From a virus: a stretch of 24,241 bases of DNA. The notes under the pieces were generated by a model. It was not told where the DNA came from. It ran no database searches and saw only the letters and a program-made list of their open reading frames with translations. Positions 1 through 24,241 of the stretch are shown here, piece by piece (within the stretch, counting starts at the first letter, position 1; each line of letters opens with the position of its first letter). The translations under genes and the position numbers were made by a program. The DNA is taken from positions 1 through 24,241 of the IMG/VR virus record IMGVR_UViG_3300028581_001156; one strand, 5' to 3'.

Positions 1-1266
1 TGGATCTCTTTCGCCAGCCGATATTATATTAATTTTTTCAAAGTTATAATATCCGTGTCTATTCTTTTCGTCATTGTATCTATTTAATATAGACTTAAAT
101 TCTGCAATTCTATCACTGCCTACAACCATTGTTACATTTCTATAACCCATATTATATATTTTTGTTGCTAATTCTAATACCATATTTGAAGGCATAACCA
201 TTATATGACTCGCATAGTTTCTAAACATCTTAGTCATATATCTTAATTTATCTGATGGTGATAATGGATTTTTAATTGCGTCTTGTGATCTACTTAAAAA
301 TATTTTATAATCCATACCTTGGCTGGCCACTGTTCTTATAAGTTTCTCGTGTCCTATTGTTGGTGGATTAAATCTACCAAAAGTAAATGCAAAAGATTTA
401 TTAATTGCTTCTGTCTTTATTGAATCTAATTCTGCGTCTGTAATCTCACCATCTTTTATTATATCTTTTAATGCTTTATAGAAAGTTAGATAGTGATATT
501 TTTCTAACATCTTATAAACAACGTTTTTAGGTAATTGATTTTTTCTACCAAATGTTTTTATTTCTTCTGGTGTCATATCAGTAGCAAATGCTGTTGCTCT
601 GTCTTTTAAAACTTCATCACCTATGGCCACTAAATGATTAATACTATCTTCTACTTCAATTACTTTTGCATTTATTAACTCTTGTAAATCTAATATATCG
701 TTAGGGTCTAATTCTTTTAATTCTCTATAGTCTATAAGGTCTCGTTTTAATTCGCCTTGTACTACATCAATTTCTCTTACTTTCTTTTCAAAGTCAGCTG
801 CATAACGTTTTGCATCAAACTTAAATTCTTTTGCTTTTCTTATAAATGTATTGTTCTTAACATCAAATACAGCATCAGCCATTTTATCGTTTGTTTCTTT
901 TACGTTAGGATCTGTAATGATATAATAATTAATAGGATGTTTTGTACCTGGTACTAATGCACCATTAATGTTTCTTAATGACTTGGCTAATTCTTTTCTT
1001 ATAACATCTCTATCTTCTAATGGCACATCAAATAAAACGTTTACATCTAAATCGGCATCATCTCTATATGTTTTTGTAAGTATTGAACCTACTAAACTAT
1101 ATTTTAATACCGGTCTTATATCATTAAATTGTTTAATTTGATTGTTTATAATATCTAACACACCTTGTTTTAATTTTGGATTATCTGTATCGGCATCATC
1201 AAATACACCTTTGGCATATGTTCGTCTAGGTATATCTATTACTGCCTCTTGTATTAATCTAAACAT
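1..1266 (-). CDS. Two-domain nucleotidyltransferase (Pol-beta-like + HxGH cytidylyl/adenylyltransferase-like), C-terminus outside window
   Basis: An open frame runs from an ATG at 1266 through 422 codons to the left edge without a stop, so the gene is partial. Residues about 54-80 read SLVGSILTKTYRDDADLDV, the G-S...D-x-D signature of Pol-beta-type nucleotidyltransferases; the position where a third carboxylate is often found looks like Asn (HPINYYII, about 110-117). After a charged helical middle (about 140-290), residues 295-311 carry FGRFNPPTIGHEKLI, the TxGH form of the HxGH nucleotidyltransferase fold, followed by NPLSPSDKLRYM (about 333-344) and VVGSDR (381-386), as in NMN-adenylyltransferase-like enzymes. 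The substrate cannot be told. The ATG overlaps the end of the kinase gene by 8 nt. The N-terminus MFRLIQE-AVID offers an I-x-E cleavage site like its neighbours' leaders. Fold assignment is fairly sure; reaction is unknown. Confidence 0.8.
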   Translation of the reverse strand, partial: MFRLIQEAVIDIPRRTYAKGVFDDADTDNPKLKQGVLDIINNQIKQFNDIRPVLKYSLVGSILTKTYRDDADLDVNVLFDVPLEDRDVIRKELAKSLRNINGALVPGTKHPINYYIITDPNVKETNDKMADAVFDVKNNTFIRKAKEFKFDAKRYAADFEKKVREIDVVQGELKRDLIDYRELKELDPNDILDLQELINAKVIEVEDSINHLVAIGDEVLKDRATAFATDMTPEEIKTFGRKNQLPKNVVYKMLEKYHYLTFYKALKDIIKDGEITDAELDSIKTEAINKSFAFTFGRFNPPTIGHEKLIRTVASQGMDYKIFLSRSQDAIKNPLSPSDKLRYMTKMFRNYASHIMVMPSNMVLELATKIYNMGYRNVTMVVGSDRIAEFKSILNRYNDEKNRHGYYNFEKINIISAGERDP

Positions 1267-1945
1267 CTTTTCTTCTAGCCATTCTTTCTTTTGCCATCCA
1301 TCTTTTTGCAATATAACTTTTAATAGGCGTTGTTAAAAATCTTCTTACAACTGAATTTACTTTGTTCATTGTTTGTGTTACTAATTCTTGTTCTGATTTA
1401 CTGTTATCTACTACAACAAAGCTTGCTAAACCAAAAAGGTTTTGAAATCTACCTATATTATTTTGAACTGATTGCCAAGAATTTTTAGTAATATATTCTG
1501 GTACAACTCTTTCTCTTTTAGCATTTCTTTCTAATGCAACTTCTAAACTTGTGTTTACAAATACCATATAACAATCGTAACCTAATAATTGTAACGCACT
1601 ATACTGGCGACTTATAATATTGTAATCTCTACCTGTGGCATCTATAACTAAACCTAATCGGCCTTTTACATATAAATCTATTTGGTTATCTACAATGGCC
1701 TTTGCTCTTGTTCTTAATATATCTCTAAAATATTGTTCTTCATCAGGCATAGATAAAGATAGACCTGCTTTTTTTAAACTGTTTTCTAATATAATATCTG
1801 AATTAACTAACTTTAATCCTGTACCTGCAAATACGTTTCTTGCAACAAAAGACTTACCTGAACCTGGCCCGCCTGCAAGAAAGAAAGCCTTAAATATATT
1901 AGGGTCGTAAAGGCCTTCTGAAAGTATTTGTTCGTATGATTTCAC
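1259..1945 (-). CDS. P-loop kinase, zeta-toxin / polynucleotide-kinase-like
   Basis: About 228 residues. A Walker A motif GGPGSGKS lies near residues 25-32, the strand LVIDATG near 99-105 gives a Walker B/acceptor-site acid, and an arginine-rich lid RNAKRERVVP lies near 140-149. This is the layout of zeta-toxin-like and T4 Pnk-like kinases, which phosphorylate nucleotides, nucleotide sugars or nucleic acid ends. The preferred start is a GTG at 1945, which shares one base with the upstream stop codon (TAGTG). It gives the N-terminus MKSYEQILSE-G, very close to the capsid-targeting leader of T4 internal protein III (MKTYQEFIAE-A). A GTG at 1957 is also open but would add four residues inside the previous gene. 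The neighbours (ligase-like and nucleotidyltransferase genes) suggest nucleic acid end chemistry rather than a toxin; no antitoxin gene is visible. Confidence 0.8.
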   Translation of the reverse strand: MKSYEQILSEGLYDPNIFKAFFLAGGPGSGKSFVARNVFAGTGLKLVNSDIILENSLKKAGLSLSMPDEEQYFRDILRTRAKAIVDNQIDLYVKGRLGLVIDATGRDYNIISRQYSALQLLGYDCYMVFVNTSLEVALERNAKRERVVPEYITKNSWQSVQNNIGRFQNLFGLASFVVVDNSKSEQELVTQTMNKVNSVVRRFLTTPIKSYIAKRWMAKERMARRKDV

Positions 1946-2223
1946 TAGCAATTCCACTTTCTTAAAGCTAATGCTTTACGTGTAGGTCTTCCTTTTTCAT
2001 CTTTCATAGGACCTGGATTGCCTGACATACGAGCACAAAACGATTTACGTCTATTGTATGCCTTGCCTCCTTTTTTCAATTCAGATGGTTTTTTTGTAAC
2101 AGGTGCTTTTAGATTACTACCATCTTTGCGATTAAAGTAATCTCTACCCTTTTGTGTTAATCCACCACTCGGACTTTTAAGCCCTTTGGCATCTTCTTTT
2201 ATATATTCTTTAAATGTTTTCAT
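1945..2223 (-). CDS. Small basic phage protein, DUF6321-like
   Basis: A 92-residue, strongly basic protein. It contains SPSGGLTQKGRDYFN (about 18-32), a lysine/proline stretch, then KSFCARMSG (about 60-68) and the C-terminal block RKALALRKWNC. I recall this SPSGGL...KSFCARMSG pattern from a conserved phage family listed as DUF6321; its function is unknown. The first residues MKTFKEYIKE-DAKG match the T4 capsid-targeting leader style and end in an I-x-E site that a gp21-like prohead protease could cut. The ATG directly follows the stop of the ligase-like gene, and its stop overlaps the kinase start, so the genes are translationally coupled. Size, charge and leader would fit an internal head protein; that role is inference. 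Confidence 0.7.
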   Translation of the reverse strand: MKTFKEYIKEDAKGLKSPSGGLTQKGRDYFNRKDGSNLKAPVTKKPSELKKGGKAYNRRKSFCARMSGNPGPMKDEKGRPTRKALALRKWNC

Positions 2224-3444
2224 TTATCCCTTTACCCAATCTTTGGCTATTGTAAAATTTGCACGACTAAACTCTAGCCTATCTACAAGTTTAACGGCAC
2301 CTCTCACTCTATCAACGGCCACATATCCTTCAGGATTTGTTACTCTATATCCATCTGGTGTTCTTATAAAATGACCAATTGATTGTATTTGATTTAATTT
2401 TCTAATAAGAAAATTCTTTGCACGTTGTAGTGAAATCCAACTTGCAATTGTAAAATATAATGCTTGTTTATTTCTATCAATAAAATCTAAACCATTATCT
2501 CTTATTGTTCTATACTTTTTTTTAGTTTCATCTTTAGAAACAGCATCTACTTCTTGTTGTAACATATTTGCATAATACGACCTAAACATATCTATTAATT
2601 CTCTTACTTTGGCAATATCGCCTTGTGTATTTTTTATAAAGTAATTAAAGAAAGATTTAAGTTTATAACCTACTGATAATGGGTCTGTTGAATTGAATTG
2701 ATTTAATAATGGTTCTGCCTTTGATAACGAGCCTTCTGCCATCGCTATAATATTATCAAACTGTGTCATTTCTGCATTATTAAATGTTGCAACGCCTGAA
2801 GCATCTTTATAAGTGGCGTCTGTTACAAACACTGATGATAGTTTAGGAAATCCTCTTAATGAGCCAAAACTGGCCTTTAGATTACTCATTTTACTGCCTG
2901 TGTATAATGTATGAAATACAATACCTAATCTTGCACTGGCAATTCTTTTACCTATTTGACTATTTGTAGCGACTGCATATGTAATTGTGTTTGGTGTAAA
3001 TACATAAAAATCTTGGTCGTCTATTGTAGTAGTTTTAACATCGCCTTTTGTAAACAATAAATCACCTTGTAATATGCCTGTGATACCTAACTTAGATAAC
3101 TCTCTTAAACATACAATGAGTTTATTAGCTAAAACGCCATCGTGGTTTCGCATTATATCACCTGTTGAATAATTAATTTTAGGTGTTACGTTGAATACTG
3201 ATTTTGTACCAACAAAGAATTTGCCATTTTCTGGATTAATGCCACATATAACAGCAGGCGCACCGTCCCATTTAACAGTTACGTTAAGTCTACCACCTAC
3301 GTGGCCTGTTAACATTTTTTTGATTGACTTTAGAAAGTTAACTGCATTACGACCACCTTTTGAACCTTGGTCTATAAGGCTATCTTCTAAATGTTCTAAA
3401 TGGGTGTTTGTACCCTTAGTAACGAATCCTTTAAAACTAAACAT
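2224..3444 (-). CDS. RNA-ligase-like covalent nucleotidyltransferase (DUF6267-like)
   Basis: A 406-residue protein with what look like the ordered motifs of the DNA/RNA ligase and capping-enzyme superfamily: motif I VKWDGAPAV (Lys58-x-Asp60-Gly61, Lys58 being the expected AMP/GMP attachment site), GTKSVF near 79-84, a motif III-like GDLLF at 127-131, motif IIIa-like FYVFTP at 146-151, motif IV EGYVA at 372-376 (the form found in T4 RNA ligase 1) and motif V-like VKLVDR at 384-389. A helical insertion of about 150 residues separates motifs IIIa and IV. I recall related phage proteins under DUF6267, without a proven activity. It is the first gene after the paired promoters at 3502-3530. The N-terminus MFSFKGFVTKG resembles the leaders of its neighbours but has Lys at the cleavage position. 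The ligase assignment rests on motif order and is inference. Confidence 0.65.
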   Translation of the reverse strand: MFSFKGFVTKGTNTHLEHLEDSLIDQGSKGGRNAVNFLKSIKKMLTGHVGGRLNVTVKWDGAPAVICGINPENGKFFVGTKSVFNVTPKINYSTGDIMRNHDGVLANKLIVCLRELSKLGITGILQGDLLFTKGDVKTTTIDDQDFYVFTPNTITYAVATNSQIGKRIASARLGIVFHTLYTGSKMSNLKASFGSLRGFPKLSSVFVTDATYKDASGVATFNNAEMTQFDNIIAMAEGSLSKAEPLLNQFNSTDPLSVGYKLKSFFNYFIKNTQGDIAKVRELIDMFRSYYANMLQQEVDAVSKDETKKKYRTIRDNGLDFIDRNKQALYFTIASWISLQRAKNFLIRKLNQIQSIGHFIRTPDGYRVTNPEGYVAVDRVRGAVKLVDRLEFSRANFTIAKDWVKG

Positions 3445-3501
3445 TTACCTCTCATTGTTCCCATAAATAAAATCACGCAATCCATTCAATATATCAATTC
3501 T

Positions 3502-3530
3502 ATTATACTACACTATTTATAAAAAGTCAA
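3502..3530 (-). promoter_or_regulatory. Sigma70-type promoter for the ligase-like/kinase block
   Basis: Read on the minus strand: TTGACT (3530-3525), a 17-bp spacer, TATAAT (3507-3502). Eleven of twelve consensus bases match. The start point would be near 3495, about 50 bp upstream of the ligase-like gene. Confidence 0.75.
3514..3521 (-). promoter_or_regulatory. T4-type late promoter box TATAAATA
   Basis: TATAAATA on the minus strand, the T4 late promoter -10 sequence recognised by the gp55 sigma factor with gp33 and the clamp. It lies inside the spacer of the sigma70-type promoter 3502-3530, so the downstream block may be transcribed both early and late. Phage gp55 itself is not in this window. 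Confidence 0.5.
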
Positions 3531-3537
3531 GTCTTTA

Positions 3538-4968
3538 TTAGCTTGTTTTAACAAAAAATGAAGATACATCAGTATTTGAAGCTCCATATCTAAATAAATC
3601 GGTGGCGAATCCATCTTTCTGTGATTTGTTACCTGACATAAAGGTATCTAAAAAAAGTAAACACATATTTTTTGAAAATATAAAAGATTGACCTTTTGAT
3701 TTACACATTTTAACAAATTCTCCTTCATCTATAGTTGATGTTTTATTTATTTGTAATGTATTATATTTTTTATATAACTTATACATATTTTTCATATCAG
3801 CGCCGGTAGCAGAAGTTTCTCTCCAACCACTCATAATACTATTTTTACCTATTGATTTTTTAAAATGTTTTTCGCAATAATAATTTACATTTCCTCCTCC
3901 TATTTTTCCTCCTGCAGCTGCCGCTCCTTTAATTTCTCCTTGCCAACTAGACGTACTATTAAAAGCTCTAAATTGAACTTCTGCTGTGCCTAACTTAAAA
4001 TACATATCTATTGAACTAAAAAAATCTCCATTTTTACCAAATATAAATCCTGTAAAAGGTATTATGTTATTAATTTTTCTAACCTTGGTATTATATTTTG
4101 TAAGGCTTACTACACCACCTGTTTTTTTTAATGATACGGCTAATAAAACAACGCCTTTAGATTTTAATTCTCCAGCTTTATCTAACACGGTATTATTTAA
4201 TTCTTGCCAATCTCCATTACCTCTTTCTTTTATTTTTTCAAAAGGGTCTACTGTAGGACTTAAAGACGACATCCAAACGTCACCTGCATTCCATTTATCA
4301 TCAGCAAAAGATCCTGGTGCCTGTGGTTGACTTCCAGTTTTTTGAGCTAATTCTATATCTATTTTCTGAGCTCTTTTTTTAGCTTCATAAATTTTTTTTA
4401 GAAAGTTATCCGTTGATCTACCTTGGTGCATATATACTATTCCAGAAAAATTTGACCTATAAAAATCAAAAACTTTATTTGCTGTTTTTATATATGTTTG
4501 ATCATCAATCCAAGAAACTGGTCCTGTTTTTAAAAAAACTTCTAAGCTAATTTTTGCTGTAACATATGCCGCTGCTTTTTTTAAATTTGCATCAGTACAA
4601 TCTTCTGGTTTTAGCTGTTTTTTTATTATATTAAATGCTAGAGAAAAATAATATGCTTGTCCTGATTCAGTTATATCGGTGTTTTCTGATCCACCACCTG
4701 AGCCTCCACCTCCTCCAAAATCAGAATCTTTATATATTTTATTTATTGATATATCTATTAATTTTTTATTACTATTACGATAGAATAATTTTATAGGTGA
4801 AGTTTTTAAATCTACTTTTTCAGCAAAAAACTTTGTGCCTGAACCTGAACCTATATAAAAAGGTTGTTTGTTTTTAATTTTTAAACTGATGATTTCTGTT
4901 CTTTTTTTGCCGGCATAAGGACCTTTTGAAGCTATTTTACTTAACTCTCCGGTAGTTAGCATTGTCAT
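3538..4968 (-). CDS. Large unknown protein with glycine-rich linker
   Basis: 476 residues, family not recognised with confidence. An N-terminal beta-rich segment (about 1-82) is joined by a glycine/serine linker (GGGGGSGGG, about 85-93) to a larger domain. That domain holds KWNAGDVW (about 225-232) and, after a helical stretch, the strand VVLLAVSLKK (about 273-282). A D...S-x-K pair in such a setting recalls degenerate PD-(D/E)XK nucleases, but this is weak. A run GAAAAGGKIGGG lies near 348-359. No signal peptide or membrane span is evident. GCC codons are much rarer than in the neighbouring gp41 gene (about 3 against about 17 by eye), hinting at a different origin. A TATAAATA box sits 6 bp upstream of the ATG, leaving no visible ribosome binding site; expression may be late and nearly leaderless. 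Confidence 0.7.
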   Translation of the reverse strand: MTMLTTGELSKIASKGPYAGKKRTEIISLKIKNKQPFYIGSGSGTKFFAEKVDLKTSPIKLFYRNSNKKLIDISINKIYKDSDFGGGGGSGGGSENTDITESGQAYYFSLAFNIIKKQLKPEDCTDANLKKAAAYVTAKISLEVFLKTGPVSWIDDQTYIKTANKVFDFYRSNFSGIVYMHQGRSTDNFLKKIYEAKKRAQKIDIELAQKTGSQPQAPGSFADDKWNAGDVWMSSLSPTVDPFEKIKERGNGDWQELNNTVLDKAGELKSKGVVLLAVSLKKTGGVVSLTKYNTKVRKINNIIPFTGFIFGKNGDFFSSIDMYFKLGTAEVQFRAFNSTSSWQGEIKGAAAAGGKIGGGNVNYYCEKHFKKSIGKNSIMSGWRETSATGADMKNMYKLYKKYNTLQINKTSTIDEGEFVKMCKSKGQSFIFSKNMCLLFLDTFMSGNKSQKDGFATDLFRYGASNTDVSSFFVKTS

Positions 4969-4988
4969 AACATTATTTATATAATGTT
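4969..4988. other. Perfect 8-bp inverted repeat with embedded late promoter box
   Basis: AACATTAT, a 4-nt loop, ATAATGTT. On the minus strand it contains TATAAATA (4981-4974), a T4 late promoter box for the 476-residue gene. The same inverted repeat overlaps the last bases of the 85-residue gene and could also act as a weak end-of-transcript hairpin; it has no U-tract. Confidence 0.4.
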
Positions 4989-5244
4989 ATTTAATATTAT
5001 CGCAAAGAAACTTAGGTATGCCGCCATTTGATTGCCACTGACGGTGTGTATTTTGAAACTTAACTATATTCTCTATATCTTCTTCAAAGAAAGATTGTCT
5101 TATAATTGTGCCTGTTGGTTGTTCAACGGCCTGCCATTGTATCTTATTATTTGATTTAACCATCTTCTTTTCATAACTTAGTTGAGAACCAAGATGGCCT
5201 GGTCGTTTATCGTTTCTATGAAATCTTACTTTTTGTTTCTTCAT
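4987..5244 (-). CDS. Small unknown protein downstream of gp41
   Basis: 85 residues, basic in its first third (MKKQKVRFHRNDKRPG), with two tryptophans (QWQAVEQ and RQWQSNGG). No family recognised. Its ATG overlaps the gp41 stop as ATGA, so it is coupled to the helicase and closes the uvsX-gp41 operon. The tight coupling suggests a replication- or recombination-related accessory, which is inference from position only. Confidence 0.75.
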   Translation of the reverse strand: MKKQKVRFHRNDKRPGHLGSQLSYEKKMVKSNNKIQWQAVEQPTGTIIRQSFFEEDIENIVKFQNTHRQWQSNGGIPKFLCDNIK

Positions 5245-6623
5245 ATTTTAAAGTCTGAAAACTTATCATAACTTGTTTTCACCTCTATTTGTTTTTGGTT
5301 AGCATCTACAATATTTTGTGCATTGTTAGATACATCATATAACTTCATCTTGGCTCTATCTACACCAATAATAAAGGCACGATTGATACTTGGGTCATTA
5401 TAACGATTCTTTAATTGTTTAATCTTCATTTGACCTAGTGCTTCTAATTCTTCATTTGATATTAAAGCAAACATAAAGTCGGCCGTTGCTGGAAGACCAA
5501 ACGATTCAGAAGTATCTTCTAAACCAATGTCTGTACTTACAAAACCTGTTCTTGTTGTTTGTGTAGCACTAAAGATTGGTACATTAAATTCTACTGCAAG
5601 ACCTCGTAATTCTTCGGCTATTGCCTTAATGAAGAAGTACGAAGAAATATTACCACCTTTGAATCTACTACTTGAACAAATATTTAGGTAATCAATAAAG
5701 ATAACATTTGGTCTAAAAGATTTCTTTAATGCAAGTTCGTTTAATAATGCTCTGAAGTGGCCAGCGTGTGCTGATGCTGTGGGATATTCTTTTATAATTA
5801 ATTTACCGGCCGTCTTGTTTCTTATTTTTAATATCTTGTCATCATACAATTGTTTAGGCATTGTATGTAAATCGTCCATAGTTACGTCTAATAAATTAGC
5901 ATCTATTCTTTCGGCAATTCTTTCTTCTGCCATTTCTAAAGTGATATACAATACATTTAAACCTTGTGTAAGAAAGGCACTGGCACAATGACACATAAAC
6001 AAAGATTTACCAACGCCTGTACCGGCCAATGCGATATTCAAAGTCTTAGGTGGTACGCCGCCTTTTGTAATACGATTTAAATAAGATAGGTCGAATTGAT
6101 ATTTCTTTTCTTTTGTATGATAAAAGTCGTATCGTCTTTGAGCATCTTCTATATAATCGTGACCAATATGATTATCAAAAGAAACGGCCAGAGCATCTGC
6201 AAGAATACCAGGTATTGCTTCTGGTGTAAGTTTAGGATCTTTCTTATCAAGTATTTTAATACCAGTTAATACGGCATTATGAACGGCACGGTCTTTACAA
6301 AACTTTTCTGTTGTATCAAACAACCATTGTAGGTCTACTGTTTCATTTGTAAGTGTATCAAGTAATTCTTTGATTGATTTAAATTCATCTTCGTTGATGT
6401 CTTTTCTTTGACCTAATTCTATGACTAAGGCTTCTCTTGTAGGTATATTTTTATATTTGTTTACAAAAATATCTATCTCTCTAAACAACAATCGTTCATT
6501 ACGATTTGTAAAGTAATCTTCTTTACAGAAAGGTAATGCCTTTCTGGTAAATGCTTCATTGAATATAAAATTACGTAATACTGTAATCTCTATTCGTTCA
6601 TTACTTAAATTCAACTTTTCCAT
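5241..6623 (-). CDS. 41: Replicative DNA helicase, DnaB-like (T4 gp41)
   Basis: 460 residues, close to the 475 of T4 gp41. This hexameric RecA-fold helicase unwinds the lagging-strand template and partners with primase and the clamp/polymerase. The N-terminal helical domain (about 1-150) is followed by the motor domain: Walker A GTGVGKS at 201-207, H1a-like LYITLEM at 225-231, Walker B VIFIDYL at 307-313, and the H3 stretch FSATQTT at 351-357. An ATG at 6623 overlaps the previous gene by 23 nt and I see no better in-frame start. The gene follows uvsX and an unknown gene, the same order as the T4 uvsX-40-41 cluster. Confidence is high. Confidence 0.95.
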   Translation of the reverse strand: MEKLNLSNERIEITVLRNFIFNEAFTRKALPFCKEDYFTNRNERLLFREIDIFVNKYKNIPTREALVIELGQRKDINEDEFKSIKELLDTLTNETVDLQWLFDTTEKFCKDRAVHNAVLTGIKILDKKDPKLTPEAIPGILADALAVSFDNHIGHDYIEDAQRRYDFYHTKEKKYQFDLSYLNRITKGGVPPKTLNIALAGTGVGKSLFMCHCASAFLTQGLNVLYITLEMAEERIAERIDANLLDVTMDDLHTMPKQLYDDKILKIRNKTAGKLIIKEYPTASAHAGHFRALLNELALKKSFRPNVIFIDYLNICSSSRFKGGNISSYFFIKAIAEELRGLAVEFNVPIFSATQTTRTGFVSTDIGLEDTSESFGLPATADFMFALISNEELEALGQMKIKQLKNRYNDPSINRAFIIGVDRAKMKLYDVSNNAQNIVDANQKQIEVKTSYDKFSDFKI

Positions 6624-6912
6624 CTGTCAATTGTTTTTCTAATAGTTCTATTAATAAATCACCTATGTAATCTATAAATTCTTGTGATGATGTATCCTTC
6701 TCATAAGGATTCATTATAATATCATACTTAAATCTCATTGGCAACGTACCATCTGGCTTCTCATCTTTTGCAAAGCCTACATCACCGTATTTAAATATAA
6801 TACCTTTATATTTTTCTTCTAGTAATTTAATACAAGTAAAGTCATCACCTGTCTTTTGGACAAATACGTATTTACTCGGCTCCGTAGAGGAACTTTTTTT
6901 TCGTTGCTTCAT
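6601..6912 (-). CDS. Unknown protein between uvsX and gp41 (position of T4 gene 40)
   Basis: 103 residues from the ATG at 6912, which overlaps the 3' end of uvsX by 41 nt; a TTG one codon upstream is also open. The sequence has a [22 protein letters not shown] core, a [14 protein letters not shown] strand and a C-terminal acidic helix ([17 protein letters not shown]). No family recognised. Its place between uvsX and the helicase matches T4 gene 40, but I see no evidence of homology. The long overlaps on both sides imply strict co-expression with recombinase and helicase. Confidence 0.75.
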
Positions 6913-7894
6913 CAATCTGCTTTAATATTTCCTTTGTAAAATATTTTTCAGGTTCATCATTGATTGATTTACCAAACACTTTAGTGCCATCTGGTAATTC
7001 ATATCTTGTTGATACTTTTTTGAAAATGCCTTCTTCTTCTGCAATCTCTAACAAACCATAGTATCGATCTAAACCTGATTTGTATGTGAGTCTTACATCT
7101 ATTTGTGCATTTTCTTTTGTTAACCTTGACTTATAGTTTTTACAGTGGATAATATTACCAATCACTTCATTGTCGGCATCTTTTTCTTTTCTTTTGCCTA
7201 GATAAATGATTGATGAGGCAGCGTATTTAAGACCGGAGCCACCACCCATTTCTTTTTGTGGGTACATAGAACCAATTACGTCATATGTGTGGTTGGTCAT
7301 TATCATTGGAACTTTTGCCCTGCCAAGTTTCAATGTTAAAACTCTAAATGTTGATTTGACAATTTGTGATCTTGTCATATCTCTTGTTTCTTTTCCTTCA
7401 GCCGTATCTTCCATTTCTTTTGTAGTGGATAACATACCTAAACTATCTAACACAAGCATTAATGGTTTTCTTTTATCTTCTGGCTGTTCTAAGTATTTGT
7501 CTAATACTTTTATTGATTGATTTCTAAATTCTTGTACTGTTGCAACTGGAACAATTACCATTCTTGTGGCATCAACACTACGTGATACGATCATTTCTTT
7601 TGAGATTGCACTTTCTGATTCGAAATAAATTACACCTGCTTCTTTATCTTTATCTAAAAAGTTTTTACAAATACCTAAAGCAAAAAATGTTTTACCTGTT
7701 GCGGCTTCACCAGCAATTGCTGTGATTTTATTTCCTGCTAAACCACCAAAGATGCTGCCTGATAATAATGCGTTAAATGAATATGAACCTGTGTCTATAA
7801 AATTTGTTACATCAGCACTGTCAACACCGTCTGATACTAATGTTGCATACTCGTTGCCTACATCTTTAATTATGTCTTTTAAAAAATTGCTCAT
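6872..7894 (-). CDS. uvsX: UvsX RecA-like recombinase
   Basis: 340 residues. UvsX forms filaments on single-stranded DNA and drives strand invasion for recombination-dependent replication and repair. Visible motifs: Walker A GEAATGKT at 62-69, the catalytic-Glu strand VIYFESESA at 88-96, Walker [10 protein letters not shown] at 145-153, the conserved IMTNHTYD near 198-205 and the L2/GGG loop [12 protein letters not shown] at 216-227. The ATG has a good ribosome binding site (AAAAGGAGAAC) and follows a perfect sigma70 promoter at 7944-7972, making it the first gene of an early operon with gp41. Confidence is high. Confidence 0.95.
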
Positions 7895-7943
7895 ATTCTA
7901 AGTTCTCCTTTTCACTAGATATTAATACGTATTTGATATTTTC

Positions 7944-7972
7944 ATTATATAACATTTCCTTTATATTGTCAA
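7944..7972 (-). promoter_or_regulatory. Perfect sigma70 promoter for uvsX
   Basis: Minus strand: TTGACA (7972-7967), exactly 17 bp, TATAAT (7949-7944), 12 of 12 consensus bases. The -35 box begins a few bases after the speD stop codon, so this promoter separates the late-type speD unit from the uvsX operon. Expected start near 7937. Confidence 0.9.
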
Positions 7973-7983
7973 GTTCTTTTGGA

Positions 7984-8451
7984 CTAAAGTGAGGAGATAT
8001 TAAATAAGGTGGGTTCTGAAGTCTGTTGATTATTACTATTTGCATAATTTTTCATTGTATCTTTCTTTAATCGTATAGGTTTCAATTCAGTTTCTCTATT
8101 AAGAAATTTATAATCTAGTTTTGTTACATCAAAATCAGCTTGAAGTTTATCTGCTATCTTATAAGGGTCAAATTCTGAGCAGCTATAAACGTCAAACTGC
8201 ATAATGGCCGGGTCGGTTTCGTCCCAAACGTGTATGGCTATATGACTTGTTTCAATAACGGCCACACCTGTGATACCACGGTTGCCTGGTGTAGGACAAT
8301 ATTTAACATAAGGTCCCATTAAAACTTTCATATTGATAAAAGAAATAAACTCTTTCATCCATTCGGTGAGTTTTTGTTCGTCTTTAGGGGGATTTTTTAC
8401 TTCAGCACGAATGATTAAGTGCTTGTGTATAAGTAAGTTATTTTTATCCAT
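7984..8451 (-). CDS. speD: S-adenosylmethionine decarboxylase-like protein (SpeD family)
   Basis: About 155 residues from the ATG at 8451; a GTG at 8484 would add 11 residues. SpeD enzymes are pyruvoyl-dependent and self-cleave; the classical product, decarboxylated SAM, supplies aminopropyl groups for spermidine. The core GITGVAVIETSHIAIHVWDE (about residues 59-78 from this start) contains the SHIAIH block that follows the self-cleavage site, and FDVYSC (about 86-91) provides the conserved Cys. The usual Glu before the Ser is Thr here (ETS-H instead of EES-H), so cleavage chemistry or substrate may differ; some SpeD relatives act on arginine or ornithine. A TATAAATA box lies about 50 bp upstream. 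No spermidine synthase is in the window, so it would rely on host enzymes. Confidence 0.85.
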   Translation of the reverse strand: MDKNNLLIHKHLIIRAEVKNPPKDEQKLTEWMKEFISFINMKVLMGPYVKYCPTPGNRGITGVAVIETSHIAIHVWDETDPAIMQFDVYSCSEFDPYKIADKLQADFDVTKLDYKFLNRETELKPIRLKKDTMKNYANSNNQQTSEPTLFNISSL

Positions 8452-8500
8452 CTCTCTATTTGTTAAAATTTCTTCCACTATCACATCAAATATATAGTTT

Positions 8501-8508
8501 TATTTATA
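8501..8508 (-). promoter_or_regulatory. T4-type late promoter box upstream of speD
   Basis: TATAAATA on the minus strand in the 69-bp gap between the 367-residue gene and speD. The start point would be near 8495, giving a leader of about 45 nt. Confidence 0.5.
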
Positions 8509-8520
8509 CAAATACTTTCT

Positions 8521-9624
8521 CTAACGGATGATTTGTAGATTATTATTTTTAGTCCAGATTTCAAGTTCACTTCTTATTTTATTCTCCTTTTTTAATGTTT
8601 CATAACGATTGATGGCTTTGTTTCTCCACCACTCTATGATATTGTTTAGTTCAAACCTATCGTAGGTTTTATCTTTAATGATTGTATTTGTTTTACCATT
8701 TACAATTTCTATAAAGTTCTTAATACCATAATTACTTATATAATATCTTTTCTGTTCTGTCAAGTCTTTTGCGTTGTGGATAACTTTGTTAAAATCTTCT
8801 AATTCGGTTTTATAATCTTTTAAAGAACGTTTAATTAAACCTACGATTGCGTTGGTTAGTTTTAATTTTTTACTTGAAGCATCTTCTTTCACTAAATCGC
8901 CGACTATGTTTTCAACGTAGTCTTTTAATTTTTCAAAAGGCAATCCGTGCAACATAGGTATAAAATCACTGTCTGTTAGGCCTTTATATCTTACAAAAGG
9001 TTTCATACCATCATACTGACTTGATGATTTACTATTACCATACAAACTTGTAGTTTCAAATAAACATAAATTCATATCATATTTTTTATTTAATAATTCT
9101 CTTACGTAATGACTACAACAAATGGCCGCTAACAACTTGCCACCTAGATAATTATAACCAAAAGGTTGAGATGGTACTATAACAAACCCCATCATAGCTG
9201 TTTTATTAAAATGACTTAAATTAGGTACACTGCCTAACATCTCATTACGAGGTTTCATATTAATAACTGGCGAACCTAATCTTATAAACCCTACCCATTT
9301 ATTTGTGGTTGTTTCTTTTATTGCTAGTTTCAAAGCTTTACCAGGAATACTTACCATATTACTATGACTTGAAATCATATTAATACAAGTGTCCCAAGTT
9401 TCGTTATCAATTTCTTTTACTTCTAGTTTCATATCTTTAGGCGACATTGTAAAATCAGAAAATAAATCATCATCTAAACTCATACCAGGAAGGCCAGCAG
9501 GAATATTTTGTATAGAGGCAATCTTTTGGTCTCTCATATATTCATCTATACGAGAAAAATTACCAAAATAATTTTTAAATATATCAGCACAATGTAGTGC
9601 TTGTTCTTTAGTTAATGTTTTCAT
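8521..9624 (-). CDS. Conserved phage protein, possibly DUF4338/DruA-like GNAT-related
   Basis: 367 residues. The middle has the order WVGFIRLGSPVINMKPRN (110-127), GFVIVPSQPFGYNYLGGKLLA (146-166) and LCLFETTSLYG...QYDGMKPFVRYKGLT (187-217). This layout resembles DUF4338 proteins (the family of Druantia DruA), where a G-rich strand, a 'LPW..LAS' helix and an 'ETFV...Y.AANW..G.T' block follow in the same order; the similarity is by eye and remote. The C-terminal 140 residues are helical and charged. Its ATG overlaps the MT-A70 stop as ATGA, so the two are translated together, which suggests a role in DNA modification or in handling modified DNA (inference). A promoter-like sequence inside it (8735-8763) may serve speD. 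Confidence 0.7.
   Translation of the reverse strand: MKTLTKEQALHCADIFKNYFGNFSRIDEYMRDQKIASIQNIPAGLPGMSLDDDLFSDFTMSPKDMKLEVKEIDNETWDTCINMISSHSNMVSIPGKALKLAIKETTTNKWVGFIRLGSPVINMKPRNEMLGSVPNLSHFNKTAMMGFVIVPSQPFGYNYLGGKLLAAICCSHYVRELLNKKYDMNLCLFETTSLYGNSKSSSQYDGMKPFVRYKGLTDSDFIPMLHGLPFEKLKDYVENIVGDLVKEDASSKKLKLTNAIVGLIKRSLKDYKTELEDFNKVIHNAKDLTEQKRYYISNYGIKNFIEIVNGKTNTIIKDKTYDRFELNNIIEWWRNKAINRYETLKKENKIRSELEIWTKNNNLQIIR
8735..8763 (-). promoter_or_regulatory. Possible internal sigma70 promoter
   Basis: Minus strand: TTGACA (8763-8758), 17 bp, TATAAG (8740-8735), 11 of 12 matches, but lying inside the 367-residue gene. It could give early speD transcription with a leader of about 280 nt, or be a chance match in AT-rich coding DNA. 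Confidence 0.3.
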
Positions 9625-10166
9625 ACTTCGTTACCCCAACAATCCCAACCATCAAACTTTTGTCTGGCAAATAATTCTATTCTTGGTAAATCACCACAAA
9701 GTTCTACTATATCATTTCTAATTCTATCTGGCTTTCTACTGTGCTCACGTCTTTCAGAAACAACTAATCTATCTACATTAGCACCGTTTCTTTTTGGTTT
9801 ACCTTTTGTTGCTAATATACATATTTCAGGATTGGCTCTTGTCCAATAACCAGGCCCTTTAAAATAATAATTTTTCATTCTATCTTTATTTGTTTTTGCC
9901 CAAACAAAACCTACCGTCTTATATTTAAATCCCCAACTTTCAACAACAGGTATTTGTTTGTCTAACAATGGGTCTGTACACCACATAAACAAAACACAAT
10001 CGTCAGCTGCTATATTTTTTACAGGTAAATTATGTATCTCTTTCATATTCATAGTTTGATAATGATTTAAAGGATTTGTTTGTGCCTTTTCATTATTCCA
10101 ATTTTCAAAATGCCAAGGTGGGTCGGCGTAGATAATATTATATTTTTTATTTGGAAAATCAATCAT
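9621..10166 (-). CDS. MT-A70-type DNA N6-adenine methyltransferase
   Basis: 181 residues. Enzymes of this family transfer a methyl group from SAM to adenine N6. The catalytic motif DPPW is at residues 15-18 (IIYADPPWHFENW), followed by HYQTMN, LFMWCTDP, the conserved TRANPEICILATKG (about 111-124), the HSRKPD block and the SAM-side motif RIELFARQKFDGWDCWGNEV at the C-terminus. This order is characteristic of phage and bacterial MT-A70 proteins. Target sequence unknown. The start overlaps the small membrane gene by 8 nt and the stop overlaps the next gene by 4 nt. With the Mom-like gene upstream, adenine N6 appears to be a favoured modification site in this phage. Confidence is high for family, lower for DNA rather than RNA as substrate. 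Confidence 0.92.
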   Translation of the reverse strand: MIDFPNKKYNIIYADPPWHFENWNNEKAQTNPLNHYQTMNMKEIHNLPVKNIAADDCVLFMWCTDPLLDKQIPVVESWGFKYKTVGFVWAKTNKDRMKNYYFKGPGYWTRANPEICILATKGKPKRNGANVDRLVVSERREHSRKPDRIRNDIVELCGDLPRIELFARQKFDGWDCWGNEV

Positions 10167-10353
10167 TAAACTTCTCCATTTTTAAAAATACATAATATAA
10201 TATATCATAAAATATGAAATTTAAAAATTGCATTGGTATTGTAAAGGCCATACCCATAACATATTCTGGTATAATAAAAAGTGCTAGATATAAACATATA
10301 AAGTAATGTATTCTTCTCTCACTAGGTATAGTGTAAAATAACCAATTAATCAT
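10159..10353 (-). CDS. Small two-helix membrane protein
   Basis: 64 residues from the ATG at 10353, which overlaps the polymerase stop as ATGA and has GGAG a suitable distance upstream; a longer frame starting at 10395 lies inside the polymerase gene and is less likely. Two hydrophobic stretches, IHYFICLYLALFIIPEYVM and IPMQFLNFIFYDILYYVFL, should span the membrane, linked by a short turn. No family recognised. It could anchor or signal at the inner membrane; function unknown. It is embedded in the polymerase operon and overlaps the methyltransferase start. Confidence 0.7.
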   Translation of the reverse strand: MINWLFYTIPSERRIHYFICLYLALFIIPEYVMGMAFTIPMQFLNFIFYDILYYVFLKMEKFND

Positions 10354-12839
10354 TGAAAGAAAGACTCCAGATTTGCTTGTTTCTCTTGCTGCCAACCAAT
10401 GGCCTGTAACACAAATCTCATAGGGTCTAAGAAAGTCTTTTCAAATTGTGTTTCATAATCTATGTATTGTTGTAGTTTAAACTCTTTAGGTAAAGTAGTA
10501 ATATAACTAATCACATCAAACTTAAATGGATTTGCCTCTACCAGTTTAAGAAATTTAATCTTATCGCCTTCTTGTATAAAAGGATATTTGTTTGATAATT
10601 TGAATTGTTTGATTTGATGATTATATATTAGAGCGCCTTTCACGTGTATTGGCGTGCCTTTAATAAAGATATTATTACTGTCTTTATATTTCTTCATATT
10701 ATTACAAGACCTAGGAAAAGATATTTCTTCAGCTGACATATTAAAAAACTCTTTCTTAAAGTCAGCAATAAACTTCTGTAATGTATCTTCATCTTTATTC
10801 ATTATTATTTCTATGGCCTTTTTAATTCTACCTCTACATACTTTAGGTGTTGATGACTTAACAGCTTCGATACCCATAATCTTTAGTTTAGTTTCAGAAA
10901 GTCTTACGCCTTCTTCATCTAATACATTTAACATATATCTTTTCTTTGCAACCCATATACCTTTGTTGGCGATTACTTCTCGTTTCATTACCATACAGTT
11001 TTTAAATGCGTTTGTATAATCTGCAAGTTCTTCAAAACATTTATTTAAAAATGGTTCTATTCTACTGTTAACTACTTTGTCTATAAAGTTACATATCTGG
11101 TCATCTGTTTTATCCTTACAAGTATGTTCTACGAGTTTATCAAGTGTAACATAAATTGAATCTGTATCTGAAGCCACAATATAATCTACTTTGTCGTGTG
11201 TCTTTAATATGTTGTTAAGATAACCATTTACCTTTTCCTCTATAAAACGAATGATAAACTGGCCTGCCGTAGTGATTGCACTGGCCTGTCTTACATCATA
11301 GTATCTAAAGTATTGATTACCAACTGCACCATAAGCGGAGTTTAAAGCAATCTTTCTTGCCCACTGAATATTATGACAACGAGATATTTCTTTTATCAAT
11401 TCAGGATTTTTAGTTCGTTCATATTCTTTCTTTGCTTTTAACATTCTGTCTTTGAAAACCACACGCTCGTTATACATTGTTTCCATCATTTCAGGTAAAA
11501 AACCTTGACTGTCTGTTTTAAACAATGCACCATTAGGTGTAATACAAGCACCATCAGTTTTCAGATAGGCAAGAGGTGTGGATTGATTTAACATTTTATT
11601 CACTGAAATACCAGATGGTTTTTCACCTATGATTTTTTCTGGCGATATATTATATTGTATAATGATATGCGGATATAGTGAGTTAATATCAAATGAAACA
11701 ATCCACTTGTGCATACCAAGTTGTGGCTCTTTTACATAAGCGCCTTCATACTTTTCATTCTTTACATTATCTTCTCTCGGTGGTACACAAATGTTTTTCT
11801 TTAATAAATGATTTGCTATCAGTGTGTCCCATACTCGCACTTGTGAAAAGATGTCGCCATAATTTACTTTAGATTCATAGGCAACAGTTAATGATAAATC
11901 AATCAAGCCAAGTTTATCTTCTAAAGCATCAACAATTTCCACGTCTTGTATATTGTAATCAATAAATGATTGAAAGTCTTTTGTATACCAATCTTTAAAT
12001 GTATCGTGTTTCATTTCATCTTTACCACGACCAAGTTCTAGTTCACCAATAAAATCTAGTTTATAACTCTCTTGTCGTGTAGGTATAAACCATTGATATA
12101 GATCTAAGTAATCTAAATTCGTAATACCTTTTATATCATAAACTGTTTGAGGTCGGCCTCTTACTAGAATAACCTCTCTTTGAAATAAACCCCAAGGAGA
12201 TATTTTATTTGCAACCTTATCACCAGCAATTAATATAATTCTATTCATTAAATAAGGTAAGTCAAAGAATTTAGTATTCCAGCCTGTGATAACATCAGGA
12301 TAGTTTTTCATCCAGAAGTTCATAAACTCAAACATTAATTGTTTTTCGTCTTTACATTTAACGTAAGTAATATCTGGTCTGTCTGTTTTATAATCACCAA
12401 CACCCCAAGTAATGATTTGTTTATTGTTTTGATTTTTAACTGTGATACAAAGTATTTCTTCTATAGGATTTTCTACATCAGGAAAACCATTTTCGCAGGC
12501 CGTTTCTATATCTAATGTAAATATTTTTATAAACTTTTTATCCCAATCTATATCTTCAGGATGTTTTTTATTAATGTATTGATAATGGTATCTCTCTAAG
12601 CCATAGATAGGTGAATTTTCGGTTGCTACCTCTCGTCTAAATTTACGAGCATCATCAATTGTTTTAAATGTAATAGGTTTAAGAAACTGGCCTTGTAGAG
12701 TTTTAAATTTTGTTTGTTGTTGCGTTAATGAATAAAGTGTAGGGTCAAAATCTATTTTTTCTTTATATTCTTGGCCTTCGTGTACACCTCTTACAAGAAG
12801 TTTACCTTTAAATTCAATAACTGATTTATAGAAATTCAC
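10350..12839 (-). CDS. 43: Family B DNA polymerase (T4 gp43)
   Basis: 829 residues, slightly shorter than T4 gp43 (898). Exonuclease motifs: TLDIET (Asp110, Glu112), GWNTKFFD (Asn188, Asp193) and YNIQD (Tyr295, Asp299). Polymerase motifs: A, DINSLYP (Asp384-Pro390); B, RKIALNSAYG (about 495-504); C, SDTDS (558-561 region) and a later KKRY. The C-terminus QANLESFFQ looks like a sliding-clamp-binding peptide. Proofreading and polymerase residues are all present, so the enzyme should be active. The gene starts inside the end of the Mom-like gene (14-nt overlap) and is uninterrupted by introns or inteins. Confidence is very high. Confidence 0.98.
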   Translation of the reverse strand: MNFYKSVIEFKGKLLVRGVHEGQEYKEKIDFDPTLYSLTQQQTKFKTLQGQFLKPITFKTIDDARKFRREVATENSPIYGLERYHYQYINKKHPEDIDWDKKFIKIFTLDIETACENGFPDVENPIEEILCITVKNQNNKQIITWGVGDYKTDRPDITYVKCKDEKQLMFEFMNFWMKNYPDVITGWNTKFFDLPYLMNRIILIAGDKVANKISPWGLFQREVILVRGRPQTVYDIKGITNLDYLDLYQWFIPTRQESYKLDFIGELELGRGKDEMKHDTFKDWYTKDFQSFIDYNIQDVEIVDALEDKLGLIDLSLTVAYESKVNYGDIFSQVRVWDTLIANHLLKKNICVPPREDNVKNEKYEGAYVKEPQLGMHKWIVSFDINSLYPHIIIQYNISPEKIIGEKPSGISVNKMLNQSTPLAYLKTDGACITPNGALFKTDSQGFLPEMMETMYNERVVFKDRMLKAKKEYERTKNPELIKEISRCHNIQWARKIALNSAYGAVGNQYFRYYDVRQASAITTAGQFIIRFIEEKVNGYLNNILKTHDKVDYIVASDTDSIYVTLDKLVEHTCKDKTDDQICNFIDKVVNSRIEPFLNKCFEELADYTNAFKNCMVMKREVIANKGIWVAKKRYMLNVLDEEGVRLSETKLKIMGIEAVKSSTPKVCRGRIKKAIEIIMNKDEDTLQKFIADFKKEFFNMSAEEISFPRSCNNMKKYKDSNNIFIKGTPIHVKGALIYNHQIKQFKLSNKYPFIQEGDKIKFLKLVEANPFKFDVISYITTLPKEFKLQQYIDYETQFEKTFLDPMRFVLQAIGWQQEKQANLESFFQ

Positions 12840-13608
12840 TTAAATTACCTTCACTTTTATACATATTAACGTTCTTCTTATTATATATCATTTCTTTAGA
12901 TAAGTCAAATGGTATCTTATTCGTTTCTTTATATTCTGTTTCACCAGGCTTTTTTATGTACCAAATTAGGTCTTTATCTTTAGGATAATTCAACGACCAT
13001 TGTACTGTTGATTTTTTTAAAAGCTTTCGGTCTTTTTTAGTCATAGGGTAAATATATCTAAATTGTTTGCCTTTTACACGACTTAATTTTAATTCTATTA
13101 ACTGTTTTGGATTTGGTCTCATTCCATATTTTCTGTTTTTAGTATTAGGTATATGGCCTTGCATTGTTCTTGGATGTACTTTTTCTCCTTGTTCGGTGAC
13201 ATAAGTATCTGTTATAGAAAATCCACCATATAAAAAATTAGCAGATTGATATACATAACCTGGTTTACCAACTAGACCATCAGCCCAAGTAAAAAGATAT
13301 TTAATGTTTGTATTTTCTTTTAACCATTTAATAGATAGAGAAAGTAATTGTGATTCTGAATTTTTTGGCATTTTATCATCCATACACATCTTACCTATCT
13401 CAAAATAATCTTTTGTGTCTAATTGTGGAAATAACTTTTGTATAGTGTGTTTAGGTCTTGTGCCCCAACCAAAGGTAATTACACCTATTAAGTCGTCTTG
13501 TATAAAACAACCAAGATAATGTTTTGTAAGTTTAGGCATTACTGCTGAATAATGCCTTGATGCTACAAACTCAGCCGCCGTGTATTTGTTTAATGGTTTT
13601 AATATCAT
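12826..13608 (-). CDS. Mom-like adenine modification protein (GNAT-related)
   Basis: 260 residues. The Mom family of phage Mu converts adenine in DNA to N6-carbamoylmethyladenine and protects the DNA from host restriction; the fold is related to GNAT acyltransferases. Family features seen here: RHYS at 18-21, the strand LIGVITFG (40-47), the block EIGKMCMDDKMPKNSESQLL (70-89), FTWADG...GYVYQSANFLYGG (106-129) and HPRT after it. The start codon shares one base with the ferredoxin stop (TAATG) and the 3' end overlaps gp43 by 14 nt, so ferredoxin, Mom-like enzyme and polymerase are made together. The glycinamide-like product of Mu Mom makes the tRNA-Gly-like RNA at 19377-19450 a possible partner (speculative). 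Confidence 0.8.
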   Translation of the reverse strand: MILKPLNKYTAAEFVASRHYSAVMPKLTKHYLGCFIQDDLIGVITFGWGTRPKHTIQKLFPQLDTKDYFEIGKMCMDDKMPKNSESQLLSLSIKWLKENTNIKYLFTWADGLVGKPGYVYQSANFLYGGFSITDTYVTEQGEKVHPRTMQGHIPNTKNRKYGMRPNPKQLIELKLSRVKGKQFRYIYPMTKKDRKLLKKSTVQWSLNYPKDKDLIWYIKKPGETEYKETNKIPFDLSKEMIYNKKNVNMYKSEGNLSEFL

Positions 13609-13952
13609 TATAAAATCTTATCATTATTATCCTTTAAGTGTACTATTAAACCATCTAGTTCTTTTGTTAAAAAGATTTGACAACCTAATCTACTCACTCC
13701 TTCTTTAAAACCTTTTTCGTATTCTAATAATTCTAATTCTGCCATATTTTCGTTTATCTTTGGCAGTTTGTCAATCCATTTTTCATCAACATAGATATGG
13801 CAAGTGGCACAAGCACAACAGCCATAACAATCAGCAGGTATTTCAGGTATAGAAACTTGACTAAATCGTGTTGCCGCTTCCATTACAGTACGGCCAATAG
13901 GAACATCAACTCTAATCTTAGAGCCGTTTCTTACAAAGTATATAGTTATCAT
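13608..13952 (-). CDS. [2Fe-2S] ferredoxin, adrenodoxin/Fdx type
   Basis: 114 residues from the ATG at 13952 (one-base overlap with the previous stop). An electron carrier with a plant/adrenodoxin-like beta-grasp fold. Numbered with one extra upstream codon, cluster ligands are Cys43-x5-Cys49-x2-Cys52 in ADCYGCCACATCHIYVD and Cys92 in RLGCQIF; Cys46 and Cys47 are additional. The ENMAELELLEYEKGF segment before the last Cys matches the ISC-type ferredoxin pattern. Marine phage ferredoxins are known, usually linked to host redox metabolism. Here the gene is fused into an operon directly before the Mom-like gene, so it could feed electrons to a DNA-modifying step; this is inference. Confidence 0.9.
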   Translation of the reverse strand: MITIYFVRNGSKIRVDVPIGRTVMEAATRFSQVSIPEIPADCYGCCACATCHIYVDEKWIDKLPKINENMAELELLEYEKGFKEGVSRLGCQIFLTKELDGLIVHLKDNNDKIL

Positions 13953-14263
13953 CAATCAATTATAAGTTTAGGTTTTTTAAATTGTACGATACCTGTTCCT
14001 AAATGCTGATGATATGAATTTCCTATTTCTGTTTTTGGATTGACCTCTGCTACGACATTGTTTCTTTTAATTGAAACAGTATCTTCTTCAGCATAAGGCA
14101 TATATGGGGTAAGTGCTAATGAAACAGGCCCACCTGGTTTTGATTGCATTGGTACAATCACAAATGGTTGTTTTATGTCTACCACTTCTGTATTACTGGT
14201 ATCTTGTTTAATACCGATAACATCTTCACCTGTTGTTAATCTAAATATTTTCAAATCGCTCAT
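13952..14263 (-). CDS. Small beta-rich conserved phage protein (Sm-like barrel suspected)
   Basis: 103 residues, starting MSDLKIFRLTTGEDVIGIK, a strand-turn-strand opening of the kind seen in Sm/LSm-like small barrels, followed by VVDIKQPFVIVPM and VSLALTPYMPY. I recall similar 'KIFRLTTGE' proteins in marine T4-like phages without a known function. First gene after the perfect promoter at 14281-14309 and one base into the ferredoxin gene. An Sm-like fold would fit RNA or protein binding, but that is a guess from the strand pattern. Confidence 0.7.
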   Translation of the reverse strand: MSDLKIFRLTTGEDVIGIKQDTSNTEVVDIKQPFVIVPMQSKPGGPVSLALTPYMPYAEEDTVSIKRNNVVAEVNPKTEIGNSYHQHLGTGIVQFKKPKLIID

Positions 14264-14280
14264 AATATATTCTTTGTTTT

Positions 14281-14309
14281 ATTATACTACTTTTTATCTT
14301 TTTTGTCAA
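14281..14309 (-). promoter_or_regulatory. Perfect sigma70 promoter for the ferredoxin-Mom-polymerase operon
   Basis: Minus strand: TTGACA (14309-14304), 17 bp, TATAAT (14286-14281), 12 of 12 matches. The -35 box lies within the last codons of the RimK-RimB gene, the -10 box in the short gap. Expected start near 14274, about 10 nt from the ATG of the 103-residue gene, so the leader is very short. Confidence 0.9.
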
Positions 14310-15783
14310 TAGGTTTGATACGTCTGCTCAATACAAACTCTCGGTTTGGATTTACAGAAGCATTAAATCTTCTTATCATATCTCTATTTAACAACACATC
14401 ATTACGTGATCTAATTCTTTCATCTAAGCCAAATTCTATATCTTTATAAACAAATCCATTAAATGTTACATCTATTTTAACAACTGGCCTTTCTTCGCCA
14501 TCAACATCATCTGTATTTGCTCTAAAAATTTTTACTTTACGAACCAGTTTACTTGTATGTTTTTTACCATCATATTTCCAAGAAACTTTACCATCTTTAA
14601 TTTCTATTTCTTCAGCGTGTAATGCACTCACTTCAGCACCATTACCTGTATCTAATTTTGCTCTAATTAAACCAACGCCACTTAATTCTAATGTTTCAAT
14701 ATAACCAACCTCTATAATTGATTGACGGTCCCAATTGTCCCTATTGTTTATGTAATCAATTATATTATCTACTAACTGTTTGCCTTTTATTGGGCCTGTT
14801 GTATTAGGTGTGTCAGCATAATCTTCATAATGATATCCTTCGTAATCAGCTCCTGTTCCTGGTGAACCATTGACTTCTAATACACAAATTTTATCTTTGT
14901 ATATAATGTGGTCTACACCTACGATATAAGCCTTTGATGCTCTGGCCGTTCTTAATACTATTTCTATTTCTTCATCTGATAATTTATAAGGTTCTGCAAC
15001 AGCACCTCTATGTACGTTAGACCTAAATTCACCTTTTGCCTTTACTCTTTTTGTACAAGCAAATATTTTATTATCAACTACAAAAGTTCTTATATCAAAA
15101 TCTGTAGGCATATATTCTTGTACTAATAATTCGGCATCGTGTTTAAATAATGCCTGCACTACTGATATTAATGAGTCGTAACTGTCTACCTTTACAACAC
15201 CAATACCTTGTGTGCCTGTTAATGTTTTAACTACAACTGGAAATTTGCCACCTATAATCTTTAATGCTGTATCTATATTTTTTTCATTTGATATAAAGGC
15301 TGTTTTAGGTGTAGGTATATTAAACTTTTCAAATAACAAAGCAGAAGTTAATTTATTATCACAAGTTAACATTGATGACCTTGTGTTTAACATAAAAGAA
15401 CCAGAATTTTGAAAGGCAGATATTAAAGAAAGGCCTGCTTCATCTTCAATTGCACCTGCTCGTGTAATAACAACTGTGTTTTTACCTATGAAAGTATGTT
15501 CACCATCTTCACCATCATAGTTATAAATGGTCAATGAATTTTTTTCTTCGTCTTTGTCTGTAATGATTGAGTGTTTAGTATTGATTATAAAACAAGGTAT
15601 TTTTCTTTTCTTACAAGACCTTTGTATAAAACTTACTGTAATTTCTTTTTTAGTCTTACGATTACCTGTTTTTTGTTTTCTTACTTTAGGCGAAGATTTG
15701 GTAATGACAACAACTGTAATTGGTTCGCTGTCTTTAGGTTTTTTAGCCTCGTTTATAAAATCTCTAAACTTTGGAACTTGCAT
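14287..15783 (-). CDS. RimK-like ATP-grasp ligase fused to RimB-like retropepsin-fold protease domain
   Basis: 498 residues. The first part (about 20-330) is an ATP-grasp ligase: FPVVVKTLTGTQGIGVVKV (about 176-194), LLVQEYMPTDFDIRTFVV (about 220-237), FRSNVHRGA and the metal-binding end VLEVNGSPG. RimK adds glutamates to the C-terminus of ribosomal protein S6. The C-terminal part (about 355-490) has AKLDTGNGAEVSALHA, the DTG active site of RimB / 'ATP-dependent zinc protease' proteins, which trim RimK-made tails. Ligase and trimming protease in one chain suggests controlled tailing. The first residues MQVPKFRDFINE-AKK end in an I-x-E site like T4 capsid-targeting leaders. The gene starts right after RegA. 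The substrate here is unknown; S6 is the first guess. Confidence 0.88.
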   Translation of the reverse strand: MQVPKFRDFINEAKKPKDSEPITVVVITKSSPKVRKQKTGNRKTKKEITVSFIQRSCKKRKIPCFIINTKHSIITDKDEEKNSLTIYNYDGEDGEHTFIGKNTVVITRAGAIEDEAGLSLISAFQNSGSFMLNTRSSMLTCDNKLTSALLFEKFNIPTPKTAFISNEKNIDTALKIIGGKFPVVVKTLTGTQGIGVVKVDSYDSLISVVQALFKHDAELLVQEYMPTDFDIRTFVVDNKIFACTKRVKAKGEFRSNVHRGAVAEPYKLSDEEIEIVLRTARASKAYIVGVDHIIYKDKICVLEVNGSPGTGADYEGYHYEDYADTPNTTGPIKGKQLVDNIIDYINNRDNWDRQSIIEVGYIETLELSGVGLIRAKLDTGNGAEVSALHAEEIEIKDGKVSWKYDGKKHTSKLVRKVKIFRANTDDVDGEERPVVKIDVTFNGFVYKDIEFGLDERIRSRNDVLLNRDMIRRFNASVNPNREFVLSRRIKPIDKKDKK

Positions 15784-16218
15784 TTAATCACCTGTTGTTT
15801 CATCATCTTTTGTAATCTTTTTACCAATATTATATTTAGCCGATAGTGTCCATTCTTTTTTTTCTTTAAATGGTAATACTTTAATCTGACTTAATGGCGC
15901 TTTGTTCTCAGCTTTTTCTTTTTGTACTATATCTATTAATGCCCAATCTTGTAATAGAATTGCAATTGTATTTCTTCTTTGAATATCGTTTTCTGATAGT
16001 GTAGCAAGTTTACCATCTAAAGCAAATAATTCTTTAAAATGCACTATGTAATATTTACCTTGTTTATGTAGAATATGACAAGACTGAAATAAAGTCTTAT
16101 CTTTTCTGGACGCCACACCTATTCTTGTAAGTGTTTCTCTTACTTTTAAAAAGTCGTCAGGCTGTTTGATTGTTACCTCTAACATATCCTGGATCGACCA
16201 TTTAATGCTCTCACTCAT
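15784..16218 (-). CDS. regA: RegA translational repressor
   Basis: 144 residues. T4 RegA binds start regions of many early mRNAs, including 44 and 45, and shuts off their translation. From residue 12 the sequence MLEVTIKQPDDFLKVRETLT aligns well with the start of T4 RegA, and DKTLFQSCHILHKQGKYYIVHFKELF, DIQRRNTIAILLQDWAL and the C-terminal KEWTLSAKYNIGK follow in order. The ATG at 16218 is chosen because GGGAGA lies at the right distance; this adds 11 residues (MSESIKWSIQD) before the T4-like start. The start overlaps the gp62 stop by one base (TAATG). Gene order 44-62-regA is as in T4. Confidence is high. Confidence 0.95.
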   Translation of the reverse strand: MSESIKWSIQDMLEVTIKQPDDFLKVRETLTRIGVASRKDKTLFQSCHILHKQGKYYIVHFKELFALDGKLATLSENDIQRRNTIAILLQDWALIDIVQKEKAENKAPLSQIKVLPFKEKKEWTLSAKYNIGKKITKDDETTGD

Positions 16219-16607
16219 TAATTTCTCCCACCCTTAAAAAGTTTGCTCTTAATATGTTCAATCTGTTCTTTGGATAGTATTGTTAGTGCCTCTCTCGCCT
16301 TTTCATTACTATATCCATAATACTCTTTTACATACTCTAAGTCTTTCAATTTGGCCTGTGATAACCACTTGCCACCAAATCGCTTCTTTTTTCTTACACT
16401 ATTTATTAAAAAATGAAATTGTACTTTTTTAGGAAGAAAATGTAAACCATTCATTTCATTGGCTGGCATTAATGTGTCCCAAAACATAGAAAGACAACGA
16501 TTAATAACGTAAGGTGGGTACTTCTTTTCCCATAAAGAATCATCACTATCAAGTAATGGTTCACTTGTTTCGTTAATGGCCTTTAGATAGTCTTTTAATT
16601 CGTACAT
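16218..16607 (-). CDS. 62: Clamp loader small subunit (gp62-like)
   Basis: 129 residues, shorter than T4 gp62 (187). Together with four gp44 subunits it forms the loader that opens the gp45 clamp. The KYPPYVINRCLSMFWDTLMPANEMNGLHFL block and the C-terminal YYGYSNEKAREALTILSKEQIEHIKSKL are what I recall from gp62 of marine T4-like phages. Direct resemblance to T4 gp62 is faint, so the call leans on synteny with gp44 and RegA. No ribosome binding site is seen before the ATG; in T4 the 44-62 junction is translationally coupled, and here a GIY-YIG-like gene sits in between. Confidence 0.85.
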   Translation of the reverse strand: MYELKDYLKAINETSEPLLDSDDSLWEKKYPPYVINRCLSMFWDTLMPANEMNGLHFLPKKVQFHFLINSVRKKKRFGGKWLSQAKLKDLEYVKEYYGYSNEKAREALTILSKEQIEHIKSKLFKGGRN

Positions 16608-16612
16608 AATAA

Positions 16613-17137
16613 TTAAATATAATCATAGCTGTTTATAAGTTCTCTATATATATTCCAAAAAGAACCTGATATAAAAACTCTTTTACCTTTGAAAAGTATT
16701 GTTCTATATGTTTCTCCAGGCCCAGCTTTTCCTTTTATTTGAGCTGGTAAATGAGGAAAAAAATGACATCTAGGTCTGAAAGAATTTATTGGTTTTAGAC
16801 CTTCTAATGTTGCGACCATTGTTTGTTTTCTACTTAAATATTGTTCCTCTAAATTTAAAATAACTCCATTTCTTTTTTTTATATAATCAGGTAATAATGG
16901 TAAAATATCCTCACTAAACCACTCTCCTTTTATTTTATATTTTTCAAAAAACTCGTGAGCTAATCTTTCTTCTTTAAAAATGTTATTTTTACCTACTGCT
17001 ATAGTAGCTAAAATTTTTATATCTCTAGGATTGTTTGTTGTAAGAGAAAGTAATCTTTCTGTTAAATTATCAGCCTTTCCTATTTTTACATATTGGCCGT
17101 CAAATATAAAATAAATTACGTTTAAAAATTCTATCAT
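16613..17137 (-). CDS. GIY-YIG/T5orf172-like protein inserted between gp44 and gp62
   Basis: 174 residues. The N-terminal region VIYFIFDGQYVKIGKADNL (about 8-26), RLLSLTTNNPRDIKILATI (about 28-46) and ERLAHEFFEKYKIKGEWF (about 57-74) matches the T5orf172/MUG113 branch of the GIY-YIG nuclease superfamily. The remainder (about 95-174) has no recognised domain and may bind DNA. The ATG overlaps the gp44 stop as ATGA, so the gene has slotted exactly into the 44-62 junction. Freestanding homing nucleases commonly sit between phage replication genes, and that is the likeliest identity. Whether the catalytic residues of a full GIY-YIG site are all present is uncertain. Confidence 0.75.
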   Translation of the reverse strand: MIEFLNVIYFIFDGQYVKIGKADNLTERLLSLTTNNPRDIKILATIAVGKNNIFKEERLAHEFFEKYKIKGEWFSEDILPLLPDYIKKRNGVILNLEEQYLSRKQTMVATLEGLKPINSFRPRCHFFPHLPAQIKGKAGPGETYRTILFKGKRVFISGSFWNIYRELINSYDYI

Positions 17138-18078
17138 TTAAATTTACAACCGGCCATTACTTCAGTAAGACAAGCCACCATATTGATTTCTTGGTCAGCA
17201 ACAAAGGCCGCTTTGTATTGATAACCGGCAATAATTAAAACTGCCTGTGGTATAGATTTAGGGTCTAAATGTAAATAAAGAAGCTCATAGATTTCTTTAA
17301 ATAAATGAGTTGGCCCGTGGTCTAGGTTTTGTGAAACCCATTTTCGCATACCATTAAAGTCTTTGTCTTTTAATTTAACAATAAGGTCTTTATAGTTTTC
17401 TTCTTTTAAACTAAAAAGAATACCACTGTCTATTTTACCACGAACAGAATATCTTTGTAATTCATTTATGGTTCTTCTAAAATCAGGATAGTGTTTTTGT
17501 ATAACTTCTGCTAATACATTTTTATCAAATTCTATGCCTTCATCTTTTAATATAATAGATAATCTATTCATTAATTTTGCGGCGGTTTTAGCCTTTTGAC
17601 CATTTGTAATTCTAAAATCAATAACAGTACAACGACTATGTAACGCTTCTATAATTCTACTTTTGAAATTACAAGTAAAGATAAATCTACAATTATTAAA
17701 AAACGTTTCAATAAAGTTTCTTAATGCAGGTTGTACTGACTCGGCGTTCATATAATCTGCCTCGTCTATGATTACAACTTTATGATTGGCTTCTTTAGTA
17801 AGTGAAATGGTAGAAGCAAAGTTTTTAATTTTGTTTCTTAATGTATCAATCTGACGGCCTTCATCAGAACCATTTATGATAATATAATCTACACCTATTT
17901 CTTCACATAAGGCACGAGCTACAGTAGTCTTACCTGTGCCTGGTGTGCCTGATAATAATAGATTAGGTATTTCTTTTTTCTTAACAAACTCAATAAAAGT
18001 TTGTTTTAAATCTTCTGATAAAATACAATCTTCTATTCTTTTAGGTCGATACTTCTCAACCCATAAAAAATCTGACAT
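17134..18078 (-). CDS. 44: Clamp loader large subunit, AAA+ ATPase (gp44)
   Basis: 314 residues (T4 gp44 has 319). It starts MSDFLWVEKYRP, the classical opening of loader ATPases. Walker A GTPGTGKT at 44-51, Walker B VVIIDEAD at 101-108, sensor 1 FTCN at 134-137 and the SRC arginine-finger motif LHSRC at 146-150. The C-terminal helical region includes YPDFRRTINELQRYS, also conserved in T4. It loads the gp45 clamp onto primer-template DNA. A GGAGTT ribosome binding site precedes the ATG. Confidence is very high. Confidence 0.97.
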   Translation of the reverse strand: MSDFLWVEKYRPKRIEDCILSEDLKQTFIEFVKKKEIPNLLLSGTPGTGKTTVARALCEEIGVDYIIINGSDEGRQIDTLRNKIKNFASTISLTKEANHKVVIIDEADYMNAESVQPALRNFIETFFNNCRFIFTCNFKSRIIEALHSRCTVIDFRITNGQKAKTAAKLMNRLSIILKDEGIEFDKNVLAEVIQKHYPDFRRTINELQRYSVRGKIDSGILFSLKEENYKDLIVKLKDKDFNGMRKWVSQNLDHGPTHLFKEIYELLYLHLDPKSIPQAVLIIAGYQYKAAFVADQEINMVACLTEVMAGCKFK

Positions 18079-18093
18079 AATATAAACTCCAAG

Positions 18094-18441
18094 TTAATCA
18101 TTTTTCTCTTTTACTAATTCGTATTCACTTTCGTAACCACCTTTACGGTCTGAAACCCAATCATCATACCTATCACTATGGCCAATTTCACTTAGAAATT
18201 CCCAAAGCTTATATTCACCATCTGTTTCTGAAAAACATTTTTCAAAGTTTTCCATTGAACCAAAATATTTAATTATTTCTGATGGTAAAGGTAAATAAGT
18301 GAACTCACTCGTAACATTATGAAATTCCCTTGATATAACTTTAACAGGTGTTTCTTCTGATAGAACTGTGCCATCAAAAGACCTATTAACGCCAGCGGTT
18401 TTATCTTCCTCCTCTGGTGTCATTACAACAGGTTTATTCAT
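18094..18441 (-). CDS. Unknown acidic protein between gp45 and gp44
   Basis: 115 residues, acidic, opening MNKPVVMTPEEEDKTAG and ending KGGYESEYELVKEKND, with a central FTYLPLPSEIIKYFGSMENFEKCF. No family recognised. GGAG precedes the ATG, which lies just after the gp45 stop. Tight placement between clamp and loader genes suggests a replication-linked role, on position alone. Confidence 0.75.
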   Translation of the reverse strand: MNKPVVMTPEEEDKTAGVNRSFDGTVLSEETPVKVISREFHNVTSEFTYLPLPSEIIKYFGSMENFEKCFSETDGEYKLWEFLSEIGHSDRYDDWVSDRKGGYESEYELVKEKND

Positions 18442-18442
18442 A

Positions 18443-19108
18443 TTAGAACTCCGAGTCTGGTTCTAATGCTATCCAGTATTGAACTGGTTTACTTCTGTTT
18501 ATAAAATGACTTACTTTGGCTTTAGAAATTGCCACATCATAATCATCAGCAATAATTTTAAAGTTTTCAGATTTAAAATTAGCCATAAAAACTTTATCTA
18601 TTTCACCGACCTTATTGAAATAACGGTGTGAAGATTTATTTTTTTTATCGTGTGCTAGTAAAGATATATTCTTACCATCACCTTGAACCGCTATATCTGG
18701 CAAATTCATTGTTACCGCTGCTTTTTGTAAAGCTGCTAAATCATTATTCTTTAATGTAAATGTTACTGTCTTATCAGGCATACTAATGCTTTTTAGAGGT
18801 GTAACAATAACTGATTTATCAGCAAAAGAATAATTAACTATTCTTCCTGTTTTCTGATCAGAAATAATGGCATAGTTGGCACCATTAATTTTAACAGCAG
18901 GATTTTCAAATAATTCTACTGCTCTTATAAATTCTGGTAAATTATATATACCAAATTCTGTATCAAATTTTTCTGTGATTGTTGCTTCTGCTAGAATGTT
19001 TTTCATAGCAGATATTGTATTTAACTTACTGCCTGGTTTAAAAAGAATATTCTCGTTAATCTCGCTAAAATTCTTTAATATGGCCAGTGTGTCTGTACTT
19101 AGGTTCAT
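18443..19108 (-). CDS. 45: DNA sliding clamp (gp45)
   Basis: 221 residues from the ATG at 19108, chosen because AAGGAG lies just upstream; an in-frame start at 19126 would add six residues before it. The N-terminus MNLSTDTLAILKNFSEINENILFK matches the T4 clamp opening (MKLSKDTTALLKNFATIN), and the end YWIALEPDSEF matches the T4 C-terminus (VVALEADSTHDF). The trimeric ring tethers gp43 to DNA and also activates late transcription with gp33/gp55, relevant to the TATAAATA boxes in this window. Confidence is high. Confidence 0.95.
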   Translation of the reverse strand: MNLSTDTLAILKNFSEINENILFKPGSKLNTISAMKNILAEATITEKFDTEFGIYNLPEFIRAVELFENPAVKINGANYAIISDQKTGRIVNYSFADKSVIVTPLKSISMPDKTVTFTLKNNDLAALQKAAVTMNLPDIAVQGDGKNISLLAHDKKNKSSHRYFNKVGEIDKVFMANFKSENFKIIADDYDVAISKAKVSHFINRSKPVQYWIALEPDSEF

Positions 19109-19109
19109 T

Positions 19110-19370
19110 TCACTTCTCCTTATCATAGTTTAATAATAATATAACATAATGTACTGCTTTAAGCAAGTCAGCACGATTATATCCGTTCTTCTTACCATAC
19201 CTACACAAATACTTAATTGCATTGGCGTGGCAAAAATCTTTTCCAATATTTAGTGTTTTGAATAAATCTTGTACTTGAAAGCCGTCTTGGCCTGTTGAAT
19301 AGTGTTGACCATAAGTTGATTTGATATAGTCAAGTATTTCTTTTACAATTTTATCTTCGTTGTACTTCAT
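19110..19370 (-). CDS. DUF3310-family protein
   Basis: 86 residues from the ATG at 19370. The segment DFCHANAIKYLCRYGKKNGYNRADLLKAVHYVILLL has the N-A-I-K-Y-x-x-R-x-G-K-K...D-L-x-K-A pattern of DUF3310, a common small phage family of unknown function sometimes called nucleotide-kinase-like. A longer TTG-initiated frame to 19403 would run into the tRNA-like element and is unlikely. No ribosome binding site is visible: the CCA end of the tRNA-like RNA is only 6 nt upstream. The gene stops one base before gp45. Confidence 0.8.
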   Translation of the reverse strand: MKYNEDKIVKEILDYIKSTYGQHYSTGQDGFQVQDLFKTLNIGKDFCHANAIKYLCRYGKKNGYNRADLLKAVHYVILLLNYDKEK

Positions 19371-19376
19371 AATATT

Positions 19377-19450
19377 TGGAGCGGACAACTGGTACTGCCC
19401 CAATTTCTCTAACTTGGAAAGTTAGCATATTACTTTTATAATATGTCCGC
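19377..19450 (-). tRNA. tRNA-Gly(UCC)-like RNA with non-canonical D and T loops
   Basis: 74 nt that fold as a cloverleaf by eye. The acceptor stem GCGGACA/TGTCCGC is a perfect 7 bp, followed by discriminator U and an encoded CCA. A weak D arm comes next (3 bp, loop AAAAGTA). The anticodon stem CTAAC/GTTAG is 5 bp with loop TTTCCAA (U33, anticodon UCC), and the variable region is 4 nt. The T stem ATTGG/CCAGT is 5 bp including one wobble, with loop GGCAGTA. The acceptor and anticodon arms closely resemble E. coli tRNA-Gly(UCC). The bases known to matter for bacterial GlyRS (U73, G1-C72, C2-G71, G3-C70, C35, C36) are present. The D-loop GG and the T-loop TTC are missing, so it is either a degenerate tRNA or one adapted to a non-ribosomal role. 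Its 5' end coincides with the expected start of the promoter at 19458-19486. Confidence 0.7.
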
Positions 19451-19457
19451 AATTCCA

Positions 19458-19486
19458 AATGTAACACAAAAGGCCGAGATTGTCAA
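19458..19486 (-). promoter_or_regulatory. Sigma70-type promoter for the tRNA-like RNA and clamp operon
   Basis: Minus strand: TTGACA (19486-19481), 17 bp, TACATT (19463-19458), 10 of 12 matches. The -35 box lies in the loop of the hsp20 terminator hairpin. The predicted start is at or within a base or two of the tRNA-like 5' end (19450). Confidence 0.65.
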
Positions 19487-19502
19487 CCAGTCCCGGCCTT
19501 TT
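19468..19502 (-). terminator. Rho-independent terminator after hsp20
   Basis: Stem AAAAGGCCG/CGGCCTTTT, 9 perfect base pairs, with a 17-nt loop, ending in TTTT on either strand; on the minus strand it follows hsp20 by about 13 bp. It is one of the few GC-rich stems in the window. The symmetric shape could act in both directions. Confidence 0.7.
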
Positions 19503-19515
19503 ATAAATGACATTA

Positions 19516-19968
19516 TTATTTGATGTCAATTGTCTTTGGTTTTCTAGACTCAGGTACTATTTTTTCTAATGATACCTTTAATAGACCGTCTTTTAACTCG
19601 GCGCCTTTAACCTCTACGTCATCAGCGATGGTAAACGATCTCTCAAAATATCTTTTAGCAATACCTTTATAGATTGTATTACCATCAGAATCTTTTGATT
19701 CGTCTTTATCAGATTTCTTTGATCTGATTAATAACTGTCCGTCCTCATAGGATACTTCAATATCTTTTTTGTTGTATCCTGCAAGAGCCACTTCAATATC
19801 GTATTTGTTTTTTGAAGTTTCCACGATATTATATGGTGGATAGTTTACTGAAGGAACTCTTAATCCAAAGTCGTCATTTAACATTGATTCGAAGTGATCG
19901 AATACGTTATCAAACCCTATGGATAAAGGCCTTAGTTGATTGAATATGCTTAATTGATGTTTAGTCAT
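19516..19968 (-). CDS. hsp20: Small heat-shock protein, Hsp20/IbpA-like
   Basis: 150 residues. An ATP-independent holdase chaperone. The N-terminus ends in RPLSIGFDNVFDHFESML as in IbpA, the alpha-crystallin domain runs from YPPYNIVETSKNKYDIEVALAGY to GLLKVSLEKIVPE (about 43-138), including KGIAKRYFERSFTIADDVEV, and the C-terminal TIDI is the I-x-I oligomer anchor. A strong ribosome binding site (AAGGAG) precedes the ATG, a late-type promoter box lies about 60 bp upstream, and a terminator follows, so it is a single-gene unit. Hsp20 is common in marine T4-like phages and may help virion protein folding. Confidence 0.93.
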   Translation of the reverse strand: MTKHQLSIFNQLRPLSIGFDNVFDHFESMLNDDFGLRVPSVNYPPYNIVETSKNKYDIEVALAGYNKKDIEVSYEDGQLLIRSKKSDKDESKDSDGNTIYKGIAKRYFERSFTIADDVEVKGAELKDGLLKVSLEKIVPESRKPKTIDIK

Positions 19969-19997
19969 TTTTATCTCCTTTTGTTAAGCAAGTTAAA

Positions 19998-20036
19998 ATT
20001 GAAAGCCCACTATTGGCACTTTCAATATTATTTATA
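19998..20036 (-). promoter_or_regulatory. Late-type promoter box and leader hairpin of hsp20
   Basis: TATAAATA lies at 20036-20029 (minus strand). Just downstream, ATTGAAAG/CTTTCAAT (20026-20019 with 20005-19998) forms an 8-bp stem around a 13-nt loop. A weaker sigma70-like TTGAAA-16 bp-TATATT lies immediately upstream. A transcript from the late box would start inside the hairpin's first strand, while one from further upstream would carry the whole hairpin. Confidence 0.45.
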
Positions 20037-20087
20037 ATATAAGTACGATTTTTGATATTTCAAGTGGTCAAAAATGTCGCACTTTAG

Positions 20088-20192
20088 TGGTAGTTTGTTT
20101 ATCACGGAGTAAACTACCAAACACCGATTTGCTGATACTTTAAGTAGTATCAATCTTTTTAACGCCGACTAGGTCTTATGAATTGCCTAGTC
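20088..20192. other. Gene-free stretch with three hairpins
   Basis: Between bS21 and hsp20 (20037-20228) I see no gene. Three inverted repeats lie in a row: GACTAGG/CCTAGTC (20167-20192, 12-nt loop), TGATACT/AGTATCA (20133-20152, 6-nt loop) and TGGTAGTTT/AAACTACCA (20088-20119, 14-nt loop). None has tRNA geometry. They could be the processed 3' end of the bS21 mRNA, a small RNA, or part of the hsp20 leader. Confidence 0.4.
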
Positions 20193-20228
20193 TATAATAT
20201 ATATACAGGTTCAAGTATAACGTTAAAA

Positions 20229-20438
20229 CTAATAACCTCTTATATCTCGTAACATCTTCTGTTTTTTTAAAAAGTTAGCTCGCATTTCTTTTGCTTTTCT
20301 AACTCTTTTTTCAGATGGTTTTTCGTAAGTCTGTTTCATTTTATACAGCCTCATAAAACCGTCTTTCAGAAGTTTCTTTTTAAGAATACGCATAGCCTTT
20401 TCGACATTGTTATTCCTAACTTCTATTTTTAATCCCAA
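20229..20438 (-). CDS. rpsU: Ribosomal protein bS21
   Basis: 69 residues, about the usual bS21 length (71 in E. coli). bS21 sits on the 30S platform near S6, S18 and the anti-Shine-Dalgarno end of 16S rRNA and takes part in initiation. The sequence EVRNNNVEKAMRILKKKLLKDGFM matches the family opening, TYEKPSEKRVRKAKE the conserved centre, and the basic tail ends RDIRGY. The start is a TTG at 20438: a strong AAGGAGG lies 8 nt upstream, inside the last codons of the ParB-like gene. Longer in-frame starts lie within that gene. Phage-encoded bS21 is known from pelagiphages. It may replace the host copy and bias initiation to phage mRNAs. Confidence 0.88.
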   Translation of the reverse strand: MGLKIEVRNNNVEKAMRILKKKLLKDGFMRLYKMKQTYEKPSEKRVRKAKEMRANFLKKQKMLRDIRGY

Positions 20439-20439
20439 T

Positions 20440-21699
20440 TTATTTACCTCCTTTCGATGGAACTTTATGTAATTGAATTTCATAGTTATTCTGGTTATTA
20501 AAATAAGCATCACCGTGTATAATAGTAGACTCTTTAGAATGATTCTTACCAAAAGTAGAAAAGCTCATTTCACATTTGTTTGAACTTTTGTTTGCTGACC
20601 AATCTTTTTTTTCTAAATCGCTCATAACAACAAATTGTCTAAATGTTTTAGGATCGTATGTAACTAATAAAAATGTGTGAGGTACAATTCTTGTTGCACC
20701 TATACCAGCAAAAACTTTGGTTGAAGAACTGGTACCTTGATATTGACCTACTTTTACTTCGATTCTTTCAGGATGATATCCTTCTTTAGATAGACATTTA
20801 ATTCTAATATCAGGTAATCCTACTTCCTCTCTAGGAGTGTAAGATTCAAATCCTTCTTCTTCTAGTACAATTGATAAAGCTGACATATAAGCATTAGATA
20901 TAAATGTGCTAATAAATTGTTGTTCGTGTCCGTGTTGTTTATCTTGTATAATTTTTTTACCATTTATTGAAATGTTTAAAAACTGGTCTATCATACTATT
21001 AGCATACTTAATCAACTTTTTCTGTAATTTTGAGTTTTTAAAATATTTTGGCCAATTTTTTCTTTTTTTATCATATTTTAATTTTGATTTTTCTTTTATA
21101 TCAAAAGCTTCACTATAAGCTTTAGCAACAGAATATTCGCCCGATTCAACTTTTGAAATTAAATCTAATCTTTTTTTAGAAAATATTTGATACATTTTTT
21201 TAAAATGTTCGGTAGAAAATTTACATTTTTCATTACACCATCTATTTCTATCTTGTGGAGAAAAATCTTTTCTTGTTTTTTGATAATGTAAATCATTAGC
21301 AACGTCATATTTTCTTAATATAACAGGCCAAGATGTTTGATTTCTTATTACTCCAGGTTCATTATAAGCATCTAACATCGCCATTTCATTTTCTGTATAT
21401 GGAATATCTATATTTAAACGTTTTTCATCAAGAGTGTGATCTATTATTTCGCATTGTACTTTTGTTTTTGAAAGTTTTTCATCTTCATTACATTCCCACC
21501 ATCTTCTATGACCAGAATAAATAAAATTATTCATATCTATTTTTATTATTTCTTTAGTAGGCGTACCTGTTTTTTTATACCATTCCATTAAAGATTTTTT
21601 TAAGGCTGCTCTATCATCATTTTTAAAATCATATAAAACTGAATTAAAAGGGTGTGGCTTTAAGTCTGTTATTTTTCTATAAACTATATTGGTTTTCAT
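20440..21699 (-). CDS. ParB-like domain fused to PD-(D/E)XK nuclease-like domain
   Basis: 419 residues. Residues 1-90 look like a ParB/Srx-type N-terminal domain: YRKITDLKPHPFNSVLYD, then FIYSGHRRWWEC with the GHRR box at 63-66. The middle (about 145-260) is basic and helical. The C-terminal part has EVGLPDIRI (Asp297) and, after 16 residues, RIEVKVG (Glu314-x-Lys316), the spacing and strand context of a PD-(D/E)XK nuclease, with an upstream Glu (HEQQF, 259) as a possible further ligand. No ribosome binding site is obvious, but the promoter at 21726-21754 is strong. It could be a homing or restriction-like nuclease, or act in degradation of host DNA. GCC codons are sparse. Confidence 0.7.
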   Translation of the reverse strand: MKTNIVYRKITDLKPHPFNSVLYDFKNDDRAALKKSLMEWYKKTGTPTKEIIKIDMNNFIYSGHRRWWECNEDEKLSKTKVQCEIIDHTLDEKRLNIDIPYTENEMAMLDAYNEPGVIRNQTSWPVILRKYDVANDLHYQKTRKDFSPQDRNRWCNEKCKFSTEHFKKMYQIFSKKRLDLISKVESGEYSVAKAYSEAFDIKEKSKLKYDKKRKNWPKYFKNSKLQKKLIKYANSMIDQFLNISINGKKIIQDKQHGHEQQFISTFISNAYMSALSIVLEEEGFESYTPREEVGLPDIRIKCLSKEGYHPERIEVKVGQYQGTSSSTKVFAGIGATRIVPHTFLLVTYDPKTFRQFVVMSDLEKKDWSANKSSNKCEMSFSTFGKNHSKESTIIHGDAYFNNQNNYEIQLHKVPSKGGK

Positions 21700-21725
21700 A
21701 TTTTATTATTTTATATTAAGGTTAA

Positions 21726-21754
21726 ATTTTATCACAGTTTGTTTTAATTGTCAA
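21726..21754 (-). promoter_or_regulatory. Sigma70-type promoter for the ParB-like/bS21 unit
   Basis: Minus strand: TTGACA (21754-21749), 17 bp, TAAAAT (21731-21726), 11 of 12 matches. It shares the extended block CTGGTTGACAAT with the promoter at 19458-19486. Confidence 0.8.
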
Positions 21755-21755
21755 C

Positions 21756-21779
21756 CAGATGGCCATTACTGGCCACCTG
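21756..21779 (-). terminator. Hairpin after the CobS-like gene, possible terminator
   Basis: Minus strand CAGGTGGCC/GGCCATCTG, 9 bp with one G-U pair and a 6-nt loop, 20 bp after the CobS-like stop. No U-tract follows; instead the next promoter's -35 box begins two bases later. Termination is plausible but unproven. Confidence 0.45.
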
Positions 21780-21798
21780 TGGACTAATATAAACGGAT

Positions 21799-22998
21799 TT
21801 AGATAACGTCTTTCGACTCATCTTCCTCACCGTCATTGGAATTCGTTTCAGTTTGAGCGGCAACTTCTGCTTGTCTATTCGATTCAATAATCTGATCAGC
21901 AGTAGCACCAGCGTCAACTTTGGTGTATAAATCTACAAATGAAGTTTTAGTATCTTCATCAAATCTATTTGTACACATCTCAATTGCTTTAAGTTTGTTT
22001 TTAAAGATTGCGTAAGCTTGTACTATATGTACCAATCTTCTTGTTGAAATAATCTCATCAACACCGCCATCAAAATAAGTTTTTCTAATGACATCAGCCC
22101 AAGTAACAAGTTTACTTACATAGTCGGTATCTTTTTTACCAGCGGCTTCTAATGTGTTGTTTAGAATTTTTTCCTCGGTCTTAGCGTTTGGATATTTCTG
22201 TTCAAACGTAACTGGAAATCTTTCAAGGAAAGCTTCGTTAAGAATATTAGTGCCGATAAACTTACCATCTTCGGAACCTTGACCTTTCGTATTTGCTGTG
22301 GCAATTACGTTAAAGCCTTCTTTTGGTTTTACAAATTTGTTAATCTTTTTAACAAATACACCTGAGCCTTCTAAGATCGGTTGTAAACACATAATCTTAT
22401 TTGAAGCAAGGTCGATCTCATCTAATAAAAGAAGAGCGCCTCTTTCCATCGCTTCAATAACTGGACCGTTTTGCCATACAGTTTGGCCATCTCTTAATCT
22501 ATAACCACCAAGTAAGTCGTCCTCGTCTGTTTCAATTGTAACGTTAACTCTAATACATTCCTTTCTATTATCAGCACACGCTTGTAAAATAGACATAGTC
22601 TTACCGTTGCCAGAAAGACCTGTTACGAATACTGGATAGAATTTATTAGATTTAATAATTGATTTAATATCAGTATAGTTACCGAATGGCACGAATACTG
22701 GATCTTTTTTAGGTACTATATCACCTGTAAGAGAAGATACAATATAAGCAGCTTCTTTTTTAGTTTCAATAGTAGTATCGGTAGTTTTTACAACCGCCGT
22801 TTTTTTAATATCACCGTCAAGTGGTAATCTAAAGGTTGCTTTGTCAACCTTGTAATCTTTATTTTTGATTAACCATTGTGGAGCGTATTTACAACCAAAT
22901 TTTTTATTGGCTTGTATCAACTCTTTTTTGGTCAATACATCTTTATTAAATAGGCCATATGCGTATTTAACAAATTCTCTTTGTTTATTGTTTAACAT
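21799..22998 (-). CDS. cobS: MoxR/CobS-like AAA+ ATPase
   Basis: 399 residues. Walker A GLSGNGKT at 127-134, Walker B LLLLDEID at 189-196, sensor 1 ATANT at 233-237 and LERFPVTF (258-265) with the arginine finger. The N-terminal 100 residues hold a helical QREFVKYAYG segment; the last 30 are acidic. CobS, with CobT, inserts cobalt in aerobic cobalamin synthesis, and 'cobS' is a common gene of T4-like cyanophages, but the fold is shared with MoxR-type chaperones that pair with VWA proteins. A VWA gene lies directly upstream, so the two probably form one complex. Cobalt insertion is not shown by the sequence; a chaperone role in virion or metal maturation is equally possible. Confidence 0.85.
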   Translation of the reverse strand: MLNNKQREFVKYAYGLFNKDVLTKKELIQANKKFGCKYAPQWLIKNKDYKVDKATFRLPLDGDIKKTAVVKTTDTTIETKKEAAYIVSSLTGDIVPKKDPVFVPFGNYTDIKSIIKSNKFYPVFVTGLSGNGKTMSILQACADNRKECIRVNVTIETDEDDLLGGYRLRDGQTVWQNGPVIEAMERGALLLLDEIDLASNKIMCLQPILEGSGVFVKKINKFVKPKEGFNVIATANTKGQGSEDGKFIGTNILNEAFLERFPVTFEQKYPNAKTEEKILNNTLEAAGKKDTDYVSKLVTWADVIRKTYFDGGVDEIISTRRLVHIVQAYAIFKNKLKAIEMCTNRFDEDTKTSFVDLYTKVDAGATADQIIESNRQAEVAAQTETNSNDGEEDESKDVI

Positions 22999-23047
22999 TA
23001 TATATTAGTCCTCATTTGTTGTTTTATATGTACCATCCTAACATAAT

Positions 23048-23067
23048 ATTGTGTCAGAATTGTGTCA
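23048..23067 (-). repeat. Tandem 9-bp direct repeat upstream of the CobS-like gene
   Basis: TGACACAAT occurs twice, separated by 2 bp, so the period is 11 bp, one DNA turn. It lies about 50 bp upstream of the ATG in the only gap of this block. It may be an operator or part of a weak promoter (ATGACA-17 bp-TATGTT). Confidence 0.35.
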
Positions 23068-23101
23068 TTTTTTAAAGAAAAAATCATTTAATATCAATAG
23101 G

Positions 23102-24241
23102 TTAAGCAATTTTTTCGATAAACTTGTTTAAAAGCACTCTGGAATATATACGATTCTTCATAGATTTAGTAAACATTCTTTTAATATTAGATGTTGATTC
23201 GTCAGCAGCTATATTACCTAATGTATAGTTTTCTACATTCATATCTTTAGCATTTACAACATAATATGAATCGTAACCAGGTCTTGATATTTCAATAACT
23301 TTATCTTTTAAAAATTGTTTTCTTAGTTTTTCAAAGTTTGGATTTACACCTTGATATTGGCCGTTTTTATAAGTTGAAGCAGGAACAAATTGCTCAAAGC
23401 TATTTTTGTTTACTCTTTTTGAAAGATAGAAACCGATAGTTGTAACATTGTATTTGTTTTTTATCATTTTTAATAAAGATGCTGTAAGCGACATTCTACT
23501 ACCAGAAATTCTATCTAATTCTGAAAATGCGGTTGTATATCTTTTATTGCCATCTTTAATAACAGTTTGTGCTCTATAACCACGTAATTGTTTACTATGA
23601 GGTTTACTTGTATCAACATTATATTCTGCCATTTCACTATTAGCTTCACCATCAGTAAGAGTAATAAATGAAAGTTTTTCAACTTTATATTTTGATTGAA
23701 ATAAAGGTATCAATTTATTACACATAACTAAAGCTTCGTTTAATGGTGTTGAAGTTAAATGATATTCTTGTGAAATAGGAATTACAAAACCTTGGTGGGT
23801 TCTTTCAAAAGTATATGAGTAATTTCTATTAAAGAAAAAAGCCATTTGATAAAGGTATTGTAATGATTCGTGTAATACTGTTTTTTTCAGTTTATGGCTG
23901 GCAACATTTACTAATACTGCTTTATCAGGACACATATCGCCGTTTTTCTTTTTAAAGGTTTCAATTTTATCTTTATTTTTATCGCTTAAATCTTTAAACA
24001 AATAAACTTCAAAAGGTATATTAATTTTTTGGCAGAACCATACTAAGTTACATAATTGATGAACCGTTTTTGTAATAATATCACACATAGAACCAGACCA
24101 GTCAAGTAATATAATCATACCGTGGTTTTTGCTGTTAGGTAATATAGTTAATCTTTTAAATATATCATCACTAAATTTATAATTTTTTAATTTAAGAGGG
24201 TCAATAACACCTGTTTTATCTACAGTTGCTCTCTTATAAGC
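23102..24241 (-). CDS. cobT: VWA-domain protein, CobT-like, N-terminus outside window
   Basis: 380 codons are open from the right edge to the stop; the frame continues beyond 24241, so the true start is missing. The segment KNHGMIILLDWSGSM carries the MIDAS motif D-x-S-x-S, and LSFITLTDGEAN provides the later MIDAS Asp. Upstream residues (VDKTGVIDPLKLKNYKFSDDIF) match the linker preceding the VWA domain in CobT-like proteins. It is followed by the CobS-like ATPase gene; MoxR-type ATPase and VWA partner genes are commonly adjacent. Cobaltochelatase subunit or general AAA+/VWA chaperone partner are both possible. Confidence 0.8.
   Translation of the reverse strand, partial: AYKRATVDKTGVIDPLKLKNYKFSDDIFKRLTILPNSKNHGMIILLDWSGSMCDIITKTVHQLCNLVWFCQKINIPFEVYLFKDLSDKNKDKIETFKKKNGDMCPDKAVLVNVASHKLKKTVLHESLQYLYQMAFFFNRNYSYTFERTHQGFVIPISQEYHLTSTPLNEALVMCNKLIPLFQSKYKVEKLSFITLTDGEANSEMAEYNVDTSKPHSKQLRGYRAQTVIKDGNKRYTTAFSELDRISGSRMSLTASLLKMIKNKYNVTTIGFYLSKRVNKNSFEQFVPASTYKNGQYQGVNPNFEKLRKQFLKDKVIEISRPGYDSYYVVNAKDMNVENYTLGNIAADESTSNIKRMFTKSMKNRIYSRVLLNKFIEKIA

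Follow-up and report, generated by a model that had tools for sequence, protein, structure and literature searches.

Candidate capsid-targeting leaders of the T4 type on a predicted late enzyme operon of a marine phage

Why should neighbouring genes of a T4-like marine phage, whose products have unrelated folds, open with the kind of short leader that directs T4 proteins into the prohead? The window, by which the whole stretch of DNA analysed is meant, is the entire 24,241-base virus record IMGVR_UViG_3300028581_001156, and its nearest named relative, judged by the DUF6267 protein, is Pelagibacter phage HTVC008M (52%). Four genes on the minus strand, in the order DUF6267, DUF6321, kinase and nucleotidyltransferase, form the leader region. 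An earlier reading of the sequence alone had proposed capsid-targeting (CTS) leaders MKTFKEYIKE-D, MKSYEQILSE-G and MFRLIQE-A on the last three, and a related opening on the ligase-like DUF6267 protein, MFSFKGFVTK-G, in which Lys occupies the cut position; all four were found as described. It is quite probable, in our judgement, that the leaders mark T4-type capsid-targeted cargo, trimmed by gp21 and produced from one late operon. The features concerned are the following.

3538..4968, minus strand: PHROG 1462 protein, 5' of the operon; its homologue SSCSM1_90 is annotated as a virion protein
3514..3521, minus strand: predicted late promoter box TATAAATA, T4-type, 77 nt 5' of the DUF6267 ATG
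2224..3444, minus strand: RNA-ligase-like DUF6267 protein, encoded first in the operon (PF19782, 1.3e-116)
3415..3444, minus strand: CTS-like leader MFSFKGFVTK-G of DUF6267; targeting residues kept, Lys rather than Glu at the cut position
1945..2223, minus strand: DUF6321 protein, 92 aa (PF19846, 4.6e-27)
2194..2223, minus strand: DUF6321 CTS leader MKTFKEYIKE, predicted cut before Asp (rule A and conservation)
1259..1945, minus strand: P-loop kinase, polynucleotide-kinase-like, GTG start (AAA_33; fold match to the Pnkp kinase)
1916..1945, minus strand: kinase CTS leader MKSYEQILSE, predicted cut before Gly (rule A and conserved [LI]-x-E then Gly)
1..1266, minus strand: nucleotidyltransferase (NTP_transf_2) plus cytidylyltransferase/NMNAT-like protein, incomplete at the contig end (domain matches; virion homologues)
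1246..1266, minus strand: short nucleotidyltransferase leader MFRLIQE, predicted cut before Ala (conserved Glu then Ser/Ala)
14287..15783, minus strand: RimK-like ATP-grasp plus Zn_protease-like protein, with leader MQVPKFRDFINE at 15783..15748

The four genes are tightly packed. The GTG of the kinase at 1945 shares one base with the DUF6321 stop, so that the encoded start reads VKSYEQILSE-G, and the nucleotidyltransferase ATG at 1266 overlaps the kinase end. Homologues of the kinase carry ATG at the codon matching this GTG, which confirms the GTG start as proposed earlier. Both the kinase and DUF6267 are also present in the Melnitz phages, isolates of this group. The late promoter box also anticipated upstream was located as TATAAATA, and it recurs within 150 bp upstream of DUF6267 in 91 of 127 loci among the matches listed, against an expected 2.4%. 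In the loci listed for the other families the same box is absent upstream of DUF6321 (0/50), the kinase (0/97) and the nucleotidyltransferase (0/93). Its presence before DUF6267 only thus fits a single late operon, and the predicted box would provide for late expression. No such box was found upstream of the RimK-like gene, and no CTS was seen on the PHROG 1462 protein.

T4 mutagenesis, in the portion of the report available, traces targeting to residues 4 and 7 of the CTS, whereas residues 8 and 10 serve processing (PMC9026906). Rule A takes its positions from that paper, asking for aromatic or aliphatic residues at 4 and 7, a hydrophobic residue at 8 and Glu at 10, although its residue classes were picked after the S-CREM2 leaders had been viewed. 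A fixed-position rule was adopted because a position-free leader profile proved too noisy; the profile was dropped, as 15 of 265 T4 genes lay above its threshold of 8, with T4 61.1, IPII and IPIII ranked high alongside many unrelated proteins. Rules B, C and D, composed after the S-CREM2 leaders had been seen, were set aside as evidence.

Of the 30 genes in the window two satisfy rule A, namely those for DUF6321 and the kinase; shuffled sequences give a mean of 0.06 (P 0.0014). Allowing shifts adds a third, the RimK-like protein at 15783 (3/30, P 0.0038). A weaker discriminator is the cut motif by itself, which occurs in 4/30 genes with 1.1 expected (P 0.025). The DUF6267 and nucleotidyltransferase leaders of the window fail rule A; MFRLIQE is shorter and satisfies only the cut motif, and its assignment as a CTS therefore rests on its relatives. 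Applied to T4, the rule selects five of 265 genes (shuffles 0.51): 61.1 and four known gp21 substrates, IPII, IPIII, Alt and gp24. Rule A thus matches 4/10 substrates against 1/255 other genes; it misses the substrates IPI, gp21, gp22, gp23, gp67 and gp68. The opening of T4 61.1, MKTFKEFIKED, differs from that of the window DUF6321, MKTFKEYIKED, at one of 11 residues. In HTVC008M, rule A matches one of 198 proteins, and this lies outside the four window families.

The leaders were then compared across relatives, with searches that kept the best 80 matches, so that the counts describe relatives close to the window and mutually related loci that are not independent; the DUF6321 and DUF6267 queries included the leader, the four other queries did not. 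Among the matches listed, [LI]-x-E followed by Gly is present in 97/97 short unique kinase homologues. Nucleotidyltransferase homologues have the Glu in 92/94 and then Ser or Ala in 93/94, with the cut motif in 87/95 of the matches listed, and more distant members of this family open with MRFKDFIKE before Ser. The expectation that leaders would align in homologous proteins was therefore borne out for the cut motifs but only in part for the full rule, which is satisfied by 28/97 kinase and 38/95 nucleotidyltransferase homologues.

DUF6321 provides a sharper comparison, since the domain also occurs in T7-like podoviruses, where a gp21-type protease was found in 0/2 tested. Among the matches listed, its leader is kept in 32/32 stand-alone genes on T4-like contigs (at least 150 bits) and in 0/9 on podovirus-class contigs; with no threshold the figures are 32/43, the 11 exceptions being weakly classified and below 110 bits, and 0/12, and these class counts omit 4/131 unique ORFs broken at a contig end. 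A further 25 stand-alone genes, from contigs that are mixed or unclassified, also lack the leader. In P-GSP1 and HTVC031P the protein opens almost straight into the domain, and podovirus DUF6321, lacking a leader, is as judged by sequence a natural negative control.

These data bear on the suggestion that the leaders are ordinary N-terminal enzyme helices, kept for the fold, whose likeness to T4 is coincidental. The kinase Glu-Gly-x-Tyr and the nucleotidyltransferase Glu-Ser/Ala-Ile-Ile-Asp do adjoin conserved core residues, and the aromatic half of kinase-family leaders is variable. However, one motif recurs on unrelated folds and is missing from podovirus DUF6321, the DUF6267 leader lies outside its modelled fold, and in S-CREM2, as described below, leaders are associated with the virion. 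We regard such a coincidence as improbable, and prefer the reading of the leaders as capsid-targeting sequences.

The DUF6267 leader is a variant of this theme. Among the matches listed, 131 unique short DUF6267 leaders divide into 76 of the window type, FxFxGF without Glu, 46 with hydrophobic-x-Glu and 9 others; MKSFIDYLKE, on a protein 28% identical, exemplifies the second group. In the window clade residues 4 and 7 are present and the Glu is missing, which suggests that the cut has been lost and targeting kept, and the protein may be packaged untrimmed. There is a parallel in T4, where Asp at CTS residue 10 stops processing while targeting still works, in the accessible text of the study concerned (PMC9026906).

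The RimK-like leader MQVPKFRDFINE, followed by Ala, is of the same kind as the operon leaders but shifted by two residues, and F..F[ILF].E is found in 36/36 RimK-like homologues among the matches listed. In some relatives the cargo domains are joined. The nucleotidyltransferase is fused behind the kinase (L143, L151, L238, L271) or, by Pfam, behind PAP2 (L123), and there the aromatic targeting half is missing and the hydrophobic-x-E cut motif is kept in 18/18 complete cases (21/27 with incomplete cases included, against 70/1350 random windows). Long DUF6321 proteins have a CTS of their own at the start in 20/43, and [ILVMF]-x-E directly before the domain in 35/45, against 644/2250 random windows. 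The fused proteins can be read as putative precursors, with an address in front and cut sites between modules.

Trimming would depend on a gp21-type protease (PF03420), which is absent from the 24 kb fragment, as are the head genes. It was found in 11 of 16 records: 4/4 T4-like references, 7/10 IMG/VR relatives (6/6 of those above 100 kb) and 0/2 podoviruses. The T4 gp23 cut, FLTE before Ala, aligns with FLGE, ILTE, LLTE and FLAE in four marine phages; conservation of this site suggests that protease specificity is shared.

Do proteins with such leaders reach the virion? For cyanophage S-CREM2, 52 virion proteins are given in Table 3 of the report, as available (PMC10665884). Six of its 219 genes satisfy rule A, and by that table five of these are virion proteins, none called structural: gp6 (SAM hydrolase), gp13, gp14 (kinase-like), gp136 and gp154 (cytidylyltransferase). 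The sixth, gp175, is not in the virion as tabulated there. Rule A is thus satisfied by 5/26 non-structural virion proteins, 1/167 non-virion proteins and 0/26 structural proteins (p 1.7e-4), two endolysins being counted as structural. The S-CREM2 protein gp12, annotated as a Cas9-like virion protein, has RFASFMAE followed by Ala farther inside. In S-SCSM1 the test was not significant (1/17 against 1/234, p 0.13). With three phages pooled and one residue of slack, the counts are 7/49 against 9/589 (p 6.9e-5), a figure that comes mostly from S-CREM2 and treats the proteins of one phage as independent.

Results for the individual families are mixed. According to the proteome reports as available, nucleotidyltransferase homologues were detected in three virion proteomes out of three, each with a CTS: SCREM2_154, SSZBM1_140 (MRFRQFIIE before Ala) and SSCSM1_91 (MKSFLQFLKE before Ala). 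After trimming, S-CREM2 gp154 would begin at ADEKQ and S-SCSM1 ORF91 at AAESG. DUF6321 homologues were found in virions in one of two cases, virion protein SCREM2_137, whose C-terminus is DUF6321, being detected and SSZBM1_192, where the domain follows a CTS, not. The DUF6267 homologues SSZBM1_141 and SCREM2_87 are leaderless and neither is listed as detected in virions, while SSZBM1_191, SSZBM1_192 and SSCSM1_30, despite their clear leaders, are likewise not among the proteins reported. No member of the window kinase family was seen in the virions examined, where no homologue is present to test. It is consequently S-CREM2 and the nucleotidyltransferase family that chiefly carry the link between leader and packaging.

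It might instead be that these enzymes belong in the cytoplasm and are simply expressed late or at a high level, that their virion homologues are contaminants, and that the leaders act otherwise, for example as a tether to the prohead core without packaging. The S-CREM2 authors themselves, in the text available, note that carry-over of highly expressed proteins could not be excluded (PMC10665884), and in S-SCSM1 leader and virion label are not significantly linked. On the other hand, leader and virion are associated in S-CREM2 (p 1.7e-4), detection was reported for three phages in separate studies, and the S-CREM2 virion list, as tabulated, includes no enzyme of replication such as a DNA polymerase or helicase. 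This alternative is very improbable in our view, and packaging of leader-bearing enzymes is the preferred explanation.

The following model is proposed. Genes 3444..1 would be transcribed late as one operon. The leader, through residues 4 and 7, would bind the prohead core and so build the enzyme into the prohead, where gp21 would cut after hydrophobic-x-Glu, freeing the mature enzyme; DUF6267 of the window clade would probably be packaged uncut. The mature enzyme would then be packed beside the DNA and enter the next cell with it. The parts of this model differ in strength. That the leaders are of the T4 capsid-targeting type, as first proposed, is well supported by conserved leaders and cut sites, their absence in podoviruses, recovery of T4 substrates by rule A, the late box, gp21 in relatives and the occurrence of the nucleotidyltransferase family in three virion proteomes. 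Packaging in this phage is likely, by way of the homologues, as is trimming after Glu, DUF6267 excepted; injection into the host would follow by analogy with T4.

What might the cargo do? The kinase model (pLDDT 86) is nearest to the Clostridium thermocellum polynucleotide kinase 4gp7 (Z 17.8, rmsd 2.5, 164 aligned), against Z 14.8 for adenylate kinase and 14.6 for T4 PNK, and its predicted P-loop fold is thus closest to Pnkp-type kinases; by sequence, its sole PDB match is the zeta toxin (1.5e-5). In DUF6267, KxDG, EGxV and KxVxR are invariant across 32 sequences. We take these to be nucleotidyltransferase motifs I, IV and V, respectively, of ATP-dependent RNA ligases, and the motif pattern is that expected of a putative RNA-ligase nucleotidyltransferase. 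An AlphaFold2 model of the protein (pLDDT 82, residues 1-15 below 50 and the leader outside the fold) gave nothing significant with Foldseek, and its sequence nothing relevant in the PDB. In the VIA comparison, however, rows 1-35 are all nucleic-acid ligases, headed by a Naegleria RNA ligase (Z 7.7, rmsd 3.9, 182 aligned), with T4 Rnl2 and Trl1 at Z 6.6, values below 8 being inconclusive alone. The nucleotidyltransferase combines NTP_transf_2 (Pol-beta-type) and NMNAT/cytidylyltransferase-like domains, and has no match in the PDB.

Taken together, the cargo looks like a set for RNA end-healing and sealing: ligase-like, polynucleotide-kinase-like, and Pol-beta-type nucleotidyltransferase with an NMNAT-like domain. 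A ligase together with a 5'-kinase would point to RNA repair, and the NMNAT-like part to a supply of NAD; we hypothesise that such a set would act early to offset attacks by the host on tRNA or NAD. In T4, Pnkp and RNA ligase repair tRNA; both are made after infection and are not known to be carried in the head. The predicted kinase fold and, more tentatively, the ligase-like one resemble that system, which is discussed in the accessible text of PMC7824862, and both RNA repair and NAD supply have been discussed as phage counter-defences in the parts of two papers available (PMC7824862, PMC9503650). In its fullest form, the proposal is that marine T4-like heads carry an RNA end-repair kit (DUF6267 ligase, 5'-polynucleotide kinase, Pol-beta-type nucleotidyltransferase and NMNAT-like domain), produced late, sent to the head by a CTS, freed by gp21 partly from polyproteins, and injected, so that tRNA-cleaving or NAD-depleting defences would be undone before phage gene expression; this we advance tentatively, as a possibility that leans towards the doubtful.

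The arrangement has several known counterparts. It resembles T4 IPI, IPII, IPIII and Alt in leader length, residues 4, 7, 8 and 10, the cut after [IL]-x-E, the late promoter and gp21 (here in relatives). It differs in that its cargo is an enzyme set (ligase-like, polynucleotide-kinase-like, nucleotidyltransferase), that in some relatives the proteins are joined into longer precursors containing internal cut sites, and that the DUF6267 leader lacks Glu. Polyvalent proteins of phages and plasmids (Iyer et al. 2017, PMC5512222) are likewise multi-domain, enzyme-rich, thought to be injected early and partly cut by peptidases, as described in the text available; here, instead, the genes are separate or joined in short fusions, and the prohead protease is predicted to do the cutting; that text, as far as accessible, mentions neither CTS nor cyanophages. 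The head proteins of the giant phages SPN3US and phiKZ that are cut by the prohead protease and ejected also have N-terminal propeptides, although there the motif is AxE or SxE and several propeptides exceed 100 residues, according to the available portion of the report (PMC5694885). The virion NMNAT/cytidylyltransferases of S-CREM2, S-SCSM1 and S-SZBM1 share the C-terminal domain of the window nucleotidyltransferase at 33-45% identity, and a CTS; in the accessible parts of the reports (PMC10665884, PMC9602691, PMC9146016) the virion enzymes are described without a targeting mechanism, and their kinases are unrelated to that of the window.

A literature search found neither DUF6321 nor DUF6267 in any of the papers covered, and no open-access paper whose title or abstract start concerned a CTS in marine phages. 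Among the papers covered, capsid targeting and cyanophage co-occurred solely in PMC9026906, where, in the text available, cyanophage appears in a reference title. Thus, as far as literature searches show, the kind of system is already known, and what is new is the combination of cargo, its polyprotein forms and the connection with cyanophage virion enzymes that had no explanation.

In several cyanophage proteome papers, as available, cytidylyltransferases, kinases and other enzymes are reported in virions, with the choice between cargo and contaminant left open. A short readable leader, checked against T4, supplies a mechanism for these detections and would let the enzymes brought along by a T4-like phage be predicted by sequence alone. 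For DUF6267 the analysis offers first hints of function, and it makes the idea of polyprotein cargo processed by the prohead protease open to test. Leader-tagged enzymes, some resembling RNA-repair tools, could in this way arrive in the next host along with the DNA.

Stretches resembling the T4-type capsid-targeting sequence (CTS) are also found at protein C-termini:

Nucleotidyltransferase 3' ends in loci L239, L265 and L149, and also SSCSM1_93 of cyanophage S-SCSM1 (L457): MLSFKDYANK, MMSFKDYTKKV, VQSFKEYVKI and RTFKEFLEYIE

Such a tail is present in 22 of 107 unique nucleotidyltransferase C-termini, in contrast to 0 of 204 tails from the four other families. PMC5694885 describes cutting of T4 Alt at both ends.

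Two genes, one of T4 and one of a pelagipodovirus, compare with the window DUF6321 gene:

AF158101, 18966-19130: T4 gene 61.1, annotated as hypothetical
HTVC031P (L459), 18056-18301: DUF6321 gene without a leader, flanked by scaffolding and capsid genes

The N-terminus of T4 61.1, MKTFKEFIKEDMVAG, is near-identical to the leader of the window DUF6321 protein, making 61.1, judged by sequence, a candidate internal protein of T4, so far unrecognised; the passage of the one paper found to name gp61.1 gives it no head role. From its place between the scaffolding and capsid genes in HTVC031P, DUF6321 itself may have a function connected with the head.

The first three of the following window genes share one replication region; the fourth encodes a RimK-like protein:

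8521-9624: DruA-domain protein (Pfam)
9621-10166: putative MT-A70-type methyltransferase (read by eye)
12826-13608: Mom-family DNA-modification protein (Pfam)
14287-15783: RimK-like protein with a conserved CTS-like leader, in the replication module

The TATAAATA box was found upstream of the RimK-like gene in 0 of 36 loci and, together with its replication-module location, this absence sits poorly with head timing.

Among cyanophages with virion proteomes, the small proteins S-SZBM1_191 (MKSFKSFLSESVNISG) and S-SCSM1_30 (MKTFKQFMSESVNISG) have perfect leaders and genes adjoining structural genes; both are absent from the detected proteins of the two proteomes. A leader-like stretch is found in a virion protein:

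OR473000, 7704-10313: S-CREM2 gp12, annotated as phage Cas9

LRFASFMAE/AAVD (slash, predicted cut) lies close to its N-terminus, and a Pfam search of gp12 found no domain. A nuclease packaged in the head would, if true, be notable.

Follow-up and report, generated by a model that had tools for sequence, protein, structure and literature searches.

Organization of the locus

The window, that is, the whole 24,241 nt stretch of DNA that was analysed, comes from a marine T4-like virus and carries a cassette whose genes all lie on the minus strand. The features are as follows:

1..1266, minus strand: gene for a Pol-beta nucleotidyltransferase joined to an HxGH nucleotidylyltransferase, cut by the window end; leader MFRLIQEAV
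1259..1945, minus strand: P-loop kinase gene (AAA_33/zeta/PNK-like), 228 aa from GTG 1945; leader MKSYEQILSEG
1945..2223, minus strand: DUF6321 gene, 92 aa; leader MKTFKEYIKED
2224..3444, minus strand: DUF6267 gene, 406 aa, KxDG ligase-fold-like as judged from Pfam, invariant motifs, a predicted model and fold searches
3514..3521, minus strand: TATAAATA, T4-type late promoter core upstream of DUF6267
3538..4968, minus strand: phrog_1462 gene, 476 aa; homologue SSCSM1_90
4974..4981, minus strand: TATAAATA, tentative late promoter just upstream of the phrog_1462 gene

The DUF6267 and DUF6321 genes abut (TAA followed by ATG at 2224/2223), the DUF6321 and kinase genes overlap in TAGTG at 1945, and the ATG of the Pol-beta/HxGH gene at 1266 falls inside the end of the kinase gene. 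The GTG at 1945, which yields the N-terminus given above, is most likely the kinase start. DNA replication genes are among the neighbours of the cassette. An earlier, sequence-only reading had placed a kinase, a ligase-like enzyme and a two-domain nucleotidyltransferase in consecutive coupled genes at 1259-3444. The coupling was confirmed, but the kinase and the ligase-like gene are separated by a fourth gene, DUF6321, and the interval holds DUF6267, DUF6321 and the kinase while the Pol-beta/HxGH gene lies almost wholly outside it. The motifs on which that reading was built were all recovered: GGPGSGKS in the kinase (Pfam AAA_33, E 1e-14; Zeta_toxin, 1.5e-9), K58-W-D-G and E372-G-Y-V-A in DUF6267, and PF01909 and PF01467 domains within one ORF.

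The cassette of DUF6267, kinase and HxGH genes is real and not a product of chance. Sequence extended 4 kb or more downstream of DUF6267 in 38 IMG/VR loci; the HxGH gene was present in 36 of these, the Pol-beta domain in 25 and the kinase in 22, and none of these loci had a kinase or Pol-beta domain without HxGH; the gene set, whose conservation had been put forward as a check, is thus conserved. The kinase, Pol-beta and HxGH parts are fused as one protein in one locus (L029), and no DUF6267-HxGH fusion occurred among 160 IMG/VR loci. Two apparent fusions of this kind were given no weight: in S-PM2, one ORF joins HxGH to no more than the second half of DUF6267, whose first half has an ORF of its own, and the fusion in metaG-MbCM1, which retains an internal capsid-targeting signal (CTS), could stem from assembly or a frameshift. 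In relatives, adenylate-kinase-like and deoxyribonucleotidase-like genes form part of the block, and the HAD protein associated with the cassette resembles deoxyribonucleotidases, not PNK phosphatases.

Predicted fold of DUF6267 and its likeness to nucleic acid ligases

The DUF6267 protein matched its Pfam family, PF19782, with an E value of 1e-116. K58, D60, G61, D128, E372, G373, V375 and K385 were invariant in 63 relatives, and the motifs follow the order of a covalent nucleotidyltransferase, with motif I (KxDG) followed by acidic, EGxV and Lys motifs. A structure model was built from the window and IMG/VR rows. RNA and DNA ligases dominated its VIA-align list at Z 5.5-7.3 (all VIA Z values were below 8), with RNA ligases above DNA ligases by small differences in Z, and the first match outside its own family in a viral Foldseek search was an RNA ligase (E 4.9e-4). 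The Foldseek search of the PDB gave nothing under 0.001; the carbonic anhydrase and BabA rows that it returned were judged meaningless. An OB-fold domain was not evident in the model. Outside its own family, the fold predicted for DUF6267 most resembles those of RNA and DNA ligases.

Sequence comparison with T4 Rnl1, Rnl2 and DNA ligase produced no match, and a PDB profile search returned weak, implausible matches only. The hhalign probability against Rnl1 and Rnl2 was below 2%, and DUF6267 was therefore not placed in either family. The earlier assignment to the ligase superfamily is partly supported, by motif order and by the nearest predicted fold. Taken together, the motifs and the model suggest that DUF6267 is a divergent KxDG ligase-fold enzyme with a putative catalytic activity.

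The kinase and the two-domain nucleotidyltransferase

The P-loop of the kinase, GGPGSGKS, was invariant in relatives. In a profile search, zeta toxin was the best match (3.8e-5), followed by bacterial Pnkp kinase domain entries (E 1.3e-3), and the protein was colinear with T4 Pnk at a probability of 64-79%. The proposed likeness to Pnk agrees with the colinearity and with the reach of the profile to Pnkp, although zeta toxin scores better. The families matched were zeta, PNK and PSTK, not the NadR kinase.

The N-terminal Pol-beta domain (PF01909, E 1.4e-4) contains GS...DADLD, in which G60-S61 and D72-D74 are invariant, and is counted as a member of its family. NTP_transf_2 and Polbeta profiles matched 24 of 24 Pol-beta members, with E values up to 0.1 and a best value of 3.6e-7. 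A PDB profile search with this domain alone found nothing credible, T4 NrdC.11, considered as a relative, gave no match, and no RlaP-named family appeared in the Pfam matches of the cassette or of the Pol-beta domain. The C-terminal HxGH domain (PF01467, E 3e-4; motif GRFNPPTIGH) has a Rossmann-like fold matching PPAT, GCT and NadM at Z 10-12, and its relatives carry a GMSASKMR motif. This domain is of the NMNAT/PPAT type.

Capsid-targeting-like leaders and late promoter

In T4, the CTS takes up the ten N-terminal residues of a protein: positions 4 and 7 are aromatic, position 8 is L or I and position 10 is E. T4 IPI-III and Alt carry such leaders, are expressed late, are packaged into the head and are injected (PMC9026906). 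Compared with the T4 IPII/IPIII leader MKTYQEFIAEA, the kinase and DUF6321 leaders lie in the exact IPIII register, with targeting residues at 4 and 7, L or I at 8 and E at 10. The leader of the Pol-beta/HxGH protein is shorter and CTS-like. The window DUF6267 leader, MFSFKGFVTK, keeps F4 and F7 but has K in place of the cleavage residue E at position 10, which 19 of the 43 distinct leader-bearing relatives have; the window protein was not counted as CTS-bearing. Eight or more unrelated families bore exact-register leaders (58/460 versus 8/408 upstream), and a T4-type late promoter preceded DUF6267 at 40 of 82 loci versus 0 of 196 control genes, these counts not being phylogenetically independent. 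The ten-residue pattern was rare on replication proteins from the same loci. Within the window alone, TATAAATA was seen 4 times against 7.3 expected, which is not above chance, and therefore only its conserved position counts.

Neither leader nor late promoter was found for cyanophage DUF6267 proteins, no exact-register leader was found in HTVC008M, and no CTS-like leader was found on phrog_1462 members. Our literature search found no paper tying these genes to a capsid-targeting signal. Depletion of LxE sites in the kinase, considered as a sign of protease exposure, reached z -3.5 on all sequences and was lost on dereplication, and was therefore dropped. In the H372/M251 downstream genes, LxE sites were enriched (z 4.2, relatives all counted), an observation that carries no weight.

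Detection of homologues in virions

Published mass spectrometry has found HxGH and phrog_1462 homologues in cyanophage virions (S-SM1, S-SCSM1 and S-CREM2), the HxGH protein repeatedly and in several phages, and SSCSM1_90 is labelled a virion protein in the S-SCSM1 record. The published S-CREM2 virion list contains no DNA polymerase and no helicase. The authors of the virion work named the HxGH protein NMNAT and also mentioned carry-over. In S-PM2, the HxGH ORF has no CTS and its product was not detected in the virion; the same study missed known structural proteins, so this non-detection is weak. For DUF6267, no virion report was found in the accessible literature, which also yielded no proteome of a phage with the tagged kinase and DUF6321. 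Packaging of HxGH homologues is thus well supported, the kinase and DUF6321 may be packaged as judged from their leaders, and packaging of the window DUF6267 is uncertain.

Discussion

Because some of the linked enzymes begin with CTS-like peptides, injection by the virus may deliver a repair kit that is ready for use together with its DNA. The cassette would be transcribed late, several of its proteins would be loaded into the head by a T4-type N-terminal CTS, and the prohead protease would trim the leaders after (L/I)xE. The enzymes would then enter the cell with the genome and be at work ahead of any newly made viral protein. The proposed division of labour gives preparation of 5' ends to the kinase, addition or activation of nucleotides to the Pol-beta/HxGH protein and the sealing of breaks to DUF6267, with host-cut RNA (tRNA) as the most plausible target. 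We infer the biochemistry, the cleavage, the injection, the ligase activity and the RNA substrate. That the products form a late-made, CTS-loaded and head-packaged set of enzymes healing and sealing nucleic acid ends, most plausibly RNA (tRNA), is the explanation that we tentatively prefer. The fuller proposal, in which DUF6267 is a new ligase family at the core of a CTS-tagged machine that ocean T4-like phages carry in the virion and that mends host-cut RNA (tRNA) ahead of all phage gene expression, is more doubtful. The injected RNA repair kit suggested by the sequence-only reading gains from the leaders on unrelated enzymes, the late promoter and the virion detection of homologues, but the window DUF6267 leader has no cleavage Glu; the capping role raised alongside it received no support.

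With T4 IPI-III and Alt the cassette shares the ten-residue leader pattern and, in the proposed scheme, late expression, head packaging and injection; the mature T4 proteins, however, are restriction inhibitors and an ADP-ribosyltransferase, whereas those considered here are nucleic acid or nucleotide enzymes whose packaging is presumed. A P-loop kinase colinear with T4 Pnk next to a KxDG ligase-like protein in a T4-like phage recalls T4 Pnk and RNA ligase 1, but DUF6267 has no Rnl1 sequence match and the cassette adds Pol-beta and HxGH domains. The T4 pair is synthesized once infection is under way and is not known to be packaged. Phage RNA-repair sets with RlaP likewise bring together an ATP-dependent ligase, PNK, a HAD phosphatase and a Pol-beta nucleotidyltransferase; the accessible part of that source does not describe virion delivery, and the cassette matches no RlaP-named family (PMC7824862). 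Polyvalent proteins are injected sets of disparate enzyme domains that include zeta-like kinases and Pol-beta nucleotidyltransferases (PMC5512222), whereas the cassette encodes mostly separate, individually tagged T4-like phage proteins with a ligase-like member.

The packaged enzymes may instead serve NAD or nucleotide chemistry. The HxGH protein would then make NAD in the manner of NMNAT or NadR, the kinases would have nucleosides or nucleotides as substrates, and the HAD protein would strip off phosphates; such a set would counter depletion of NAD in the host, or nucleotide signals, as the phage enters. The HxGH fold shared with PPAT, GCT and NadM, the name NMNAT used in the virion work and the adenylate-kinase-like and deoxyribonucleotidase-like genes in the block of relatives agree with this, as does the adjoining or, in L029, fused kinase, NadR being a HIGH domain fused to a P-loop kinase (PMC9503650). 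We nevertheless consider it rather unlikely, as it leaves DUF6267 and the Pol-beta domain, partners that NadR/NadM salvage lacks, unexplained, and the kinase belongs with zeta/PNK/PSTK and not with the NadR kinase.

If the target were DNA, the packaged proteins would act on the genome of the entering phage and repair its nicks or UV damage. PNK, a Pol-beta-like enzyme and a ligase make up the domain set of single-strand break repair, DNA ligases are among the VIA matches of DUF6267, and the genes sit among replication genes; RNA ligases nonetheless outrank DNA ligases in VIA, by small Z differences, and come first among viral matches, and the model shows no evident OB-fold domain, so that we regard repair of DNA ends as very unlikely. 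It is also quite unlikely that these are ordinary late or intracellular enzymes, left unpackaged, with carry-over behind the virion detections and coincidence behind the leaders. The mention of carry-over by the virion authors and the missing leaders of HTVC008M and cyanophage DUF6267 would fit such enzymes, but the spread of the ten-residue pattern over unrelated families and its rarity on same-locus replication proteins, the position of the late promoter, the repeated detection of the HxGH protein and the S-CREM2 list free of DNA polymerase and helicase argue against them.

If the head-packaged repair kit exists, it would merge two known T4 strategies, injected head proteins and RNA end repair, and repair would take place on entry without having to follow gene expression. 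DUF6267 and DUF6321 would gain suggested roles, as would the virion-associated "cytidylyltransferase" that hundreds of marine cyanophage and pelagiphage genomes encode, and the CTS leader would offer a simple sequence rule for spotting further enzymes that abundant marine T4-like phages inject.

Gene content of the window

The 24,241-base virus record carries on its minus strand a T4-like replication block comprising gp45, gp44, gp62, regA, gp43, uvsX, and gp41. The following genes lie downstream of gp41, and from DUF6267 onward neighbouring genes abut or overlap.

85-aa gene (g85)
3538-4968, phrog_1462 gene
2224-3444 (-), DUF6267 gene
1945-2223 (-), DUF6321 gene
1259-1945 (-), P-loop kinase gene
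1-1266 (-), Pol-beta + HxGH gene, cut by the window end

The sequence-only reading had placed a kinase, a ligase-like protein, and a two-domain nucleotidyltransferase at 1259-3444. Its motifs, including Lys58, were present as described, but those coordinates left out the Pol-beta + HxGH gene (1-1266), and DUF6321 went unmentioned. The window also encodes a DruA/DUF4338-like protein within the replication block (8521-9624, minus strand; Pfam E 5e-8, PADLOC E 1.7e-7, phrog_19197) and a Mom-family DNA modification protein (12826-13608, minus strand; PF25680 E 2.5e-52) neighbouring a Fer2 ferredoxin (13608-13955).

Conservation of the gene set

Downstream gene content was scored in the 38 of 80 IMG/VR loci in which 4 kb or more of sequence followed DUF6267; these 80 loci are not independent, because all are closest relatives. 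An HxGH gene was found in 36 of the 38, the kinase in 22, and the Pol-beta domain in 25, neither of the latter two ever without HxGH. The genes were co-conserved among these closest relatives. Linkage was looser in other phages: DUF6267 lies by itself in P-SSM2 and S-H34, and HxGH lies within three genes of DUF6267 in only 32 of 66 cyanophage-type loci. Among named phages, record counts by organism were similar for DUF6267 (465) and the HxGH domain (513), and the kinase was rare (12 records). In Pelagibacter phage HTVC008M, gp41 is followed by DUF6267, the kinase, and HxGH without the Pol-beta domain; S-CAM1 and S-RIM8 carry DUF6267 with HxGH but lack the kinase; and in Melnitz the kinase is located elsewhere, adjoining a HAD gene. 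Kinase, Pol-beta, and HxGH are fused in a single 913-aa ORF in one relative's locus (L029), and HxGH is fused to RimK in two others (L060 and L070).

Enzymes of the cassette

K58-x-D60-G61, D128, E372-G373-x-V375, and K385 were kept in 63 DUF6267 sequences and follow one another as motifs I, III, IV, and V do in covalent nucleotidyltransferases. The AlphaFold model (mean pLDDT 76.6) was near 90 over much of residues 61-200 and below 60 in the C-terminal motif region, with a helical stretch at about 223-351. Foldseek against the PDB gave no match below E 0.001. VIA-align of the Foldseek candidates returned mostly RNA and DNA ligases, at Z scores below 8 that are not decisive (Naegleria RNA ligase, 7.3; trypanosome REL1, 6.9; T4 Rnl1, 6.5; human Lig1, about 6). 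In a viral library, the first match outside the family was the Atu_ph07 RNA ligase (E 4.9e-4), and further RNA ligases ranked below it with weaker scores. DUF6267 likely has a ligase-like fold; it was not recognisable as a member of either Rnl1 or Rnl2. Our literature search found no paper naming DUF6267.

The kinase profile matched zeta toxin best (3.8e-5), followed by the Clostridium thermocellum Pnkp kinase domain (1.3e-3; entries titled "Metallophosphoesterase"), and it aligned colinearly with T4 Pnk. The HxGH domain was clear (Z 10-12 to PPAT, GCT, and NadM), and the Pol-beta domain was backed by Pfam in 24/24 members. Relatives carry extra genes for an adenylate-kinase-like protein and for a HAD protein resembling 5'-3' deoxyribonucleotidases. 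The former, a second P-loop gene (PF00406 E 3e-40), often lies between DUF6267 and the kinase (L016:7783-8346, L033:1261-1863, and similar). In Agrobacterium phage Atu_ph07, a jumbo phage, the kinase domain is preceded by an N-terminal domain that looks, on visual inspection, ADP-ribosyltransferase-like (L005:4254-6590); the N-terminus of this protein, MKWNDLNEA, may be a packaging leader.

Phage RNA repair sets have been described that comprise a ligase, a PNK, and a Pol-beta nucleotidyltransferase (PMC7824862). By analogy, the enzyme set fits the end healing and sealing of such repair. It may instead serve NAD or nucleotide chemistry; authors of the virion studies weighed NAD regulation, as well as possible carry-over, for the NMNAT-like/cytidylyltransferase protein. 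DNA repair may also be its role, and the kinase may have other targets.

Putative capsid-targeting leaders

The first ten residues of T4 IPIII are enough for packaging: targeting depends on residues 4 and 7, and gp21 cleavage after (L/I)xE on residues 8 and 10 (PMC9026906). T4 IPII and IPIII start MKTYQEFIAEA. The window's kinase begins with MKSYEQILSEG and its DUF6321 protein with MKTFKEYIKED; the window's DUF6267 leader has F4 and F7 but K10. Relatives carry further leaders.

Leaders in relatives
DUF6267: MYSFKQYLNEA
Pol-beta: MKQFKDYIKES
HxGH: MKNFTSFITEA
Adenylate-kinase-like: MKSFKDYIFEA, MKRFKSYIKEE
HAD: MKKFTQYLKES
Upstream gene: MKTFKQHLTEA

An exact-register leader occurred in 58/460 distinct N-termini from DUF6267 onward versus 8/408 upstream (P = 7e-10, inflated by kinship); these fractions are approximate because the start caller was our own, and the pattern was picked after leaders had been seen, the register itself being that of T4. 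That such leaders recur in eight or more unrelated families is a stronger point than the P value. HTVC008M has degenerate leaders only. In our literature search, "capsid targeting" and "cyanophage" were joined only in a T4 review. A RimK-like ATP-grasp plus Zn_protease protein of the window (14287-15783, minus strand) has an N-terminus, MQVPKFRDFINEA, resembling a shifted capsid-targeting leader.

Late promoters and virion detection

Late promoters read NATAAATA in S-PM2 and TATAAATA in T4 (PMC2984593). TATAAATA stands at 3514-3521, before the window DUF6267 gene, where a single copy means little. TATAAATA lay at most 110 nt upstream of 40/82 DUF6267 genes, compared with 0/196 control genes (gp41, g85, uvsX, kinase, and Pol-beta); it preceded 0/79 cyanophage-type DUF6267 genes.

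Homologues have been detected in virions. The S-SM1 virion proteome includes cytidylyltransferase T4-GC190 (PMC3037559), which is SSM1_190, starts MKKFSAFLNEA, and adjoins the DUF6267 gene SSM1_189. The cytidylyltransferase and its two neighbours were found in S-CREM2 virions (PMC10665884), and an NMNAT-like protein, with the N-terminus MKSFLQFLKEA, in those of S-SCSM1 (PMC9602691). In the S-SCSM1 record, the neighbours SSCSM1_89, _90, _92, and _93 are also labelled virion proteins; SSCSM1_90 belongs to phrog_1462 and is a homologue of the product of window 3538-4968. Our literature search turned up no virion detection of DUF6267.

On the strength of tagged leaders, late promoter, and virion detection, HxGH homologues are likely to be packaged in the phage head. 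Judged from their N-termini, the kinase and DUF6321 are probably packaged by the same signal. DUF6267 packaging may vary by clade, the window protein riding with its partners or staying unpackaged. By analogy with T4, we file the cassette as putative T4-type injected proteins with a nucleic-acid-end enzyme set. Downstream of the HxGH gene, some relatives encode low-complexity, (L/I)xE-rich proteins like T4 core proteins (L002:12582-14279, L003:8851-10995, and L102:15062-16624); SSCSM1_92, in the homologous region, is labelled a virion protein.
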